Assembly (NCBI GenBank): GCA_030594645.1
Contig: JAUVEU010000003.1
Coordinates: 1-64,000, forward strand
Length of the DNA stretch: 64,000 bases
Source: Candidatus Aegiribacteria sp.
Lineage (GTDB): Bacteria; Fermentibacterota; Fermentibacteria; Fermentibacterales; JCC-6
Direction of reading: 5' to 3'
Shown here: positions 1 to 64,000 of the stretch, piece by piece
Layout: every line of letters starts with the position of its first letter
Numbering within the stretch: position 1 is the stretch's first letter
The notes under the pieces: model-generated
Told to the model about the DNA's origin: nothing
The model's input: the letters and a program-made list of their open reading frames with translations, nothing else
Database searches by the model: none
Position numbers and translations under genes: made by a program

Positions 1-25
1 AATGAGTAATCTCAGACTGGCGAGA
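1..25. repeat. Left copy of 25-bp direct repeat flanking the lipoprotein gene
   Basis: Positions 1-25 match positions 1024-1048 at 24 of 25 bases, in the same orientation. The right copy lies inside the 3' part of the minus-strand gene at 982-1494. Read on the minus strand, the left copy encodes the same short peptide (SLRLLI core). It therefore looks like a remnant or second copy of the end of that gene, and the lipoprotein gene at 55-978 sits between the two copies. Confidence 0.75.
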
Positions 26-54
26 TAACATGAGAGGGTAGAGGAGAAGAGAAA

Positions 55-978
55 ATGACTCGATTAATCAGTATTCTATTGATTCCATTCATTGTATTTA
101 CCGCCTGTGTTGATACAGGCCAGAGCGTAACGCAGCCCGTAACAGGGCACAGTTCAGGCTGGCACGATGGCGGCAGTGCTGAGGAAATCTGTCATGAATA
201 TATGGAGCTGCTGGGAAACGCTCAGACTATGCACTACGGTAAATACAATGAGTACACTGACAACATTGAGGATCTTCAGGAGTTTCTTCAAATTCCGGTT
301 GAATCAATTTACTGTCCTGTTAATGGCGAATACCTGTTTTCAGGTGATATCAGTGAAGAATATTACATAGAATGTCCCTCAGGCGCAGAGATGTCTCATG
401 GTCATATATGGAATGGATATACAAGCTGGCCTCCCGATCCTTCCGAGCATACCGAAATCTGTCATGGACAACTGGTGTCTCTGGGAGTCGCCCAGTCTAT
501 GTACTACGGTATGTACAATGAATATGCTGACAACATTGAAGATCTTCAGCAGTTCTTTTCCATTCCTGTTGATTCCATACATTGTCCTGTGAACGGAGAG
601 TATACCTTTTCAGTCGACGATGAGAATTATTGCATAGCTTGTCCGTCAAACGTGATACCATCGCACGGTTATATCCAGAACGGAGTTGTCAGCTGGCCTC
701 CCGATCCTTCCAATTATCTCGAATATTGTCAGAGCAATATGATGAGTCTCCTGACAGCGTGTTCGATGTATTATGGAATATACAATCGGTTTCCGGAAAA
801 ACTGTGTGAACTCGGGATTTCTGGAGTAATGGATAACTGGGACCTTGAATGTCCGGCCTGCTGCCTTCTTTACATTTACGAAACCGATATATCCGGACAG
901 ACATTCACAATCCATTGTCCGTTGCCAACTGATCCAAACCACGGAAGTATCGTAGATGGTATTCCCAGCTGGGAATAG
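55..978 (+). CDS. Lipoprotein with three tandem pilin-like repeats
   Basis: This 307-residue protein begins with a signal peptide and a lipobox (FTAC, Cys18), so it should be a lipid-anchored envelope protein. The rest is three repeats, about residues 44-133, 134-222 and 223-307. Each has a helix-like start (E-x-C, then a YYG-x-YN core), then CPVNGEY or an equivalent, then a C-x-x-x-x-x-x-HG ending, and repeats 1 and 2 close with SWPPDP. This order resembles the soluble C-terminal part of type IV pilins and pseudopilins (CP..G.Y followed by C..HG), but the hydrophobic prepilin helix is absent. Repeats 1 and 2 are nearly identical at the DNA level and repeat 3 has diverged. The start has a GAGGAG ribosome site. 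The function is unknown; the pilin relationship is inferred from motif order. Confidence 0.75.
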   Translation: MTRLISILLIPFIVFTACVDTGQSVTQPVTGHSSGWHDGGSAEEICHEYMELLGNAQTMHYGKYNEYTDNIEDLQEFLQIPVESIYCPVNGEYLFSGDISEEYYIECPSGAEMSHGHIWNGYTSWPPDPSEHTEICHGQLVSLGVAQSMYYGMYNEYADNIEDLQQFFSIPVDSIHCPVNGEYTFSVDDENYCIACPSNVIPSHGYIQNGVVSWPPDPSNYLEYCQSNMMSLLTACSMYYGIYNRFPEKLCELGISGVMDNWDLECPACCLLYIYETDISGQTFTIHCPLPTDPNHGSIVDGIPSWE

Positions 979-981
979 AGG

Positions 982-1494
982 TTAATCCTGCGACAGCGGA
1001 GGGGGAGTCCTGAAGTTGCCCTGAATGAGTAATCTCAGACTGCCGAGAAAATAAGCGAATCTGAATCTGTCCGGTCTGTTCAGAAGTTCAGGGAAATGCT
1101 CCATCTTCCTTGGTTCCAGATCAGCGATTTCATATCGGTAGTTCAGCCTGCCCGGTCTCCGGATATCAAACGAGTAAAGAAATCCTTTAATTGATCCCGA
1201 GTGGTCTTCAGACGGTTCAACGATTATGAGATAATCACATTCAGCTTTTGCCATTCTGTCGAATGAGATTCCTCTATGATTTGAGGGAAGGACTATTGCC
1301 TTTCTGCCGTTACGGAAAAGGAGGCTGTACCTTCTTTCAGTATCCGGCTTTTCATCTGTTCTCCAGCATGGAGTTCTCATTCTCAGAAACCATCTTCTAG
1401 CGACAGCTTCGGCAAAAAGCGCGTCAAAACAATCTGATCTACGGGCTTCCCTCTGGAGCTTTTTTCGGAGTTTCCGAGAAATGGCGATTTTCAT
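982..1494 (-). CDS. Hypothetical protein, 170 aa
   Basis: I do not recognise this protein. It is soluble, with no signal peptide or membrane segment, and has a basic N-terminus rich in Arg and Lys. It is convergent with the lipoprotein gene and ends 3 bp from that gene's stop. Its last 25 codons contain the right copy of the direct repeat that also occurs at positions 1-25. The ribosome site before the ATG is weak. The length of the open frame and its clean position between neighbours support a real gene, but the start is uncertain. Confidence 0.55.
   Translation of the reverse strand: MKIAISRKLRKKLQREARRSDCFDALFAEAVARRWFLRMRTPCWRTDEKPDTERRYSLLFRNGRKAIVLPSNHRGISFDRMAKAECDYLIIVEPSEDHSGSIKGFLYSFDIRRPGRLNYRYEIADLEPRKMEHFPELLNRPDRFRFAYFLGSLRLLIQGNFRTPPPLSQD
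1024..1048. repeat. Right copy of 25-bp direct repeat
   Basis: This is the partner of the repeat at 1-25, with one mismatch (C versus G at base 20 of the repeat). It falls within the coding sequence of the minus-strand hypothetical gene. Confidence 0.75.
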
Positions 1495-1624
1495 CCGGAT
1501 TTGCCTTATTTCTGTGATTCAGTTCCTTTTCTGCTCATTGCATTTTGTTTCCCGTTTATGTAAATTCATTCCCGTATATTCTGGCAATTATTCTTAAGAA
1601 AAAGTTTAGTACAGGAGAAACCAT

Positions 1625-2722
1625 ATGGACAAAAAAACGCCTTTGTACGACAGGCATGTGAGCCTTGAAGCAAAACTTGAACCCTTTGCAGGTTACATAA
1701 TGCCTATGAAGTATACAACCGTGAAAGAAGAACACAATACGGTCCGTAAGGGTGTCGGGGTTTTCGACCTTTCTCACATGGGTGAGTTCAGAGTAAAGGG
1801 AAAGGATGCATCTCGATTCCTCGATTACCTTCTGACAAACGATTCTGATGTGGAACCGGGCAAGGCATACTATTCAACAATGTGCTATCCCGACGGTGGA
1901 ATAGTCGATGACCTGATCGTATACAGAATATCAGATAAAGAATTCCTGATGGTCGTTAACGGATCAAACATCGAAAAGGACTGGGCCTGGGTCAACAATC
2001 ATACAACAGGATATGACATGACTCTGACGAATGAAAGCGATGATATCGCACTTGTCGCAATTCAGGGGCCTGACGCGCAGAAAGTTGCCGGGAAGCTCAC
2101 GGATACAGATCTGGAAAGCATAGGTTACTACTGCCACGCTTCAGGTCAATTCGCGGGTAAAGAGGCTCTGATCGCGAGAACCGGATATACCGGTGAGGAT
2201 GGATTTGAAATTTACATTGAATCCGATGACGCTCCAGATGTATGGGATGCCGTTATGAAGGCCGGTGAAGAATATAAAATTAAACCGATAGGCCTTGGCG
2301 CCAGAGATACGCTCCGGCTCGAAGTGGGCTACGTTCTGTACGGCAATGATATCGATCACACCACGACTCCAATAGAGGCGAGACTCGGCTGGGTCGTTAA
2401 ACTGAAAACCGATAAGGAATTCATAGGTCGTGAGGTAATGGCCCGACAGAAGAAGGAGAAACCTGCGCGGTACATCGTAGGTCTTGAGGTAACAGGCAAA
2501 GGGTTTCCCAGGCATGGCGCTGAACTGTTCGAGGGCAATCGCAAGGTTGGTATCGTTACCAGCGGTTCACTTGCACCTGCACTGGGACACGGAGTCTGCC
2601 TTGCTTTCGTCGAACAGGGTTTCCATAAGAGCGGAACTGAACTGGAAGCTGAAGTACGAGGGAAAAGAATCTCTGTCAAAACTGTAAAACTGCCGTTCTA
2701 CAAGGATGGCAGCAGGAAGTAA
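1625..2722 (+). CDS. gcvT: Aminomethyltransferase, glycine cleavage system T protein
   Basis: GcvT takes the aminomethyl group from the lipoyl arm of the H protein, passes the one-carbon unit to tetrahydrofolate and releases ammonia. The protein is 365 residues, the usual length. It shows the family N-terminus (LYDRHVSLEAKLEPFAGYIMP), the folate-site stretch YPDGGIVDDLIVY with its conserved Asp, ARTGYTGEDGFEI in the middle, and the C-terminal barrel with GFPRHGAEL. An AGGAGA site precedes the ATG. It opens a run gcvT-gcvH-gcvPA-gcvPB with 22, 3 and -4 bp between genes, so the set is surely co-transcribed. No dihydrolipoamide dehydrogenase (L protein) gene lies in the window, so that subunit must be encoded elsewhere. 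Confidence 0.96.
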   Translation: MDKKTPLYDRHVSLEAKLEPFAGYIMPMKYTTVKEEHNTVRKGVGVFDLSHMGEFRVKGKDASRFLDYLLTNDSDVEPGKAYYSTMCYPDGGIVDDLIVYRISDKEFLMVVNGSNIEKDWAWVNNHTTGYDMTLTNESDDIALVAIQGPDAQKVAGKLTDTDLESIGYYCHASGQFAGKEALIARTGYTGEDGFEIYIESDDAPDVWDAVMKAGEEYKIKPIGLGARDTLRLEVGYVLYGNDIDHTTTPIEARLGWVVKLKTDKEFIGREVMARQKKEKPARYIVGLEVTGKGFPRHGAELFEGNRKVGIVTSGSLAPALGHGVCLAFVEQGFHKSGTELEAEVRGKRISVKTVKLPFYKDGSRK

Positions 2723-2744
2723 TCAGGAACACAAGGAGGAAAAT

Positions 2745-3128
2745 ATGTCGAACATTCCGGAAGGTCTCCGATACACTGACTCTCACGAGTGGGTTAAAGA
2801 TCTCGGTAATGGTGAATACATGATGGGCCTGACTTATTACGCCCAGGATCAGATGGGTGAAATTGTCATGGTTGAATTTCCCGGTCTTGAAGAATTCAGC
2901 GCGGGAGATATTTTTGGTTCTCTTGAAGCCGTAAAGACCGCTGAAGATTTCTATGCTCCCTTTGCCGGTAAAATCGTACGTGTAAATACTGATCTTGAGG
3001 ACGAACCTGCGCTTATCAACGAAGATCCATACAAAAAGGGCTGGCTTGTCGTTATAGCCACTGATGATTCTTCCGGTTTCGGAAATCTGAAGAGCGCTGC
3101 CGAGTACTCTGAATTCATCGGCGGGTAA
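2745..3128 (+). CDS. gcvH: Glycine cleavage system H protein (lipoyl carrier)
   Basis: GcvH shuttles intermediates between the P, T and L proteins on a lipoylated lysine. The sequence holds the N-terminal YTDSHEW motif and the lipoylation site GSLEAVKTAEDF, where the Lys is residue 64. The C-terminus has the GWLVVI stretch typical of the family. I chose the ATG at 2745 over the upstream in-frame ATG at 2706 because AAGGAGGAAA lies directly before it and the family N-terminus starts there. The protein is then 127 residues, normal for GcvH. Confidence 0.96.
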   Translation: MSNIPEGLRYTDSHEWVKDLGNGEYMMGLTYYAQDQMGEIVMVEFPGLEEFSAGDIFGSLEAVKTAEDFYAPFAGKIVRVNTDLEDEPALINEDPYKKGWLVVIATDDSSGFGNLKSAAEYSEFIGG

Positions 3129-3131
3129 TCC

Positions 3132-4487
3132 ATGAGCAGGTTCATACAGAACCGCGGGGAACATACCGAAGAAATGTTTCGCGTGATCGGTGTTAAAGGT
3201 ATCAGTGACCTTCTTAAATCGATCCCGCTGAAGTACCAGCTCAAGGAAGATCTTGATCTTCCTGATCCTGCTTCAGAACTTGAACTCCAGCGTGAGTTTG
3301 AAGGATATGCGGACAGGAATACCGGAGCGGATAAGATATGCTTTATTGGAGCCGGTGCTTACGACCATTTCATCCCTGCGGCAGTCGATCATATTCTCCT
3401 TCGAAGTGAATTCTATACCGCCTATACACCTTATCAGGCTGAGGTCAGCCAGGGAACGCTGCAGGCTGTTTTCGAATATCAAACGATGATTGCCAGACTT
3501 ACCGGTATGGAAGCGGCAAATGCATCCATGTATGACGGTGCTTCCGCTGCCGCTGAAGCATGTCTGATGGCGATGAGAGCAACCCGGAAGCAGAGAATCC
3601 TTATGGCAGGCTCACTTAATCCAAGGTGGGCTGATGTTGTAAGGACTTACCTTAAAAGAGATGACTTTGAGATAAACGAGATTCCATTTCTTGAGGATGG
3701 CACACTTGACCTTGAGATAGCCGCGAAACTTATTGAAGGCGGAACGGCAGCGATACTTGTTCAATATCCTAATTACTTCGGGCTGATTGAAGATCTGCAA
3801 CCGGTTGCTGACCTGATTCATGAACATGGCGGTCTGCTTGCTGTCGCCGCGGACCCTGTAGCGCTTCCGCTTCTCCGTTCACCAGGTGATGCCGGAGCTG
3901 ATATCGTTGTCGGAGAAGGGCAGAGCATGGGCATTCCGATGTCATATGGCGGTCCGTATATCGGTTTCATGGCAACCCGGAAAAAACTTGCGAGAAAGAT
4001 GCCTGGCAGGATCATCGGAAGAACTTCCGACAGAGCCGATCAGGAGGGATACGTACTGACTCTTCAGACAAGAGAACAGCATATTCGCAGAGAAAAGGCT
4101 ACAAGTAACATCTGCTCGAATCAGGCTCTGATGGCCCTTGCGAACACAGTTTATCTATCTCTGATGGGTGAGGAAGGATTCAGGGAAGTATCGAACCAGT
4201 GTTTCCACAAGAGTCATTACCTTCAGCAGAAGCTTCTGGAAATTCCCGGCGTGAGCAGCGTGTTTGCCGATACACCCTTTTTCAGAGAGTTTACTGTCTC
4301 ATTTCCTGTTTCCTCTCTGGATATTCACGATGGTCTGATGAAGGAAGGTATTCTTGCAGGGCTTCCCATGGTTGAACTCGGTGAGGGAGTGATGCTGATA
4401 ACCGCAACTGAAAAACGGACAAAGCAGGAAATGGATCTATATGTAAAAATTGCTTCTGATATCTGTTGCGGAGGTGGTGATCAATGA
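3132..4487 (+). CDS. gcvPA: Glycine dehydrogenase (decarboxylating) subunit 1
   Basis: This is the N-terminal half of the split P protein, the PLP enzyme that decarboxylates glycine and loads the aminomethyl group on GcvH. The 451-residue length is typical of the two-subunit form of many bacteria and archaea. It has the family stretches GAGAYDHFIPAAVDHI, FYTAYTPYQAEVSQGTLQ and ANASMYDGASAAAEA, followed by GEGQSMGIPMSYGGPYIG. The catalytic PLP lysine is not on this subunit but on GcvPB. The gene starts 3 bp after gcvH and overlaps gcvPB by 4 bp, which points to translational coupling and equal dosage of the two halves. Confidence 0.96.
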   Translation: MSRFIQNRGEHTEEMFRVIGVKGISDLLKSIPLKYQLKEDLDLPDPASELELQREFEGYADRNTGADKICFIGAGAYDHFIPAAVDHILLRSEFYTAYTPYQAEVSQGTLQAVFEYQTMIARLTGMEAANASMYDGASAAAEACLMAMRATRKQRILMAGSLNPRWADVVRTYLKRDDFEINEIPFLEDGTLDLEIAAKLIEGGTAAILVQYPNYFGLIEDLQPVADLIHEHGGLLAVAADPVALPLLRSPGDAGADIVVGEGQSMGIPMSYGGPYIGFMATRKKLARKMPGRIIGRTSDRADQEGYVLTLQTREQHIRREKATSNICSNQALMALANTVYLSLMGEEGFREVSNQCFHKSHYLQQKLLEIPGVSSVFADTPFFREFTVSFPVSSLDIHDGLMKEGILAGLPMVELGEGVMLITATEKRTKQEMDLYVKIASDICCGGGDQ

Positions 4488-5935
4488 AAACCATTTTCGA
4501 AATGAGCAGTCCCGGTCGAACAGGTTCTTCTCTTCCTGAACTCGATGTACCGGTCTCTTCCGGTATCCCTGAGGAGTTCTCAAGAGGTAAGAAAACCGGT
4601 CTGCCCGAGGTAACGGAAAACCAGGTTATGCGGCATTTCGTGAACCTGAGCACCATGAATTACCATGTTGAGAAGGGCATGTACCCGCTAGGTTCCTGCA
4701 CCATGAAATACAACCCCAAGCATTTCGAGAATCTCGCCAGATTATCAGGGCTCTCAGGAATACATCCGCTTGCCCCTGAAGCCATGGCTGCCGGAACTCT
4801 CGAGATAATGTATAAGCTTGCTGACTATCTTTGCGAAATCACCGGCTTTGAGAGAGCGTCTCTTCAGCCAGCCGCCGGTGCACAGGGAGAGTTCTGTGGA
4901 TTGATGCTCATAAAGAGCTACCTTGAAAGCATAGGAGAGAAACACAGGAACGAAGTTCTCATGCCTGATTCCGCTCATGGTACGAATCCTGCAACTTCAA
5001 CTCTGGCCGATTGCGTGATCGTTGGAGTGAAATCAAACGAATTCGGCGAAGTTGATCCTGATGACCTTCGTGAAAAAGCTGGCCCGAATACAGCTGCATT
5101 CATGCTGACCAATCCGAATACTCTCGGTCTTTTTGAATCGAGAATAGAGGAGCTTACCTCGATTGTTCATAAGGCCGGTGGATTGAATTACATGGATGGA
5201 GCCAACATGAACGCCCTCCTGGGAGTTGCCAGGCCTGGTGATATGGGGTTTGATGTCTGCCATCTCAACCTGCATAAGACTTTTGCCACACCACACGGAG
5301 GCGGCGGTCCCGGTGCAGGACCCGTGACATGCACAGCGGAACTTGCTCAATTCCTTCCCGATCCGGTGGTGATTCAGAATAAGGATGGAAGCTACTCACT
5401 GAGCAAAAAGCAGAATTCATTTGGAAGACTGCTGGCGTTCTACGGTAATACAGGTGTACTTTACAAAGCATTCGCATATATCAGAACCCTTGGCTCCGCA
5501 GGACTCAGGGAAGTAACAGAGAATGCCCTGATAAACGCTAATTACCTTAAAGCGAGACTTGAGGAGTATTTTGATATTCCCTTCAATAACGGTCCATGCA
5601 TGCACGAATTCGTTCTCTCCGGAGACAGACAGGCGGAGAATGGTGTGAAGACGCTGGATATGGCGAAGAGGCTCCTTGATTACGGTTTTCACGCGCCAAC
5701 AGTGTATTTCCCTCTGATCGTGCATGAAGCGATGATGATAGAACCTACGGAAACTGAAGGGCTCGAGGATCTTGATGCTTTTGCCGAGGCCATGATTTCC
5801 ATTTCACGCGAATGTGATGAAAAGCCATACCTTGTTACAGACGCGCCGGTGAACACACCGGTTCTGAGACTTGACGAAGTCCAGGCAGTCAAGGAGCTCT
5901 GTATCGTGGAACCTCCGGATGAAGAGGGACAGTGA
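4484..5935 (+). CDS. gcvPB: Glycine dehydrogenase (decarboxylating) subunit 2
   Basis: This is the C-terminal, catalytic half of the split P protein. The PLP-binding lysine is Lys265 in NLHKTFATPHGGGGPG, with the Gly-rich loop right after it. Upstream motifs MYPLGSCTMKYNPK and SLQPAAGAQGE are the expected active-site parts, and SAHGTNPAT follows. The length of 483 residues is normal. It overlaps gcvPA by 4 bp, and its own TGA overlaps the GTG of the following unknown membrane gene by 4 bp, so the operon clearly continues beyond the glycine cleavage genes. Confidence 0.96.
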   Translation: MKTIFEMSSPGRTGSSLPELDVPVSSGIPEEFSRGKKTGLPEVTENQVMRHFVNLSTMNYHVEKGMYPLGSCTMKYNPKHFENLARLSGLSGIHPLAPEAMAAGTLEIMYKLADYLCEITGFERASLQPAAGAQGEFCGLMLIKSYLESIGEKHRNEVLMPDSAHGTNPATSTLADCVIVGVKSNEFGEVDPDDLREKAGPNTAAFMLTNPNTLGLFESRIEELTSIVHKAGGLNYMDGANMNALLGVARPGDMGFDVCHLNLHKTFATPHGGGGPGAGPVTCTAELAQFLPDPVVIQNKDGSYSLSKKQNSFGRLLAFYGNTGVLYKAFAYIRTLGSAGLREVTENALINANYLKARLEEYFDIPFNNGPCMHEFVLSGDRQAENGVKTLDMAKRLLDYGFHAPTVYFPLIVHEAMMIEPTETEGLEDLDAFAEAMISISRECDEKPYLVTDAPVNTPVLRLDEVQAVKELCIVEPPDEEGQ

Positions 5936-6366
5936 CAGATACAACGGATAAGCCGGAAGCGGTACTTGAATGGATTTCCCATCCTGCCGGTGAGCGCCCA
6001 TGGGCAACGGCAGCGTATGTCTTAATCATTTTTCTCTCCGGTTTACTGGCAGCTGTGGTTATGGGGAATAATCTCTGGTGGGGACTTGTTTTTGCTTTTG
6101 TACTGTTTCTCTCAGGGTGGACGTATTTTCTTCCCATTAGATTCAGGATGAGCGATGAGGGTGTAAGTAAGAAATCCCTCCTTGGTACCGAACGCAAGAC
6201 CTGGAAGCAGGTAAGGAGTATAGTTCCTGATAAGTACGGTGTTCTTCTGAGCCCATTCCCGCAGCCAACCAGGCTTGCGAAATTCAGGGGGATGTCAGTG
6301 CAGTTCTCCGGTAACAGAAAGGAAGTTCTTGAATATATCAGGACACATGCCACCGGGCAGCCATGA
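5932..6366 (+). CDS. Small membrane protein of unknown function, 144 aa
   Basis: The predicted protein has two adjacent hydrophobic helices, about residues 24-42 and 46-65, then a soluble C-terminal domain of roughly 75 residues with PH-like spacing (FRMSDEGV, then a Trp-containing strand). This layout of two helices plus a compact beta-rich tail resembles small bacterial PH/DUF membrane proteins, but I cannot assign a family. The GTG start overlaps the gcvPB stop by 4 bp and no ATG gives a better N-terminus. Its position between gcvPB and the ATPase gene suggests co-expression with both. Confidence 0.75.
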   Translation: MTDTTDKPEAVLEWISHPAGERPWATAAYVLIIFLSGLLAAVVMGNNLWWGLVFAFVLFLSGWTYFLPIRFRMSDEGVSKKSLLGTERKTWKQVRSIVPDKYGVLLSPFPQPTRLAKFRGMSVQFSGNRKEVLEYIRTHATGQP

Positions 6367-6757
6367 TCTAATTGATCTAGAGGGCACCGAGGATTACTCT
6401 GATCTCATGGAGAAAATTTCAAAAGAAATAGTGCAGAGACAATTGACTGTACCGGCAATAATATTTCTGGAGTCGATTAAACCTTTGTCGTTTCTGGGTA
6501 ATCAGATGCTTATATTTGCTAATCCGGTTATTTCACTTGTAGTTCAATCCGGGAATTACTACAAGTTCATCCGGATGATAGAAAACAGGGAAAATATAGA
6601 GAAGCTTACAATTATGATTGAAGAAGAAAATGCTCATGATGTTCAGAGCCGCAGGGAGTTGAAGGAGACTCGCAGGAAGGAAAAGCGGAGCAGAAAGACC
6701 TTCTGGAGCCGGCTCATACACAGGAGCAAGGATATCAATACAGAAGAAGGAGGTTAA
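6347..6757 (+). CDS. Hypothetical protein with amphipathic/hydrophobic core, 136 aa
   Basis: I do not recognise the family. The middle of the protein (about residues 30-75) is hydrophobic and mostly helical, containing PAIIFLESIKPLSFLGNQ, and the last 45 residues are strongly charged (EEEN, then RRELKETRRKEKRSRK), suggesting a peripheral or membrane-associated protein with a basic tail. I place the start at the ATG at 6347, preceded by AGGA and overlapping the previous gene by 20 bp. A longer in-frame start at 6275 would overlap by 92 bp and encode a poor N-terminus. The stop is 5 bp before the MutL-like gene, so all are one transcription unit. Confidence 0.7.
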   Translation: MPPGSHDLIDLEGTEDYSDLMEKISKEIVQRQLTVPAIIFLESIKPLSFLGNQMLIFANPVISLVVQSGNYYKFIRMIENRENIEKLTIMIEEENAHDVQSRRELKETRRKEKRSRKTFWSRLIHRSKDINTEEGG

Positions 6758-6762
6758 TAGCG

Positions 6763-8634
6763 GTGTCCGATAAAGAAATCACCAGAATCATGGCGACGGA
6801 CTGCGGCAGTACCACTACAAAGGCCATTCTAATCGAAAAGAGGGATGGTGAGTACCGTCTTATCCGAAGGGGAGAGGCCCCGACCACTGTCGAGGCACCA
6901 GCTGAGGATGTAACCAAAGGTGTGCTTAACGCGGTAGGTGAAATTGAAGATCTCGAAGGACGCAAATTTCTGAAGGCTGACGGAAGTACCGTGCTGGTGT
7001 CTCCCGACAGCCCTGACGGAGTGGATATCTATATGTCCACCTCTTCCGCCGGAGGCGGTCTTCAGATGACTGTAGCCGGAGTTGTCAAATCAATGACCGG
7101 CGAAAGCGCCCAGCGCGCAGCTCTTGGCGCAGGAGCAATTGTCATGGATGTGATCGCATCAAATGACGGCAGGCTTGCGCATGAGAAGGTTGCGGACATC
7201 AGACGATTGAGACCTGATATGATCCTTCTTTCCGGAGGTATCGACGGCGGTACGATCGATCATGTAGTTGAACTTGCGGAAATCATAAAAGCTGCCGATC
7301 CAAAACCCAGATTTGGCGTAGGCTATAAACTTCCTGTCATCTATGCGGGTAATAAAGATGCTGCCGGGGAAGTCGCGAAAGAACTTGGGGATCAGGCCGA
7401 ATTGAAGATAGTGGATAATCTTCGGCCTGTTCTTGAAAGGGAAAATCTCGGTCCGGCAAGAGATCTGATTCATGAACTGTTCATGGAACATGTCATGGCT
7501 CAGGCTCCCGGTTATCCAGGGTTGATGGAATGGGCAGGGCATTACGTTGACGGTAAATGGAAGCAGGTTCCCATCATGCCTACTCCAGGCGCTGTGGGGA
7601 AACTGATCGAGATTGTTGCGAAGAATGAGAATATTGAAGTGATGGGTGTTGATATAGGCGGTGCGACAACGGATGTTTTCAGCGTCTTCACAAGTGGAGA
7701 TGAGACAGTTTTCAACCGGACCGTATCCGCAAATCTTGGTCTGAGTTACAGCGTATCAAACGTTCTTGCAAGCGCGGGATTTGACAATGTCATGCGCTGG
7801 GTTCCTTTCCACATGGATGAGGCGGACCTCAGAAACAGGATCAGAAACAAGATGATACGTCCAACGACCATTCCGCAAATGCTGAAAGAGCTTATTGTCG
7901 AGCAGGCCATTGCGCGAGAGGCTCTCAGGCTCGCGCTGGTGCAGCATAAGGAACTGGCTACCGGTTTGAAGGGTGTCGCCCAGGAGAGAACGATTGGCGA
8001 TGCTTTCGAGCAGTCACAGACCGGTGCAACTCTGGTAAACATGATGAACCTTGATCTGCTTATCGGATCAGGAGGAGTTCTCTCTCACGCCCCCAGAAGA
8101 AATCAGGCTGCTCTCATGGTCATAGACGCATTCCTCCCGGAGGGCGTAACGATGCTGGCGGTGGATTCTATTTTCATGATGCCTCAGCTTGGCGTACTCT
8201 CAGAGGTGCTTCCACAGGCTGCAACAGAGGTGTTCGATAAGGACTGTCTGATACGACTCGGATCCTGTATAGCTCCTTCCGGACAGCTGAAAAAAACAGA
8301 TGTTCTCGCCGATGTCAGTCTTTCGATGCCTGATGGATCATCAAAGGAACTTCAGATAAAGCGCGGGAAAATGTTCGTTCTGCCCCTCGGAGTCGGAGAG
8401 AAGGTTCAAGCTGTCATAAAACCGGCGAAGAATCTTGATGTCGGCGCCGGTCCCGGCGTCGAATGGACCGGAGAACTTGAAGGTGGTGTGGTCGGCCTTG
8501 TATTTGACGGAAGAGGAAGACTGCCTTTCAATCTTCCCGAGGATGATTCAGAGAGAATCGCAAAACTTCAGGAATGGGCAAAGGCGCTTGATATATATCC
8601 GGACAGATTTCTGAATCTGGAGGGGAGCGAATAA
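6763..8634 (+). CDS. MutL/GlmL-like ASKHA-fold ATPase
   Basis: The protein belongs to the glutamate mutase accessory (MutL/GlmL) family, unrelated to mismatch-repair MutL. The N-terminal phosphate-1 loop ATDCGSTTTKA (about residues 10-20) and the second actin-like loop GVDIGGATTDVFSV (about residue 300) mark an acetate kinase/Hsp70/actin ATPase. Classical members reactivate adenosylcobalamin mutases. At 623 residues it is longer than the roughly 460-residue mutase partner, with an extra C-terminal domain after about residue 500 (KKTDVLADVSLSMPDG onward). No mutase or B12-binding gene is adjacent; the neighbours are an unknown 373-aa protein and glycine cleavage genes. A GTG start with AGAAGGAGG in front fits well. 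The biochemical role here is unknown. Confidence 0.85.
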   Translation: MSDKEITRIMATDCGSTTTKAILIEKRDGEYRLIRRGEAPTTVEAPAEDVTKGVLNAVGEIEDLEGRKFLKADGSTVLVSPDSPDGVDIYMSTSSAGGGLQMTVAGVVKSMTGESAQRAALGAGAIVMDVIASNDGRLAHEKVADIRRLRPDMILLSGGIDGGTIDHVVELAEIIKAADPKPRFGVGYKLPVIYAGNKDAAGEVAKELGDQAELKIVDNLRPVLERENLGPARDLIHELFMEHVMAQAPGYPGLMEWAGHYVDGKWKQVPIMPTPGAVGKLIEIVAKNENIEVMGVDIGGATTDVFSVFTSGDETVFNRTVSANLGLSYSVSNVLASAGFDNVMRWVPFHMDEADLRNRIRNKMIRPTTIPQMLKELIVEQAIAREALRLALVQHKELATGLKGVAQERTIGDAFEQSQTGATLVNMMNLDLLIGSGGVLSHAPRRNQAALMVIDAFLPEGVTMLAVDSIFMMPQLGVLSEVLPQAATEVFDKDCLIRLGSCIAPSGQLKKTDVLADVSLSMPDGSSKELQIKRGKMFVLPLGVGEKVQAVIKPAKNLDVGAGPGVEWTGELEGGVVGLVFDGRGRLPFNLPEDDSERIAKLQEWAKALDIYPDRFLNLEGSE

Positions 8635-9755
8635 TGGCTTTTGCATATACACCGGGATTGAGAGTTGCCAGTGTTACTGAAATCCTGAAAGAGAGAAGGC
8701 TTCCCCTTACCGGTGAAACTCTGGTTAATATAGGTGATCCAGTGACAGCGGAAACCGTTGTCGCCAGGACGGAACTTCCAGGCAATGTCAAGATGATGAA
8801 CATCGCGAACATCATGGGGATGCCTCCGGGAGATATTCCTGAGCTTCTTTTTAAAAATGAGGGTGATCCGCTTGAAGAAAACGAGTCTATAGGTCAGACA
8901 AAAGGCTTCTTCGGTCTTTTCAAGAACACGGTAAGATCCCCTATCAAGGGTACTTTTGAAAGTTATAACGGTATTACAGGACAGGCAGTTCTCCGCGAAC
9001 CTCCTATCCCTGTGGAGATCGATGCTTACATAAAAGGAACGGTTTCTGAAATACTTGAAAACGAAGGCGTGATCATCAAAACCACCGCAACGTTCGTTCA
9101 GGGTATTTTCGGGATAGGTGGTGAAACCCGCGGAGAGCTTAAGGTTTGCGCGGATAGCCCGGAGCAGGAACTCACGGGAGATCTCATTGATGAATCCTGC
9201 AGAGGAAAGATACTTCTTGGAGGTTCTTTTGTCTCGTACGAAACCCTTCAAAAGGCTATCGCTACTGGAGTAAAAGCGATAATAGTGGGCGGTTTTGATG
9301 ATAAGGACCTTAAGGAGTTTCTCGGATATGATCTTGGTGTTGCCATAACCGGACACGAGAAGAAAGGTATAACGCTTATACTGACCGAAGGTTTCGGAAG
9401 GATGACCATGGCTCATGGCACTTTCGATCTCCTCCGTTCGAGGGAAGGGATGCTGACCAGCGTTAACGGCGCTACTCAGATAAGAGCAGGTGTCATGCGT
9501 CCGGAACTGGTTATCCCCGTTGACAAAACGCTTAGTGACATCGGTTCGGATAAACAGGCCGGCGCTATGGATATAGGCTCCCCTATCCGCTGTATTCGCG
9601 CACCCTACTTCGGGAAGCTGGGTAAAGTGGCGGCACTCCCTGCGGAGCTTCAGGTGCTGGATTCCGAAGCTCATGTAAGAGTGCTGGAAGTTGAATTTGA
9701 AAATGGAGAAACCGCTACAGTTCCACGGGCGAATGTGGAGCTGATTGAGGAATAG
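8634..9755 (+). CDS. Unknown protein with barrel-sandwich-like and KOW-like segments, 373 aa
   Basis: I know no named function. The N-terminal half contains two stretches that look like half-lipoyl/barrel-sandwich hybrids (LVNIGDPVTAETVVART near residue 30, and TVRSPIKGTFES through GTVSEILENEGVIIKT near residues 96-150). A predicted alpha/beta core follows (GKILLGGSF, then GVKAIIVGGF near 195-225). The last 45 residues, with VRVLEVEFENGETATVPRAN, read like a small KOW/SH3 barrel. There is no signal peptide or membrane helix. Its ATG overlaps the ATPase stop by 1 bp, so the two are translationally coupled and probably partners. A strong terminator follows 38 bp after the stop. Confidence 0.75.
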   Translation: MAFAYTPGLRVASVTEILKERRLPLTGETLVNIGDPVTAETVVARTELPGNVKMMNIANIMGMPPGDIPELLFKNEGDPLEENESIGQTKGFFGLFKNTVRSPIKGTFESYNGITGQAVLREPPIPVEIDAYIKGTVSEILENEGVIIKTTATFVQGIFGIGGETRGELKVCADSPEQELTGDLIDESCRGKILLGGSFVSYETLQKAIATGVKAIIVGGFDDKDLKEFLGYDLGVAITGHEKKGITLILTEGFGRMTMAHGTFDLLRSREGMLTSVNGATQIRAGVMRPELVIPVDKTLSDIGSDKQAGAMDIGSPIRCIRAPYFGKLGKVAALPAELQVLDSEAHVRVLEVEFENGETATVPRANVELIEE

Positions 9756-9759
9756 AATA

Positions 9760-9788
9760 TTGCAAAGTGAACTTGATTGATTTTATAA
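9760..9788 (+). promoter_or_regulatory. Putative sigma-70 promoter for the DUF6754-like membrane operon
   Basis: TTGCAA at 9760-9765 and TTATAA at 9783-9788 are spaced 17 bp apart (TATAAG if the spacer is 18). The start point would fall at about 9796, inside the terminator hairpin at 9793-9818. New transcripts would thus lose the hairpin while read-through transcripts would keep it. Sequence-based inference only. Confidence 0.4.
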
Positions 9789-9792
9789 GGAT

Positions 9793-9828
9793 GATGCCTC
9801 TGGATATCCAGGGGCATCTTCTTTAATT
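9793..9828 (+). terminator. Rho-independent terminator closing the gcv-ATPase operon
   Basis: An 11-bp stem (9793-9803 with 9808-9818, one G-U pair), loop ATAT, then the T-rich tract TTCTTTAATT. It lies 38 bp after the 373-aa gene and only 14 bp before the ATG of the next gene. Confidence 0.85.
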
Positions 9829-9841
9829 GGAAGGAGGGAAC

Positions 9842-11047
9842 ATGAGAAACCTTTCGGCTGTTATTGCGGTTCTGCTTTTGTCTCTGGCAGGATTTGCTCT
9901 GGCCGATAATACAGACCCGCCTGAAAGCGTTTTACAGAATGTCGGTCTGGCACATGAAGTCTGCAGAATAGCAGATCTGCAGGCATCCGATATTCCAAAC
10001 GATGAAGGCGGTTCGGTTAAACTGAGCTGGATCCTGGAAAGCGAAGGAATCAGACCGGACTCTCTTGAAATAATGAGACGAGACCCCGCCGGTTCCGAAG
10101 AGCTTATTACGACTCTGCCTGCGAATATCACGGATTACTCCGATGATTCAGTCAGGAACGGCGCTACCTACTCTTACTGGATACTTTCCTACCTCGGGGG
10201 AGTTGCTGAAGCCTGTTCCGATGAGGTGCAGGCAGTCGCATCCGCACAATGGCTTTATTCAGGCCGCATAGGAATGCTTATTATCCTTACTTTGATAATG
10301 GCAGTCATAATTTACTATATCGAAAGCGGAAAACGGGGAAAAGAACTCTACATTCGCGAAATAGCAGGACTGGCGGCGGTTGATGATGCTGTAGGCAGAG
10401 CAACCGAGATGGGCAGGCCTGTTCTATACGTACCCGGTATAATGGATATGGATAATATCCAGACAATCGCAAGCATAGTTATTCTTGGAAGAGTTGCGAG
10501 AAAAACCGCTGAATATGGATCCCCGCTGCTTGTTCCAACAAGTAGAAGCGTTGTCATGAGTGTTGCGCAGGAAGTAGTCAAGGAGGGCTATCTTCAGGCC
10601 GGCAGATCGGATACTTTTAATAGGGAAAATATACAATACCTTACGGATGACCAGTTTGGATACGCGGCCGGTGTGGATGGAATCATGGTCAGAGAGAAAC
10701 CGGCCGCGATATTTCTGCTCGGCTGTTTCTACGCTGAAAGTCTCATCCTTGCGGAAACGGGAAGAAGCGTGGGAGCTATACAGATAGCCGGAACCGCCAT
10801 GCCCAGCCAGATACCGTTCTTCATAGCGGCATGCGATTATACCCTGATCGGTGAGGAACTGTTCGCGGCAAGCGCCTATCTTTCGCGGGAACCCAAGCTG
10901 CTTGGAAGTCTCAAAGGCCAGGACGCAGGCAAGCTTTTCTTCCTCATTCTGATTGTAGCCGGTGTTGTAGCCGCGTCCATAGGAGACTTCTGGTCTCCAA
11001 TGAAGAGTGTTGCCGAGTTCCTCCGCAAACTCGTAACAGTGAATTAG
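9842..11047 (+). CDS. DUF6754-like membrane protein with extracytoplasmic Ig/FN3-like domain
   Basis: Starting from the ATG at 9842 (GGAAGGAGGGAAC before it), the protein of 401 residues has a cleavable-looking signal peptide ending at ALA-DN. A short extracytoplasmic FN3-like region with SYWILSYLGG follows, then a transmembrane helix (GMLIILTLIMAVIIYYI, about residues 140-160). A large cytoplasmic domain comes next (VLYVPGIMDMDN, SPLLVPTSRSVVMSVAQE, IFLLGCFYAESLILAE), and a C-terminal helix (LFFLILIVAGVVAASIG). This matches my memory of the DUF6754 family, whose function is unknown. It opens a four-gene membrane cluster: the next gene starts 9 bp later and the others overlap. Confidence 0.75.
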   Translation: MRNLSAVIAVLLLSLAGFALADNTDPPESVLQNVGLAHEVCRIADLQASDIPNDEGGSVKLSWILESEGIRPDSLEIMRRDPAGSEELITTLPANITDYSDDSVRNGATYSYWILSYLGGVAEACSDEVQAVASAQWLYSGRIGMLIILTLIMAVIIYYIESGKRGKELYIREIAGLAAVDDAVGRATEMGRPVLYVPGIMDMDNIQTIASIVILGRVARKTAEYGSPLLVPTSRSVVMSVAQEVVKEGYLQAGRSDTFNRENIQYLTDDQFGYAAGVDGIMVREKPAAIFLLGCFYAESLILAETGRSVGAIQIAGTAMPSQIPFFIAACDYTLIGEELFAASAYLSREPKLLGSLKGQDAGKLFFLILIVAGVVAASIGDFWSPMKSVAEFLRKLVTVN

Positions 11048-11056
11048 GAGGCTGGC

Positions 11057-11680
11057 ATGAGACTCATACTACCGCTTTCGATAACTTTCATTACAGGCAT
11101 GATAATGGTTCTCCATTTCTTTGTTCCGCACCAGCCGATCAAGCTTCTGGGAGACAACCTCCAGGAATGGTATATGATCGTTGCTTCCGCGGCGATATTC
11201 CTCGGAGCGCTTAACCTCATGCATGTGCATTTCAGGAAGATCAAGCTGAAGCTTAAGAACTGGAAGTACAGCCCGGTAACCATCATCGGATTTTCAGTGA
11301 TGTTTGTGACCGGCCTGATCTACGGTGTAACAGAAGCAAGACCTTTCGACTTCCTGTTCATGAACATGGTCGCTCCCATGGCTTCGACAATGTTCAGCCT
11401 GCTTGCCTTCTTCGTCGCTTCCGCTGCCTTCAGAGCATTCCGTGCATCCAACTGGAGGGCAACACTTCTTCTGACATCCGCGTTCATTGTAATGCTCGGG
11501 CAGGTGCCTATAGGAGCTATGATCTGGGATAAAATTCCGCTTGCCAAAGTCTGGCTCATGACCATTCCCAATACGGCAGGGCAGAGAGCTGTCATGATAG
11601 GAGCAGCTATGGGAGTCGTGTCCACTTCCCTCCGAATGATCTTCGGAATCGAGCGGAGTTATCTGGGAGGTACGGACTGA
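11057..11680 (+). CDS. Polytopic membrane protein of unknown function, 207 aa
   Basis: The protein is mostly hydrophobic, with about six membrane helices (for example ITFITGMIMVLHFF at the N-terminus, MIVASAAIFLGALNL, TIIGFSVMFVTGLIYGV and TMFSLLAFFVASAAFRAF). There is one short basic loop (HFRKIKLKLKNWK) which probably faces the cytoplasm. I cannot assign a transporter or enzyme family. AGGAGG lies just before the ATG, and the stop overlaps the next start by 1 bp. It is most likely a subunit of a complex with the three flanking membrane proteins. Confidence 0.75.
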   Translation: MRLILPLSITFITGMIMVLHFFVPHQPIKLLGDNLQEWYMIVASAAIFLGALNLMHVHFRKIKLKLKNWKYSPVTIIGFSVMFVTGLIYGVTEARPFDFLFMNMVAPMASTMFSLLAFFVASAAFRAFRASNWRATLLLTSAFIVMLGQVPIGAMIWDKIPLAKVWLMTIPNTAGQRAVMIGAAMGVVSTSLRMIFGIERSYLGGTD

Positions 11681-12519
11681 TGGCCTCCATATTAGAAAAA
11701 CTCGGAAATCTGGACAGAAGGATAATCTTCGTCCTTATCGCATTGTCTGTGATCATCCCTGTTACATTAAAACTCATCTTTCCCAATCCCGTAGGTGCTG
11801 AGCCCAGCAGGGACATGTACGAATATGTAGATGCATTGCCGGAAGGCTGCGATGTTCTGCTGAGCTTCGATTATGGCCCTTCAACCATGCCGGAGCTGCA
11901 TCCTATGGCCATTGCTCTTGCGACTCACCTCATGAGAAAAGATATCAATGTGGTTTGTATGGCACTCTGGCCTGAGGGAGCGAGTCTGGCGCAGGAGGTT
12001 ATGACCAGTGTTGGAGACAGCCTGGGGAAAGTACAATACGAGGACTGGTGCAACCTTGGATACAAAACCGGCGGCGGAATTATGATAGTCCGTCTCGGTT
12101 CGAGCATGAACGCGGTATTTCCGACGGACAGAGACAACCTTCCGTGGGACGAGATCCCGATGCTTGAATACATATCTGATCTTACCAGCTTTGATCTCAT
12201 CATTACGCTGTCAGCAGGCGATCCCGGTGTGCCGGCGTGGGTCATGATGGCCGGAGACAGATTCGGAGTGCCTGTTGGAGGCGGATGTACCGCTGTCAGT
12301 GCTCCACAATACTATACATATCTGCAGACAGGTCAGATGGTCGGGCTGCTTGGCGGTCTGAAGGGAGCTGCAGATTATGAAACTCTTGTGGGGATCGAGA
12401 ATGGCCAGGCAATAGAGGGGATGGCTCCCCAATCCATTGCACATCTGGTGATAATGAGTTTCATCATAATCGGCAACCTCGCATACTTCTCGCAGAAGAG
12501 GAAAGGAGGCAGGGGATGA
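11680..12519 (+). CDS. Bitopic membrane protein with large extracytoplasmic domain, 279 aa
   Basis: An N-terminal membrane helix (IIFVLIALSVIIPVTLKLIF, about residues 15-34) is followed by about 200 soluble residues and a second helix near the C-terminus (AHLVIMSFIIIGNLAYF), ending in a basic tail. The soluble part contains alpha/beta-like strands (CDVLLSFDYGPSTMPE, INVVCMALWPEG, FDLIITLSAGDPGVPAW). It could bind a ligand or a partner, but I recognise no catalytic motif. The gene overlaps its upstream neighbour by 1 bp and its downstream neighbour by 4 bp. Confidence 0.72.
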   Translation: MASILEKLGNLDRRIIFVLIALSVIIPVTLKLIFPNPVGAEPSRDMYEYVDALPEGCDVLLSFDYGPSTMPELHPMAIALATHLMRKDINVVCMALWPEGASLAQEVMTSVGDSLGKVQYEDWCNLGYKTGGGIMIVRLGSSMNAVFPTDRDNLPWDEIPMLEYISDLTSFDLIITLSAGDPGVPAWVMMAGDRFGVPVGGGCTAVSAPQYYTYLQTGQMVGLLGGLKGAADYETLVGIENGQAIEGMAPQSIAHLVIMSFIIIGNLAYFSQKRKGGRG

Positions 12520-13169
12520 ACTGGGAAATACTCGGCATCTGGCTGGGAGCAATGCTGACTCTCTGCCTTTACAGCTTCCTTTATCGAGATAATCCATTCT
12601 ACAAGTTTGCCGAACATCTTTTCGTCGGCATGAGCGCGGGGTACTGGGTTATTTACTCTATCGAGAATGTGCTCAAGCCGAACTGGTGGCAGCAGATGTT
12701 CCCGGAGGACGGCGGATTCAACTGGATATGGATAATTCCAGGAATATTTGCGCTGTTCATGCTGGCAAGGATAATACCGAAGATCGCCGGGCTCTCACGC
12801 ATGGCGCTCGGAATGATAATCGGAGCCGGAGCCGGAGTGAACATGGTGGGTTTCTTTCAGACAAACGCGATGGCACAGGTTAAAGGCACTATTATCTCAG
12901 TCAGCTCCGGCGGGGCATGGGATATTATCAGCAATATTATCCTTGTTGTGGGTGTAATTACCGGCCTTGTCTACTTCTTCTTTTCAAAGGCACATACCGG
13001 AATCGTGGGCAAGACCGCGAATGTAGGAATTACGATACTGATGGTTGCATTCGGAGCGAGTTTCGGCTACACGATAATGGCACGAATAAGCCTGCTCATC
13101 GGGCGGTGTCAGTTCTTGATTTTCGACTGGATTCCAACTATTCCGCGATTGCTGGGAATAGGAGGCTGA
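12516..13169 (+). CDS. Polytopic membrane protein of unknown function, 217 aa
   Basis: This is the last gene of the four-member membrane cluster, with about five to six hydrophobic helices (ILGIWLGAMLTLCLYSFLY, WIIPGIFALFMLARII, MALGMIIGAGAGVNMVGFF, IISNIILVVGVITGLVYFFF, TANVGITILMVAFGASFGY). A conserved-looking aromatic/charged loop, ENVLKPNWWQQMFPED, lies between helices 2 and 3. No known family is evident to me. The 4-bp overlap with the preceding gene shows tight coupling. A cluster of hairpin repeats begins 13 bp after its stop. Confidence 0.72.
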   Translation: MNWEILGIWLGAMLTLCLYSFLYRDNPFYKFAEHLFVGMSAGYWVIYSIENVLKPNWWQQMFPEDGGFNWIWIIPGIFALFMLARIIPKIAGLSRMALGMIIGAGAGVNMVGFFQTNAMAQVKGTIISVSSGGAWDIISNIILVVGVITGLVYFFFSKAHTGIVGKTANVGITILMVAFGASFGYTIMARISLLIGRCQFLIFDWIPTIPRLLGIGG

Positions 13170-13182
13170 CATCAAAGCATAT

Positions 13183-13299
13183 GGGGACATGCACGCTCTG
13201 GTGCGTGTCCCCAAAGAGCACGACGCTCTGGTGCGTGTCCGGGGACATACAGGCTCTGCTGTGTGTTCCCCAATAACCCAGCCTCTGGTGCGTGTCCCA
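13183..13299. repeat. REP-like hairpin cluster (family 1, GGGGACA...TGTCCCC)
   Basis: A 12-bp stem (13183-13194 with 13201-13212, one G-U pair) encloses the loop GCTCTG. A second hairpin (13241-13252 with 13259-13271, one bulge) has the same loop. Further partial copies of CTCTGGTGCGTGTCC lie at about 13226-13240 and 13283-13297. The same unit in both orientations and the conserved loop are typical of REP elements mobilised by Y1 (RAYT) transposases. No transposase carrying this end sequence is in the window. Confidence 0.75.
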
Positions 13300-13468
13300 C
13301 ACAAGAGTAACGCCTGGTCACATGCTCGAAAATGAAGAAAATGCATGTATATGTGATCCGGTCCATGGAACTAAGCTCATATTTCAGTGTTTTTTGAGTG
13401 CCGGGAGAAATGAGAGGAAAAGATGCGGAATATCTGTACAGAACGGACAAATATCATGGATAAGCGTC

Positions 13469-13497
13469 TTGACTCAAGTTTTTGCCTATCTTATGTT
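13469..13497 (+). promoter_or_regulatory. Putative sigma-70 promoter of the TonB receptor operon
   Basis: TTGACT at 13469-13474 and TATGTT at 13492-13497 have a 17-bp spacer. Transcription would start near 13504 and give a 5' leader of about 190 nt before the receptor gene at 13695. Confidence 0.45.
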
Positions 13498-13694
13498 CAA
13501 TTCCAGCAACATAATTCTTTAAGGGAGGTATACTCTCAAAATTGTTCAAATGTGTTAACAAATGTATTAACGTCAATTGTTTGTGCGACTTCTGAAGAAG
13601 TAAAAAGGGAGGTGTATCACGGGGCTTTCTTCAGAATCGAAAGGTTTATTTTTTTCGCAGCATGGGCTGCGAGTAGAAGAAAGGAGCTGCAGCG
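13498..13694 (+). other. Untranslated leader before the TonB receptor gene
   Basis: The stretch 13300-13694 contains no gene I can support; the short frames there lack ribosome sites and protein-like composition. Within the leader is a perfect 6-bp hairpin (13656-13661 with 13666-13671, loop ATGG) just upstream of the AAGGAG site at 13681-13686, which could influence translation of the receptor. Confidence 0.4.
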
Positions 13695-16460
13695 GTGCTT
13701 AGAAAAGCAACGATAATGTCTTTTGTGCTTGTGCTGTTCGTGGCTCTGTCAGTAACAGCTGGAACCACTGGTAAAATTGCCGGACGTATTACCGATACTT
13801 CCGGTGAACCGCTCATTGGTGCCACTGTTATGGTCGTGGGAACATCCTACGGCGCAATGACGGATGCAAACGGAGAGTACTTCATAATCAACCTTCAGCC
13901 TGGTACTTATAGCATAAGTGCCAGCATGGTTGGAATGAGCACTAAGACAGCAGAGGGAGTATCGGTCGTAGTCGATCAGACAACTCCCATGAATTTCAAT
14001 CTTGATATCCTCACTGTAGGCAGTACTACAATTACAGTAACGGATTCAAGAGGAATGATCATGATGGATGCCACTGAGTCATTTCATGTGGTTGGTCGTG
14101 AGGAAATCAAAACCATGCCTGTAGCCGGAATCGCGGATATCGTGAACCGCCAGGCTGGTTCCACAAATCGTGGTGGTCTTCACATACGCGGTGGCCGCAG
14201 CGGCGAGATCGTTTACCTGGTAGACGGTGTTGCTCAGATGGACCCGACCCAAAATGTTTTCAACAGTGACATTCCCCTGGGCGCAGTTGCCGAGATGTCA
14301 ACCATATCCGGCGGTTTCGGAGCCGAATACGGAAACGCGCAGTCCGCTATTATCAACATCATCACCCGCGAGGGCGGAAGCGCGTATACAGGACAGGTAT
14401 CTTTCAGCGGTAACGACTGGGAATCTCTTGGCCTGGCCAGCGGCTCGCACTGGGGAGGCATTGACCCCGACGATCCGGACAGTGGATGGGAACGGGGCAA
14501 CGTAGGGCCATTTGCAAACGCATTACTCAATGCCGAAGCGGCCATTGGTGGTCCCGAACCGTTTACCAGTTACCTTCTACCCGCTATCGGCGTGAACGTT
14601 CCCGGAGACATGAGAATGTTCTTATCCGGAGAGTTTACGGAAATCGGCGGGGGTGAAGACGGAAGATACGGTTATTCGTTCAATGAATGGAGAACTACTT
14701 ATACAGGGAACCTGAAACTTACTTACAAACCCAACCCCAGAACCAAGATCAACCTTACCGGTTACTACATGGATCAAACTGCCGGTTTAAGTCGCTGGGC
14801 ATGGAGCAGATTTGAAGATCCATACTACATCGAGTCCAGCTCCGGAGAATTAGATTCACTGATACAGGGTTCCGGAACCAGTATTCTCTACGGTCTCCCG
14901 ACAAGATTCTGGGAGAACTACAGTATAGGTGCCGCCGTCACCCAGACATTGAGTGACGCGACCTTCATGGAGATTAAGCTCAACCGGTATCAGGCCTATT
15001 TCCACTACAAGATAAGAAACGATCCTGATGACACTACTTACACCACCGAATGGCTTGGAGAAGATTTCTCCTGGGACGACTGGCTGGAGTATACTCCTAG
15101 TAGAAGACCCGACTCTGATGATTTCTACAGGGCCGGCGCAAGCCGCTACGCCTGGGCAGAAACCAGAAGTACAACATCGACTTTCAAAACTGATATCGTA
15201 AGCCAGCTCAACCAGCAGCATCAGCTGAAGGCCGGTATTGAAGCGAAGTACTACGATATCTTTGACTCATATGTAGACACAGCCTCAGGCGGTAATATCT
15301 ACATGAACCGTTATCATGTTTTCCCCAACTCCGGAGCTGCCTACATACAGGATAAGATGGAATACAGAGGCATGATCGTTAACGCCGGTCTCCGCTTTGA
15401 TTACTTCGATCCGAACTTCGACGAGTATCCGGCGGATCCCACGAATCCTGTTGTACCGGGCACCACTCCCGATGATCCGGATCATATCATCAACCCGATA
15501 ACCGTTCCGGTGAAATACCACCTCAGTCCACGTGTTGGATTCTCACATCCTATAACCGAACGCGATGTCCTTCACTTTACATACGGTCACTATTTCCAGA
15601 CCCCATCTTTTGACAGAATGTACAACGGATCAGATTTTGATCTTTCCGGCGCATTCCCGATAGTTGGAAATCCTGACCTTTCCCCTGAGGAGACGATCTC
15701 CTACGAGGTGGGTGTGAAGCATCAGTTTGATGACATCACCATGATAGACGTAACCGGTTACTACAAAGACATCACCGGTCAGATTGACATGCAGAAGAAT
15801 TTCTACAGCGCGGTTGACTCGTATGATCTCTATATCAACCGTGATTACGGAAATATCAGAGGAGTTGAACTCAATCTAACAAGACGTCCCAGCAATTTCT
15901 GGTCCGGCTCTCTCAACTACACATATTCAGTTGCCATGGGTAAAAGCTCCAGCGCTACCCAGAACTATTCATACCTCTGGGCGGGATGGATCATTCCGAA
16001 GACTGAAGCCTATCTTAACTGGGATCAGAGACATACTGTTAATGTGGAAGCAGATTTCCGCATCCCTCAGGGTGAAGGCCCCAGAATCGGCGACACCCCG
16101 TTCCTCGAAGGATTCGGCGCACATGTTTCATGGAGCTACGGCAGCGGATTCCCTTACAGCGGAACCGACCAGGGCACTGCTCAGCCGGAGATCAATGGAA
16201 GCAGATACCCCTGGACGATGATGACCACTCTCAAGGTAAACAAGATGTTCTGGTTAAATTCCGTTTCCTTTAATCTCTGGTGTCAGGTTGACAACCTCTT
16301 CAACCGACACAATATCAACACTATTGCTGATATTGGATGGTATGATGCTGACATGAACGGAGATGGAGAACCCGATCACGATCCGACGGGTAAAATGGAC
16401 AACCCATACGTTTACAGCAGACCGCGGATGATCATGTTCGGTCTGGGATTTGAATGGTAA
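13695..16460 (+). CDS. TonB-dependent outer-membrane receptor with carboxypeptidase-regulatory-like N-domain
   Basis: The 921-residue protein starts with a signal peptide (ending near VTAGTTG). A CarboxypepD_reg-like domain follows (KIAGRITDTSGEPLIGATVMV, about residues 27-110), then a TonB plug domain (about 120-225; GGLHIRGGRSGEIVYLVDGV, TISGGFGAEYGNAQSAIINI). The remainder forms the beta barrel, ending with the outer-membrane signature RPRMIMFGLGFEW with a terminal aromatic residue. It should import a large nutrient or act with secretion machinery; the substrate cannot be read from sequence. The GTG at 13695 has AAGGAG 8 bp upstream and is preferred to the in-frame ATG at 13716. ExbB, two ExbD and TonB genes follow directly. 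Confidence 0.9.
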   Translation: MLRKATIMSFVLVLFVALSVTAGTTGKIAGRITDTSGEPLIGATVMVVGTSYGAMTDANGEYFIINLQPGTYSISASMVGMSTKTAEGVSVVVDQTTPMNFNLDILTVGSTTITVTDSRGMIMMDATESFHVVGREEIKTMPVAGIADIVNRQAGSTNRGGLHIRGGRSGEIVYLVDGVAQMDPTQNVFNSDIPLGAVAEMSTISGGFGAEYGNAQSAIINIITREGGSAYTGQVSFSGNDWESLGLASGSHWGGIDPDDPDSGWERGNVGPFANALLNAEAAIGGPEPFTSYLLPAIGVNVPGDMRMFLSGEFTEIGGGEDGRYGYSFNEWRTTYTGNLKLTYKPNPRTKINLTGYYMDQTAGLSRWAWSRFEDPYYIESSSGELDSLIQGSGTSILYGLPTRFWENYSIGAAVTQTLSDATFMEIKLNRYQAYFHYKIRNDPDDTTYTTEWLGEDFSWDDWLEYTPSRRPDSDDFYRAGASRYAWAETRSTTSTFKTDIVSQLNQQHQLKAGIEAKYYDIFDSYVDTASGGNIYMNRYHVFPNSGAAYIQDKMEYRGMIVNAGLRFDYFDPNFDEYPADPTNPVVPGTTPDDPDHIINPITVPVKYHLSPRVGFSHPITERDVLHFTYGHYFQTPSFDRMYNGSDFDLSGAFPIVGNPDLSPEETISYEVGVKHQFDDITMIDVTGYYKDITGQIDMQKNFYSAVDSYDLYINRDYGNIRGVELNLTRRPSNFWSGSLNYTYSVAMGKSSSATQNYSYLWAGWIIPKTEAYLNWDQRHTVNVEADFRIPQGEGPRIGDTPFLEGFGAHVSWSYGSGFPYSGTDQGTAQPEINGSRYPWTMMTTLKVNKMFWLNSVSFNLWCQVDNLFNRHNINTIADIGWYDADMNGDGEPDHDPTGKMDNPYVYSRPRMIMFGLGFEW

Positions 16461-16472
16461 GCTGAATTCTTC

Positions 16473-16509
16473 CATTCAGACCGGGTAATTAATTCCCGAT
16501 ATCTGAATG
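16473..16509 (+). promoter_or_regulatory. Intergenic stem-loop between receptor and exbB
   Basis: An 8-bp outer stem (16473-16480 with 16502-16509) surrounds an inner 4-bp CGGG/CCCG stem. No T tract follows, so it is more likely an mRNA processing or partial-attenuation element than a full terminator. It would lower expression of exbB-exbD-tonB relative to the receptor. Confidence 0.5.
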
Positions 16510-16529
16510 TAAAGAAGGAGTGATATTAG

Positions 16530-17339
16530 ATGCGAAAATTCCTGCTTCTGTTCCTCGTGCTGACCGCCCTTGTATGGGCACAGCCCGAGGAACCCGGTCC
16601 CCAGGAAACCGCAGATCAGGAAATTGCTGCGGAGATTGAGGAAGAACAGACCGAATCAGCGGATGAAAACATCCCTGTGGGTGAGGAAGTAGAAAGAGCT
16701 CAAAGCGCAAGTATGGATCTTATGGATCTGTTCATTGCCGGTGGAAACTTCATGTATCCGCTTCTGCTTTCTCTGCTGATCGGTATTGCGGTAACTGTCG
16801 AAAGGTTTATTACTTACGGCAAACTGAAGATAGATGTCGGCTCATTCCTTGAGAAACTTGGCGGATACATCCGCAAAGGAGACGTCAGGGGAGCCGAAGA
16901 GCTTTGTGAACGCACGAGCGGTCCTGTAGCATCCATTCTGCACGCAGGATTGCTTCGTCATGACAAAGGTCTTGAAGCCGTTGAAAAAGCGGTGGAATCC
17001 GCGGGCGGAATTGAGATGGCTTACCTTGAAAAAGGAATAGTCGTACTTGCTTCCGTTTCAAGTATTGCCCCGATGCTGGGCTTCCTTGGAACAGTTTCAG
17101 GTATGATTAAAGCTTTCGGTGAGATAGCCGCCGCCAAGAACGTTGAAGCAAGCCTGGTCGCCGGCGGTATTCAGGAAGCCCTGATAACTACCGCAACCGG
17201 ACTTGTCATAGCAATTCCAATCCAGATGTCTCACAACTACTTCATATCCAGGATTGGTAAATTCGTGATCGATATGGAAGAAGCCAGCATATTCCTTGTG
17301 GATACGCTGTCTGAGATGGAGCACCTGAAGCAGCTTTAA
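16530..17339 (+). CDS. exbB: ExbB/TolQ/MotA-family proton channel protein
   Basis: ExbB forms the inner-membrane proton channel that, with ExbD, energises TonB. The protein has an N-terminal signal-like helix and an acidic extracytoplasmic stretch rich in Glu (about residues 20-60). The first ExbB helix follows (LFIAGGNFMYPLLLSLLIGIA), then the cytoplasmic region and two further helices (SVSSIAPMLGFLGTVSGMI and ALITTATGLVIAIPIQ), which are the MotA/TolQ/ExbB signature. The length of 269 residues is a little long because of the acidic N-terminal extension. It is followed 9 bp later by the first exbD. Confidence 0.92.
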   Translation: MRKFLLLFLVLTALVWAQPEEPGPQETADQEIAAEIEEEQTESADENIPVGEEVERAQSASMDLMDLFIAGGNFMYPLLLSLLIGIAVTVERFITYGKLKIDVGSFLEKLGGYIRKGDVRGAEELCERTSGPVASILHAGLLRHDKGLEAVEKAVESAGGIEMAYLEKGIVVLASVSSIAPMLGFLGTVSGMIKAFGEIAAAKNVEASLVAGGIQEALITTATGLVIAIPIQMSHNYFISRIGKFVIDMEEASIFLVDTLSEMEHLKQL

Positions 17340-17348
17340 GGAGCATGG

Positions 17349-18098
17349 ATGCGGATACGTAACAGACCGAGAGCAAGCGGGGCAATCCCCGACGCCTCAA
17401 TGTCCGACATTGCGTTCCTGCTGTTGATATTCTTCCTGGTCACAACGACCTTTGAAGTTCAGAAAGGCATCTCCTACAAACTTCCCAAGAAGCCTGACGA
17501 ACAGACAGAAGAGGTTGTGATTGACGAAACGAACAGGCTTGTCATGACTGTCAAGCAGTGGGGAGCCAACGAGTACGTGGCCCTGATTGATCAGGCGCCA
17601 CCTGATGGTCCACTGCAAAGGGCCAGAGCAGGGGAGGATGTCAGCCTTCAGGACACTACCCTGCACAGCGGTATAAGGATTCTTGCCGCGGACAGAGCTG
17701 AAGAACTGTCAGCCTGTCTGGACAGACTCCTGAATAATCTGGAAGTGGCAAAGGGAGTTCCATCAGGAACGTTCAGATCCCTGGAAACAGCTATTGCCTC
17801 GGAGAATCTTGTTCCCATTGTAAGGCCTGGTATCATCCGGACCTTTCTGGGCAGTGAAACCCCTCTGGAGGAAGACCCCTTTTTTGGAGAGGTTGCCTTC
17901 GGGGATACACTTGTCCTGTCTGACATCAGGCAGGGGGATATTGCATCCGTGGTAAGGGAAAGCGAACTTGTAGTAATCCTCAAATTCTTCCCTGACTGTG
18001 ATTACGAGGGTATGATAAAAGCCCTTGATGTTCTGCGCATGAATGGTGTAAGCAGAACCGGTATCACAATTCAGGAAAGACTGGGAGGTGGAGCATAA
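17349..18098 (+). CDS. exbD: ExbD/TolR-family protein, long form (249 aa)
   Basis: The single N-terminal helix carries the critical membrane Asp motif of ExbD (PDASMSDIAFLLLIFFLVTT, Asp at about residue 21). The rest is periplasmic. At 249 residues it is about 100 longer than standard ExbD. The normal fold appears to be interrupted by an extra segment (about residues 75-200) before the last strand-helix part (VVILKFFPDCDYEGMIKALDVLRMNGV) which resembles the usual ExbD C-terminus. The insertion is rich in Glu, Asp and Leu. It overlaps the next exbD by 1 bp. The pairing of a long and a short ExbD suggests a heteromeric complex. Confidence 0.87.
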   Translation: MRIRNRPRASGAIPDASMSDIAFLLLIFFLVTTTFEVQKGISYKLPKKPDEQTEEVVIDETNRLVMTVKQWGANEYVALIDQAPPDGPLQRARAGEDVSLQDTTLHSGIRILAADRAEELSACLDRLLNNLEVAKGVPSGTFRSLETAIASENLVPIVRPGIIRTFLGSETPLEEDPFFGEVAFGDTLVLSDIRQGDIASVVRESELVVILKFFPDCDYEGMIKALDVLRMNGVSRTGITIQERLGGGA

Positions 18099-18562
18099 TG
18101 AAGTTCAAAAGTAGAATGAATGTAGGGAGTACTATCTTTACCGGAACGATGGCTGACATCGTTTTCCTGCTGCTTGTTTTCTTCATGGCCACAACCCTGT
18201 TCAAGGAAGAAGGAGGATTGAGAGTCCGCTTCCCCCAGGCGCACCCGCAGGTAATGAGTGAGCTTGGGAAGCAACACCTGACCGTGACCGTCTGGGTTAA
18301 ACAGGTCGAGCCTGGGAACGATGAAAGTGAACTCGTCGCCAGAATTGGTGATTACGACATGCCCCTGCCTCAGGTTGCTGAGCAGCTCAGAAGGCTGAGT
18401 AACAAGTTCTGGCGTGAGCAGAACAAAGAACTTGATGTTGTTGTGCTCAATATCGATTCAAGGGTTCCAATGGAAAATATGGTCAGTCTTTTTAACTCCA
18501 TGCGGTTCGAAGAACTTTACAGCATTCAGTTCAATGCTGAAGAGTTCGGACTGTACAATTGA
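18098..18562 (+). CDS. exbD: ExbD/TolR-family protein, standard form (154 aa)
   Basis: This is a second ExbD with the expected N-terminal helix and Asp (GTMADIVFLLLVFFMATT), then a periplasmic domain ending in VVVLNIDSRVPMENMVSLFNSMR, the typical strand-helix close of the family. The length is normal. The start ATG overlaps the previous stop by 1 bp. With ExbB and the long ExbD it completes the energy-transducing inner-membrane complex. Confidence 0.92.
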   Translation: MKFKSRMNVGSTIFTGTMADIVFLLLVFFMATTLFKEEGGLRVRFPQAHPQVMSELGKQHLTVTVWVKQVEPGNDESELVARIGDYDMPLPQVAEQLRRLSNKFWREQNKELDVVVLNIDSRVPMENMVSLFNSMRFEELYSIQFNAEEFGLYN

Positions 18563-18572
18563 AGGAGGGATG

Positions 18573-19238
18573 ATGTCTGAGAGCAGAACTAAATTCGGGC
18601 ACCCTTCCCTGAACTTCGAATTGGGAGTAGTTATTGGGCTTGCCATTCTGATAATGTTCTTCGAGTTCCTTCCGGCAAGCGAGATGGGAAGGCTTTCGAC
18701 AAGAACTTCTGATTCCGAAATGGAAGCGGTTGAAACAGACATTGCGTTTGATGATGCCGTGGAGGAACAGGAAGAGGAAGTAGAGGAAGAACAGGAAGAG
18801 ATCGAGCAGGAAACTGAAGAAATGGTAGAGGAAATTAATCAGGACATAACGTTGTCTCTGGATGATGATACAGAAGGACTCGATACAGTCGAAACGATTG
18901 ATCAGGGCGATGAGCTTGGAGGGAGTCAGTCAGAGGAGATGGGGCCGCCAAGGTTCATGCCTGCGGAGGTACTTCCTGTCTGCACCTATCAGCCCCGCCC
19001 GGATTATCCGGCAATGGCTGCCCAGGCAGGAGTGGAGGGAACAGTCACTCTGTGGGTATATGTAGCGGCCAACGGTTCCGTTTCGGATGTGAGACTTTAC
19101 AACTCAAGCGGGGTTAACTCGCTGGACCAGGCAGCCCTGTCTGCAGCCTGGAATACATCCTGGACACCTGCTCAGAATAACGGTATTCCGGTAGGTGTGT
19201 GGACAACGTTTACTGTCAATTTCACTCTTACGGATTAG
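18573..19238 (+). CDS. tonB: TonB-family energy transducer
   Basis: TonB spans the periplasm and passes energy from ExbB/ExbD to the outer-membrane receptor. From the ATG at 18573 (GAAGGAGGG before it) the protein is 221 residues. A membrane helix (LGVVIGLAILIMFFEFLP, about residues 15-32) is followed by a highly acidic linker (EEQEEEVEEEQEEIEQE, about 65-85) instead of the usual Pro-rich one, and then the TonB C-terminal domain (YQPRPDYPAMAAQAGVEGTV through VGVWTTFTVNFTL). The upstream ATG at 18570 is too close to the ribosome site. The acidic linker may reflect a different periplasmic extension. Confidence 0.9.
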   Translation: MSESRTKFGHPSLNFELGVVIGLAILIMFFEFLPASEMGRLSTRTSDSEMEAVETDIAFDDAVEEQEEEVEEEQEEIEQETEEMVEEINQDITLSLDDDTEGLDTVETIDQGDELGGSQSEEMGPPRFMPAEVLPVCTYQPRPDYPAMAAQAGVEGTVTLWVYVAANGSVSDVRLYNSSGVNSLDQAALSAAWNTSWTPAQNNGIPVGVWTTFTVNFTLTD

Positions 19239-19280
19239 AGAGTAAAGATGATAATTGTAATAATAACAGCAATCGCGAAA

Positions 19281-19314
19281 CATACAGAGGGTACCATAGG
19301 GGTCCCCTCGTATG
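19281..19314 (+). promoter_or_regulatory. Stem-loop downstream of tonB
   Basis: CATAC-A-GAGGG (19281-19291) pairs with CCCTCGTATG (19305-19314), a 10-bp stem with one bulged A. It lies 42 bp after tonB and 31 bp before the next start. There is no T tract, so a processing or weak termination role is more likely than full termination. Confidence 0.5.
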
Positions 19315-19345
19315 GGCGAAATGTGAATTGGAGGTGAAGTAGAGT

Positions 19346-21574
19346 ATGAGGAACTCCAGGTACACTCGCGGGTTCCTGGTACTCACGGTGCTTGCAGTGT
19401 TTACACTGTCAGGTACCGGCCTTGCCAGGGAAGTGCAGGAAGTATCAATGCCCGACGGTGGCACGACTGACGATCGTCCGCCGGCAGTGTTTGTTCTGCA
19501 CAATCTGAGCAACGTGTGGAGTGCCTTTGTGAATATTGGTTTGATTGGTGACCCTTGGGCAAACTACCCAAGTATGGAATGGCCGGGCGGAGAGGGCAGC
19601 GGCTATCTCTATGCCGGTAATGTCTATACATGTGTTTTCGGCCCTGTCACTCCATTGGCCAGAAATGAAAAATACGCAAGCTGCAGTGAAGTCAACGCCT
19701 GGGAACTGGGTCCAAGTGAAGGATTTCCGGTGGAGAAACTCAATCCGGGCCCCATTGCGCTTGAGGAAACTCACTTTGCGTTCGACGACTGGGATCCGGC
19801 AAGAAATGAAGATCCCTATGGAATGATGTGTTACGAAGAAAACTACGGCTGGGGAACTCCCGGTTACAACGATTTTATCGTTAATGATTTCGTAGTTACT
19901 CACCATTCCGAACATGGTAATCCTGGCGTTGATCTTAACGCATTTGTCTTTGGCATAAAAGCTGACTGCGATGTCGCAACCGTTGATGTTTCTGAATGCC
20001 ACCTTGACGATGTCGTCTACTATGATGGTCATGCTATCTGGTGTAATGACCCTGACGCTACATTTGAGTACGTTTTTGACGACGGAACAAACGCAAGCGA
20101 ACAGGACGATTACATCTACCAGCAGAATCCGGATAACCCTCTTGATTCCGAGGATCCTCAGAATATCTACTACTACTACAACTACCTCGGTCAGGATGAT
20201 ATTCCTGATAACGATATTGACCAGAACGGTGTCAGCGATCACTTCACGGTTCTTTTCAGGACAGTCGGTACTGATACCATCTGGACCGCGAACGAAGCCG
20301 GTCTGAATATGTTCAGTAACGGCATGCCTGAGAATCACTGGGAACACACAGTTGGTGACACTGTCTTCCACGTAGTTCCCCGCAACATGAGCACCATCTG
20401 GGATGGTGACAGTCCGGCTTCAAGCACGGATGACAGCGGAGAACCGAACCTCAGTCCTCCATGCAACGGTTATATCACATGGAGACTTCTTGATTTCTGG
20501 ATCAAGAAGGTTGATGGTACAATCGAACGTCCTATTGATGTTTATGGTTGTCCGATCCCTCTTGCCCATTCCTGGTGGAACTGGGAGAGCGACCCCGGCT
20601 CGGATATAGAGACGTACGATTACATGTGGGGAGCCAACCCTGACGCAAACGGTCAGTACAGCGCTCCTCTTTACCTGGCCGACTGGGCCGGGAATGAATT
20701 CGCTCCTGAGGCTTTCGCGCCTGAAAACCCCGGGCCATTCCCTATCGTTTACAACAACCCGCTGGCTCTTGACTATCCTGTTTTCGACTACAGATTCCTC
20801 ATTACCGCAGGACCGGTTAATCTGGCAGACGGTGACAGCCTTCATGTAACTGGCGCATGGGTCCTTGGGTTGGGGCTTGCTGGCGCACGTGTATCAGCGG
20901 ATAATCTGCTGGACGCTTACTACCGTGATGGAGGCTGGGGAGTACCCGAGCTTCCGCCTACCCCGATTCTGTTCTACGAAGCCGGTAATGGTCAGGTGCA
21001 GCTCGAATGGGGCGCAAACGCTGAGTCTTACCCGGATCTTGGTGGATATAACATTTATAGAGGAACCTTTGAACCGGCCGGCTGGGTACTTGTCGAATCA
21101 CTTGACCCAGGTATTTTCTCATACACCGATACCGGTGTAACAAACGGGTTCCCCTACTTCTACATAGTCTGCGCATTCGACCAGGAAACAGGTGTGGAAA
21201 GCACCAAGTCGAACTACAAGCAGACTATTGAAGGGACACCTCTTCCAGTGACACCGGTAATGGCCGCTGATGCCAACTGGAAAGAAAATGTGCAGGTAGT
21301 GCCGAATCCTTACAGAGGTTCAGCAGCATGGGAGCAGACTTATCTGGATAAGATAGCTTTCACGCATTTGCCTGCCATGTGTAACATTCATATTTACACA
21401 ATTGCCGGTGACCACGTGATCACCCTTGAACATCGCAGCTGGAGTGGAAACGAAGGCACGGAGTTCTGGGATCTGCTCAGCAGAAATGATCAGGAAGTCA
21501 CATCCGGTCTATACATTTTCCGTGTTGAGACCGGGGACGACTTTGTAATCGGCAAATTTGCCATCATTAAGTAG
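19346..21574 (+). CDS. Large secreted protein with FN3-like and FlgD/Por-type C-terminal domain
   Basis: The 742-residue protein has a signal peptide (SGTGLA-REV cleavage likely). The first 530 residues are an Asp/Asn/Tyr-rich, probably beta-structured region without a recognised catalytic motif. An FN3-like module (about residues 540-620; GNGQVQLEWGANA, GYNIYRGTFE) comes next. The C-terminal 90 residues are a FlgD-like/sorting-type domain (QVVPNPYRGSA, MCNIHIYTIAGDHV, SGLYIFRVETG). Such C-terminal domains direct proteins to the surface in type IX secretion bacteria; whether that system exists here is not shown. It precedes a PorV-like gene, which fits surface export. Confidence 0.8.
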   Translation: MRNSRYTRGFLVLTVLAVFTLSGTGLAREVQEVSMPDGGTTDDRPPAVFVLHNLSNVWSAFVNIGLIGDPWANYPSMEWPGGEGSGYLYAGNVYTCVFGPVTPLARNEKYASCSEVNAWELGPSEGFPVEKLNPGPIALEETHFAFDDWDPARNEDPYGMMCYEENYGWGTPGYNDFIVNDFVVTHHSEHGNPGVDLNAFVFGIKADCDVATVDVSECHLDDVVYYDGHAIWCNDPDATFEYVFDDGTNASEQDDYIYQQNPDNPLDSEDPQNIYYYYNYLGQDDIPDNDIDQNGVSDHFTVLFRTVGTDTIWTANEAGLNMFSNGMPENHWEHTVGDTVFHVVPRNMSTIWDGDSPASSTDDSGEPNLSPPCNGYITWRLLDFWIKKVDGTIERPIDVYGCPIPLAHSWWNWESDPGSDIETYDYMWGANPDANGQYSAPLYLADWAGNEFAPEAFAPENPGPFPIVYNNPLALDYPVFDYRFLITAGPVNLADGDSLHVTGAWVLGLGLAGARVSADNLLDAYYRDGGWGVPELPPTPILFYEAGNGQVQLEWGANAESYPDLGGYNIYRGTFEPAGWVLVESLDPGIFSYTDTGVTNGFPYFYIVCAFDQETGVESTKSNYKQTIEGTPLPVTPVMAADANWKENVQVVPNPYRGSAAWEQTYLDKIAFTHLPAMCNIHIYTIAGDHVITLEHRSWSGNEGTEFWDLLSRNDQEVTSGLYIFRVETGDDFVIGKFAIIK

Positions 21575-21587
21575 GAGAGGAGTGACC

Positions 21588-22571
21588 ATGAAGTATACAG
21601 GTATAATCCTGACCGTAGCGGTCGCCGTTTTCCTGCTGTTCCCGACATTTGCCGAGGCAACATCCTTTGCCAAGGTCGGGACTGCCGGCGCTCAGTTCCT
21701 GAAACTTGGACTGGGTGCTCGCGGAACTGCGATGGGTGGAGCGTTCGTTGCTACCGCTGATGATCCAAGTGCAGCATTCTGGAATCCGGCCTGCCTTGTA
21801 AGGGTGCCCGGAACGCAGGTGCAGTTCACAGGTACGCAGTGGTTTGGAGATATTCTTTACGGTGGTGCTGTTGTGTCAAAAGAGTTCAGCGGAATAGGAA
21901 CTTTCGCTGTTCAGTTTGCGATGCTGCAGTCCGGTGATATGGACGTGACCACCGTTGAACAACCCGAAGGAACGGGAGAGACTTTTTCATGCAATGACAT
22001 GGTAGCAGGTCTTTCTTTCTCCAGAATGCTTACTGACAGGTTCAGCGCGGGTCTTACCGTGAAGTATGTCAGAGAGCAGTGGGATGATGTCTCTGCAGGT
22101 GGAATTGCTGTTGATATTGGTACTCTTTACGATACGGGTTTCAAAACCCTTCGTATTGGAATGTCCATACAGCACTTCGGCGGCGAGCTTACTCCTGATG
22201 GGGAGTACACCACGTGGAACAGCGGAGATGATTCTCTGGAAGTATACGATTCTTACTCAATGCCAATGACTTTCAGGCTTGGAATGGCGATGGATATCAT
22301 CAACAGAGGATCACACTTCCTCACAGTAGAAGTTGATGGAATTCATCCCAGTGACAATGTTGAACAGCTTGGAATAGGCGCAGAGTACTGGTACAATAAT
22401 ATGTTCGCCCTTCGCGGCGGATATCGTATTAACACGGATGAAGAAGGTCTTACAGCTGGAGCGGGATTTAACATCCCTGTTGGCAGTAATACTATTTTCC
22501 TCGATTACGCCTATGCGGATTGGAACAGACTGGAAATGGTTCATAGAGCCAGCCTGGGGTTCGCATTTTAG
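21588..22571 (+). CDS. PorV/PorQ-like outer-membrane beta-barrel protein
   Basis: This protein matches the PorV/UPF0164 family of FadL-like barrels. After a signal peptide (PTFAEA), it has the typical start KVGTAGAQFLKLGLGARGTAMGGAFVA, quoted here only in part as GLGARGTAMGGA, followed by ADDPSAAFWNPA. The barrel strands end with an aromatic residue (RASLGFAF). In Bacteroidota PorV shuttles cargo with type IX C-terminal domains. The ATG at 21588, preceded by AGGAGAGGAG, begins the signal peptide; the in-frame upstream start at 21558 lies inside the previous gene. Immediate neighbours are proteins with matching C-terminal domains. Confidence 0.88.
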   Translation: MKYTGIILTVAVAVFLLFPTFAEATSFAKVGTAGAQFLKLGLGARGTAMGGAFVATADDPSAAFWNPACLVRVPGTQVQFTGTQWFGDILYGGAVVSKEFSGIGTFAVQFAMLQSGDMDVTTVEQPEGTGETFSCNDMVAGLSFSRMLTDRFSAGLTVKYVREQWDDVSAGGIAVDIGTLYDTGFKTLRIGMSIQHFGGELTPDGEYTTWNSGDDSLEVYDSYSMPMTFRLGMAMDIINRGSHFLTVEVDGIHPSDNVEQLGIGAEYWYNNMFALRGGYRINTDEEGLTAGAGFNIPVGSNTIFLDYAYADWNRLEMVHRASLGFAF

Positions 22572-22588
22572 CTGATTAAGTAACCCGC

Positions 22589-22613
22589 GGGGCAGGTAAC
22601 GTATCCCTGCCCC
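22589..22613 (+). promoter_or_regulatory. GC-rich intergenic hairpin after the PorV-like gene
   Basis: GGGGCAGG (22589-22596) pairs perfectly with CCTGCCCC (22606-22613) around a 9-nt loop. No T tract follows. It separates the porV-like gene from the GWxTD genes, and may stabilise the upstream mRNA end. Confidence 0.55.
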
Positions 22614-22632
22614 GGTCGGTCGAAAGGAATGA

Positions 22633-23778
22633 ATGACACTTCTAGCACTGGTACTTTCGGTACTCACCGGTTTCCAGGTAACCTGGAATGCTGAACCTGC
22701 CCGTGAGCAGGGTGTTGGAGCAGTACACATAACTGTACGCCTTGATGAAGAGGATCTGCTCTTTGTGATGGAAGATGGATCGGAGGCTGCTTCATGGGAA
22801 GTAGCCGCGATTGTTGATGGTGAGTTATCCGAAAGAAACAGTGGATCAGTATTCAAGAGCGAATTACCGGTAATCGAGACTCTTTCGATTCTGAATTTAC
22901 CAACAGGCAGTCATATACTGACAGTTATTATGAGGGATCTTGAAACAGGCAGGAGCTGTTCAAGGGAGGAAGAAATAGAAATTTCTCTGATTGACAGCAC
23001 CTTCTGGTCTTCAGGCGGCCTTCAAATACTCGAGGGCCTGACACAGAGAGCTTCCGGTTCAACCGAAGTTATCTGGAATGTATACACTCCCTCACAACAA
23101 CCTGACTCCATTAACGCTGCGTATGTCCTGAGGGACGTATACGGCGTTACCATGAGAGAGGGATGGATGAATATGACCGCTTCTGGAAGTAGTTTTGAAT
23201 ACACAGCATATATCGATATCAATAATCTCGACGCAGGCGAGTACGAAATACTTGCTGTTGTCGTGTGCGGTGATACGATTGTTGCTGCTTCCAGAAAGAG
23301 ACTTGATCTGCTTCAATCCTGGGATGTCTGGGGAAAAGACCCTGATCTGACCAGAAGATTGATCAGACCAATCGCAAGTTCAACAGAACTGAGTTCTCTC
23401 GCCAATGCGGAAGGACCATCCAGCCGAAACGCTGTGATGTCAGAATTCTGGCACAGGAGGGATATCTCACCGGGAACCGTTCGGAATGAATATCTGGAGG
23501 AGTATCTTGCAAGGCTTGATTTTGTAGAGGATAACTTCTCTGTTCTCAATACAATGGGCATCAATACTGACCAGGGGAGAGTATATATTCTCCTGGGTGA
23601 ACCGGACATTAATGAGAACAGACCGCTGGAAAACAGCACTCTTCCCAGTCAAACCTGGACATATTTTACTCCACCTCTGGAAGTAAGTTTCATTGATTAT
23701 TATGGATGCGGAGAGTTCGAACTTTATACGGAATGGGAGGAGGTCAGGAATGCTTGGGAAAAGCATAGGATTTTCTAG
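22633..23778 (+). CDS. GWxTD domain protein, variant motif
   Basis: This 381-residue protein has a short signal peptide and a beta-rich middle, and ends in the GWxTD-type domain (about residues 270-381). The hallmark is MGINTDQGRVYILLGEPD, where Ile-Asn replaces the Trp-Lys of the canonical motif. GWxTD proteins are found in FCB and related candidate phyla and their function is unknown. The next gene encodes a canonical paralogue and overlaps it by 29 bp, so the pair arose by duplication and is co-translated. The ribosome site AAAGGA lies 5 bp before the ATG. Confidence 0.82.
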   Translation: MTLLALVLSVLTGFQVTWNAEPAREQGVGAVHITVRLDEEDLLFVMEDGSEAASWEVAAIVDGELSERNSGSVFKSELPVIETLSILNLPTGSHILTVIMRDLETGRSCSREEEIEISLIDSTFWSSGGLQILEGLTQRASGSTEVIWNVYTPSQQPDSINAAYVLRDVYGVTMREGWMNMTASGSSFEYTAYIDINNLDAGEYEILAVVVCGDTIVAASRKRLDLLQSWDVWGKDPDLTRRLIRPIASSTELSSLANAEGPSSRNAVMSEFWHRRDISPGTVRNEYLEEYLARLDFVEDNFSVLNTMGINTDQGRVYILLGEPDINENRPLENSTLPSQTWTYFTPPLEVSFIDYYGCGEFELYTEWEEVRNAWEKHRIF

Positions 23779-25081
23779 AACTGTTGCGTTTCTAGCGATC
23801 TGCGGAATCGCTGGTGGTTCGAATCTTGCATCGCTCAGCCAGGGCGATATCCGTTTTGGAATTGATACAGCGCTTTTCGATTACACAGGAACCGGTTCTC
23901 TCGGTTTGGAGATCTATCAGCAGCTGTATCTGGAGCAGTTTTCCATGGACCAGGATTCGATAGCAGTGTTTTCCACGCTTATTGTACTGACGTCCGGAAA
24001 TGGAGATACTGTTGCGGTTGACCAGTGGAACTCTGAGACTATATGGGCTCAGAACAGGTCGATCGTCAACTGTACTGTTCTTTCTGTTACACCAGGAGAG
24101 TACGTTCTGAATGTGGTTGTAACGGATATCGGAAACGGAAGAGAGGGACAACTGTCCCGTAGCGTTGAGATTGAATCTCCCGAAATCCTCAGCGAGATTG
24201 AACTCGCTAAAGCTGTTGTTCCGGCTCAGGAGGAATCACATAACCCTCTAAGAAAGGGTAATCTGATACTATATCCTGCAGCGAGTGGAAGTTTTACACT
24301 TCCGGGAGAGCATACGCTTTACTACTACATAGAGATATATGACGCGGGCGGCTGCACTCTGAGTATGCAGAGCCGGCTGCAGACTTCTGCCGGAGAGATC
24401 ATATTCGCTCGGCCCTGGGTACCACTCGCGGTGCCCGACGGCGCGGATGTGATCAGCCTGGTGGATAGTCTCGACTTGCGTGTCATACATAACTCTGGTC
24501 TGCATAGAGTGGTTCTGGCAACTGTCATTCAGGGCGATACCCTTGAAGTAGAAAAACTTCTGATGGTAGGAAGAGAGGCGGAATACATTTCCGAATCCGG
24601 CGGGGAATCGCCGGAGGAAGTTATTGAACTGCCTTATCCCGAACATTTCAGGCTTATTCTATCTAACAGGGAGCTTGATATTTACGACAACCTCGATGAA
24701 GATGCCGCTGTCAGATTCTACTCTGCCTACTGGCAGGGTCGTACCGAGCAGCGTCAGCAGTTCGAAACCCGATGCAGTGAGAGTGAGAGATACTCCGGCG
24801 TTTTAAGAGATGGCTGGAAAACCGACCGGGGAAGAGTATACATTATCTATGGTCCCCCAGATGAAATTGAAACTGCTCTCCTCCAGGGAGACCTGGTCCC
24901 CCATGAGATCTGGTACTACTACGAAAGCATGAGTGAAAAATTCATTTTTGCCGACAGAAGGGGAATTGGAGAATACGAACAGGTATTCTCCACAATTGAA
25001 GGAGAACTCAGTTATTCGAACTGGGAGCAAATGATGTCACCTGTCAGTAGTACAACAGGTGATAGCTCCTCGCAGGAATGA
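23750..25081 (+). CDS. GWxTD domain protein, canonical motif
   Basis: From the ATG at 23750 (GGGAGGAGG before it) the product is 443 residues with a signal peptide. A beta-rich middle follows. The C-terminal GWxTD domain has the full signature DGWKTDRGRVYIIYGPPDE (about residue 355). The protein resembles the preceding one in layout: the same strands precede the domain, and the conserved YYY/FIFADRRG segment follows. An in-frame start at 23693 would overlap the previous gene more and lacks a signal peptide. The precise function is unknown; envelope location is inferred. Confidence 0.85.
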   Translation: MLGKSIGFSRTVAFLAICGIAGGSNLASLSQGDIRFGIDTALFDYTGTGSLGLEIYQQLYLEQFSMDQDSIAVFSTLIVLTSGNGDTVAVDQWNSETIWAQNRSIVNCTVLSVTPGEYVLNVVVTDIGNGREGQLSRSVEIESPEILSEIELAKAVVPAQEESHNPLRKGNLILYPAASGSFTLPGEHTLYYYIEIYDAGGCTLSMQSRLQTSAGEIIFARPWVPLAVPDGADVISLVDSLDLRVIHNSGLHRVVLATVIQGDTLEVEKLLMVGREAEYISESGGESPEEVIELPYPEHFRLILSNRELDIYDNLDEDAAVRFYSAYWQGRTEQRQQFETRCSESERYSGVLRDGWKTDRGRVYIIYGPPDEIETALLQGDLVPHEIWYYYESMSEKFIFADRRGIGEYEQVFSTIEGELSYSNWEQMMSPVSSTTGDSSSQE

Positions 25082-25180
25082 AAGGTGAAGGAAAATAATG
25101 CCTGAAAGCATAGAATATTGTGAAAAGGCATACGAATTTGTTGATGCGGTTTGCATACCGCTTAAAGTAGGAGGTCGAAT

Positions 25181-27625
25181 ATGATATTTTTTGCGGGATC
25201 GCGCAGGATTGGCTTGCTTGCCGTCCTGACGGCGCTCCTGTTACCGGCCCTTGGAGTTGGTTTGGCAAGTGCTGACATGAGTGTCGGGGATACAGTGATT
25301 CTCAAAGTTCCCGATCTGTCAGAGTTCGCTGGTGACATTGAGGAACATCAGTTTACTTGTCGGGCCGTTACGGAGCACGCCTACTGGCTGGTGCAGGACA
25401 CAGTAACGGTTAAGGAAGGTTCAGGACCTGGATCTTACGGTAATCCTGTATGGGATACCTTGATGACCCAGGCTGAACTGGATATATTGACCGCTGATTT
25501 CGAAGGAAACGATGCCGATGTCTACGGAACTGTCACAGAGTATCTCGGGCCTGTCCCGGATACAGATGAGGATCCAAGGATCTGGATTGTATTTGCCACA
25601 ATGGCTGATTTTTACAATACAAGTCCAGCCGATAGACAGATAATGGTGTATGTAAATCCTCTGGATGTTGATGGAAGCGAACTTTTCAACAATCACGACA
25701 TCATCTACATCAATGTGCATTCATACACTGCAACGGAAACATTTCTTAACGATATCGCCAAGGATGCCAGGAAGTATAACATACCTACCGGTCTTGGCGA
25801 GCTTCTCAGAACGGCAGTCCTGCCTACGGAAGACCCCTGGATCACAAGAGGACTGGGCGCGGTAAGCCAGTACCTGTGCTACGGTCTTACAAGCACCTTC
25901 AGCGGCTCCACCGCTGGTCCAGGTCTGCTTTTCGACATAGGGAAGTTCAAGGCATCTGCTGATCTTGAACTTACATACTGGAAGGCCGGAGGACACCTGA
26001 AGGATTACGCAAGAGCCAGGGGTATGGAATTCCTCTGGATGATGTATCTGTCTCAGCGGATTGATGACACCGTCTTCAACTCCATTGCTCAATCCGACGT
26101 GACTTCCATGCTTAACGTAGCAAGAGCGATAGACTCATCAGTTCCGGACAGTCTTGCCATCCAGACCAACGTTGTGCCTATCTACAACGACTGGCTTATC
26201 TGCAACCTTGTCAATGATCTGAAAGATGAGTCATTCGCCGACGGGATATATACGTATGATATAATCCCCGACAGTATTGATTTCGGTGTCATAGGACAGT
26301 CAGCTTCATTTGTAAAACGGTTCGCGTTAGGTTATCCGCTGGATGTATGGATAGCTAATGAAGCCGGTGGAATGGCGGCTCCGATCTGGGCCGCGCAATA
26401 CGTTCAGTTTACCGGTGATTACGCCGATTACCCGACCGTGTACTTCAACGGCATGTATGCGGATGCCGGTGGATCCGGTTCACTGCTTGACGGAAAATGG
26501 ACTGGATATGCTGTAGTAGTCAATGCTGACACAACCGCGATTCTTTCCGTTAACGCCGTTACCATGGACGATCTTTACATCGGCTCATTCGAGCTTACAG
26601 GTGGTATGACCTTTCTGGTCACTACGAACAACAACGAGGGAGGACAGTCCGATCTCAGATTCGTTCTCTCGCAGGATGCGGATGAACCGGAAGTTCTTAT
26701 TTCCGCCCATCAGAATACCGTTAACGATCAGTATATCACTATATATACTACTCTTTACGACAGTATTCCGGAAGGATTTGACTGGTACGGACCGATCTTC
26801 AACGCGTCGACTGCTGACAGTACAGGTCTGATCAATATGTCATCCTTTTATGAAACTCTCTGGTCCCACAGGTTCACCGCGTGGGATACAGGAACATACA
26901 CTCTGCATATCGCAGGTTATGACAGTACAGGGTTCTACGAAGAAAGCAGCATTGGTGTAACTGTTGATTATGTAACATCAGGCGGCTTGTCGATCAGCGT
27001 TAATGATATACATCTGAACGTCGCTGCTGGAGCTGAGGCTCCCGGTACGATGGTCAGTATGTGTGAATCAAGCATGCTTGGTCTTGCCGTAGAAACACAG
27101 ACTTCCCTTGAAGCTGTTCGCGGTCAGTTGAACGGCATTCTTGCAGGGCCTGTAAGCATTCCATCTGTTAATGCAGTGATTTCTTTCCCTGCTGAAAATT
27201 CCGAAGGTGCTGTATATCGCTACACCGCCGACGGATGGAACAGAATGGAAAGCTGGTTCCAGAACGGCAGAATGAGTGCAACTGTCTCCGATGGTGGAAA
27301 TTACGCCTTTGGCTCGACTCCCGGTGTATCATCGCCGGAAATTCCTGCCGATTTCCGCTTCGGCGGTACATATCCCAACCCGTTCAGCGCTGAAGCTGCA
27401 ATCAGTTTCTCGCTGCCGTCAACGGGACATGTAAATGTAACAATCTACGACATGACAGGTAGAGCCATCAGAACTCTTTCCGATACGGATATGATGGCAG
27501 CTGAACATAGTCTTATCTGGGATGGTCTTGATGAAACAGGCCATGCGGTCGGTGCAGGAGTATACTTCTGCAGACTGCAGGCATGTGGAGAGACAGTTAC
27601 CCAGAAGATGCTTCGGATAGAGTAG
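25181..27625 (+). CDS. Secreted protein, degenerate gluzincin-like domain with FlgD/Por-type C-terminus
   Basis: The 814-residue protein has a signal peptide (LGVGLASA). The region about residues 120-250 lines up by motif order with secreted M6/M30-like metallopeptidases: DPRIWIVFA, then NNHDIIYINVH, then a helix where HExxH is expected, then W-x-x-E-G-x-A. Here these read GELLR (206-210) and WITRGLG (220-226), so the zinc ligands are missing and peptidase activity is unlikely. Beta-rich domains follow. The C-terminus is a classical FlgD/Por sorting domain (TYPNPFSAEAAISFSLP, VTIYDMTGRAIRTL, GAGVYFCRL). AGGAGG precedes the ATG. The metallopeptidase relationship is my inference. Confidence 0.7.
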   Translation: MIFFAGSRRIGLLAVLTALLLPALGVGLASADMSVGDTVILKVPDLSEFAGDIEEHQFTCRAVTEHAYWLVQDTVTVKEGSGPGSYGNPVWDTLMTQAELDILTADFEGNDADVYGTVTEYLGPVPDTDEDPRIWIVFATMADFYNTSPADRQIMVYVNPLDVDGSELFNNHDIIYINVHSYTATETFLNDIAKDARKYNIPTGLGELLRTAVLPTEDPWITRGLGAVSQYLCYGLTSTFSGSTAGPGLLFDIGKFKASADLELTYWKAGGHLKDYARARGMEFLWMMYLSQRIDDTVFNSIAQSDVTSMLNVARAIDSSVPDSLAIQTNVVPIYNDWLICNLVNDLKDESFADGIYTYDIIPDSIDFGVIGQSASFVKRFALGYPLDVWIANEAGGMAAPIWAAQYVQFTGDYADYPTVYFNGMYADAGGSGSLLDGKWTGYAVVVNADTTAILSVNAVTMDDLYIGSFELTGGMTFLVTTNNNEGGQSDLRFVLSQDADEPEVLISAHQNTVNDQYITIYTTLYDSIPEGFDWYGPIFNASTADSTGLINMSSFYETLWSHRFTAWDTGTYTLHIAGYDSTGFYEESSIGVTVDYVTSGGLSISVNDIHLNVAAGAEAPGTMVSMCESSMLGLAVETQTSLEAVRGQLNGILAGPVSIPSVNAVISFPAENSEGAVYRYTADGWNRMESWFQNGRMSATVSDGGNYAFGSTPGVSSPEIPADFRFGGTYPNPFSAEAAISFSLPSTGHVNVTIYDMTGRAIRTLSDTDMMAAEHSLIWDGLDETGHAVGAGVYFCRLQACGETVTQKMLRIE

Positions 27626-27638
27626 GAAGGAGGGAGAA

Positions 27639-28694
27639 ATGAAACATAGAATAGCAATAGCGATCCTGGGCTCCCTCGTACTGCTGAGTGGTTGTGGAGA
27701 CCAGCTTCCGACCGATGTTCCCGAGCCGTACTTCTATCAGGGATTCCTTGATAGAGGCTGGGACAAGTATGAGGCTGAAATATTCTCAAATGAGCAGGGA
27801 ACAGGTGCTCTCGATTACTTCAAGGATGCCATTGACTGCAATGTCCAGGGTGTTGAAGGTTTCGTGGGCGCAGGCTGGTCAGCGTTATTCGTAAGTGATG
27901 AATGGCGAATTGCTGACAGCTACTTATACATGGCGATTCAGCTGGATGCCGGGGCCTTCCCGATGATGAATCCAGCCGAATCTCAGGTGCAGGATACCAT
28001 GTGGACTGTATTCGAATGTCTGCACCCGGATCTTCCACCGGCAGTGCTGGATCCAATACTCGAGATGACCGCTGATTCAGGTATCGTATGGGTTGGGGAT
28101 GCAATTGATGACATCATCGATGACGATCCGATTCAATACCGTTTCCAGCCTTTCGTGAGTGATCCAATAGCGATGTTCACAGCCGATAATGGATACTCCA
28201 CGGGCATATCTTCAGTGGACAGTATAGCCGGCGGATGGATCTACATGACAACTCCACAGGTGGTAATGAAAGTTGGTGGAGATAACTACTACGTCTGGAT
28301 CAATGTCGATGATCAGATGAACTACGAATACCGTACGTTCACTGCTTCGGGCAACGAGACGCAGTACGCTTATGACGCTCTTGCAGGCATCGTCATGCTG
28401 CAGGACATCAGAGGCGAAAATGGAGATGCTCTCCTTGGATGCGCTGCTGCCTGGGGGCTTGATCAGTTGAACGGCGATTATTTGTTTGGTTCCGGCAAGG
28501 ACTATGCCGGACTCGAGACGATCACCAACGTTCATTTGAAAGGCATGGCAGCATCAATAGCGTATGAGAATCAGGCGTTCAGGTACGCATGGTTCACCTG
28601 CACCAGCGAAGGCTACGGAACTGATCTTGATCCGGCTGATGCAGGATTCGTGGTTGATCTCATGTTCGTGATCGAAGATATGCTGAACAGCTAG
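27639..28694 (+). CDS. Lipoprotein of unknown function, 351 aa
   Basis: The signal peptide ends in the lipobox LSGC (Cys19). The mature part begins GDQLPTDVPEPYF and is acidic. Its first half (about residues 30-110: FLDRGWDKYEAEIF, ALDYFKDAIDC, GWSALFV, DSYLYMAIQ) has the alternating helix pattern of TPR-like repeats, suggesting a scaffold for protein contacts. I cannot name a family for the second half. AGGAAGGAGGG lies before the ATG and the gene is 13 bp after the preceding secreted protein, so it is probably the last gene of that operon. Confidence 0.72.
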   Translation: MKHRIAIAILGSLVLLSGCGDQLPTDVPEPYFYQGFLDRGWDKYEAEIFSNEQGTGALDYFKDAIDCNVQGVEGFVGAGWSALFVSDEWRIADSYLYMAIQLDAGAFPMMNPAESQVQDTMWTVFECLHPDLPPAVLDPILEMTADSGIVWVGDAIDDIIDDDPIQYRFQPFVSDPIAMFTADNGYSTGISSVDSIAGGWIYMTTPQVVMKVGGDNYYVWINVDDQMNYEYRTFTASGNETQYAYDALAGIVMLQDIRGENGDALLGCAAAWGLDQLNGDYLFGSGKDYAGLETITNVHLKGMAASIAYENQAFRYAWFTCTSEGYGTDLDPADAGFVVDLMFVIEDMLNS

Positions 28695-28696
28695 AA

Positions 28697-28766
28697 CAGA
28701 ACTGCTAGTTCTGAAAACGTTCTGTTCTGACAATGTTCTGTTCTGAAAATGTTCAGTTCTGATAAG
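28697..28766 (+). repeat. 16-bp tandem repeat and short palindrome
   Basis: CAGAACT-GCT-AGTTCTG is a perfect 7-bp palindrome at 28697-28713. Three imperfect copies of a 16-bp unit (GTTCTGTTCTGA plus four bases) follow at 28719-28734, 28735-28750 and 28751-28766. They lie between the lipoprotein stop and the terminator hairpin. Confidence 0.75.
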
Positions 28767-28768
28767 AT

Positions 28769-28796
28769 GGCCCCCTGGCACTTGTGCCAGGGGGCC
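28769..28796 (+). terminator. Strong GC-rich hairpin, probable transcription terminator
   Basis: A perfect 13-bp stem (28769-28781 with 28784-28796) closes a 2-nt TT loop. No T run follows, but the extreme stability and position at the end of the envelope operon suggest an end-of-transcript structure. Confidence 0.6.
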
Positions 28797-28800
28797 TCAA

Positions 28801-28880
28801 CAGTGCCACCCAAACAGTGCCACCCACCAATAAAAACGACATCAGACCAGAACAGTGCCACCCACCAATAAAATTGACAT
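28801..28880. repeat. Left REP ends of the RAYT element (family 2, GTGCCACCCACC)
   Basis: Two full 26-bp copies lie in the same orientation at 28817-28842 and 28855-28880, differing at only two bases, with a partial copy (GTGCCACCCA) at about 28803-28812. An inverted copy sits at 29631-29655 on the other side of the transposase gene. Confidence 0.85.
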
Positions 28881-28906
28881 CTGATCTAACATATATCCTG
28901 AAAAAC

Positions 28907-28935
28907 TTGTATTCATCGTAAAAATCGCGTACACT
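28907..28935 (+). promoter_or_regulatory. Putative promoter of the RAYT gene
   Basis: TTGTAT at 28907-28912 and TACACT at 28930-28935, 17-bp spacer. The predicted start point falls almost on the ATG at 28942, and no ribosome site is visible, which suggests a leaderless or nearly leaderless, weakly translated mRNA. Confidence 0.35.
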
Positions 28936-28941
28936 GAATGT

Positions 28942-29625
28942 ATGGCAAGAATAACACGGGTGGTTGTACCTGGATTACCGCATCACGTAACACAGCGTGG
29001 AGTGCGGTCAATCGATATCTTTGAATGTGATAAGGATAGATACTTCTATATCAGGATGCTTTCTGAATATGCCACAAAGTATAAACTTGAAATCAAGAGC
29101 TGGTGCTTGATGTCCAATCATGTACATTTGATTGCTGTTCCTCAGAGCGAGGAGAGTCTGTCTCAAGCAATTGGATCAGCTCACTGGGCATATTCGAATA
29201 GTTTCAATGAACGGAAAGGTGTAAAAGGAAGATTGTTCCAGGGACGATTTTATTCAACACCCATGTCTTCCGTACACTACTATGCTGCAGTTCGATATAT
29301 TCTTCGAAATCCGGTGCGTGCAGGAATTGTCAGGAATGCCTGGGACTATGGATGGTCAAGCACGAAATTTCATATGGGATTAATTGATCATGACCCTTTG
29401 GTTAGTGAACCAGATATTCTTAATCTATTCTCAAGCTGGAGGGAGTATCTTGCAACTGACCCTGCTGAAATGGACCTTATACGAAGGAGAACAAAGAATG
29501 GCATTCCGTGTGGAGAAGCAGACTTTGTCAGGGAAATAGAGAGACTGACAAACAGGACATTCCGAAAAAGATGTGTTAATGAAATGCTGGAAGATAAATC
29601 ACATATAGAATCTAAAACTAATTAA
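28942..29625 (+). CDS. REP-associated tyrosine transposase (RAYT, Y1 family)
   Basis: The 227-residue protein is a single-stranded DNA transposase of the HUH class. The start, RVVVPGLPHHVTQRGV, is typical of RAYTs. The metal-binding HUH motif is SNHVHLIAVP (about residues 52-61), and the catalytic Tyr is expected in the helix YYAAVRYILRNPVRAGI (about residues 112-128). The family length is 160-230 residues, so the gene appears intact. It should cut and rejoin the flanking GTGCCACCCACC repeats. Its stop codon lies within a perfect palindrome (29621-29643). Confidence 0.92.
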   Translation: MARITRVVVPGLPHHVTQRGVRSIDIFECDKDRYFYIRMLSEYATKYKLEIKSWCLMSNHVHLIAVPQSEESLSQAIGSAHWAYSNSFNERKGVKGRLFQGRFYSTPMSSVHYYAAVRYILRNPVRAGIVRNAWDYGWSSTKFHMGLIDHDPLVSEPDILNLFSSWREYLATDPAEMDLIRRRTKNGIPCGEADFVREIERLTNRTFRKRCVNEMLEDKSHIESKTN

Positions 29626-29655
29626 AACGAATGTCGTTTTAATGGTGGGTGGCAC
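29621..29655. repeat. Right REP end of the RAYT element and overlapping palindrome
   Basis: The palindrome ATTAAAACGA-ATG-TCGTTTTAAT (29621-29643, perfect 10-bp stem) contains the transposase stop codon. It also supplies, on the other strand, the TAA that ends the beta-propeller lipoprotein gene. Positions 29631-29655 are the reverse complement of the left REP ends with one missing base and one change. Confidence 0.85.
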
Positions 29656-30568
29656 TTTTGTATGATGGGGCATCTATTGAGAAGATGTCATAATTGTCTG
29701 CGCCACCTATTCTGTCAGATGAGAAGGCAAACCAGCCAGCTCCGGGATTCCAGGCCGGATATATATCCTTTCCCGGATCATCAGTAACCTGAACAAGCGT
29801 ATTACCATCAAGATCACTGATCCAGATATCCCATTGTCCTGATCTGTCGGATGAGAAGGCAAACCAGTCGTTCTCGGGTCCCCAGCATGGATGAATATCA
29901 TCAGAACTGGCTTCAATAACTGCATGAGGATTTGAGCCATCCGGGTGTATAAGCCAGATATCTGACTGCGCACCGTCGTTAACCTCAAATAGAATCCACT
30001 GTCCGTCAGGTGAATACGAAGGGCGAAGGCAATCAAAAGAGGGAGTATATAGGGATTCACATGTAATGCTATCCGTGCTGTACTCCGCCTTCCAGAGGCC
30101 CCAGTATGAGTCGGAATATGTACAGAAAAGCAGCGAATCACTGTTCGGGGACCATGTTGGATGAAGATGTTTCTGACCATCACTAAGTATAACAGTTGGA
30201 GGTCCTATATTTCCAGGAATCGTCAAAATATTCGAATTTGTGTTTCCGGAAAAAGCAGTAAAAACGATTTTTCCTTCAGATGCGCTCCAGCAGCCATTTG
30301 GTCCGACAGACTCATTAAGGTTGGAGGAAGTCATGATTACGGGTGACCCAAATCCATCGAAGCCATATAAGCAGGGGGAAGTGCCGTTAAACGATGAAAA
30401 TACAAGAATGCTTCCGTAAGGTGACCAGGTTAAAGCTGTATCAGGGAAATTACTGGCAACGTAAAGATATGCTCCATCCGGCCATTGTTCCGGTTCCGAA
30501 GGATTGTTTCCGCATGCTGAAAATAGAGCTGTCAAGATAACTGTCAATACGATGATGGTGTATTTCAT
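29639..30568 (-). CDS. TolB-like beta-propeller lipoprotein (PD40 repeats)
   Basis: The ATG at 30568 (GGAG 6 bp upstream) gives a signal peptide with lipobox FSAC (Cys19); an upstream in-frame start at 30622 would bury it. The mature protein is a run of WD40-like/PD40 blades, each with a pattern like SPDGQWILF or WDIWISDLDG; at least five blades can be seen. Such propellers usually bind proteins or sugars at the cell envelope. The last seven or so codons and the stop (SATHH) are encoded by the right REP end of the adjacent RAYT element, so the native C-terminus has probably been lost or replaced. Confidence 0.82.
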   Translation of the reverse strand: MKYTIIVLTVILTALFSACGNNPSEPEQWPDGAYLYVASNFPDTALTWSPYGSILVFSSFNGTSPCLYGFDGFGSPVIMTSSNLNESVGPNGCWSASEGKIVFTAFSGNTNSNILTIPGNIGPPTVILSDGQKHLHPTWSPNSDSLLFCTYSDSYWGLWKAEYSTDSITCESLYTPSFDCLRPSYSPDGQWILFEVNDGAQSDIWLIHPDGSNPHAVIEASSDDIHPCWGPENDWFAFSSDRSGQWDIWISDLDGNTLVQVTDDPGKDIYPAWNPGAGWFAFSSDRIGGADNYDIFSIDAPSYKSATHH

Positions 30569-30625
30569 TGGATACTCCGATACTGATTTACTGCATTCTT
30601 CAACTATTGAGAAACGATGCATATA

Positions 30626-31942
30626 TTACAGATTGTTGCTGCAAGAAGGCCCGGCTGTAATACTGGCGCCCAGTATTTCAAGCCTGCTTACAAGGTTTTC
30701 ATAACCCCGTTCGATCTGATGTACATTTCGGATAATGCTGATTCCTTCCGCACAAAGAGCAGCAGTCAGAAGTGCCATTCCCGCTCTTATATCAGGGCTG
30801 CTTACATTTGTTCCATGAAGCTTTGAAGGACCTGACACCACTACCCTGTGCGGGTCGCATTGAATAATGGCTGCGCCCATCGCGACCAGCTTATCAACAA
30901 AGAAAAGCCTGCTTTCAAACATTTTTTCGAAGATAAGAGATGTTCCCCTGGATTGAGTCGCGACCACCACCGCAGTACTCGTAAGATCCGGTGAGAATCC
31001 CGGCCATGGAGCATCGTATACTGTCGGAATTGAACCACCTCGATCCGGCTGTACTTCCAGGGCCCGACTGCCATCTATGATAATTGAGTCATCCTGCAAT
31101 TCAATAGTTACTCCCAGCCTGGAGAATCCATTCATGGTTGGCTGAATGATATTGTCAGGAACACCGGGAATTGTTACTTTTCCACCGCAGCAGGCAGCAA
31201 GACCAATGAAACTGCCGATCTCGATATGATCGGGCATTATTGTATATTCCGTGCCTTTAAGAAGATGGTTATTGCCGACAACATGAATTCTGTTAGTGCC
31301 GATTCCAGAAATTTCCGCTCCCATTGAAACAAGCATTTCTGCCAGATCCTGAACGTTAGGTTCACATGCCGAGTTGTAGATAACGGTTTCTCCCTCAGCG
31401 ATTGTAGCTGCCATCAGAGCATTTTCAGTAGCTGTTACGGATGGCTCATCGAGAAGAATTGATTTGCCCTTCAATTTCTTCGCCTTGAATGAAAGCTTTC
31501 TGTCAACAAGACCAACTTCAGCACCCATATGTTCGAGAACCAGGAAGTGTGTATCCAGTCTTCTTCTTCCAATTACATCCCCGCCGGGAGGTGGAAGCTG
31601 TACCCTGCCGGTTCTTGCTACGAGGGGACCTGCAAGAAGGATAGATGCTCTAATCGCGCGGCACAGTTCCTCTTCGATGGTATCGGGATTGATACATGCA
31701 GCATTTAATTTGTATGAGCCTCCACCAAGCGCGGATATCTTAACACCGATGCTTTCCAGAAGAACAAGCATCGCTTTTACATCTCTGATTTCAGGGAGAT
31801 TGTGAAGAATAACGTCCTGATCTGAAAGAATACATGCGGAGAGAATTGGAAGAGCAGCATTTTTGCTGCCGGAAGGTTTTAAAATCCCCGAAAGCGGTTT
31901 TCCCCCTTCGACAATGTACGCATCGGATGGTGGAAGTGTCAT
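30626..31942 (-). CDS. murA: UDP-N-acetylglucosamine 1-carboxyvinyltransferase
   Basis: MurA transfers enolpyruvate from PEP to UDP-GlcNAc, the first committed step of peptidoglycan synthesis. The 438-residue length is usual. It shows the N-terminal substrate loop (GILKPSGSKNAALPIL with the conserved Lys-Asn) and the inverted-domain signature (PDHIEIGSFIGLAACCGG, YDAPWPGFSPDL). In the catalytic loop, PPPGGDVIGRRRLDTH has Asp122 where most bacteria have Cys115. Enzymes with Asp at this place, as in mycobacteria and chlamydiae, are active and resist fosfomycin. The start shares one base with the upstream exonuclease stop. Confidence 0.94.
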   Translation of the reverse strand: MTLPPSDAYIVEGGKPLSGILKPSGSKNAALPILSACILSDQDVILHNLPEIRDVKAMLVLLESIGVKISALGGGSYKLNAACINPDTIEEELCRAIRASILLAGPLVARTGRVQLPPPGGDVIGRRRLDTHFLVLEHMGAEVGLVDRKLSFKAKKLKGKSILLDEPSVTATENALMAATIAEGETVIYNSACEPNVQDLAEMLVSMGAEISGIGTNRIHVVGNNHLLKGTEYTIMPDHIEIGSFIGLAACCGGKVTIPGVPDNIIQPTMNGFSRLGVTIELQDDSIIIDGSRALEVQPDRGGSIPTVYDAPWPGFSPDLTSTAVVVATQSRGTSLIFEKMFESRLFFVDKLVAMGAAIIQCDPHRVVVSGPSKLHGTNVSSPDIRAGMALLTAALCAEGISIIRNVHQIERGYENLVSRLEILGASITAGPSCSNNL

Positions 31943-32751
31943 TATTTGCTTCCTTTCCTTCCGGTTTTACGGAGGAGAGTATGATAAAGATCAGGATAAT
32001 CATCAGGTACCCACTGCTGTCGGAGAAGCCATCTGATGTAATCTTCGTCCTGTGCTACAATATCCTCTACAAGTTTGCCTCTGTACTTGCCAAACGAGAA
32101 TATCTTTACTTCCAATGAGGATTGAGTGAATTCCACCAATTCCTTCCAGTTCTCCGAAGTTATTAAATGCTGTTCAATAATGAACTCTACAAGAGCACGA
32201 ACAAGTTTTGTATCGAACATTGCTCTGTGAGCGTTACCGGAAATGCTTGAATCCAGTTCGAATCTGTATCTCAGGACCTGGAGCGCATGAGAGGGAATAG
32301 AAGGCCAGATATGTCTGGAGAGTCTGAGGGAATCCAGCTTCATGTCAGGTGTGATACCACTGAAAACTTCCGGTAGTTGACGCGTCAGCATTCCAAGATC
32401 GAATGGAAGGTTGTGAGCGCATATTAGATCTGCTTTACCCATGAGTTCCTGAATGCGATCTGATATGCTCTCAATAGATGGTTTACCTTCCAGCATGCTG
32501 TTTGTTATGTGATGAATAGCAGATGCCTCCGGAGGTACCGGATCTTGAGGCAGGACAAGTTCGATCAGCTCGATATCCTTATCAGGAACTCTTGAAAAAC
32601 CATTGTAAGTACTTAGTAAGAAAGCAACTTCGCATATCTGTGATGTTTCGGTATCTACACCGGTGGTTTCTGTATCAAGGTACAGTACACTCCTGGTTTC
32701 CCCATGATTTCCTGCGCTTGTAAAGAGATCGAGTTCGTTGTTCATAAGCAT
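31942..32751 (-). CDS. DEDDh 3'-5' exonuclease with C-terminal DUF3820-like domain
   Basis: The N-terminal 190 residues are an exonuclease of the DnaQ/epsilon class: motif I YLDTETTG (Asp and Glu), motif II CAHNLPFDLGML, and motif III AHRAMFDTKLVRAL with the catalytic His and Asp. The C-terminal 60 residues (FSFGKYRGKLVEDIVAQDED, YIRWLL) match the small DUF3820 domain often joined to such nucleases. It likely trims DNA or RNA in repair, but it is not obviously the replicative epsilon subunit because that partner is usually encoded alone. No clear ribosome site is seen before the ATG at 32751; ATG at 32745 is possible. Confidence 0.85.
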   Translation of the reverse strand: MLMNNELDLFTSAGNHGETRSVLYLDTETTGVDTETSQICEVAFLLSTYNGFSRVPDKDIELIELVLPQDPVPPEASAIHHITNSMLEGKPSIESISDRIQELMGKADLICAHNLPFDLGMLTRQLPEVFSGITPDMKLDSLRLSRHIWPSIPSHALQVLRYRFELDSSISGNAHRAMFDTKLVRALVEFIIEQHLITSENWKELVEFTQSSLEVKIFSFGKYRGKLVEDIVAQDEDYIRWLLRQQWVPDDYPDLYHTLLRKTGRKGSK

Positions 32752-32804
32752 ATACTAATTCCCAAAGTTCTAACCCGCAAATCTGATGAAAATCCGAGTA
32801 TTTT

Positions 32805-32831
32805 TTGACATTTCACGTAATTATGTATAAT
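32805..32831 (+). promoter_or_regulatory. Putative sigma-70 promoter of the 551-aa lipoprotein gene
   Basis: Perfect TTGACA (32805-32810) and TATAAT (32826-32831) hexamers are 15 bp apart; an alternative -10, TAATAT at 32828-32833, has a 17-bp spacer. The gene starts at 32879, and the divergent exonuclease gene starts at 32751. Confidence 0.6.
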
Positions 32832-32878
32832 ATGGTAAAGCTGATGAAAACAGTTATTACTAATTCTTTGGAGGAATT

Positions 32879-34534
32879 ATGAAAACAATAATGATGTTTG
32901 CAGTTGTGCTTGTAGCAATCTTTGCTGCATGTGGTACTCAACCGGAGGATGACGCACCGATATCCGCCCTCGATATTCTTCCGGACGATGTTCTTTTCTC
33001 CATGGCCATTATCAATCCGGCAATAGTTATCTCCTCCCTTGACCAGTATGGCTCCGGAATTCCAATTCTGGGGGAAACTTCTATTTCAGGGTGGATACTA
33101 TCGCTTCTTGATTGCGCGGATATGTCTGAGCTGGAAACAAAACTTGGTATTGATACTAATGGAAGCCTGGTTCTTTTCATGCAGAGCATGATGCCGCAGA
33201 GCATTGGTGTAGCCATATCTGTTAAAGATGCTGCTGTTTTCTGGTCTAACATAGGTTTGACACCCGAAGCCGGTGAACCGCTGGATGGTTATGAAGTCAG
33301 CACAATTGATGTTGAATTCGGCAAACTGTATTTCTGCAACACTCGCGGACTTCTACTTGGTGCGGGCAGCAGAGCGGGGCTTCAGAGCATGCTTGAACGA
33401 ATTGACGGATCCCTGCCCGAGTCATTACCCGTTTTTCCGGATGGAAGCTTCTACTTCTACGCGAATGTGGCATCATTTGGTCCGATGGCTGCCAGCCAGA
33501 TCGCTATGCTTAAACCACAGATAATTGCAAATATGGATACTGTAGAAGGTGTTGAGACAGCGCTCACTGAAAAAATACTTGGAATGTATTTCGATATAAT
33601 CAGTCTGCTTCTTATGGAAACAAGTTCTGTTGATTTCGTACTATCGTTTGAATCCGAGTTTATTACCGGGACTTCTTCCGTGATATTTGTACCCGGATCT
33701 TCTCTTGACCAGTATATCATTCCGGCTGAAATTAATGATATGACAGGATTATTACCGGCCGGTAACGCAATCGTTGCAAGAATCAGTATGAATCCTCTGA
33801 CAAGTGAAGCTGCAATGAACGCAGTGTATAATGCCATAGGCTTTGAAGATATTCCCCAGGATATGGTCACATTCTGGGCTCAGTGTTCCCGTAATACTGC
33901 CATGTCAATGACCAGTGATCCTGACAACCCGATGCATATCACAGCTGTTTACGAGATGCCTGAAGGAGCCGGACTTGAACAGGTACATGAGGTTTACGAT
34001 ATGCAGTTTTCTGCTATGGAAAACATTCTCAGCATGCCCGGTCTTGTACTTTCAGAAGTGCAGTATGAGGAATTTGATGGAATTGAATGGGTCACATTCG
34101 GCATGGATATGGATATGACCGAACTCCAGCCTGATGTGGAAAACAGTACTTCGCCTACTCAAAACGTTTCATGGAAAGCCTGGCTGACAGTAAGCGATGG
34201 AATTCTCTACCTCGAGATGGCAGAGCAGCCCCTGATCGTACCTCAGCTAATTGCTGGAACCTGGCAGGGAGAGACTCTTGAGAGTATGCCTGCAATGAGG
34301 AACATCTCAGAATCAGCGGAAATCGCGATGATGATCAACGTACCGGAATATCTTAACATGGCGATGTCCATGTCCGGACTTGAAATACCTTACATCGAAG
34401 CTGAACCTGTCTGGTTCGAAGTAGAAGCGGATTTAACCGGCGGAGGTATAGTACAGCATTTCCGTGTACCCGGAGCGGGACTGGCCGCATTCATAGGACA
34501 GGCAATTCAGACGTTTGGAGCGTTGAGTCAGTAA
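32879..34534 (+). CDS. Lipoprotein, DUF3352-like, 551 aa
   Basis: The signal peptide carries the lipobox FAAC (Cys19). After a short Glu/Asp-rich spacer, the mature protein opens LDILPDDVLFSMAIINP, which resembles DUF3352-type proteins: alternating strands and helices, with Met-rich and Asp-rich loops. No catalytic motif is evident, so a structural or binding function on the periplasmic side is inferred. Met content is unusually high. GGAGG lies 5 bp before the ATG, and a near-consensus promoter lies just upstream. The gene stands alone between a divergent and a convergent neighbour. Confidence 0.72.
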   Translation: MKTIMMFAVVLVAIFAACGTQPEDDAPISALDILPDDVLFSMAIINPAIVISSLDQYGSGIPILGETSISGWILSLLDCADMSELETKLGIDTNGSLVLFMQSMMPQSIGVAISVKDAAVFWSNIGLTPEAGEPLDGYEVSTIDVEFGKLYFCNTRGLLLGAGSRAGLQSMLERIDGSLPESLPVFPDGSFYFYANVASFGPMAASQIAMLKPQIIANMDTVEGVETALTEKILGMYFDIISLLLMETSSVDFVLSFESEFITGTSSVIFVPGSSLDQYIIPAEINDMTGLLPAGNAIVARISMNPLTSEAAMNAVYNAIGFEDIPQDMVTFWAQCSRNTAMSMTSDPDNPMHITAVYEMPEGAGLEQVHEVYDMQFSAMENILSMPGLVLSEVQYEEFDGIEWVTFGMDMDMTELQPDVENSTSPTQNVSWKAWLTVSDGILYLEMAEQPLIVPQLIAGTWQGETLESMPAMRNISESAEIAMMINVPEYLNMAMSMSGLEIPYIEAEPVWFEVEADLTGGGIVQHFRVPGAGLAAFIGQAIQTFGALSQ

Positions 34535-34559
34535 TCGTTTAAATATCAGTCTATTAAAG

Positions 34560-34593
34560 GTTATCGGCAGTCACCATTGTGATTGCCGATAAC
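34560..34593. terminator. Bidirectional hairpin between convergent genes
   Basis: A 15-bp stem (34560-34574 with 34579-34593, one G-U pair) with loop CATT lies between the lipoprotein stop at 34534 and the pth stop at 34595. T tracts are weak on both sides, but the location fits shared termination. Confidence 0.7.
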
Positions 34594-34594
34594 T

Positions 34595-35164
34595 CTATAG
34601 AACAGGTTTTCTATTGTATCTCTCCTGCGCTGCAATGATCCCCTCTTGAAGATAGAGCCCTACGCAATCTGCTGCTACATGAGCCATCCGTGAGGCTTCC
34701 TCTTCCAGTTTCTCCGGAACGCGGTCAAGAACGAAATCTGCCAGATCAGAACTATCAGGTGCAGGGCCGATGCCGATTCGAAGGCGGGGGAAATCCTCGG
34801 TGCCGAGACATTCGATAATATTTCTCAAACCGTTATGTCCCCCATGAGACCCCCTGGCTCTTAATCTGAGATGACCAAGATCAAGGTTAATATCGTCACA
34901 GACAACCAGCAGTTCAGAAGCGTCATAATTTTTGATATCGAGAAATGCCGCTATTGCTTTACCGCTTCTGTTCATGTAATCAGCAGGCTTGATAAGGTCA
35001 GAACCATCTTTTAGAACAGTTGTGATAAAGAGTCCGGCATTTATGAATTGAACGCCGGCTTCTCTGGCCAGTATGTCGGCCACCCAGAAGCCGGCGTTAT
35101 GCCATGTCATGCAGTACTTTTTCCCCGGATTACCAAGACATGCGATAAGCCGGCAACTGGACAA
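34595..35164 (-). CDS. pth: Peptidyl-tRNA hydrolase
   Basis: Pth frees tRNA from peptidyl-tRNA released by stalled ribosomes. The 189-residue protein has CLGNPGKKY with the catalytic Asn, TWHNAGFWVAD with the catalytic His (residue 22), PADYMNRSGKA, and DDINLDLGHLRLRARGSHGGHNGL with the active-site Asp. The length matches bacterial Pth. It lies 3 bp after the bL25 gene on the minus strand; the pair rplY/ctc-pth is common in bacteria and supports both assignments. Confidence 0.95.
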   Translation of the reverse strand: MSSCRLIACLGNPGKKYCMTWHNAGFWVADILAREAGVQFINAGLFITTVLKDGSDLIKPADYMNRSGKAIAAFLDIKNYDASELLVVCDDINLDLGHLRLRARGSHGGHNGLRNIIECLGTEDFPRLRIGIGPAPDSSDLADFVLDRVPEKLEEEASRMAHVAADCVGLYLQEGIIAAQERYNRKPVL

Positions 35165-35167
35165 GGT

Positions 35168-35842
35168 CTACTTATCTTCGGAGGTGGGAGTATCTTCGCT
35201 CTCTTTTTCTGATTCCTCTTCACCCTCGAGTTCAGCAGCTTCCTCTCCTTCGAGAAGCTCTTCCTCTTCAACTTCAACCTTTGCGACACTTGGAGCAACA
35301 ACGGATGCCACAACCAGATCGCTGTCCATATCGAGAGTTAAAGTATCTGCAAGCACGATATCCGACAGATGAACTGAATCTCCTATTTCGAGATGTCCCA
35401 CATCAATGGTGACTGAAGCTGGAATATCCTTTGCTCTAACCTTGATGATAATCTCATGAAGGGCGTGCTCGAGAACTCCACCCATTGTTACGCCCACTGG
35501 AATATTCTCAAGGCGTATGTGCACTGGTACCGAGACTATCTGATCTGCAGAAACTCTCAGGAAATCGATGTGAACAGGTTTGTCTGTAATTATGTCCCAT
35601 TGTACATCTTTAACAATTGCTGTTACCGGAGATTTTCTACCCATTTTGAGATTGATGATACCGGTAGAAGTGGAGTAACCTATAGAGTCCATGAACTCTT
35701 TTTCATTTACGGTAATGGTCAGCTCACTGCCACCTCTACCGTAAACAACAGCAGGAATAATTCCTGCGCGACGGAGCCTTCTTGCTATTCGGGATCCGAA
35801 CTCCAATCGTTCGGCAATTCCCAAAGTTTTTTTCTCAGGCAT
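35168..35842 (-). CDS. rplY: Ribosomal protein bL25, long (CTC) form
   Basis: bL25 binds 5S rRNA. The N-terminal 5S-binding domain (about residues 1-95; RRLRRAGIIPAVVYGRG, TVNEKEF) is followed by the TL5/CTC C-terminal domain (HIRLENIPVGVTMGGVLEH, IKVRAKDIPASVTIDV). An acidic tail (about residues 190-224) is dominated by Glu. The full length of 224 fits the CTC form of general stress protein. AAAGGAT is 8 bp before the ATG. The tRNA-Gln gene lies 39 bp upstream, so bL25 may be co-transcribed with ispE and the tRNA. Confidence 0.94.
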   Translation of the reverse strand: MPEKKTLGIAERLEFGSRIARRLRRAGIIPAVVYGRGGSELTITVNEKEFMDSIGYSTSTGIINLKMGRKSPVTAIVKDVQWDIITDKPVHIDFLRVSADQIVSVPVHIRLENIPVGVTMGGVLEHALHEIIIKVRAKDIPASVTIDVGHLEIGDSVHLSDIVLADTLTLDMDSDLVVASVVAPSVAKVEVEEEELLEGEEAAELEGEEESEKESEDTPTSEDK

Positions 35843-35880
35843 TACTATATCCTTTCTTTATCCCGATTATTCCGGAATGA

Positions 35881-35955
35881 TGGCTGGGGCGGGAGGATTC
35901 GAACCCCCAATGCAGGGACCAAAACCCTGTGTCTTAACCATTTGACGACGCCCCA
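35881..35955 (-). tRNA. tRNA-Gln (anticodon TTG)
   Basis: A complete cloverleaf of 75 nt, including encoded CCA. The acceptor stem is TGGGGCG with CGCCCCA, discriminator G. The anticodon stem-loop CAGGG-TTTTGGT-CCCTG gives anticodon TTG (reads CAA). The T arm GGGGG-TTCGAAT-CCTCC has one G-U pair. Its first 22 nt overlap the 3' end of the ispE coding sequence. Confidence 0.95.
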
Positions 35956-36803
35956 GCAGCCTCTGCTGATCTGCACAGGGTGTAATTCCCTGTCAGTATT
36001 TGTGAGAAACTTACTGCCTCGCTCTTCATTCTGAAAAGCGCATAGAAGGTTGGGCCGGATCCTGACAAGCCCCAGTTTTCACAGGAATCTTTCAGAAAAC
36101 GCGCCAGCTCTTCTATTTCAGGGAAGTGTTTCTCTAGCAGTGGTAGGAAATCATTCCACAGATTGTGCGGGAAAATCTTACCCTCATGCCATACTGCTGA
36201 CGAGGCTGAATAATGCTTAAAAATACCATTGTTTGTCAAGGACTGACGTATTTCGTCCCATGCGCTGTATGCCCATGCCGTAGAAACCGTAACGGAAGGA
36301 TGAAGGAGAACAGCATGGAAAGGGACTGAAGGAACAGGAGTTATCCTTTCTCCTCTTCCTTCAATCAGCGCGGTGCCGCCATGAAGGAAGAATGGAACAT
36401 CACTGCCCAGCGCAGAAGCAGCGCCCGAAAGATCCAGAGTCGGTCCTGCAATAAGAGATCGAAGACCGAGAAGGACAGTTGCGGCATCGCTGCTGCCACC
36501 TCCAAGGCCGGCCTCAGAAGGGATTCTTTTTACAAGATCTATTTCTATATCCAGGTTCTCTTTCGAAAGAGAAAGGAAGTGGGCTGCAGCTTTCCAGGCA
36601 AGATTTGAAGAATCGGATGGTATTTGATCATCCTTGCATGTGAGTGAGATGTTACCACTTCCTGGTTTTGCGCTGATGTGAATTGTGTCATGCAGCGATA
36701 TTTCCTGGAAAATGCTGCGGATATCGTGAAAACCATCTGATCGTGAACCTAGAATTCTCAATCCGAGATTTATTTTAGCGGGTGCGATCAGGGAAATATT
36801 CAC
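35934..36803 (-). CDS. ispE: 4-diphosphocytidyl-2-C-methyl-D-erythritol kinase
   Basis: IspE phosphorylates CDP-methylerythritol in the MEP route to isoprenoids. The GHMP-kinase features are present: APAKINLGLRILG at the N-terminus, the ATP loop PSEAGLGGGSSDAA (about residues 93-106), and a C-terminal ENWGLSGSGPTFYAL motif. The length of 289 residues is typical. The final codons encode AAGASSNG, and its TAA stop lies inside the D-arm of the tRNA-Gln gene, an unusual overlap. It follows ubiA with a 4-bp overlap. Confidence 0.94.
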   Translation of the reverse strand: MNISLIAPAKINLGLRILGSRSDGFHDIRSIFQEISLHDTIHISAKPGSGNISLTCKDDQIPSDSSNLAWKAAAHFLSLSKENLDIEIDLVKRIPSEAGLGGGSSDAATVLLGLRSLIAGPTLDLSGAASALGSDVPFFLHGGTALIEGRGERITPVPSVPFHAVLLHPSVTVSTAWAYSAWDEIRQSLTNNGIFKHYSASSAVWHEGKIFPHNLWNDFLPLLEKHFPEIEELARFLKDSCENWGLSGSGPTFYALFRMKSEAVSFSQILTGNYTLCRSAEAAGASSNG

Positions 36804-37717
36804 GCCTGGATGGATTCAGTGCCCGGGAATAATGTCAGTGCCAGAGCGACCGCAATAACCCAGAGCAGAATATTAAGCAGCAGGGGCTTGTCAGAGAGAA
36901 GGATTCTGTCAGGAGTACCTCCATGGCCTTTTATATGTATAAGATAGAGGTACCTGAAAACACCATATACTACAAATGGGATTGTTACCCACAATTTAGT
37001 TGATACCAGCTCCATAGTTCTCTGGCTTACTGAATAGATCGAATATCCAATAATGCTTGCGGCTGTTGCTATACCCATAAGTTCATCAAGAAGTGAAACA
37101 CTGTATTCCTCGAGAATCTCCCTGTGTCCGGGTGCATCTTCTCCGAGAGAAACGACTTCGTATCGCCGCTTTGCGAATGCAAGAAATATAGCAAGGAAGA
37201 AAGTGCAGACTATTAACCAGTGAGATATCGATATATCCGAGTAACCCGCATCCATGGCCAGAGTGACTCCTGCGAGAGCTCTCAGTACGAATCCGGCTGC
37301 TATTATCAACGCATCCAGTATAACGACATGTTTCAATTTGAAGGAGTAAGCCAACTGAATTACAAGATATGTGCTGAGAACCAGGGCATATGCCGGTGCG
37401 AGAATCCACGATGTGATCAAAATACCTGATGCGAGCAGGAATGCGGCCACTGCCGCAATTGAAACAGGCAGAGCTCCTGAAGCAATGGGTCTATTCTTCT
37501 TTTCAGGATGATACTTATCCCGTTTGCGGTCAGCAATATCATTTGTAAGGTAAACCGAACTTGAAAGGAGGCAGAAGCCCAGCGCCCCCAGTGCTGTCAA
37601 AACGATTGCTCTGGGATCATCCCAGTGATTTCCAAAAAGAATTCCCGCAAAGACAAAGAGATTCTTCGTCCATGATCTTATTCGTAAACTTTTTAAAAGA
37701 GCTGATAATGTTTTCAT
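36800..37717 (-). CDS. UbiA-family polyprenyl-phosphate phosphoribosyltransferase-like protein
   Basis: This is an integral membrane prenyltransferase of the UbiA superfamily. Its N-terminus (LRIRSWTKNLFVFAGILFG) and NDIADRKRDKYHPEKKNRP, with the first Asp-rich motif, are closest to decaprenyl-phosphate 5-phosphoribosyltransferases, which start arabinose-type cell-wall sugar donor synthesis. A second polar loop (AKRRYEVVSLGEDA) is the expected second Asp site. Eight to nine helices are predicted. Methionine 37717 is chosen (LCV precedes it in frame); the ribosome site is weak in either case. A 4-bp overlap with ispE suggests an isoprenoid-linked operon. Confidence 0.85.
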   Translation of the reverse strand: MKTLSALLKSLRIRSWTKNLFVFAGILFGNHWDDPRAIVLTALGALGFCLLSSSVYLTNDIADRKRDKYHPEKKNRPIASGALPVSIAAVAAFLLASGILITSWILAPAYALVLSTYLVIQLAYSFKLKHVVILDALIIAAGFVLRALAGVTLAMDAGYSDISISHWLIVCTFFLAIFLAFAKRRYEVVSLGEDAPGHREILEEYSVSLLDELMGIATAASIIGYSIYSVSQRTMELVSTKLWVTIPFVVYGVFRYLYLIHIKGHGGTPDRILLSDKPLLLNILLWVIAVALALTLFPGTESIQA

Positions 37718-37897
37718 AACACACAACAATAATTAAGAATACGGTCGAAAAACAGTTTTGTTCATTCCAAATGCGAATATTATATTGCTCACATCAGCGA
37801 GACGGATTTATGTCTCATTCTATTCTTGTTTCGGGTTAACAGAAAAATTAACGGTTTCCTGTTCAATATCCAGAATTTTCCGCTCGGAAGGAGCGTA

Positions 37898-39958
37898 ATG
37901 CGATCAGTCTCAATCATTCTGATATTTGCAGCATTATCAGCTTTTGCAGGAGCTTACACTGTTGAGGTAAGCGGTAATTCCCAGCATGGCAGAATTGAGA
38001 CGGTTCTTTCTGACCCGCTGGAAATATCTGTCACTGATTCTTCCGGAGAACCTGTCAGCGGAGTTCCGGTCGAGTTTGAAATGAAATCCGACCAGGGGAC
38101 TCTTGCGTATCCTATAATTGGAGATTATCCCTTAATTATTGAAGGTGATTCCGTATCGGGAAATTTTTCATCTGTCAGAATACTTACAGGGTCAGATGGA
38201 ATTGCAGCGATCTCACTTAAACTCGGGAACATATCCAGCAATAATACGATTGAGGCAACTGTTCTGCTTCCGGACGGTTCTGAAGAGGAAATCGATTTTT
38301 CTGCTCTTGCTGTTGATCTTAAAAACATAATCTTCCAGATACTGGGAGGACTGGCTATTTTCCTTCTGGGCATGAAGATGATGTCCGAATCGCTTCAGCG
38401 AGTCGCGGGCAATAAAATGCGAGGAATACTCAAGAAGGTTACCAGCAACAGGTTCCTCGGACTTATGGCAGGAGCTCTGATAACAGCAGCAATACAGAGT
38501 TCAAGCGCTACATCCGTTATTGCGGTGAGCTTTGTCAATTCTGGTCTAATTGTACTTAAACAAGCTGTCGGTGTCATAATAGGCGCGAATATCGGTACTA
38601 CTATTACCGGTCAGCTGATAGCCTTCAAAATTACACATTACGCTTTCCCAATGCTGACCATTGGATTCGCAATGTTTGCTTTCTCGAAGAATCGAAGAAC
38701 ACAGTTCTGGGGAAAAGCCCTTACCGGTCTAGCTCTGATTTTCATTGGAATGACCATAATGAAAGGGGTTCTTGATCCTCTTAAAACCAGTATGGCTGTG
38801 AAAGGCTTCTTCATGAGCTTCAGCACGAATCCATTGCTTGCAATTCTTGCGGGAACGTTGGTAACATCGATTATACAGAGTTCAAGCGCGACAGTTGGAT
38901 TGACCATGACTCTTGCCGGTGCTGGTCTGATAAATCTCCAGGGAGCTTTTTACCTTGTTCTGGGAGACAATATAGGCACCACAATCACCGCACAGCTCTC
39001 AGCGATAGGAGGTACCAGAGCTGCCCGTCAGACTGCAATGGCACATACTCTTTTCAATGTTATAGGTGCGGTATACATGGGATTACTCATTACCAATAAC
39101 AATGGATTCATTCTCAATTTCGTCCGTTCAACATCCGGTGATTCAATGAGACAGGTAGCCAATGCCCACAGTATGTTTAACATATTCAACGCTTTGTTGT
39201 TCCTTCCTCTTGTCCCGCTGCTGGCCAGGCTGTGTGAATTCATCATTCCGGACAAGGAAAATACAGGTCAGGAAGAAATAGAACTTACACTGGACGAGAA
39301 TCTTCTTGATTCTCCGTCCCTTGCGATAGATAATCTGGAGCGCGAGGTGGTTAAAATGGCTAAATACGCAGGGGCAACGATACAGCATGGGATCTCATGT
39401 TTCATGACCGGGAGTCCAAATCCGGAAAAAGTAATATCAATGGAGGATACGGTCGATTATATGCAGCGAGATCTGACGATCTATGCATCCAAGATATTTC
39501 AGCGGGATCTGGATCAGACCCAATCTCTGAAACTGCCTGTTATCATTCATACTATCAACGATATCGAGAGGGTATCTGATCATGCTGTCAATATGGTTGA
39601 AGCAAGAGACAGAGTGTCGGGTAATCTGCAGGCGAAATCCGGTCCGCTTCCCGATGCTGTCGATCAGTCTGCTTCGATTGTGATAAGCATGGTGGAGGCA
39701 ATTGAGGCAGCACTTAGATCTCATGACAGAGTTGCCTCTAAAAAGGTTCTTGTATTTGAAGAGAAACTGAACAGACTTGAAGAGGATGCAAGAAGTTATT
39801 ATGCCGACAGCCTTTCAAGCAAGAAAAATGATGGAATGACAGGTCTGGCAATGCTTGATTTTATAGAGTATTGCGAACGTATTGGAGATCACCTGACCAA
39901 CATAGCTCAGTCACTGCTGGGCGGGGGCGTCTGGCATGGCACAGATGACATGCATTGA
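37898..39958 (+). CDS. Na/phosphate cotransporter with N-terminal Ig-like and C-terminal PhoU domains
   Basis: From the ATG at 37898 (GGAAGGAG before it) the protein is 686 residues. It has a signal peptide (SAFAGAYT) and an extracytoplasmic Ig-like domain (about residues 25-125; DSSGEPVSGVPVEFEM). The Na_Pi_cotrans core has two inverted QSSSAT repeats (AAIQSSSATSVIAV and SIIQSSSATVGLTM). A cytoplasmic PhoU-like domain occupies about residues 470-680 (DTVDYMQRDLTIYASKIF, DFIEYCERIGDHLTNI). Fusion of the transporter to PhoU is common; the secreted Ig-like domain in front is not. It likely imports phosphate or a related anion coupled to Na+. Confidence 0.88.
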   Translation: MRSVSIILIFAALSAFAGAYTVEVSGNSQHGRIETVLSDPLEISVTDSSGEPVSGVPVEFEMKSDQGTLAYPIIGDYPLIIEGDSVSGNFSSVRILTGSDGIAAISLKLGNISSNNTIEATVLLPDGSEEEIDFSALAVDLKNIIFQILGGLAIFLLGMKMMSESLQRVAGNKMRGILKKVTSNRFLGLMAGALITAAIQSSSATSVIAVSFVNSGLIVLKQAVGVIIGANIGTTITGQLIAFKITHYAFPMLTIGFAMFAFSKNRRTQFWGKALTGLALIFIGMTIMKGVLDPLKTSMAVKGFFMSFSTNPLLAILAGTLVTSIIQSSSATVGLTMTLAGAGLINLQGAFYLVLGDNIGTTITAQLSAIGGTRAARQTAMAHTLFNVIGAVYMGLLITNNNGFILNFVRSTSGDSMRQVANAHSMFNIFNALLFLPLVPLLARLCEFIIPDKENTGQEEIELTLDENLLDSPSLAIDNLEREVVKMAKYAGATIQHGISCFMTGSPNPEKVISMEDTVDYMQRDLTIYASKIFQRDLDQTQSLKLPVIIHTINDIERVSDHAVNMVEARDRVSGNLQAKSGPLPDAVDQSASIVISMVEAIEAALRSHDRVASKKVLVFEEKLNRLEEDARSYYADSLSSKKNDGMTGLAMLDFIEYCERIGDHLTNIAQSLLGGGVWHGTDDMH

Positions 39959-40018
39959 TAGTTGTATTTGATTCGATGAGTTGACATTTTGATTCAAGAC
40001 CAAGAGATTTCTACATAT

Positions 40019-40045
40019 CCGGTCAGGAGTTGACCGGGCTTTTTT
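40019..40045 (+). terminator. Rho-independent terminator after the Na/Pi transporter gene
   Basis: CCGGTCA (40019-40025) pairs perfectly with TGACCGG (40031-40037) around loop GGAGT, followed by GC and six T residues. Confidence 0.9.
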
Positions 40046-40059
40046 ACATGGGAGAGGCC

Positions 40060-40117
40060 GAACCGCTTGCGGTTCGCTGTTGCTTTCCCGCAAGCACTCA
40101 TCCTCTTGCGGAAAGGA
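40060..40117 (+). promoter_or_regulatory. Two leader hairpins; the second covers a ribosome site
   Basis: GAACCG-CTTG-CGGTTC (40060-40075) is a perfect stem-loop. The next stem pairs CTTTCC(C)GCAAG (40083-40094) with CTTGCGGAAAG (40105-40115), so GGAAAGGA, the ribosome site for the ATG at 40124, is largely inside a helix. This could repress translation unless opened, but no known riboswitch class is recognised. Confidence 0.5.
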
Positions 40118-40123
40118 CGACAG

Positions 40124-41449
40124 ATGAGCAAGATCAGAACCTTGATACTGGGCGCGGCAGGGCGCGATTTTCATAACTTTAACGTTCTCTACCGGGATAA
40201 TCCAAACTACGAAATAGTAGCATTTACTGCTACACAGATTCCTGATATTGACGGTAGAAAATACCCTGCAGAACTTGCTGGAGAGCTTTATCCGGACGGT
40301 ATTCCTATCATTGCAGAAGATAACCTTGAAAAGACTATCCATGATAAGAAAATCGAACTCTGTATCATGTCTTACAGTGATCTTTCCGATAATGCTGTAA
40401 TGGAACTGGTATCCAGGGTTAATGCAGCCGGAGCTGATTTCACGATGCTCGGAGCTTCTGGAACAATGATTGAGAGTACGAAACCGGTCATTGCAGTCTG
40501 TGCTGTCCGGACAGGTTGCGGCAAAAGCCAGACAACCAGGCGTGTAATCGAGATCCTTCAGGCGGCAGGAAAGAAAGTTGTTGCTATCAGACACCCCATG
40601 CCGTATGGAGATCTTGTAGCTCAGAAGGTCCAGAGATTCGAGACCATAGAGGATCTTTCAATAAACAACTGCACAATTGAAGAGATGGAGGAGTACGAAC
40701 CTCATATTCAGCGCGGTACTGTAGTGTATGCCGGAGTAGACTACGGAGCAATACTGAAAGAAGCCGAAAAAGAGGCGGATATCATTCTGTGGGATGGAGG
40801 AAACAACGATACTTCTTTCTACAAACCTGATCTAACAATCACTGTTGTTGATCCGCACCGACCCGGACACGAGATATCCTACTATCCCGGACAGACAAAC
40901 CTCAGATTGGCCGATGTGGTGGTAATCAATAAGATTGACAGCGCCTATCCTGAGGATGTTGACGAGGTAAGAACAAATATCCGGGCTGTGAATCCTGATG
41001 CCAGGATTGTTGATGCTGCAAGTCCATTGACCGTAGACAACCCTTCCCTCATTACAGGCGCAAACGTCCTTGTTGTTGAGGATGGACCTACTCTTACGCA
41101 TGGTGAGATGGAGTACGGCGCAGGATTCGTGGCAGCTGAGAAATTCGGTGCTGGAGACTACGTTGATCCCAGGCCTTTTGCTGTAGGGACCATCATTGAT
41201 ACTTATGAGAAATACTACGCTGACAGAGAAGAAGCGTTTATTCTTCCCGCGATGGGTTACGGTGAGGACCAGATGAGAGATCTTCAGCAGAGCATAAATG
41301 CAGCTGATTGTGATGTTGTTGTAATTGCTACTCCAATTGATCTCACCAGAATAATCAAGATAAATAAACCTGTTGTCAGAGTGGGATACGAACTCCAGGA
41401 AATCGGAAGACCTGATCTTCCTGAAATTCTGGAGTCATTTTTGAAGTAA
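40124..41449 (+). CDS. Cyclic 2,3-diphosphoglycerate synthetase-like GTPase/ATPase
   Basis: The 441-residue protein belongs to the cPGS-like P-loop family. It has an N-terminal NAD-like Rossmann segment (LILGAAGRDFHNFNVLYRDN, about residues 5-25), a P-loop (AVRTGCGKSQTTRR, about 127-140), VYAGVDYGAI, WDGGNNDTSFY, and VVINKIDSA, the NKxD-type base specificity motif. In methanogens the namesake enzyme makes cyclic 2,3-diphosphoglycerate, a thermolyte and phosphate reserve; bacterial homologues are of uncertain role. ATG 40124 has GGAAAGGA in front and starts the family N-terminus. The next genes encode a 2-oxoacid:ferredoxin oxidoreductase. Confidence 0.85.
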   Translation: MSKIRTLILGAAGRDFHNFNVLYRDNPNYEIVAFTATQIPDIDGRKYPAELAGELYPDGIPIIAEDNLEKTIHDKKIELCIMSYSDLSDNAVMELVSRVNAAGADFTMLGASGTMIESTKPVIAVCAVRTGCGKSQTTRRVIEILQAAGKKVVAIRHPMPYGDLVAQKVQRFETIEDLSINNCTIEEMEEYEPHIQRGTVVYAGVDYGAILKEAEKEADIILWDGGNNDTSFYKPDLTITVVDPHRPGHEISYYPGQTNLRLADVVVINKIDSAYPEDVDEVRTNIRAVNPDARIVDAASPLTVDNPSLITGANVLVVEDGPTLTHGEMEYGAGFVAAEKFGAGDYVDPRPFAVGTIIDTYEKYYADREEAFILPAMGYGEDQMRDLQQSINAADCDVVVIATPIDLTRIIKINKPVVRVGYELQEIGRPDLPEILESFLK

Positions 41450-41552
41450 CGGGAATCATCAATGAGATACTGTGCAGAGGGCAGGTTAATTTCCTGCCTT
41501 TCTGCGTAATTAATTGCTTACCTGTGCAAAACAAAAGGGAGGTACAGGTTCA

Positions 41553-41921
41553 ATGACCAGTAAATCTTCACCTGAGAAACAAACCTCCACCAGTAAGAAA
41601 AATGGTGGGAAGGTGAAGGGGAAAATGGGAACGGCGAAGAAGGATAATATGATAGAATCTTTTATCCATGTTTTTCCTGACTGGTGCAAAGGCTGTGCGA
41701 TCTGCGTTGCTTTCTGTCCTGTCGGTGTTCTTGAAATGAAGAACCAGAAGGCAGTTGTCGTGCACCCTGAGAAGTGTATCAGATGTTATCTCTGTGCAAG
41801 GAGATGTCCTGATTTCGCGATTGGAATTGCAGATGAAACCGGGCGAGTGAACGAGAAACAGAACAATTTAAATAGACTGCCAGAAGTAACGGCCGGCAAG
41901 GGAGAGGATGATTCCAGGTGA
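41553..41921 (+). CDS. korD: 2-oxoacid:ferredoxin oxidoreductase delta subunit (2x[4Fe-4S])
   Basis: A small electron-transfer subunit with two 4Fe-4S motifs: WCKGCAICVAFCPVG and KCIRCYLCARRCPDF. A basic, Ser/Lys-rich N-terminal extension of about 30 residues (SSPEKQTSTSKKNGGK) precedes the ferredoxin domain. I chose ATG 41553, preceded by GGGAGG, over an in-frame ATG 39 bp earlier. It overlaps korA by 4 bp. The D-A-B-C order is the one seen in the 2-oxoglutarate (OorDABC) oxidoreductases of anaerobes and epsilonproteobacteria. Confidence 0.92.
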   Translation: MTSKSSPEKQTSTSKKNGGKVKGKMGTAKKDNMIESFIHVFPDWCKGCAICVAFCPVGVLEMKNQKAVVVHPEKCIRCYLCARRCPDFAIGIADETGRVNEKQNNLNRLPEVTAGKGEDDSR

Positions 41922-43060
41922 TTGTACCTTGGGGAGAAACCAGACTTGTGCAGGGAAATGAAGCTGTTGCTCTTGGAGCTGTTGCTGCCGGAATAGAGTT
42001 TTTTGCCGGATACCCCATTACCCCATCAACCGAGATTGCTGAACTCCTGGCGAAATACATGCCCCTCCTTGGCACGAAATGGATCCAGATGGAGGATGAA
42101 ATTGCAAGCATAAGTGCTTTGATTGGCGCAAGACTTGCGGGTGCGAAGTCCATGACTGCTACAAGCGGTCCCGGATTCAGCCTCATGCAGGAAGGACTTG
42201 GATATGCCTGCATGGCTGAAGTTCCGCTTGTCCTGGTTAACGTTATGAGAGGCGGCCCCTCAACAGGTCTTCCTACTCAGGCTGCTCAGGGAGACGTTAT
42301 GCAGGCAAGATGGGGAACTCATGGAGATCATCCTGCTATCGCACTGGCTCCATCAAATGTCAGAGAGTGTTTTGAGATGACTATCCGGGCGTTCAATCTT
42401 TCGGAACGGTTCAGAACACCTGTAATTCTCCTTCCGGATGAGATCATCGGTCATATGAGAGAGCGAATTACTTTCCCTGCCGAGGGTGATCTTTACGTAG
42501 AACCAAAACCAGTCCCGGATGTACCGGTTGAATGGTATGAGCATTATCATGTTACCGCTTCAAACGTATCCCCGATGGCATGTATCGGAAGCGGTTACAG
42601 ATTTCATGTAACCGGACTGACCCATGATGTACATGGATTTCCCACCAGGAAAGAAAAGGAAGTCATCGGAAAAATGAACCGTCTCAAGCACAAGATAACC
42701 AGAAGGCTCGATGAGCTTGAAGATGTCCGCATGCATGATGTAGAAGAGAACCCTGTTACGATTTTCGCCTACGGTTCCGTTTATCGATCTGCTCTTGCTG
42801 CGCAGGCAATGCTCAAAAAGAGAAAGAAGAGAGTTGGTGTTTTTCGTCCTGTTACACTATGGCCCTTCCCTGATAGAACTGTAAAGGAAGAACTTGACTC
42901 AAAAGAAGTCGTTCTGGTTCCGGAGCTGAATCAGGGGCAAATGATTCATGAAGTTGAAAGAATGACAAAGGATTCTGTAAGAGTGGTTCCTCTTCACCGT
43001 ATAGACGGATACGAAATTACTCCCGAAGAAATTGTAAATGCTGTTTTGGAGGTGATGTGA
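41918..43060 (+). CDS. korA: 2-oxoacid:ferredoxin oxidoreductase alpha subunit
   Basis: The alpha subunit holds the pyrimidine-binding part of the thiamine pyrophosphate site. The signature EAVALGAVAAGIEFFAGYPI, then TPSTEIAELLAKYMP and TATSGPGFSLMQEGLG, together with PLVLVNVMRGGPSTG, are diagnostic. 380 residues fit the KorA/OorA type and are too long for a pyruvate gamma or short for a fused enzyme. The GTG start overlaps the korD stop by 4 bp. Substrate is most likely 2-oxoglutarate, but other 2-oxo acids cannot be excluded. Confidence 0.93.
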   Translation: MIVPWGETRLVQGNEAVALGAVAAGIEFFAGYPITPSTEIAELLAKYMPLLGTKWIQMEDEIASISALIGARLAGAKSMTATSGPGFSLMQEGLGYACMAEVPLVLVNVMRGGPSTGLPTQAAQGDVMQARWGTHGDHPAIALAPSNVRECFEMTIRAFNLSERFRTPVILLPDEIIGHMRERITFPAEGDLYVEPKPVPDVPVEWYEHYHVTASNVSPMACIGSGYRFHVTGLTHDVHGFPTRKEKEVIGKMNRLKHKITRRLDELEDVRMHDVEENPVTIFAYGSVYRSALAAQAMLKKRKKRVGVFRPVTLWPFPDRTVKEELDSKEVVLVPELNQGQMIHEVERMTKDSVRVVPLHRIDGYEITPEEIVNAVLEVM

Positions 43061-43902
43061 TGCCTGTTCCGCTTCCGTATGAGTATAAATATCTCAGATC
43101 AAAGAAGAAATTTCCACATGTCTGGTGCCCCGGCTGCGGTATCGGAATCGTCATGGGATCGATTATCAGGGCTGTTGACTCTCTTTCATGGGAAAAGGAT
43201 AACATCGTTATGGTTTCCGGTATTGGATGTACTTCAAGAATGCCGGTCTATGTCGATTTCAACACCATTCATACAACTCACGGCAGGGCTCTGGCTTTCG
43301 GCACAGGAGTGAAGATGGCTAATCCTTCTCTTAATGTAATGGCTGTGATGGGTGACGGGGACAGCCTGGCAATCGGAGGCAACCATATAATCCATGCCGC
43401 AAGGAGAAACATTGATATTACTGCCATAGTTGTTAATAATGACAATTACGGAATGACCGGTGGACAGTTTTCACCCGTCACTCCTGAGGGTGCCAGAACC
43501 TCTACAACGCCTTACGGGATGATTGAGCCGGGATTTGATGTGTGTAATCTTATGGAGGGTGCAGGAGCGTCCTTTGTCGCTCGTGGAACTGTCTACCATA
43601 TAATGGAACTTGACAAGATTATAACGAGAGCATTTAAGAAGAAAGGGTTCAGTGTAGTTGAAGTTCTTGCCCCATGTCCGACGAACTTCGGCAGGGCAAA
43701 CAGATTGGGCGGACCTGTAGAAATGATGAAACTCCTGAAGGAGAATACCATAAACATCAGTCAGGCGAAGGCAATGAAACCGGAGGATGCTAAAGGAAAA
43801 GTCGTTCGAGGAGTTTTCGTCGACAAAGTTTCAATCCCGTATGAAGAGCGATACGAAAAGCTATGTGAGAAAGCCAGAAATTCGGCGGGAGCTTCTAGAT
43901 GA
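43060..43902 (+). CDS. korB: 2-oxoacid:ferredoxin oxidoreductase beta subunit
   Basis: The beta subunit carries the Mg-TPP motif, GDGDSLAIGGNHIIHAARR followed by NNDNYGMTGGQFSP. It also has the Fe-S-linked N-terminal WCPGCG. The ATG at 43060 has GGAGG 7 bp upstream and gives 280 residues; a GTG at 43057 is one codon longer. It overlaps both neighbours (korA by 1 bp, korC by 4 bp), so the four subunits are produced together. It should oxidise a 2-oxo acid to its CoA ester and reduce ferredoxin. Confidence 0.94.
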   Translation: MPVPLPYEYKYLRSKKKFPHVWCPGCGIGIVMGSIIRAVDSLSWEKDNIVMVSGIGCTSRMPVYVDFNTIHTTHGRALAFGTGVKMANPSLNVMAVMGDGDSLAIGGNHIIHAARRNIDITAIVVNNDNYGMTGGQFSPVTPEGARTSTTPYGMIEPGFDVCNLMEGAGASFVARGTVYHIMELDKIITRAFKKKGFSVVEVLAPCPTNFGRANRLGGPVEMMKLLKENTINISQAKAMKPEDAKGKVVRGVFVDKVSIPYEERYEKLCEKARNSAGASR

Positions 43903-44519
43903 AGAACTACTATGAAATCAGATTATCCGGCGCCGGCGGACAGGGGCTGGCTCTTGCCGGAAGAGTATTCTCTGAATCGTCCATCAAATCCAATTACAAC
44001 GTATGTCAGACTCAGAGCTACGGTCCTGAAGCAAGAGGAGGATCAAGCCGTACTGACATCATAATATCCAGAAAAGAGATTCTCTTCCCCAATTGCAGAG
44101 AGCTTGATATTCTCCTCGCAATGAATCAGGAGAGCGCGGACAAGTTCGCCGGAGAAGTGAAGGAAGACGGGATTATTCTTGTGGATACAACATTTGTGAA
44201 CCAGATACCTGAGGGTAAGGTTTATGAATATCCGCTTACCAGGAAAAGTATTGAGGAATATGGAACTCCTGTGGCTGCGAATATCATAGCGGTTGGAATG
44301 ATAGCATCTCTATGCAGATTGTTCAGCCTGGAAATCTGGATTGATTCTCTTCTGAAAACAGTTCCTGAAAGGTTCATCAAAATGAACCTGAAAGCATTCG
44401 AACTGGGACATAAGGAGGGCAGGGAGATACTGCATGTCGAAGAAGGCAGACTCCCAGTCGCTTATGACAGGAAGCGACCTGTACCTGATTGTCTTAAAGA
44501 GAAAAACGGTAATGACTAA
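43899..44519 (+). CDS. korC: 2-oxoacid:ferredoxin oxidoreductase gamma subunit
   Basis: The gamma subunit has the family start IRLSGAGGQGLALAGRVFSE, then SYGPEARGGSSRTDI and VAANIIAVGMIA. Its 206 residues are slightly longer than many because of a C-terminal basic tail (DRKRPVPDCLKEKNG). It is the last gene of the operon; a nested palindromic REPIN begins just 5 bp after the stop and may protect or terminate the transcript. Confidence 0.93.
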   Translation: MKNYYEIRLSGAGGQGLALAGRVFSESSIKSNYNVCQTQSYGPEARGGSSRTDIIISRKEILFPNCRELDILLAMNQESADKFAGEVKEDGIILVDTTFVNQIPEGKVYEYPLTRKSIEEYGTPVAANIIAVGMIASLCRLFSLEIWIDSLLKTVPERFIKMNLKAFELGHKEGREILHVEEGRLPVAYDRKRPVPDCLKEKNGND

Positions 44520-44524
44520 CAAAA

Positions 44525-44640
44525 AGGGTCAGGTCTCAAAACTTAGCGTTAAGGGTCGGGTCTATAAAATTAGCGTTTCCAATGCTGATTTTTTAGCCCT
44601 GACCCGATGTGCTAAATGCTAAGTTTTTAGACCTGACCCT
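44525..44640. repeat. Nested palindromic REPIN (family 3, AGGGTCAGGTCT)
   Basis: Four related REP units occur here: two direct (44525-44550 and 44551-44578) and two inverted (44584-44605 and 44611-44640). Outer units match over 22 of 23 bases when one is reversed; inner units match less closely. The whole 116-bp element can fold as one long imperfect hairpin. It fills the space between the convergent korC and radical SAM genes. Its sequence differs from the other two REP families of the window. Confidence 0.85.
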
Positions 44641-44648
44641 GGAGCTTA

Positions 44649-46439
44649 TCAAATTCCCAGGATTTCTCTGCTCCATCGTTCTTCCATGATCCTGCTTTTG
44701 AATAGAACCTGGTGTACTGATGGGATGCGGGCTGAAAGGTTTTTGATATTCCATTCGATTCCAGGCAATCTGACAGATACACCCATATCCCAGAATATTT
44801 CCGGCAGTCCGGTCGGAGAAGCTTCGTCGACTGCAACTGAACACGCGCCGGTAGCAGCTTCAATCCAGGTCGGGTTGAATTCATGCCAGTCAGCAAGAAG
44901 GATGGTTATTCTGAGGTTACCCTGTCTGCCAAGAGCCCTTGCAACTCTTCCGGAGTAGTCAAGAGGACTCTCGAGTTGGCGCAGAAGGGTGATCAGGTCC
45001 AGCGGGAATTCGATGGCAGGTTCAATTATCACATCAAGAATGCAGAAAGGATCTGACTGTAGCCTGCTTCTGACGAATTCGATAATCTGCTTCCTGTCAT
45101 TCCATGGATTATCAGATCTGAATCTTATCGCGCCATGCCTGAATGATGGCACCTGTCTGGGCATCTCAGAGTCTGTTGAAAGATCGATGTACTCTGTACC
45201 AGCCCATTCATCAAAGAGCAGTGGTCTGGGGTCAAGATCAAGATCGTAACCAAGAATATCAGCGATTTCCTCTCTTGCTGCCGCGTATCCCCCCATACTC
45301 ATGTCTGTGAATCGATAATAGGGCGGGCGGGGCATGAACCGGTCAGCCGAATCTATTCTCATCTGTGTTCCTGGAAGCATTGAGAGATGAAAAACCTGAA
45401 CATGGTGGTGCAGATCCATGTCCCTGATTATGCGTGCTGATCTGATTGATCCTTCTGGAGTATCACCCGGCAGGCCGAGCATTAGATCGATCACAGGTGT
45501 TACACCGGCATTTTTTAGATTAAGAGCGCCATCAAGTATATCCTGAGGGTTTCCCAATCGTCCGGATCGTCTCAGAACCTCCGGATTGACTGATTGAAAA
45601 CCAATTTCAACACTTCTGAATCCGGCTCTGGCAATAGTATCCGCAATATGTTTTGATATTGTATCGCCTCTCATCTCACCGAAACAGTCAATCCTGAGAT
45701 TGACCATTCCTTCAAGAAGCTCGATGAGATCCGGCCGGTTATTGAATGTTGGATCGAGAAAAACAATTTCTCCTGCTCCGGCGCTGGATAATTTCTTCAG
45801 AAGTGTAACAGCATCCTTCGCTGGAAGTATCCTGGGAACAGGATGATTTCTTCTGTATGAGCAATAGCTGCAGGAACCGGAACATCCCCTCACGGTTTCG
45901 ATATGAATTGAAGCCCCGTCAGAAGGATCCAGATAACCGGTCAGCCATGGATTCGGCCATGATCCGGGGATGAAGTCCATACGGCCTGTTTCCAGAAAAC
46001 CTGAAGAGGTTTCAATGATACTAATTGCTGATTCATACGTAAGTATTTCACTGGCAACAGGTTCACCCTCACCAGAAACGAAAAGATCGAATTCCTTATT
46101 TCTCAGAAGCCATTCATTATCAGCCGTAACTTCCGGACCGCCTGCTGTAATAATGATATCAGGTAACTTTTTCCTTATTTCTTTAGCGATGTATATGCTT
46201 CTTTCCACATTCCAGGAATAAAGAGTAAAAGCAATAAGCCGGGGAGATTTTTCGGTGACCAGATTAACCAGGGTTCTGTCTCCGGATATGTCTGTTGTAC
46301 TCTGGTCGAGAATAGAATCCCGATGAAGTTCTGCTGCACTTGCAAGAGAAGCACCGGCGAGAGGAACGTTTCCTGTTAATTCGAGTGGAGCGGATGGATT
46401 CAAAGGAAGCTGAATAAGTAAGGTTTTGATTCTAGCCAA
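44649..46439 (-). CDS. B12-binding-domain radical SAM protein
   Basis: The 596-residue enzyme has an N-terminal cobalamin-binding-like domain (about residues 1-150; LASAAELHRDSILDQS, AKEIRKKLPDIIITAGGPEV). A radical SAM domain follows at about 180-420 with the cluster motif RGCSGSCSYCSYRR (CxxxCxxC) and the Gly-rich VIDLMLGLPGDT. The C-terminal 170 residues are of unknown function. No His for base-on B12 binding is evident, as in many of this class. The product may modify a metabolite or protein; the substrate is not evident. It overlaps the upstream membrane protein gene by 8 bp. Confidence 0.88.
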   Translation of the reverse strand: MARIKTLLIQLPLNPSAPLELTGNVPLAGASLASAAELHRDSILDQSTTDISGDRTLVNLVTEKSPRLIAFTLYSWNVERSIYIAKEIRKKLPDIIITAGGPEVTADNEWLLRNKEFDLFVSGEGEPVASEILTYESAISIIETSSGFLETGRMDFIPGSWPNPWLTGYLDPSDGASIHIETVRGCSGSCSYCSYRRNHPVPRILPAKDAVTLLKKLSSAGAGEIVFLDPTFNNRPDLIELLEGMVNLRIDCFGEMRGDTISKHIADTIARAGFRSVEIGFQSVNPEVLRRSGRLGNPQDILDGALNLKNAGVTPVIDLMLGLPGDTPEGSIRSARIIRDMDLHHHVQVFHLSMLPGTQMRIDSADRFMPRPPYYRFTDMSMGGYAAAREEIADILGYDLDLDPRPLLFDEWAGTEYIDLSTDSEMPRQVPSFRHGAIRFRSDNPWNDRKQIIEFVRSRLQSDPFCILDVIIEPAIEFPLDLITLLRQLESPLDYSGRVARALGRQGNLRITILLADWHEFNPTWIEAATGACSVAVDEASPTGLPEIFWDMGVSVRLPGIEWNIKNLSARIPSVHQVLFKSRIMEERWSREILGI

Positions 46440-47277
46440 TCCAGTTCTTGCTTGCTGCTGTTAATCCGGCAAGAAGCCAGGAGATGTTTACAATCCAGGC
46501 AATTATTATCAGGGCAAAAGCGGCAGGATGATGAAGCTTCCGTTTATTCCGAAACATAAATACTGATGTAGAAAGCAGTATCGTGAGTATTAAATGAAGG
46601 ATTGCCGGACCCGCTTGATTGTCGGATTGAAAAACCAGAAAAAGATGAAGCAGGAGCGCCGCAAGTGCTATCAGGACTGTAATACGATTTATCCGTCTTA
46701 TCCAGTATTCCGAAAATGTAAGAGGTGGAAAAAAGTAATAAAGGTTACTCCCTTCCCTGGCAAAAAGCCGGACAAAGTAAGTGCATACGAGTGGAAATGA
46801 AAGAGACAACATGAAAAGCACAATAAAAGACAATGATGACAACACCCAGTCAGTCTGATAGAAAGCGGATTCGTGTGCATTCACTGTTGTCGATCCGGTA
46901 AGGATAAGGAGAATAAGCAGTATGACCTGCAGGAACACAGCACTTCCAAGTACTGCCCACTGCTTGATGATTCTTCTGTTAGCTATCCTGACAACCTGAA
47001 TCAGTAAAATCAAACCGGCAAGCTGACCAGGAGTTGTATATAGAACTTTCATTCCTGACAGGGCTGCGATCAAGGCAAAAAGAACTCCGAAAACCAGGAG
47101 CTGTCCAATTCGTATCCATACAAGCAATCTGGATATTCTTGATGGATTTCCATTGGACAGTCTATCAAAGGAGTCATCGTTCAGATCTATATCCATTAAA
47201 GGAATTGCTTTATTAAGTCTGTGACAAAGTTCTTCTACTATCAGAAGAAGGAACGATAGCAACGTTACAATAATCAT
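46432..47277 (-). CDS. Polytopic membrane protein of unknown function, 281 aa
   Basis: Eight or so hydrophobic helices can be seen (for example LLVFGVLFALIAALSG, LAGLILLIQVV, VFLQVILLILLILTG, WVLSSLSFIVLFMLSLSF). The N-terminus is already hydrophobic (IIVTLLSFLLLIVEE), so there is no cleavable signal. A charged loop (DLNDDSFDRLSNGNPSRIS) lies between helices 1 and 2. I cannot assign a family. The gene sits between a radical SAM enzyme and a UMF1-like transporter with overlaps at both ends (8 and 4 bp), implying a common function. Confidence 0.75.
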   Translation of the reverse strand: MIIVTLLSFLLLIVEELCHRLNKAIPLMDIDLNDDSFDRLSNGNPSRISRLLVWIRIGQLLVFGVLFALIAALSGMKVLYTTPGQLAGLILLIQVVRIANRRIIKQWAVLGSAVFLQVILLILLILTGSTTVNAHESAFYQTDWVLSSLSFIVLFMLSLSFPLVCTYFVRLFAREGSNLYYFFPPLTFSEYWIRRINRITVLIALAALLLHLFLVFQSDNQAGPAILHLILTILLSTSVFMFRNKRKLHHPAAFALIIIAWIVNISWLLAGLTAASKNWIG

Positions 47278-48566
47278 ACTGCTTCTTCCGGGGCTTTGAC
47301 CTTTATCAGGACAATACCACCTGCAAGGAAGAGAAACGCAAGAGATAGTATGGATAACCTTGAGCTTCCGGTGATATCACTTATCAGAGCGAACATCAAT
47401 GGTCCGAATATACTTGCAAATCTCTGAGAAATCGAGAAAAATCCAAAGTACTCAGCACTCATTCCATCCGGAATAAGTTTTGAGTAAAATCCACGGCTCA
47501 CTGCCTGAAGTCCACCCATGAAGAGACCGACAATTCCTGCGAGTATCCAGAAATCAAGTGCTTTTTTCATCCAGAAAGCGTAGAGGATAATAAACACATA
47601 AGCAATTATGCCAGTGAACAGCATCTGTTTTGAACCGTACTTTTTAGCGAGACGACCGAAGAGAAGGCTGCCGGGAACTCCTACAATCTGAGTTAGAAGA
47701 AGAGCTCCAATAAGATTTCCTGAACTCAATCCAAGTTCCACTTTTCCGTAGATTGTAGCCATCATGATAACAGTTTGTATGCCATCATTATACAGAAGGA
47801 ATGAAATCAGGAATCTGAAAATATTATTGTTGTTTCTGATGTGTCTGAATGTTGAGAAAAGCGTTGATATTCCATTTTTCAGAGAACCGATGAAAGTTCG
47901 TTCTCCCCCTGAAGGCCCCTCTGGAACCCTGAGAAAGAGTGGAATCGAGAAAAGAGACCACCATACAGCTACTGACAGGAAAACATATCTGAGAGCGACG
48001 GATTGATCGGCAAAACCGAATATGGATGGCTTTCTGATCATAAGGAGGTTTATTGCCAGAAGAATGCCGCCTCCAAGGTAGCCGAATGCATATCCTCTTG
48101 ATGAGATAAGATCTCTTCTCTCCGGTGTTGCTACGGAAACAAGCAGTGAGTTATAGAAAACGTTTGCTCCTGCAAAGCCAATCTGTCCCAGAATAAGGAT
48201 TCCCAGAACAAGCCAGACATCTCCCGCTCCGGTCATTGACAGCAGAACAGTTGCCAGCACACCTGTTCCAGTCATTACTGCCAGGAATTGTTTTCTTCTT
48301 CCTCCTGCATCAGCCGTAGCTCCGAGAACCGGCGCGAGTATTGCAACGAAGAATGCGGCAAGAGCCATCGCGTATCCCCAGAGCGAAGTCGGGCTGCCTG
48401 TAAGTTGTCTTCCAAGGAATGCCCATTCCACAGTGTTTCCACCACAAATTGTCTCAACGAAATACACAGGCAATACTGCGGCAATTACAGTTGTAACGAA
48501 TGCGGAATTTCCCCAGTCGTACATGCACCATGCATTCTCAGGCGATAATCTGAATAGTCTTTTCAG
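47274..48566 (-). CDS. UMF1-type major facilitator transporter (probable CTG start)
   Basis: The protein has twelve hydrophobic segments and the UMF1/Atg22-like start AWCMYDWGNSAFVTTVI, with G-x-x-x-D-x-x-G-R-R-K in the loop 2-3 (ATADAGGRRKQF). The first ATG (48524) lies inside this family signature, so the coding region must begin earlier. An in-frame CTG at 48566 gives the N-terminus LKRLFRLSPENAWC and has AGGAGG exactly 7 bp upstream; no ATG, GTG or TTG is available in frame. I therefore propose CTG as the start. The substrate is unknown; it is the first gene of a three-gene minus-strand operon. Confidence 0.82.
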   Translation of the reverse strand: MKRLFRLSPENAWCMYDWGNSAFVTTVIAAVLPVYFVETICGGNTVEWAFLGRQLTGSPTSLWGYAMALAAFFVAILAPVLGATADAGGRRKQFLAVMTGTGVLATVLLSMTGAGDVWLVLGILILGQIGFAGANVFYNSLLVSVATPERRDLISSRGYAFGYLGGGILLAINLLMIRKPSIFGFADQSVALRYVFLSVAVWWSLFSIPLFLRVPEGPSGGERTFIGSLKNGISTLFSTFRHIRNNNNIFRFLISFLLYNDGIQTVIMMATIYGKVELGLSSGNLIGALLLTQIVGVPGSLLFGRLAKKYGSKQMLFTGIIAYVFIILYAFWMKKALDFWILAGIVGLFMGGLQAVSRGFYSKLIPDGMSAEYFGFFSISQRFASIFGPLMFALISDITGSSRLSILSLAFLFLAGGIVLIKVKAPEEAV

Positions 48567-48720
48567 AGGATTTCCTCCTTATCATTGCAAGAACATAAAC
48601 GGTTGGCGAATTCCTTCAAAGCATGAGTGTGCTTTCATGCTGGTTAGAGGAAAGGTCATGGAGTATTTTACGTAACTTGTATAAGTTCACTTTTGAGTAA
48701 CATTGATCGAAAGGATTCAG

Positions 48721-50379
48721 ATGACACTTGATCAGTCCATATCAGAGGTTCTGGATTCGAGAATTAATGTAATGGAGAACATTTCTCGCAAAGAGATGAT
48801 TAAGCGAGCAGTTGATAACGGAGAAGCTCTTGTAAGCGGTTGCGGTGCTCTTGAAACCTGGACACCCCAGGAGTCTACAGGAAGAAGCCCTAAAGATACC
48901 GTAATAGTGAAACGCAGTTCAAGTGAAGACACAATTGACTGGACCAGCCCCAATAATATTCCGGTTAACCAGGAAACCTTTGACATGGTTTTCGAGGATG
49001 CGCTGGAGGTTTTGAAAGAAGTTCCTGAAGTATTTGTAACCGACAGGCTTATTGGAGCAGAATCTTCATATTCCCTGCCGGTCAGGACAATAACAGATAT
49101 GTCTCTCATTGCTCTATTCACAGACAATATGTTCCGACCGTGGGATGAAACCGTTGTTGAAAATTCGTGTTTCAAAGACAGACCGTTTACACTTATAGCA
49201 CTTCCATATCACAAGCTGGATCCGGAGAAATACAAGGGTCGCCTTAGAATGGATCCAAGGCTTGGCCATACCTCGACTATGATGGTTGGCATGGATATGG
49301 ACAGATGTATCGGGATTGTATTCGGATCAGCTTACTGCGGCAGTGTAAAGAAGCTGATATTCACCGTAATGAACTATTATCTTCCTGAAGAAGGTATTCT
49401 TCCTCTTCATTGCAGCGCGAACGAGGGGCTCGACGGCAGAAGCGCTCTCCTTCTTGGTCTCTCAGGAACAGGAAAGACAACACTTTCAGCAGATTCTTCC
49501 AGAGCTCTTCTCGGAGATGACGAACATGGCTGGGGTGATTCCGGAATAGCGAATTTTGAAAACGGATGCTATGCGAAACTTATTAATCTCAGCGAAAAAA
49601 ACGAACCCGAGATATTCAACGCCTGCTTCCATATCGATGATTATCTTGAACACGGATCCATTATCGAGAATACCATGATGTATCCTGATGGTCACTTCGA
49701 TCTGTATGATGACAGGCTTACGCCAAACTCCAGAGGCTCCTATCCGCTTCGCTACCTCTCCAACATAAAGAAATCATCTGTAGCCGGGCATCCGGCAACA
49801 ATTCTATTCCTCACAGCAGATGCAAACGGTGTAATACCTCCAATTTCGAAGCTCAACAGAGGGCAAGCAATGTTCTGGTTCCTTATGGGCTATACCAGCA
49901 AGCTTGCTGGAACCGAAACCGGAATAACTGAGCCTGTCAGCACATTCTCTCGCTTTTTCGGGGAGCCCTTCATGCCTCGAAACCCGGAGGTTTACGCTTC
50001 CATGCTTGGTAAGAGAATGGATGCGCACGGAACAGAAGTATACCTTATCAATACCGGCTGGAGCGGTGGTCCTTATGGAACCGGTTCAAGGATAGACCTC
50101 CCCCTTACTCGGATAATGGTGGATGCTGTACTTTCCGGAAAACTCAGCGATGTGAGCTTTCATGAAGATCCGGTCTTTCGCGTGATGGTTCCGGATACCT
50201 GTCCTGGATTGCCCGATGATTCAATGCTTGATCCTGTGAATACCTGGAGCGATCGGGAAGCCTACAGGAACAGGGCAGAGAAGCTGGCTTCAGAATTCAA
50301 GGCACATTTTGAAAAAGCGTATGGGGACGAGGGTATCTCTGAGGAGGTATCATGCGAATGTCCCAGATGCATGGACTAA
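48721..50379 (+). CDS. pckA: Phosphoenolpyruvate carboxykinase (ATP)
   Basis: PckA converts oxaloacetate and ATP to PEP, CO2 and ADP, or the reverse in some anaerobes that conserve ATP. The 552 residues include the TGRSPKDTVIV segment, the YHKLDPEKYKG stretch, the P-loop GLSGTGKTTLSAD (about residues 253-265), and GDDEHGW. The C-terminal part has NTGWSGGPYGTG. ATG at 48721 is 6 bp after AAAGGA; the in-frame start at 48703 has none. It is alone between a divergent transporter gene and tRNA-Ser. In a fermenter it may work in the carboxylating direction. Confidence 0.95.
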   Translation: MTLDQSISEVLDSRINVMENISRKEMIKRAVDNGEALVSGCGALETWTPQESTGRSPKDTVIVKRSSSEDTIDWTSPNNIPVNQETFDMVFEDALEVLKEVPEVFVTDRLIGAESSYSLPVRTITDMSLIALFTDNMFRPWDETVVENSCFKDRPFTLIALPYHKLDPEKYKGRLRMDPRLGHTSTMMVGMDMDRCIGIVFGSAYCGSVKKLIFTVMNYYLPEEGILPLHCSANEGLDGRSALLLGLSGTGKTTLSADSSRALLGDDEHGWGDSGIANFENGCYAKLINLSEKNEPEIFNACFHIDDYLEHGSIIENTMMYPDGHFDLYDDRLTPNSRGSYPLRYLSNIKKSSVAGHPATILFLTADANGVIPPISKLNRGQAMFWFLMGYTSKLAGTETGITEPVSTFSRFFGEPFMPRNPEVYASMLGKRMDAHGTEVYLINTGWSGGPYGTGSRIDLPLTRIMVDAVLSGKLSDVSFHEDPVFRVMVPDTCPGLPDDSMLDPVNTWSDREAYRNRAEKLASEFKAHFEKAYGDEGISEEVSCECPRCMD

Positions 50380-50434
50380 GTAATACTTGGATTGTAGCTG
50401 ATCCTTTCCGCAAATCCTTGAGTGGTTTCTGAAG

Positions 50435-50463
50435 TTGACAGATTACCATATATTATCTATCAA
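50435..50463 (+). promoter_or_regulatory. Putative promoter of tRNA-Ser
   Basis: Perfect TTGACA (50435-50440) and TATCAA (50458-50463), 17-bp spacer, predicted start about 50471, six bases before the mature tRNA start at 50477. A good fit for a tRNA promoter. Confidence 0.6.
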
Positions 50464-50476
50464 TTAATGCTTGCGC

Positions 50477-50569
50477 GGAGAGATGTCCGAGCTGGTCGAA
50501 GGAGCACGGTTGGAAACCGTGTAGAGCGTGAATTCGTTCTCGAGGGTTCGAATCCCTCTCTCTCCGCCA
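50477..50569 (+). tRNA. tRNA-Ser (anticodon GGA)
   Basis: Cloverleaf of 93 nt with encoded CCA, acceptor GGAGAGA/TCTCTCC and discriminator G. The anticodon arm CACGG-TTGGAAA-CCGTG gives GGA. A long variable arm (about 50521-50541) is typical of serine tRNAs, and the T arm is GAGGG-TTCGAAT-CCCTC. Confidence 0.96.
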
Positions 50570-50677
50570 CCCTGGCCGTATGCCGATTTCAGATGCTCTG
50601 AGTATCTGTCAGTGATGATTGAGTCTTATTTGCATATGATCTGTGGTATATGAGGTTTCTTTATCAGGGAGGGTTAT

Positions 50678-52345
50678 ATGTCCGATACATTTACCAATGA
50701 AACTTACAATACTCTTTGCAGAGATGCTGAAAATTACCTTGCAGGTGGATCTCCTGAACAGGCACGAGAACTATTGCAAAAGGCTATATCACTTATCGGA
50801 ACCAGGCCCAGAGCAAGAAGTATTCTTTCTGATACCTGCATGAGTATGGAACTCTGGTCTGAAGCCCGGTCTCAGCTGGAGATACTTATTACACTTGAAG
50901 ATGGCTATGTAGGTAATAATTTCAGATTGGCTCAGGTTCTGGAAGAGCTTGGCGAATATCAGCTTGCGTTTGATAATTACAGTGTTGTACTTGAAGATGA
51001 ACCAGACCATCATGGGGCTGCGGTCGCATTGAAGCGAATTGCTGCAAGAACAAAGGAATCAGGTGTGAATCTTGCTGACATATTTGCTGCATCCAGTGGC
51101 AAAACAGAAACTTCCCCCGATTCTGCACCGGATAAAGAACAGGATAATGAACAACTCAGGGAGGGTATTCAGGTGTTTCCCGACGTTCCAACCGATAGCT
51201 TATTTGCTGATTCAGAGGATGAAAAAGAAAACAGTATTGAGAAACTTCTCAAGAATATAGGATTATCCCCGGATGAATCTGAAGAGGAAGATTCAGATGA
51301 CATCTCAAAATTGCTTGAGAATATAGGGGTTTCAACTTCTGAGACTCTCCAGACTGTTTTCTCAGAATCCGGTGCAGAGGAGAAAGATGCATCGGACAGT
51401 TCAAAAAAAGACAGCACAGGAGATACAGAATCAACTGACGAAGAGATTTCTGATACGGAAAGGAAACCTTCCGGCCCAACTCTGGACGAAATCTTCGGTA
51501 CAGTATCAACTCCTTCCGAGAGTGAAGAAGTAACAGAAACTGTTGAGGAACAGGAACAGGAACAGGAAGAAGAGGCTGTGGAGGAAGATTCCGACAAGCC
51601 GGATTCAGATACTTCAGAGAAGAGTGAATCCGCATCAGGTTCCACTGAATCTCTTCAGGCGATCTTCAGCGATGCGGAAACGGAGAGAACTCATACCGAA
51701 AGTGTCAAAGAAGAAATCGTTCCGGAAAGAGAATCCGACTCCAAGCAAATTGACGTTCTGATAGGTAAGACTCAGGAGAAAAAAACTGATTCTAAGGAAG
51801 AAAAACCAGAGAAACAGACTCAGAAAGAGGAAAGCGTTCTGTGTTTTGACCCCTGGTCCATTGATTCAGGTCTGCTTACCGTCCATCTGACTTCCGGTTC
51901 AGTTGATATTGATCAATGCCTGCTTACTGTATTCGAGAATACTCTTTCTGTTAGTATCAATAAAGACGGAATCTGCAGTATCGCCGGTGAAGGAACCTTC
52001 CTGCTGAACTGTGGTCCTGAGGAACCATTGATTCTGGAATTGTCAGAGAACATGACCGTTCGGCTCAGTGCGCTGATACTTACTACAGGATCGATAAATT
52101 CTGAACCCCTGGATGGTCAACTGGACGATTCGCTTGCTGTATTGAAGGATCAGGAGAATATGAAAGGTGTATTCAGGACTCCTTCTCCAGTACGGGTTAT
52201 TCTGCTTGGAGGGAATAACAGGATTTTCAATGTCAGAACTGCATCCATAATTGCTTCAGATACAGGAATAGTACTATCGAATGAGAATTCCCCTGATGAT
52301 TACACAGCGATAACCGGACTCGGGAAACTCTATCTCATCGAGTGA
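50678..52345 (+). CDS. Acidic protein with N-terminal TPR repeats and AIM24-like C-terminus
   Basis: The first 140 residues hold about three TPR repeats (PEQARELLQKAISLIG, WSEARSQLEILITLE, GEYQLAFDNYSVVLED). Residues about 150-390 form a very acidic, Ser/Glu/Asp-rich linker that includes repeats (LLKNIGLSPDESEEEDSDD and LLENIGVSTSE). The C-terminal 165 residues are beta-rich (SGLLTVHLTSGSVD, GEGTFLLNCGPEEP, VRVILLGGNNRIFNVRTASI), similar in pattern to the AIM24/TRAP-like fold, which is an inference. GGGAGGG lies 5 bp before the ATG. It is flanked by tRNA genes and followed by a PP2C-like gene; the role is unknown. Confidence 0.7.
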   Translation: MSDTFTNETYNTLCRDAENYLAGGSPEQARELLQKAISLIGTRPRARSILSDTCMSMELWSEARSQLEILITLEDGYVGNNFRLAQVLEELGEYQLAFDNYSVVLEDEPDHHGAAVALKRIAARTKESGVNLADIFAASSGKTETSPDSAPDKEQDNEQLREGIQVFPDVPTDSLFADSEDEKENSIEKLLKNIGLSPDESEEEDSDDISKLLENIGVSTSETLQTVFSESGAEEKDASDSSKKDSTGDTESTDEEISDTERKPSGPTLDEIFGTVSTPSESEEVTETVEEQEQEQEEEAVEEDSDKPDSDTSEKSESASGSTESLQAIFSDAETERTHTESVKEEIVPERESDSKQIDVLIGKTQEKKTDSKEEKPEKQTQKEESVLCFDPWSIDSGLLTVHLTSGSVDIDQCLLTVFENTLSVSINKDGICSIAGEGTFLLNCGPEEPLILELSENMTVRLSALILTTGSINSEPLDGQLDDSLAVLKDQENMKGVFRTPSPVRVILLGGNNRIFNVRTASIIASDTGIVLSNENSPDDYTAITGLGKLYLIE

Positions 52346-52407
52346 ACTCGAGGGGAATCGTGTACTTATTCATCTTTGAGAATATTTTAGAATTTAAACC
52401 TGTCGGT

Positions 52408-52483
52408 GGGGATGTAGCTCAGTTGGAAGAGCGCTGCCTTCGCAAGGCAGAGGTCGGCGGTTCGATCCCGCTCATCTCCACCA
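52408..52483 (+). tRNA. tRNA-Ala (anticodon CGC)
   Basis: 76 nt with encoded CCA; acceptor GGGGATG with CATCTCC, discriminator A. It shows the G3-U70 wobble pair that defines alanine tRNAs. The anticodon arm CTGCC-TTCGCAA-GGCAG gives CGC. D and T arms are regular. Confidence 0.96.
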
Positions 52484-52509
52484 TTATCTGTGGATGATCT
52501 CAATACTGA

Positions 52510-53316
52510 ATGAACATGAGGAATAGTAAAATAGAAATTGCCTGGCTGAATCAGCCGGGACGCCTGTCAATGAAAATGGCATCGGTTTCAGATGGTTTTC
52601 AAGCCTCACTTCCATATGCGAGTGTAGTTGTTGTCGCGGAATGCGAAAAGAACGATCCTGCCTGTGCCTTAACATCTGCTGCCATAGTAAGGGACACATT
52701 TGCCGAGGGAGTGGCTTACGGCATTGATGATGCGTTGAACAACGCTTTCAATGAAGTTTTAAAGAAAAACTCTGAGAATGGACATGACTCGTGTTCAATT
52801 GCTTCTGTCGCGGTTCTCGGCTGTGAAGTCAGGGTTGTCAGTACAGGAACATGCCATGCATTTCTAACACACGGAGACATTCAGGAGGAGAGCGTGGAAG
52901 GCAGTTCGATGATTAATGATATTCTTTCTCATCGATTTGTGCTGGAATATGGCCAGTCTGTAATACTTGTAACTCACGGCCTGAGAAAACTCATTGGTTC
53001 AGTTGTTGCTGCCAGGCATACATCACTCTACAATGATCCACTTGCAAAATGTCTCGAAGAGATAGTCGCGGAAACCCGCATCAGATTCAGAAAGAAAGGC
53101 GGTTCAATTGCCGCAGTGAGATTCGGATCAGGTTCAAAGAGGATTACAGGACTATTTAAGAAGTATGGTATTTCCATCGTGTTTATCGGAACTATGATGC
53201 TTATTGCACTTTCAATTCTGTGCAATAAACGGGAACACAATAATGAAAATTCCGGTATGGAATCACCTGACTCTGAGGGTTCCTCAGAGGAAATTGTTAT
53301 GCCTTTGAATATGTAA
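52510..53316 (+). CDS. PP2C-like protein lacking metal-binding residues, with C-terminal membrane helix
   Basis: The order of segments resembles PP2C/SpoIIE-type phosphatases: SVSDGFQASLPYASVVVVAECE near the start, DSCSIASVAVLGCEVRVVSTG in the middle (normally GSTAVVAL...VGDSR), GQSVILVTHGL (normally ..LLLCSDGL), and AAVRFG at the end. The Asp residues that bind the two metals are replaced (ECE for DG, STG for VGD, THG for SDG), so catalysis is unlikely. A C-terminal helix (ISIVFIGTMMLIALSILC) would anchor it in the membrane. The gene starts 27 bp after tRNA-Ala. This is a pseudo-phosphatase by inference and could be a sensor or scaffold. Confidence 0.65.
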   Translation: MNMRNSKIEIAWLNQPGRLSMKMASVSDGFQASLPYASVVVVAECEKNDPACALTSAAIVRDTFAEGVAYGIDDALNNAFNEVLKKNSENGHDSCSIASVAVLGCEVRVVSTGTCHAFLTHGDIQEESVEGSSMINDILSHRFVLEYGQSVILVTHGLRKLIGSVVAARHTSLYNDPLAKCLEEIVAETRIRFRKKGGSIAAVRFGSGSKRITGLFKKYGISIVFIGTMMLIALSILCNKREHNNENSGMESPDSEGSSEEIVMPLNM

Positions 53317-53369
53317 TGAACAGAAACCCCCTCTTCTCTCGTTTATCTCCTCGAAGTATATTCTTCCCG

Positions 53370-53598
53370 CTGGCCGTGCTGGGCGGGGAGCTAGCGGTGC
53401 CCTGTACCCGCAATCCGCTATAGCGGGGCTGAGATACTCTGTGCGGCATAGCTTAGCGAGTCTGTTTTATTGTAAGCGGTGTTGATAATCAGGACTTGAG
53501 CGGCGTCAGCCCGTGAACCCCGTCAGGACCGGAAGGTAGCAGCGGTAAGCGGAGACTGCCGGGTGACTCAGGCCAACCTGATTTGAGCTGGCTGCATT
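53370..53598 (+). ncRNA. ffs: Signal recognition particle RNA, long form with Alu domain
   Basis: The region around 53512-53556 is the conserved SRP S domain (ACCGGAAGGTAGCAGCGG, GGAA tetraloop), and the 5' part around 53372-53440 has the Alu-domain hallmarks (GGTGCCCTGTA, then CCGCAATCCGCTATAGC). The long type is usual in Gram-positive bacteria and some deep lineages; many Gram-negatives have only the short form. The 3' end (GAGCTGGCTGCA) can pair with about 53441-53452. The ends are estimated. dnaX follows 60 bp later, the same order as in Bacillus. Confidence 0.9.
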
Positions 53599-53661
53599 TT
53601 ACAGTTCGTGAAGCATGTCCAGCAGATTTGTACGGCCAGCATTTCCCGATTGGAGGTTTGT

Positions 53662-55119
53662 TTGAGTTATCTGGTTTTTGCGCGAAAGTGGCGTCCTCAA
53701 TCTTTTGAAGAGGTTCTTTCTCAGGATCATGTGACTGTTACTCTCAGAAATGCAATTGAAACGGGCAGGATTGGACATGCATACCTTATGACCGGTCCTC
53801 GCGGAGTTGGAAAGACCACAACTGCGCGAATACTTGCAAAGTCTTTGAACTGTGAAAACGGACCAACTCCGACTCCATGCCAGGTATGTGATTCATGCAG
53901 ACAGATTGCCGCTGGTAATCACATGGATGTTCTGGAAATTGATGGAGCAAGCAACAGGGGTATCGATCAAATCAGGGATCTCCGCGAAAAAGCCAGATAT
54001 GCAACAGTATCAGGAAAATACAAAATCTACATTATCGATGAGGTTCACATGCTTACCAAAGAAGCTTTCAACGCCCTGTTGAAGATACTGGAAGAACCCC
54101 CTGATTCTGTGGTTTTCATTTTTGCAACTACCCAGCCGAGGAAGGTACCTGATACAATTCTCAGCAGATGCCAGCGATTTGATTTCAGACGGATATCTGT
54201 AAACGATATGTCCGGGTATCTTAAAAGGGAAGCCGCCAAAGAGGAGATTAAACTTGATTCCACAGCACTTAGTCTCGTATGCAGATCCAGCGGTGGAAGT
54301 ATGCGGGATGCTCTTTCATTGATGGATCAGCTTGTAAATTTTTCCGGCACCGAGATCCGTGGCGAAGAAGTAGTGAAACTTCTTGGTATCGTAGAGACCG
54401 AACTTCTTGCGGTTATTACTTCAAATATATTGGCAGGGAAGACAGCTAAAGCTATAGATTCGGTTTCCGCAGCGCTTGCCCGAGGTTATGGCGTGGATGA
54501 ATTGATAGATGCTTTAACTGTTTTTCTTCGTAATTTCCTTCTGATTGTTTCCGGTGCTTCAGGAAGCCTGGAAGATGTTCCGGATTCTGAAATTGAACTT
54601 CTCAGATCAATGGCACCGAATGTTCCTGATGTAGCGGTTCTAAACATCCTGAGAATTATCAGCGGAGCCGCAATACAGGTAAAAAGAAGCACTCTTCCGA
54701 GAGTTATTCTTGAGACTGCGATAATGACAGCCTCTAAATTGTCCTGTGTATTTCCAATCAGCGATTTGCCTGCTGTAGCTGTGACAATCGCACAGAATGA
54801 AGCTGAGGTTGATCCTTCATCAGGCGAATCGGCTGTATCGGATAACACGTTTGCAGAAAAGATGGAACACGTCAGTGAAACTGGAATTTCTGATAATGAG
54901 CGGAATGAAAGCGTTGAACAGACAAGTGGTACGAAGTCACCTGAAGAGGATTCTGAAGTAATTACACAGGATCCGGGTGAATGTGAATACGAGGATAAAG
55001 GCAAATCCGAAGGCGAAAGAGAATCTGAAGAAGAGAATGCCATTTCGAAGAATGGCATCGATGAAGAGAAGGAAAAGGAGACTTCCCGGAAGATCTTCGG
55101 CCTGTTTGACGCTGTTTGA
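53662..55119 (+). CDS. dnaX: DNA polymerase III subunit gamma/tau
   Basis: DnaX is the clamp-loader ATPase of the replisome. The AAA+ domain opens YLVFARKWRPQSFEEV, with Walker A GPRGVGKTTTARILAK (about residues 40-55), a zinc site CQVCDSCRQI, Walker B IIDEVHMLT, and sensor 1 FATTQPRKVPDTILSRCQR. Domain III follows. The last 100 residues are an acidic tail with no tau-like C-terminal domains, so the protein is close to gamma in size (485 residues). I chose TTG at 53662 because GGAGG is 5 bp upstream and the family N-terminus begins there; an in-frame ATG at 53608 is inside the SRP RNA leader region. Confidence 0.94.
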   Translation: MSYLVFARKWRPQSFEEVLSQDHVTVTLRNAIETGRIGHAYLMTGPRGVGKTTTARILAKSLNCENGPTPTPCQVCDSCRQIAAGNHMDVLEIDGASNRGIDQIRDLREKARYATVSGKYKIYIIDEVHMLTKEAFNALLKILEEPPDSVVFIFATTQPRKVPDTILSRCQRFDFRRISVNDMSGYLKREAAKEEIKLDSTALSLVCRSSGGSMRDALSLMDQLVNFSGTEIRGEEVVKLLGIVETELLAVITSNILAGKTAKAIDSVSAALARGYGVDELIDALTVFLRNFLLIVSGASGSLEDVPDSEIELLRSMAPNVPDVAVLNILRIISGAAIQVKRSTLPRVILETAIMTASKLSCVFPISDLPAVAVTIAQNEAEVDPSSGESAVSDNTFAEKMEHVSETGISDNERNESVEQTSGTKSPEEDSEVITQDPGECEYEDKGKSEGERESEEENAISKNGIDEEKEKETSRKIFGLFDAV

Positions 55120-55145
55120 TCTGTCCGGAGTATGCAGGAGGATTA

Positions 55146-55460
55146 ATGGATCAGAAACAACTCAGAAAAATGATGGCCCAGGCTCAGAAAATGCAGAACG
55201 GCATGCAGAAAATTCAGGAAGAGCTTGAAGATGCCAGAATAGAAGGAACTGCTGCCGATGGTCTTGTAAAAGCAGTAGTTACCGGACAGGGTGAGTTGGT
55301 TGAACTCAGTATATCGAAGGATGCAGTTGACCCCGATGATATTGAAATGCTCGAGGATCTTGTTCTGGTTGCGGTAAAAAATGCGGTGTCTGAGAGTCGG
55401 AAGCTGTCAAAAAGCAAGATGGATACCCTGGGAATACCGGGAATTGGGGGACTGATGTGA
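55146..55460 (+). CDS. ebfC: YbaB/EbfC family nucleoid-associated protein
   Basis: This small protein (104 residues) binds DNA as a dimer and often lies between dnaX and recR, as here. It has the Met/Gln-rich N-terminal helix (LRKMMAQAQKMQNGMQKIQEE) and VVTGQGELVELSISKDAVD, which is diagnostic. The ATG at 55146 has AGGAGGATTA before it. It overlaps recR by 4 bp. Confidence 0.93.
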   Translation: MDQKQLRKMMAQAQKMQNGMQKIQEELEDARIEGTAADGLVKAVVTGQGELVELSISKDAVDPDDIEMLEDLVLVAVKNAVSESRKLSKSKMDTLGIPGIGGLM

Positions 55461-56044
55461 GCTCTGTGCTTTTTGACAGACTCGCCGAGCAGCTCCAGAG
55501 ATTGCCCGGTATCGGCCGAAAAACCGCTTTGAGGCTTGCATTCAATCTTGCGGACAACAAGGAGTTTGCGAAGGAACTTTCAGATGTTCTGAAACTGACA
55601 TGGGAAGAAGTTGGAGAGTGCAGGGTCTGCAGAAATATCACGGAGAATGAAGTATGTGATATTTGCTCAAGCACTTCTCGACACGATTCAATATGTATAG
55701 TTCACAATCCCGCTGATATGCGCGCAATTGAAGACGCCGGGCTTTACAGGGGCAAGTATTTCGTATTACATGGATTCCTTGCTCCGCTTGATGGAATGGG
55801 GCCTGATGAGCTTGGTATCAGCAAATTGAGGAAAATGATAGAGAATTCTGGAGCTGATGAGATTATTTTAGCGCTGGATTCCACAGCTGATGGAGAAGCG
55901 ACATCAGCCTATCTAGCCAGAACTCTGGAGAAGACCGGTGTTCAGATCACTCGACTTGCCAGAGGTCTTCCACCTGGAGCATCTGTGGAATTTGCTGATT
56001 CTCTTACGCTTATGCAGGCGTTTGAGGGTAGACAGAAGGTTTAA
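55457..56044 (+). CDS. recR: Recombination mediator protein RecR
   Basis: RecR helps load RecA at gaps. The N-terminal helix-hairpin-helix (LQRLPGIGRKTALRLAF), the zinc finger CRVCRNITENEVCDIC and the Toprim domain (IILALDSTADGEATSAYLA) are present, followed by the C-terminal Walker-like RLARGLPPGASVEFAD. The length of 195 residues is normal. The GTG start overlaps the ebfC stop by 4 bp and the whole group is one operon. Confidence 0.96.
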   Translation: MSSVLFDRLAEQLQRLPGIGRKTALRLAFNLADNKEFAKELSDVLKLTWEEVGECRVCRNITENEVCDICSSTSRHDSICIVHNPADMRAIEDAGLYRGKYFVLHGFLAPLDGMGPDELGISKLRKMIENSGADEIILALDSTADGEATSAYLARTLEKTGVQITRLARGLPPGASVEFADSLTLMQAFEGRQKV

Positions 56045-56047
56045 CAG

Positions 56048-56665
56048 TTGCAGTTGAATTGGCCCAACCGGATATCCATTCTTAGAATTCTTCTTAGTCC
56101 TTTGTTCATGATTCTTCTTATTGACAACAGGCAGGGATCACGAATAGCCGCTCTGGGAGTTTTTACTATCGCTTCTCTTACTGATCTTTACGATGGATAC
56201 CTCGCAAGGAAATACGGCTGGGTTACGAATCTCGGAAAGTTCCTGGATCCTCTGGCAGACAAACTGCTGGTAGCTCTTGCGCTTATCGGTCTCAATCAGA
56301 TTGATCTTGTACCTGCCTGGGCTCTCTACCTGATAATAGGTCGGGAGCTTCTGGTTACGGGGCTCAGAGCAATAGCAGCGTATGCGGGAGTGCTTATTCT
56401 GCCATCGCGAATGGGCAAATACAAGACTCTGTCTCAAATGCTGTCCATGTTCTGTTATCTGTTGTTCTCAGTTCTATATTACGGATCACATATTGAAAGA
56501 GGAGCATTTCTATCTTCTATTGATCCAGGATCGATATTATCCATCAAAAGTCTGCTGCTGTTATCTGCTGATATCCTGATACTCATCGCTGTATTCCTCT
56601 CCATAATTTCAGGAGCAGATTATTTCTGGCGAAACAGGTCTATTCTAAGGCGGCTTGTACTGTGA
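56048..56665 (+). CDS. pgsA: CDP-diacylglycerol-glycerol-3-phosphate 3-phosphatidyltransferase
   Basis: PgsA makes phosphatidylglycerophosphate, the first step to phosphatidylglycerol. The CDP-alcohol phosphotransferase motif is complete: D-x-x-D-G-x-x-A-R (DLYDGYLAR) with G and two Asp residues further on (GKFLDPLADK). Four to five helices are expected for the 205-residue membrane protein. The TTG start (56048) gives the family N-terminus NWPNRISILRILLSP; no better start exists. The next gene, pgpA, performs the following step, so the two are functionally paired. Confidence 0.95.
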   Translation: MQLNWPNRISILRILLSPLFMILLIDNRQGSRIAALGVFTIASLTDLYDGYLARKYGWVTNLGKFLDPLADKLLVALALIGLNQIDLVPAWALYLIIGRELLVTGLRAIAAYAGVLILPSRMGKYKTLSQMLSMFCYLLFSVLYYGSHIERGAFLSSIDPGSILSIKSLLLLSADILILIAVFLSIISGADYFWRNRSILRRLVL

Positions 56666-57129
56666 AGATCCTGGCACGGTATATCGGAACAGCTATTGCG
56701 ACAGTCTTTGGAGCGGGGTATTTGCCGGTTGCTCCCGGAACTGCTGGAAGCCTGATATCCGCATTGCTGTTCTTTTTAATTCCTGCTGGAAATTCATTCC
56801 ATTTACTTATTCTTGCGGTTATTCTTCCAGTTGGATACTGGAGTTGCTTAATCGGGCAGCGACTATGGGGCGGCGATCCCTCCAGGGTGGTGATTGATGA
56901 ATTTGCAGGGTGCTGGATTGCATGTCTTGCAGTTCCTGTTTCATGGGGCATTGCCGGAATAACTGTTGCGTTCATTCTATTCCGATTGTTTGATATTTTG
57001 AAGCCATGGCCGGTATCAGTTTTTGACGAAATGAAATCTCCAGCTGGGATATTGCTCGATGATGTTGCTGCCGGGGTACTTTCAGCAATCATTATCATTA
57101 TCGGAAATCAACTCTATGGAATTATCTGA
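56662..57129 (+). CDS. pgpA: Phosphatidylglycerophosphatase A
   Basis: PgpA removes the phosphate from phosphatidylglycerophosphate. It is a membrane protein of 155 residues with the PgpA signature GAGYLPVAPGTAGSL and the conserved VVIDEFAGCWIAC, then RLFDILKPWP. The GTG start overlaps the pgsA stop by 4 bp, coupling the two enzymes of phosphatidylglycerol synthesis. Confidence 0.94.
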   Translation: MKILARYIGTAIATVFGAGYLPVAPGTAGSLISALLFFLIPAGNSFHLLILAVILPVGYWSCLIGQRLWGGDPSRVVIDEFAGCWIACLAVPVSWGIAGITVAFILFRLFDILKPWPVSVFDEMKSPAGILLDDVAAGVLSAIIIIIGNQLYGII

Positions 57130-57634
57130 CAGGATTCTGGTCGGGAAGATCGGTGCGATTCTTCGGCAGAATGAACAGACTCTTTCAGTTGCTGAATCCT
57201 GTACCGGAGGACTCGTAGGGATGTTGCTTACTTCCGAGCCCGGTTCATCAAAATGGTTTGCGGGCGGAGTAATAGCTTATGCGGACAGGATAAAGACAGA
57301 TCTGCTCGGTGTGCCGCCAGAAATGATTCAGGAGTTTGGCGCAGTAAGCAATGAAGTGGTTACTGCAATGGCCGGTGGTATACGAAGTCTTACCGGAACT
57401 GACTACTCGATTTCCATTTCAGGAATCGCCGGTCCAGCAGGCGGAACATTCGAAAAACCGGTTGGAACTGTTTGCATGGCAGTCGACAGAGACGGATCCT
57501 GTACAACCGCGATGAAGCATTTTTCCCATTCCCGTTCAAAATCGAGAGAAGTGGTCAGAAAAGCATCGGCAAGCTATCTTCTTGCAATGTTATATTCAAA
57601 ATTGCGAGAAGATGAGAAATGCGGATATTCGTAG
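57116..57634 (+). CDS. pncC: CinA C-terminal-domain protein, nicotinamide-nucleotide amidase
   Basis: The product is the stand-alone CinA C-terminal amidase domain (172 residues), which deamidates nicotinamide mononucleotide. It has the catalytic SVAESCTGGLVG, then GGVIAYADRIKTDLLGV, AVSNEVVTAMAGG and SISGIAGPAGG. The N-terminal COG1058 domain present in full CinA is missing. ATG 57116 overlaps pgpA by 14 bp. The gene lies just upstream of thpR and recA, where cinA commonly lies. Confidence 0.93.
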   Translation: MELSDRILVGKIGAILRQNEQTLSVAESCTGGLVGMLLTSEPGSSKWFAGGVIAYADRIKTDLLGVPPEMIQEFGAVSNEVVTAMAGGIRSLTGTDYSISISGIAGPAGGTFEKPVGTVCMAVDRDGSCTTAMKHFSHSRSKSREVVRKASASYLLAMLYSKLREDEKCGYS

Positions 57635-58158
57635 CACTTGAGCTGCCGGAACATATTATTAAGGAAATTCACCGATGGCAGGAACAATTAATGTCTCTTC
57701 ACCCCTCACTCAAATGGGTCAAACCTGAGCACATGCACTTGACTCTCAGATTCTTTGGAGACATAAAAAGAGATAGAATGCTCGAAGTTGAGAAACTGCT
57801 GTCTTCCAGACAAATGGGGCTGCTGGAATTCACGCTTGATAAACTGGGAACGTTTTGTGGTAAGAATCAACTTCCATTCGTATACTGGCTTGGAGGAAGT
57901 TTTCCATCCGCAGTCTCGCATATGGCGGAAGATCTCGGAAAAATCCCGGATGATCGCGGCAGGACTAACAGTAAAAAATATCTTCCGCATATAACGATTG
58001 CCAGACGCAGAATGTCATCCACCTCGCCGCAACTTCCGGAACCACCGGTATTGCAGGGTATATTTCATGAAGCGGTTATATTTAACAGCAGACTGACTCC
58101 GGTCGGACCGAAGTACAGCAGACTGAAAAGATTCGATTTTCATTTAGTAGAAAGGTAA
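57619..58158 (+). CDS. thpR: RNA 2',3'-cyclic phosphodiesterase (2H family)
   Basis: This is a LigT-type 2H phosphoesterase of 179 residues. Both catalytic motifs are intact: MHLTLRFFG (about residues 41-49) and PHITIARRR (about residues 123-131). The N-terminus [12 protein letters not shown] is typical. The ATG overlaps the pncC end by 16 bp. Its natural substrate in the cell is not certain. Confidence 0.93.
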
Positions 58159-58162
58159 TTCA

Positions 58163-59209
58163 ATGTCTGAAAAACGCAAATCTGCCGAGAAGGAAAAAGC
58201 TCTAAAAGCGGCTTTTCTCCAGATCCAGAAACAATTTGGACAGGGCGCTGTCATGCGACTGGGTGAACACCCTCATATGAAAGTGGACATAATCTCAACA
58301 GGTTCAATTTCTCTTGATGCCGCGTTGGGAATAGGAGGCATACCAAGGGGAAGGGTTACGGAAATATATGGAGCTGAAGCTTCAGGAAAAACAACTCTTG
58401 CCCTTCATATCATTGCCAGCGCTCAGAAAAATGGGGGTGAGGTTGCGTTTATCGATGCTGAACATGCTCTTGATCCCACTTATGCTGAAAGACTGGGTGT
58501 TATAGTAGATGATCTTCTGGTATCTCAGCCCTCAAACGGCGAGCAGGCACTGGAAATAACTGAAATGCTTGTCAGAAGCAACGCGGTCGATGTCATAGTA
58601 ATTGATTCTGTCGCGGCGCTTGTGCCCAGAGCTGAAATTGAAGGGGAAATGGGTGACAGCCATGTAGGCCTTCAGGCCCGGCTGATGTCACAGGCTCTCC
58701 GAAAACTGACCGGTGCTGTGTCTCACTCGAATTGTGCTGTGGTGTTCATAAATCAGATCCGTATGAAGATTGGCGTGATGTTCGGTAATCCTGAAACTAC
58801 AACCGGAGGCAGGGCGCTCAAATTTTACAGCAGTGTGCGTCTGGATGTAAGAAGAATTGCCTCCTTGAAACAGGGTGATGAAGTTATAGGGAGCCGAACA
58901 AGGATAAAAGTTGTTAAGAATAAGCTGGCTCCCCCATTCCGGAATATTGAATGCGATATTCTACATGGTTTCGGAATCTCCAGACATGGTGAACTCATTG
59001 ATCTGGGAATGGATATCGGTCTGGTAACGCGAAGGGGAACATGGTATTCAATGGAGGACATTCAACTCGGACAGGGGCGCGAGAACAGCAGGATATTCCT
59101 TCAGGAAAACCCTGATATTGCCGATTCCCTTGAAATAAAGATCAGGGAGAAACTTGAAATACCCGGACAGGAATATACCCGGGAGGAACCGGTAGAGAAA
59201 AAGGAGTAG
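58163..59209 (+). CDS. recA: Recombinase RecA
   Basis: RecA catalyses strand exchange and SOS signalling. The P-loop is GAEASGKTT (about residues 71-79), followed by [18 protein letters not shown] and [19 protein letters not shown] (loop L2 region). The 348-residue length is standard, and the C-terminus is acidic (REEPVEKKE). The ribosome site GAAAGG is about 9 bp upstream of the ATG. The following gene is recX, its regulator, 3 bp after the stop. Confidence 0.97.
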
Positions 59210-59212
59210 AGA

Positions 59213-59839
59213 CTGGCTCTCGTAGAGGAAATCAGACAGATCAGGAAAGGCTGGTTCCTTGTCATAGCAGGCGGAAGATCATGGCTGCTTCCACATGATC
59301 AGATAGTGCGGATGGGACTTGAATCTGACGTGGAAATCGATGCTGCTGCTGTTGAAGAAGCTGCCGTTCGTAAACAGGCACCTGCAGCCAGAAAAGACAC
59401 TGAAAGATACCTGGCGAAATCCGAGCATACAGTTAACCAGCTCAGAAAACATCTTCTTGATAAGAAATATCTTGAGCAGGTTATTAATGATACCCTGGAG
59501 TGGGCGAAGCGAAGTAATCTTGTGAATGATGAAAGATATGCATCCATCTTTCTGCGAAGTCATTCCAGTAACTCTCCAATGGGTAAATACCGGATTCATG
59601 CTGAACTTCGGCGGAAGGGTATCAAAGAAGAGATCATCGAAAGTGTTCTTGAGGAACATGAAGACAGTGAGTTGTATGAGATTCTGATCAGAACTGTAAA
59701 AAACAGATATGCCCGCCTTGATAGCGATAAGGCATTTCGAAGAGCTGCCGGTTACCTGAAGCGCAGAGGATTCAACTCAGATCTTATCATGATGGTAATA
59801 AAGAGTGCTTTTGTTGATTCAGGAGAGGATACTTCGTGA
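59213..59839 (+). CDS. recX: Regulatory protein RecX (probable CTG start)
   Basis: RecX binds and inhibits RecA. The three-helix repeats are visible (about residues 55-208; KHLLDKKYLEQVINDTLEW, YRIHAELRRKGIKEEII, RRAAGYLKRRGFNSDLI). The region before the first in-frame GTG (59306) encodes a beta-type N-terminal domain (RKGWFLVIAGGRSWLLPHDQ, typical of RecX), so translation must begin earlier. An in-frame CTG at 59213 is 6 bp after AAAAAGGAG and is the only good start in that gap; no ATG, GTG or TTG is present. This would give 208 residues, normal for RecX. Confidence 0.86.
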   Translation: MALVEEIRQIRKGWFLVIAGGRSWLLPHDQIVRMGLESDVEIDAAAVEEAAVRKQAPAARKDTERYLAKSEHTVNQLRKHLLDKKYLEQVINDTLEWAKRSNLVNDERYASIFLRSHSSNSPMGKYRIHAELRRKGIKEEIIESVLEEHEDSELYEILIRTVKNRYARLDSDKAFRRAAGYLKRRGFNSDLIMMVIKSAFVDSGEDTS

Positions 59840-60354
59840 GGAACCGGTGGTTCCTTTACTTCTGGACAGAACTCGGCAGAAGGATACTTGAACCTGATTC
59901 CGCTTCTGAGATTCCCGGGTATCTTCCGTCTGTCATGGCAGAAGTTCTGTCATCACCAGCACCTCCTGTTCTCAGGAGGTCTGTCCTGCAGCTTGATAAT
60001 CAGCTTGATTCAAGAAAGGCAAGGTATATATACAGACATACCTGGGAGATACTTCGGAAACACGGATTCAGTCGTCCTCTCCGATTACAGCCATGGCCGG
60101 GTATCTCACTGCTTCTGCCATTTGTAAAAGATAACATCGCTGTAATCCCGCAATCGTTTTCAGAAAGAGTACCCCCTTCGAAAAGAGCTTTGTCACTGGT
60201 TGGCAGATCCGCTGCAGCTCTCCTGGAGGGATATGAGCTGTGGATTGTACCTGCAGTCTGGAATGATGAAATTACTTCTATCTTTAAAGACGGCGGAGTG
60301 AAAGCGTGTTCACTGGACAGACTCGCAGGCAAATGCGAACACGGATTTTCATGA
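59836..60354 (+). CDS. Hypothetical protein, 172 aa
   Basis: I do not recognise this protein. It is soluble, with a Trp/Arg-rich start (RNRWFLYFWTELGRRILE), a central ARYIYRHTWEILRKHG and an alpha/beta-like end (ELWIVPAVWNDEI). No catalytic motif is evident. The GTG overlaps the recX stop by 4 bp and the stop overlaps the yidD start by 4 bp, so it is certainly transcribed and translated with recA-recX. Confidence 0.72.
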   Translation: MRNRWFLYFWTELGRRILEPDSASEIPGYLPSVMAEVLSSPAPPVLRRSVLQLDNQLDSRKARYIYRHTWEILRKHGFSRPLRLQPWPGISLLLPFVKDNIAVIPQSFSERVPPSKRALSLVGRSAAALLEGYELWIVPAVWNDEITSIFKDGGVKACSLDRLAGKCEHGFS

Positions 60355-60752
60355 AAACCTCGATTATCTGCCTGATTATTACTATGTCGATGGTATCCGG
60401 GAATCATGACAATCAGCCCTCCGTATTCAGTAATCCTGCTGAGGCAAATGATAACGATCGGATAGAAAATCCTCTCAGTGATGTGCTTTTCTTACAATAC
60501 AGGATTGTTTTCAGAGATCTTCTGGGCAGGAAATGCATATATACCCCCAGCTGTTCTCAATACGGCCAGGAATCGATTCGGACCTACGGTCTTATCGCAG
60601 GAATGATGATGGCTCTGGAAAGGTGGACCAGATGTCATCCGGCATCACTTGGGTATGGTGATTATCCGGAAGCGGGAATGTACACTGTAGCGGATCCGGT
60701 AGATTATAGAGAGGAGAGTATATGCTGGGGACAATTCTTGCTGCCATTCTGA
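60351..60752 (+). CDS. yidD: YidD-like membrane protein insertion factor with signal peptide
   Basis: The YidD/DUF37 core is clear: LLGRKCIYTPSCSQYGQESI, YGLIAGMMMALERWTRCHP, and a conserved C-terminal GYGDYPEAG. Cys and Ser in TPSCSQY are typical. The product is 133 residues, against about 70-90 in the family. The extra N-terminus (ICLIITMSMVSG) looks like a cleavable signal peptide followed by an Asn/Glu-rich spacer. The protein may therefore act on the outer side of the membrane. ATG 60351 overlaps the preceding stop; it overlaps the next gene by 31 bp. Confidence 0.85.
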   Translation: MKTSIICLIITMSMVSGNHDNQPSVFSNPAEANDNDRIENPLSDVLFLQYRIVFRDLLGRKCIYTPSCSQYGQESIRTYGLIAGMMMALERWTRCHPASLGYGDYPEAGMYTVADPVDYREESICWGQFLLPF

Positions 60753-61564
60753 CAGTATTTCTGCATTCATCCACTGATTCGGGTTTTGCCGATTATCTGT
60801 ACTCAAACGGAGAATACGAGCTGGCTGCCGGAGAATATCTCAGAATTATTCATGCTGACAATGCTGATACTCTCTCGTGTCCTCTGGTTTCGCTCCGGCT
60901 GGCTGGATGCCTGCAGAAAATTGGCCGCTTCAGCGACGCGTTGTTTCTCTATACTTACCTTGGTGACCATCTGACTGATCGTGATATGCAGGCGGGTGCT
61001 CTCATGGGAACGGGAGCCGTACTGGAGGAAATTTGTGAATTCAGCTCAGCAAGGCTTGCGTATGTCGATGCTGTTAATACTGCGGTCGATATTGAAATTA
61101 AGAACAGAGCAGACATCATGGCAGGGCTTATGTACGCAAGAATGGGAAGATGGGAAAGTTCGGCGGAAGATCTTACAAGGATATCATCTTCCGGAGGACC
61201 GTTTGCTTCCGAAGCAGAACGGCTTGCAGGGGTTGTCTCCAGAGGTTCTTCTCTGCCTGAAAGAAGTTCCTTCTGGTGTGGACTGTCCAGCGCGGTATTA
61301 CCAGGGTCAGGGCAGATGATATGCGGACATTTCACTGACGGAGTGATTGCGCTGGGAGTTAATGGATTAATGGCCTACCTGTTCTACGAATCGCTGCAGG
61401 AAGAAAATACAACTACATCTGTTCTTCTCGGATGGCTGAGCCTTTCCTTTTACGGCGGGAATATCTACGGCGGCTCAAAAGCTGCCAGAACCTATAACTC
61501 GGCTAGAAGACGTGAGCTGCTTGAAGAAATAACCGGTATTCTAGAGAACGAGTACATCTTCTGA
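60722..61564 (+). CDS. TPR-repeat protein with C-terminal membrane domain (DUF5683-like)
   Basis: After a signal-like N-terminal helix (GTILAAILTVFLHSS), the protein has TPR-like pairs (LYSNGEYELAAGEYLRII, RLAGCLQKIGRFSDALFLY, about residues 20-150). A C-terminal domain has two to three hydrophobic helices (LSSAVLPGSGQMICGHFTDG, ALGVNGLMAYLFYESL, LLGWLSLSFYGGNIYGG). This end resembles DUF5683-type domains, in which PGSGQ is a typical motif. It starts in the yidD 3' end with GAGGAG before the ATG. A role in envelope assembly with YidD is plausible. The 245 bp that follow hold a possible hairpin (61631-61647) but no gene. Confidence 0.75.
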   Translation: MLGTILAAILTVFLHSSTDSGFADYLYSNGEYELAAGEYLRIIHADNADTLSCPLVSLRLAGCLQKIGRFSDALFLYTYLGDHLTDRDMQAGALMGTGAVLEEICEFSSARLAYVDAVNTAVDIEIKNRADIMAGLMYARMGRWESSAEDLTRISSSGGPFASEAERLAGVVSRGSSLPERSSFWCGLSSAVLPGSGQMICGHFTDGVIALGVNGLMAYLFYESLQEENTTTSVLLGWLSLSFYGGNIYGGSKAARTYNSARRRELLEEITGILENEYIF

Positions 61565-61809
61565 CCTTGACTTTTTCACTGAATTAAAGCAGTTTACCTG
61601 TTCCCTTCGGCAGTTTTGCATCCGGTAATACCCTCCAGAATTGAGGGAGTTATCTGGGAAGCAGAATTTTCAGGGATAGTATAGCTTTCAGATAAGTAGA
61701 AGGTAGTTCTTGTAAGTAGGTGTGTTCCAGCGATATTCTTCTGAAGAATCACTGGAAAAATTGGTGCAGCAGCACTGGATTAAGAAGTTTGCTTGATCAA
61801 TGGAGGTTC

Positions 61810-62265
61810 ATGAAAGTGAAGACCTATTCGGCCAAGACCGGAGAAATTGAGAGAAAATGGTGGCTGGTTGATGCCGCAGGACACTCTCCTGGAAGATTGG
61901 CCTCAAAAATTGCCATGATACTTCAGGGCAAAAACAAGCCGGTATATACTCCGCATATCGATACCGGTGATTTCATTATTGTAACAAATGTTGAAAAAAT
62001 GCGGTTTACGGGTAGAAAGCTTGAGCAGAAGGAGTACCACCGTCATACAGGATATCCTGGTGGCAGGAAGGTTACTCGCATGATAGAACTGCTTGATAAG
62101 CATCCTGACAGAATTCTCAGAAAAGCTGTTCAGGGAATGCTGCCAAAGAACAGACTTGCTCGAAAGCAGATCAGGAAACTGAAGATTTATGCCGGAAATG
62201 AACACCCGCATGAAGCTCAGGAACCACAGACTCTAAAAATTAATGTTTCAGGGGAGGTGAGATGA
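61810..62265 (+). CDS. rplM: Ribosomal protein uL13
   Basis: A large-subunit ribosomal protein of 151 residues with the family stretches [38 protein letters not shown] and [15 protein letters not shown] (written here as [15 protein letters not shown]). The ATG at 61810 is preceded by GGAGG and begins [14 protein letters not shown]; the in-frame start at 61720 has no ribosome site. It overlaps rpsI by 4 bp, the usual rplM-rpsI order. Confidence 0.96.
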
Positions 62266-62648
62266 AGCAGTACATAGGTGTAGGAAGAAGAAAAAAAGCA
62301 ACTGCAAGGTGCTATCTGAGACCTGGAAACGGTAAAATCAAGGTTAACCAAAGAGATCCAGGAGAGTATTTTGTCCTTCTCAGACAGTTCGAGCATGCAT
62401 TTGAACCACTTGAAACAGTTGGAGTATCGAACAAGTACGATCTGCTTGTTAATGTTCACGGTGGTGGAATTACCGGGCAGGCTGGCGCAATAAGACTTGG
62501 AATAGCAAGAGCTCTGGTTACGATAGATCCCGAATTCAGGCCTTTGCTGAAATCGGAAGGGATGCTTCGGCGAGATCCAAGGATAGTCGAGAGAAAGAAA
62601 TACGGTCAGCCGAAAGCAAGAAAGCGCTTCCAGTTCTCAAAACGATAA
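62262..62648 (+). CDS. rpsI: Ribosomal protein uS9
   Basis: A small-subunit ribosomal protein of 128 residues with [20 protein letters not shown], then [14 protein letters not shown] and the basic C-terminal tail [18 protein letters not shown] that reaches the P site. The start overlaps the rplM stop by 4 bp. The length and both ends are intact. Confidence 0.97.
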
Positions 62649-62715
62649 ACACAGATGTGCATGATATTTATCTGCCTCATCTGAACACACACGGTTGGTG
62701 GTGATGACCTCGGTG

Positions 62716-62732
62716 TCTCCTTTAAACGGAGA
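62716..62732 (+). promoter_or_regulatory. Short hairpin in the rpsB leader
   Basis: TCTCC-TTTAAAC-GGAGA is a perfect 5-bp stem upstream of rpsB. The 129-bp leader (62649-62777) may carry an autoregulatory site for uS2, as in many bacteria, but I see no clear match to the known motif. Confidence 0.35.
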
Positions 62733-62777
62733 TTGGTTTAATCAAATCAGCCGGCGGATAACCGAAAGGATAATTAA

Positions 62778-63986
62778 ATGGAAATACCTTCCATGCAGGA
62801 AATGCTGGAGGCCGGAATTCACTTCGGTCACCAGAAAAGTCGATGGAACCCGAAAATGCGGAATTACATCTTCATGGCTCGAAACGGTATTCATATCATT
62901 GATCTCAAAAAATCCAGAACTCTTCTGGAGGATGCCTCCAATCTGATCGCTAAAACTGTCGCGTCCGGAAAAAGTGTTCTTTTCGTTGCCACAAAGAAGC
63001 AGGGAAGGGAATGCTTGAAGGAACACGCCATAAGATGCGGTCAGTACTACGTTACTGAAAGATGGATGGGGGGCATGCTCACTAATTTCAAGACCATTTC
63101 TAAAGGCATAGAAACCTTGGTTGAACTTGAAAAGGCTGAGAAGGATGGGTTTCCTGCAAGCATGACGAAAAAGGAGATTCTTCAGAAAAGAAGGAAAAGG
63201 GAAAAACTGGAGAAGGATCTTACAGGTATTCGTCACATGAAAAAGCTGCCTGGAGCAGTCGTGGTTGTAGATATAAAGAAGGAGCAGATTGCTGTTCGTG
63301 AAGCAAGGAAACTTAATATTCCCTGTATAGGAATAGTTGATACGAATTGTGATCCGACCGAAGTTGATTATCCGATTCCGGGAAACGATGATGCAATCAA
63401 ATCTATTTCATTGATTATCGGTACTCTGGCTGATCACGTCATTCTTGGTGCTGAAGGGGCTGCTCCTGATACTTCAACGGAGAAACCGATTCCGACGGAT
63501 GATAGTACAGGTGCTGTTGAAGCTGAAGAAAAAAAGACAGTTTCTGCAACACCGGAGAAGAAGACAGCTGCCGCTAAACCGGAGAAGAAGACAGCTGCCG
63601 CCAAACCGGAGAAAAAGACGGTTGCCGCCAAACCGGAGAAAAAGACGGTTGCCGCCAAACCGGAGAAAAAGACGGTTGGCGCCAAACCGGAGAAAAAGAC
63701 GGTTGCCGCTAAACCGGAGAAGAAGACAGCTGCCGCCAAACCGGAGAAGAAAACAGCTGCCGCTAAACCGGAGAAGAAGACGGTCGCCGCTAAACCGGAG
63801 AAGAAAACAACTGCTGCCAAATCTGAGAAGACAACAGCAGATACACCTGCAAAGAAAACTACGGCCAGAAAGACTGAAAAGAAGGCTGCCCCAGCAGAAA
63901 CTGCTGGAGATATCGCAAAGGATACAGCTTCAGTCAGCGAAAAGCCGAAAAATGCTCAGGAAGAGGGAAAGGATTCGGGTGAATAA
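62778..63986 (+). CDS. rpsB: Ribosomal protein uS2 with long Lys/Ala-rich repeat tail
   Basis: The first 230 residues are normal uS2: MEIPSMQEMLEAGIHFGHQ, TERWMGGMLTNFKTI, and PIPGNDDAIKSI at the 30S-binding end. Then comes an extra 170-residue tail (about 232-402). It starts with an acidic linker (TDDSTGAVEAEEKK), followed by about ten copies of a nine-residue unit, KPEKKTVAA, with substitutions at the A/V positions. The tail is strongly basic and disordered, like AlgP or histone H1. Similar tails on uS2 occur in some bacteria but this one is long. AAAGGAT lies before the ATG. Confidence 0.93.
   Translation: MEIPSMQEMLEAGIHFGHQKSRWNPKMRNYIFMARNGIHIIDLKKSRTLLEDASNLIAKTVASGKSVLFVATKKQGRECLKEHAIRCGQYYVTERWMGGMLTNFKTISKGIETLVELEKAEKDGFPASMTKKEILQKRRKREKLEKDLTGIRHMKKLPGAVVVVDIKKEQIAVREARKLNIPCIGIVDTNCDPTEVDYPIPGNDDAIKSISLIIGTLADHVILGAEGAAPDTSTEKPIPTDDSTGAVEAEEKKTVSATPEKKTAAAKPEKKTAAAKPEKKTVAAKPEKKTVAAKPEKKTVGAKPEKKTVAAKPEKKTAAAKPEKKTAAAKPEKKTVAAKPEKKTTAAKSEKTTADTPAKKTTARKTEKKAAPAETAGDIAKDTASVSEKPKNAQEEGKDSGE
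63549..63827. repeat. rpsB: 27-bp tandem repeats coding for the uS2 tail
   Basis: About ten in-frame units of 27 bp encode KPEKKT plus three small residues. Units differ mainly at third positions and at the Ala/Val codon (GCT or GTT). The number may vary between strains through slippage. They are within the rpsB gene, not a CRISPR array. Confidence 0.9.
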
Positions 63987-64000
63987 TGTCCGTTAATCTA
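63986..64000 (+). CDS. tsf: Start of next gene, probably elongation factor Ts (partial)
   Basis: An ATG overlaps the rpsB stop by one base and encodes MSVNL before the window ends. rpsB is followed by tsf in nearly all bacteria, so this is very likely EF-Ts, but five codons cannot prove it. Confidence 0.5.

Follow-up and report, generated by a model that had tools for sequence, protein, structure and literature searches.

Pilin head domains in tandem on a lipoprotein-type signal in Candidatus Aegiribacteria and its phylum

According to a review of type 4 pilins (PMC10191384), prepilins invariably carry a type III signal peptide, distinct from the lipoprotein signal. The same review describes modular pilins, PilB and PilC of S. 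sanguinis, in which a foreign domain is grafted on a pilin that keeps its signal, and PilW/PilF and PilP, envelope lipoproteins of type IV pili. In Geobacter sulfurreducens the pilin is the PilA-N/PilA-C pair, a head together with a headless helix (PMC11046646). We describe here a gene of Candidatus Aegiribacteria, a lineage of the phylum Fermentibacterota placed in the FCB group by the NCBI taxonomy, whose product carries pilin heads behind a lipoprotein-type signal. As in the Geobacter split pilin (PMC11046646), a pilin head is made as its own protein without the hydrophobic helix alpha1-N; here, in contrast, the heads are in tandem on a putative lipid anchor and the genome holds complete pilins. 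This is not a split of the Geobacter type, as each of the two true pilins (L003 and L004) has its own head, and both sit on other contigs. The modular pilins (PMC10191384) show the same cut-and-paste use of a pilin domain, but in reverse: in our case the pilin head is grafted on what would be a lipoprotein anchor, and the protein has no type III signal.

The DNA analysed (the window) is a stretch of 64,000 nucleotides at the left end of contig C6, in a 3.07-Mb genome of 158 contigs that is 94% complete. Its features are listed in Table 1. The lipoprotein gene has an AGGAG-like site immediately 5′ of its ORF. The ORF that follows on the opposite strand is separate from the lipoprotein and marks the syntenic place. 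At the far end of the window, ORF 62778-63986 (+) resembles ribosomal protein S2 by eye, with a long C-terminal tail of AKPEKKT-type repeats.

Table 1. Features at the left end of the window (positions in the 64,000-nt stretch)
Feature	Position	Strand	Basis
Copy of 1024-1058; probably what flanks the 3′ end of an upstream tandem gene copy that the contig end cuts off	1..35		86% over 35 nt
Signal peptide and lipobox; putative lipidation site Cys18 (codon 106-108)	55..108	+	lipobox-like motif after hydrophobic stretch
Tandem headless-pilin lipoprotein gene, 307 aa	55..978	+	single ORF; whole-length orthologues in G017 and G014
Repeat 1, pilin head with three cysteines and lacking the fourth	181..438	+	profile match, alignment
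Repeat 2, pilin head domain, 65% aa identity to repeat 1	451..708	+	profile match, codon alignment
Repeat 3, pilin head closest to the genome's own pilin; modelled repeat	712..975	+	47% to L003, model, fold matches
Conserved neighbour, cluster c6 (7 loci), followed by gcvT 1625-2722	982..1494	-	without Pfam match
Flank repeat, copy 2, lying 3′ of the gene and within ORF 982-1494 (-)	1024..1058		repeat finder

The protein starts with MTRLISILLIPFIVFTAC, where a lipobox-like motif, FIVFTA followed by the cysteine at position 18, is succeeded by a short linker and the three repeats. The cysteine stands at +1 behind a hydrophobic stretch, as in bacterial lipoproteins; at -3 the motif has Phe, versus the usual Leu. 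With a loose pattern, a lipobox-like motif was found in all 34 N-termini of the tandem family examined, a hand-picked set that leaves out L041, L045, L062, L067 and the second gene of L047, which have no readable N-terminus. No type III signal peptide with a GFTLIE-type site was seen in the window protein, and it gave no N_methyl match in Pfam up to E 10. The protein is thus of lipoprotein signal type, and would be lipidated at Cys18 and held on a membrane. By the +2 Asp sorting rule known from E. coli, this would probably be the outer membrane, because there is no Asp at +2.

Profile matches place the repeats at residues 43-126, 133-215 and 223-307; these matches only locate the repeats and are no proof of homology, because the repeats themselves are in the profile. 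The order C..CP..Y..C..HG..G..SW is common to the repeats and to the two true pilins of the genome, and three cysteines, the HG pair and the final W are invariant across the three repeats and both pilins. In the alignment with these pilins, no hydrophobic alpha1-N helix precedes any repeat. The preliminary description had proposed a lipoprotein with a lipobox and three headless pilin-like repeats, each with the cysteine-rich order of pseudopilins and none with an N-terminal hydrophobic helix, and on all these points it agrees with what we find.

Homology to pilins is given by L003 (contig C140 of the same genome, G000), a pilin of 118 aa that starts with MKKGFTLIELMIVVVIIGIL and matches PF07963 above its cut-off. 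It is 47% identical to residues 224-307 of the window protein (E 4.7e-10). L003 belongs to a type IVa pilus locus: further along its contig come a sigma-54 regulator, a histidine kinase, a PilC-like protein, PilT and two PilB-like ATPases. In this contig PilT scores above its own cut-off; the PilC-like protein is at 478.9 bits, under a cut-off of 700, and the PilB-like ATPases are at 635 and 669 bits for a cut-off of 675.65. The second pilin, L004, is over the T2SSG cut-off.

As for the fold, a structure prediction and fold search of one repeat had been proposed as a check, and it returned a pilin or pseudopilin fold across the whole of repeat 3, the only repeat on which the fold evidence bears. 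The AlphaFold2 model of this repeat, built from a 6-row alignment (window and L034 repeats only), has a mean pLDDT of 87.4 and a pTM of 0.78, with four strands and three helices, of which one is long and two are short; a full-length model (2 rows) had a pLDDT of 30.7 and was left unused. In Foldseek the best PDB matches were pilins, at weak scores (best E 0.088, none at or below 0.001). VIA-align gave a Z of 9.4 with the T2SS major pseudopilin of Vibrio vulnificus (3gn9_C, 79 aligned, 1.9 Å) and of 9.3 with PulG (1t92_A, 80 aligned, 2.5 Å). The first 28 rows held nothing but type IV pilins or pseudopilins, with a fall to Z 3.2 in row 29, a fold absent from such match lists not being thereby excluded. 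Residue 1 of the model aligns to residue 31 of most matched pilin chains, and therefore the repeat corresponds to a pilin minus alpha1-N. The lipoprotein is like type IVa PilA and the GspG proteins of T2SS (PulG, EpsG) in its alpha-beta head, its cysteines, HG and final W; it differs from them by having a lipobox instead of a type III signal peptide, no alpha1-N, and two or three heads in tandem.

The window protein passes no Pfam or NCBIfam cut-off, and therefore such proteins are easily missed. With the Pfam family Pilin_GH (PF16734) it scores 17.1 bits, below the curated cut-off of 28.9; repeat 3 alone has no Pfam match up to E 0.1, and a sequence search of solved structures gave nothing useful (best E 1.3).

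Repeats 1 and 2 had been described as almost identical in DNA, the mark of a recent internal duplication. They agree at 76% over 160 nt in the repeat finder, and the codon alignment gives 70% DNA identity, 65% aa identity and a dS of 0.99 over 88 codons; repeat 3 is 31-32% identical to either of them in protein. Neither statement is upheld, as the dS between the repeats exceeds the dS between species, 0.48 with G017 and 0.67 with G014. Moreover, repeat 1 clusters with repeat 1 of G017 and G014 (SH-aLRT 96), and therefore the duplication is older than these species. The whole-length orthologues in these two genomes are 78% (G017) and 76% (G014) identical to the 307-aa protein, with dN of 0.14 and 0.17, respectively, and a dN/dS of about 0.25-0.3 in both comparisons. 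We conclude that the tandem pilin-head protein is conserved and under purifying selection.

Upstream of the window gene there is probably another whole copy in tandem. Contig C104 of the same genome ends within a paralogue, with 86% aa identity over residues 1-78 and 89% DNA identity over 234 nt. It carries the genes found to the left of the single copy in G014, and C6 carries those found to its right. Two neighbouring copies exist in G001, G021, G027, G029 and G031.

Tandem members in related genomes, which the preliminary description had suggested looking for, are present. Every one of the 42 genomes of the phylum in our dataset was searched, and by reading of loci the tandem lipoprotein was assigned to 31, pieces that are broken or cut by a contig end included. 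These are 16 of the 19 genomes in the window's genus (g1), 11 genomes in g3, g4 and g5, and 4 in g8 and g9. Among the 31, the gene is contig-cut in G002, G016 and G026, broken in G010 and G035, and has an in-frame TGA in G020 and G040. G024 has a one-repeat form. By locus reading, 10 of the 42 genomes have no tandem lipoprotein (G004, G005, G007, G019, G023, G025, G032, G034, G036 and G037); in G004 and G007 the contig begins inside gcvT, and the place expected for the gene is not assembled. The g1 gene has ABC-exporter, radical-SAM and reductase genes (by eye) on one side and, some ORFs away, gcvT on the other. The g5 locus is elsewhere, near a sigma-54 regulator and MRP-like ATPases.

The two TGA-containing copies, which are from different families (L057:5570-6265 (-) in G020 and L063:5096-5764 (+) in G040), are two-repeat genes with the TGA in the linker between the repeats. 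The second repeat is open after the TGA, and no usual start codon precedes its first cysteine. Either readthrough or decay would account for them.

A search of 385 genomes, with at most 5 first-look candidates scored per genome and matches kept at E 1e-12 or better, found no lipobox tandem in the 343 genomes outside the phylum; 7 of these genomes matched at E 1e-12, and the 7 stretches concerned were read. A separate search of the phylum of G042 covered 1 genome and is no evidence either way. In G327, outside the phylum, L128:4285-4959 (+) has a pilin-like hydrophobic N-terminal helix with seemingly two head-like domains, and lies close to an ORF that resembles a prepilin peptidase by eye.

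Pilin heads without the pilin helix also occur in other proteins of the phylum. Single-head proteins amount to 12 rows of class B and 4 rows of class C, with a lipobox-like motif in 10 and 4 of them, respectively. The class B family (L101, L103, L135, L156, L158, L159, L161-L165 and L170) spans several genera, with proteins of ~117-139 aa ending in a sequence like GHGSIxTGRRSW, and is found also in G005, which is without nearly all pilus-type ATPases; it is perhaps tied to a T2SS-like system instead. Lipoproteins of 568 aa in G009 (L099:909-2615 (+)) and G018 (L100:731-2437 (+)) have a pilin head as their last 80 residues, the large N-terminal part having no Pfam match (tested on L099). Finally, the single heads L107 and L106 have no lipobox and start with a hydrophobic N-terminal stretch. 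With several headless forms in one phylum, pilin heads therefore seem to have been re-anchored several times.

We then come to the link with the type IVa pilus. Among the genomes of the phylum, G005 (of the window's genus, 98% complete) has a single PF00437 match, versus 3-8 in the other 41. Its gcvT locus is intact and the gene is absent: the usual flanking genes of the lipoprotein are 4 bases apart (L123, 5037-5690 and 5694-6305). Some relatives have further ORFs between the two. No pilin-head match to the window protein was found in G005, pilins included; the genome retains a GspG-like pilin (L171) and a class B single head (L103). G005 is one clean joint absence of the lipoprotein and of the pilus ATPases, and a single case. 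Several PF00437 ATPases are present without the lipoprotein gene in G023, G025 and G037, and therefore the pilus does not need the lipoprotein. No pilus gene was seen beside the lipoprotein gene in the window or in the loci read, as far as the neighbours could be named.

Within each lineage, repeats and pilins are alike. Over helix alpha1-C, identity to g5 pilins is 0.50 for the last repeats of g5 and 0.32 for those of g1, identity to g1 pilins is 0.32 and 0.46, respectively, and g1 and g5 repeats have 0.30 to each other. Over the rest of the domain, g1 and g5 repeats are closer to each other (0.39) than last repeats are to pilins of their own genus (0.34-0.35). Pilins of g8 are no farther from the g1 repeats (0.48) than g1 pilins are, which places the shift on the g4/g5 side. 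The pilin majority switches between g1 and g4/g5 in 22 columns, and the last repeats mirror 17 of these switches, the other repeats 10; four of the 17 are one deletion, and the permutation p of ~0.0002 is not a count of independent events, because columns were treated as exchangeable over one clade split. Identity between repeats and own pilins is about half in the helix and about a third elsewhere, with a best value of 56%. For last repeats, helix identity is hardly higher within the same genome than within the same clade (0.48 vs 0.47 in g1, 0.57 vs 0.51 in g4/g5).

Three positions set the repeats of g1, g4 and g5 apart from type IVa pilins: Cys48, a fourth cysteine (71 of 77 repeats, 0 of 39 pilins), and Pro26 (70 of 77, 0 of 39) are gained, and Glu15 is lost (1 of 77, versus 36 of 39). 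In the three GspG-like rows, Pro26 is found in 3, Cys48 in 2 and Glu15 in 0; these traits are therefore not unique to the lipoproteins, and the resemblance extends beyond PilA. Another pattern is seen in the 10 repeats of g3, g8 and g9, with Cys48 in 5, Pro26 in 0 and Glu15 in 7.

Trees of this short domain unite g4/g5 repeats with g4/g5 pilins when made from helix columns (98.4) and again from all columns (99.8), and unite all last repeats when made from the other columns (94.8, not starred). AU tests reject no alternative (p 0.357, 0.471 and 0.605). The resemblance fits one old lipoprotein co-evolving with the pilin as well as separate origins, and the trees do not decide. The mosaic of helix and rest is not taken as proof of co-evolution, and recent gene conversion from pilA is unsupported at the protein level. 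In these comparisons, the GspG-like rows (L171, L173 and L174) were kept out of the pilin group for columns, trees and same-genome values, and in it for clade identity averages. In one set, copies of other loci (L034, L102, L106 and L108) and domain matches spanning fewer than 55 profile positions were dropped, and in the clade identity set domain matches spanning fewer than 50; row 3 of alignment A1 was ignored for want of homology along its length.

The reading we favour, with a probability of roughly one half, is that of a pilin mimic tethered by a lipid and working for the type IVa pilus of the same cell. After export the protein would receive its lipid at Cys18 and stay on a membrane, probably the outer one, where it would offer three pilin heads in a row, each starting where the hydrophobic alpha1-N of a pilin ends. 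Because the heads begin after alpha1-N, they can fold as a pilin head and should escape prepilin peptidase and the filament core; without alpha1-N, polymerisation into a filament is unlikely. The pilin-like surfaces would then meet the own type IVa pilus or its assembly machinery, and could for example hold, guide or cap filaments at the envelope. To our knowledge, no type IV filament is known with a fixed, membrane-held pilin mimic. PilW/PilF and PilP, which have TPR and beta folds, are not pilin heads; they would be alike, if the pilus-partner reading is true, as lipoproteins working for type IVa pili at the envelope. This reading is favoured by the pilin fold that starts from residue 31, by the 47% identity between repeat 3 and L003, whose gene has PilB-, PilT- and PilC-like neighbours, by the lipobox-like motif in 34 of 34 N-termini examined, by the retention of the gene in 31 of 42 genomes, by the joint absence in G005, and by the helix identities and mirrored switches that follow the own lineage's pilin. 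Against it stand the lack of adjoining pilus genes, the three genomes with ATPases and no lipoprotein (G023, G025 and G037), the joint absence seen only once, and the loss of Glu15 in g1, g4 and g5; the resemblance to the own pilin may reflect separate origins rather than contact. A wider proposal, offered tentatively, is that lipoprotein-signal pilins are phylum-wide and were re-anchored several times, the tandem form tracking the own major pilin as a working type IVa partner.

The cysteine-rich pilin head could instead be a repeat module of a surface or periplasmic lipoprotein with no tie to the pilus, repurposed as a scaffold for ligand binding or envelope structure. Such a use would suit the differences from type IVa pilins (Glu15 lost, Cys48 and Pro26 gained), the position of the gene away from pilus genes, and the heads on single-domain and 568-aa lipoproteins, one single-head form being kept in G005 without the pilus ATPases. 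We consider it rather unlikely, as the gene is absent together with the pilus in G005 and its changes are mirrored with those of the own pilin. It is unlikely, too, that the heads are displayed on the surface as a decoy for pilus-binding phages or as a dock for the pili of sister cells: heads without the polymerising helix on a lipid anchor, in two or three repeats and often in two genes side by side, with a likeness to the pilin of the own lineage, are what one could expect, but an identity to this pilin of about half in the helix and a third elsewhere is low for a decoy. In Neisseria, pilS loci are silent pilin cassettes that donate sequence. That the headless repeats, as tandem pilin coding units resembling the own lineage's pilin, would likewise donate sequence to pilA is disfavoured and highly improbable, since the best repeat-pilin identity is 56%, with no near-identical tracts at the protein level, identity within a genome is hardly above that within a clade, and the reading frame and signal peptide are kept with a dN/dS well below 1.

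A lipidated, headless or tandem pilin lipoprotein was not found described in open-access titles and abstracts, and absence there is not absence from print. In contrast to what the review states of prepilins (PMC10191384), pilin heads are found here on a lipoprotein-type signal, in tandem, across a phylum. If the protein serves the pilus, it would illustrate how a pilin-like surface can be fixed at the envelope, and these proteins would be natural constructs for the study of pilin contacts without polymerisation. If it does not, it would be a clear case of a filament subunit turned into the repeat scaffold of a lipoprotein.
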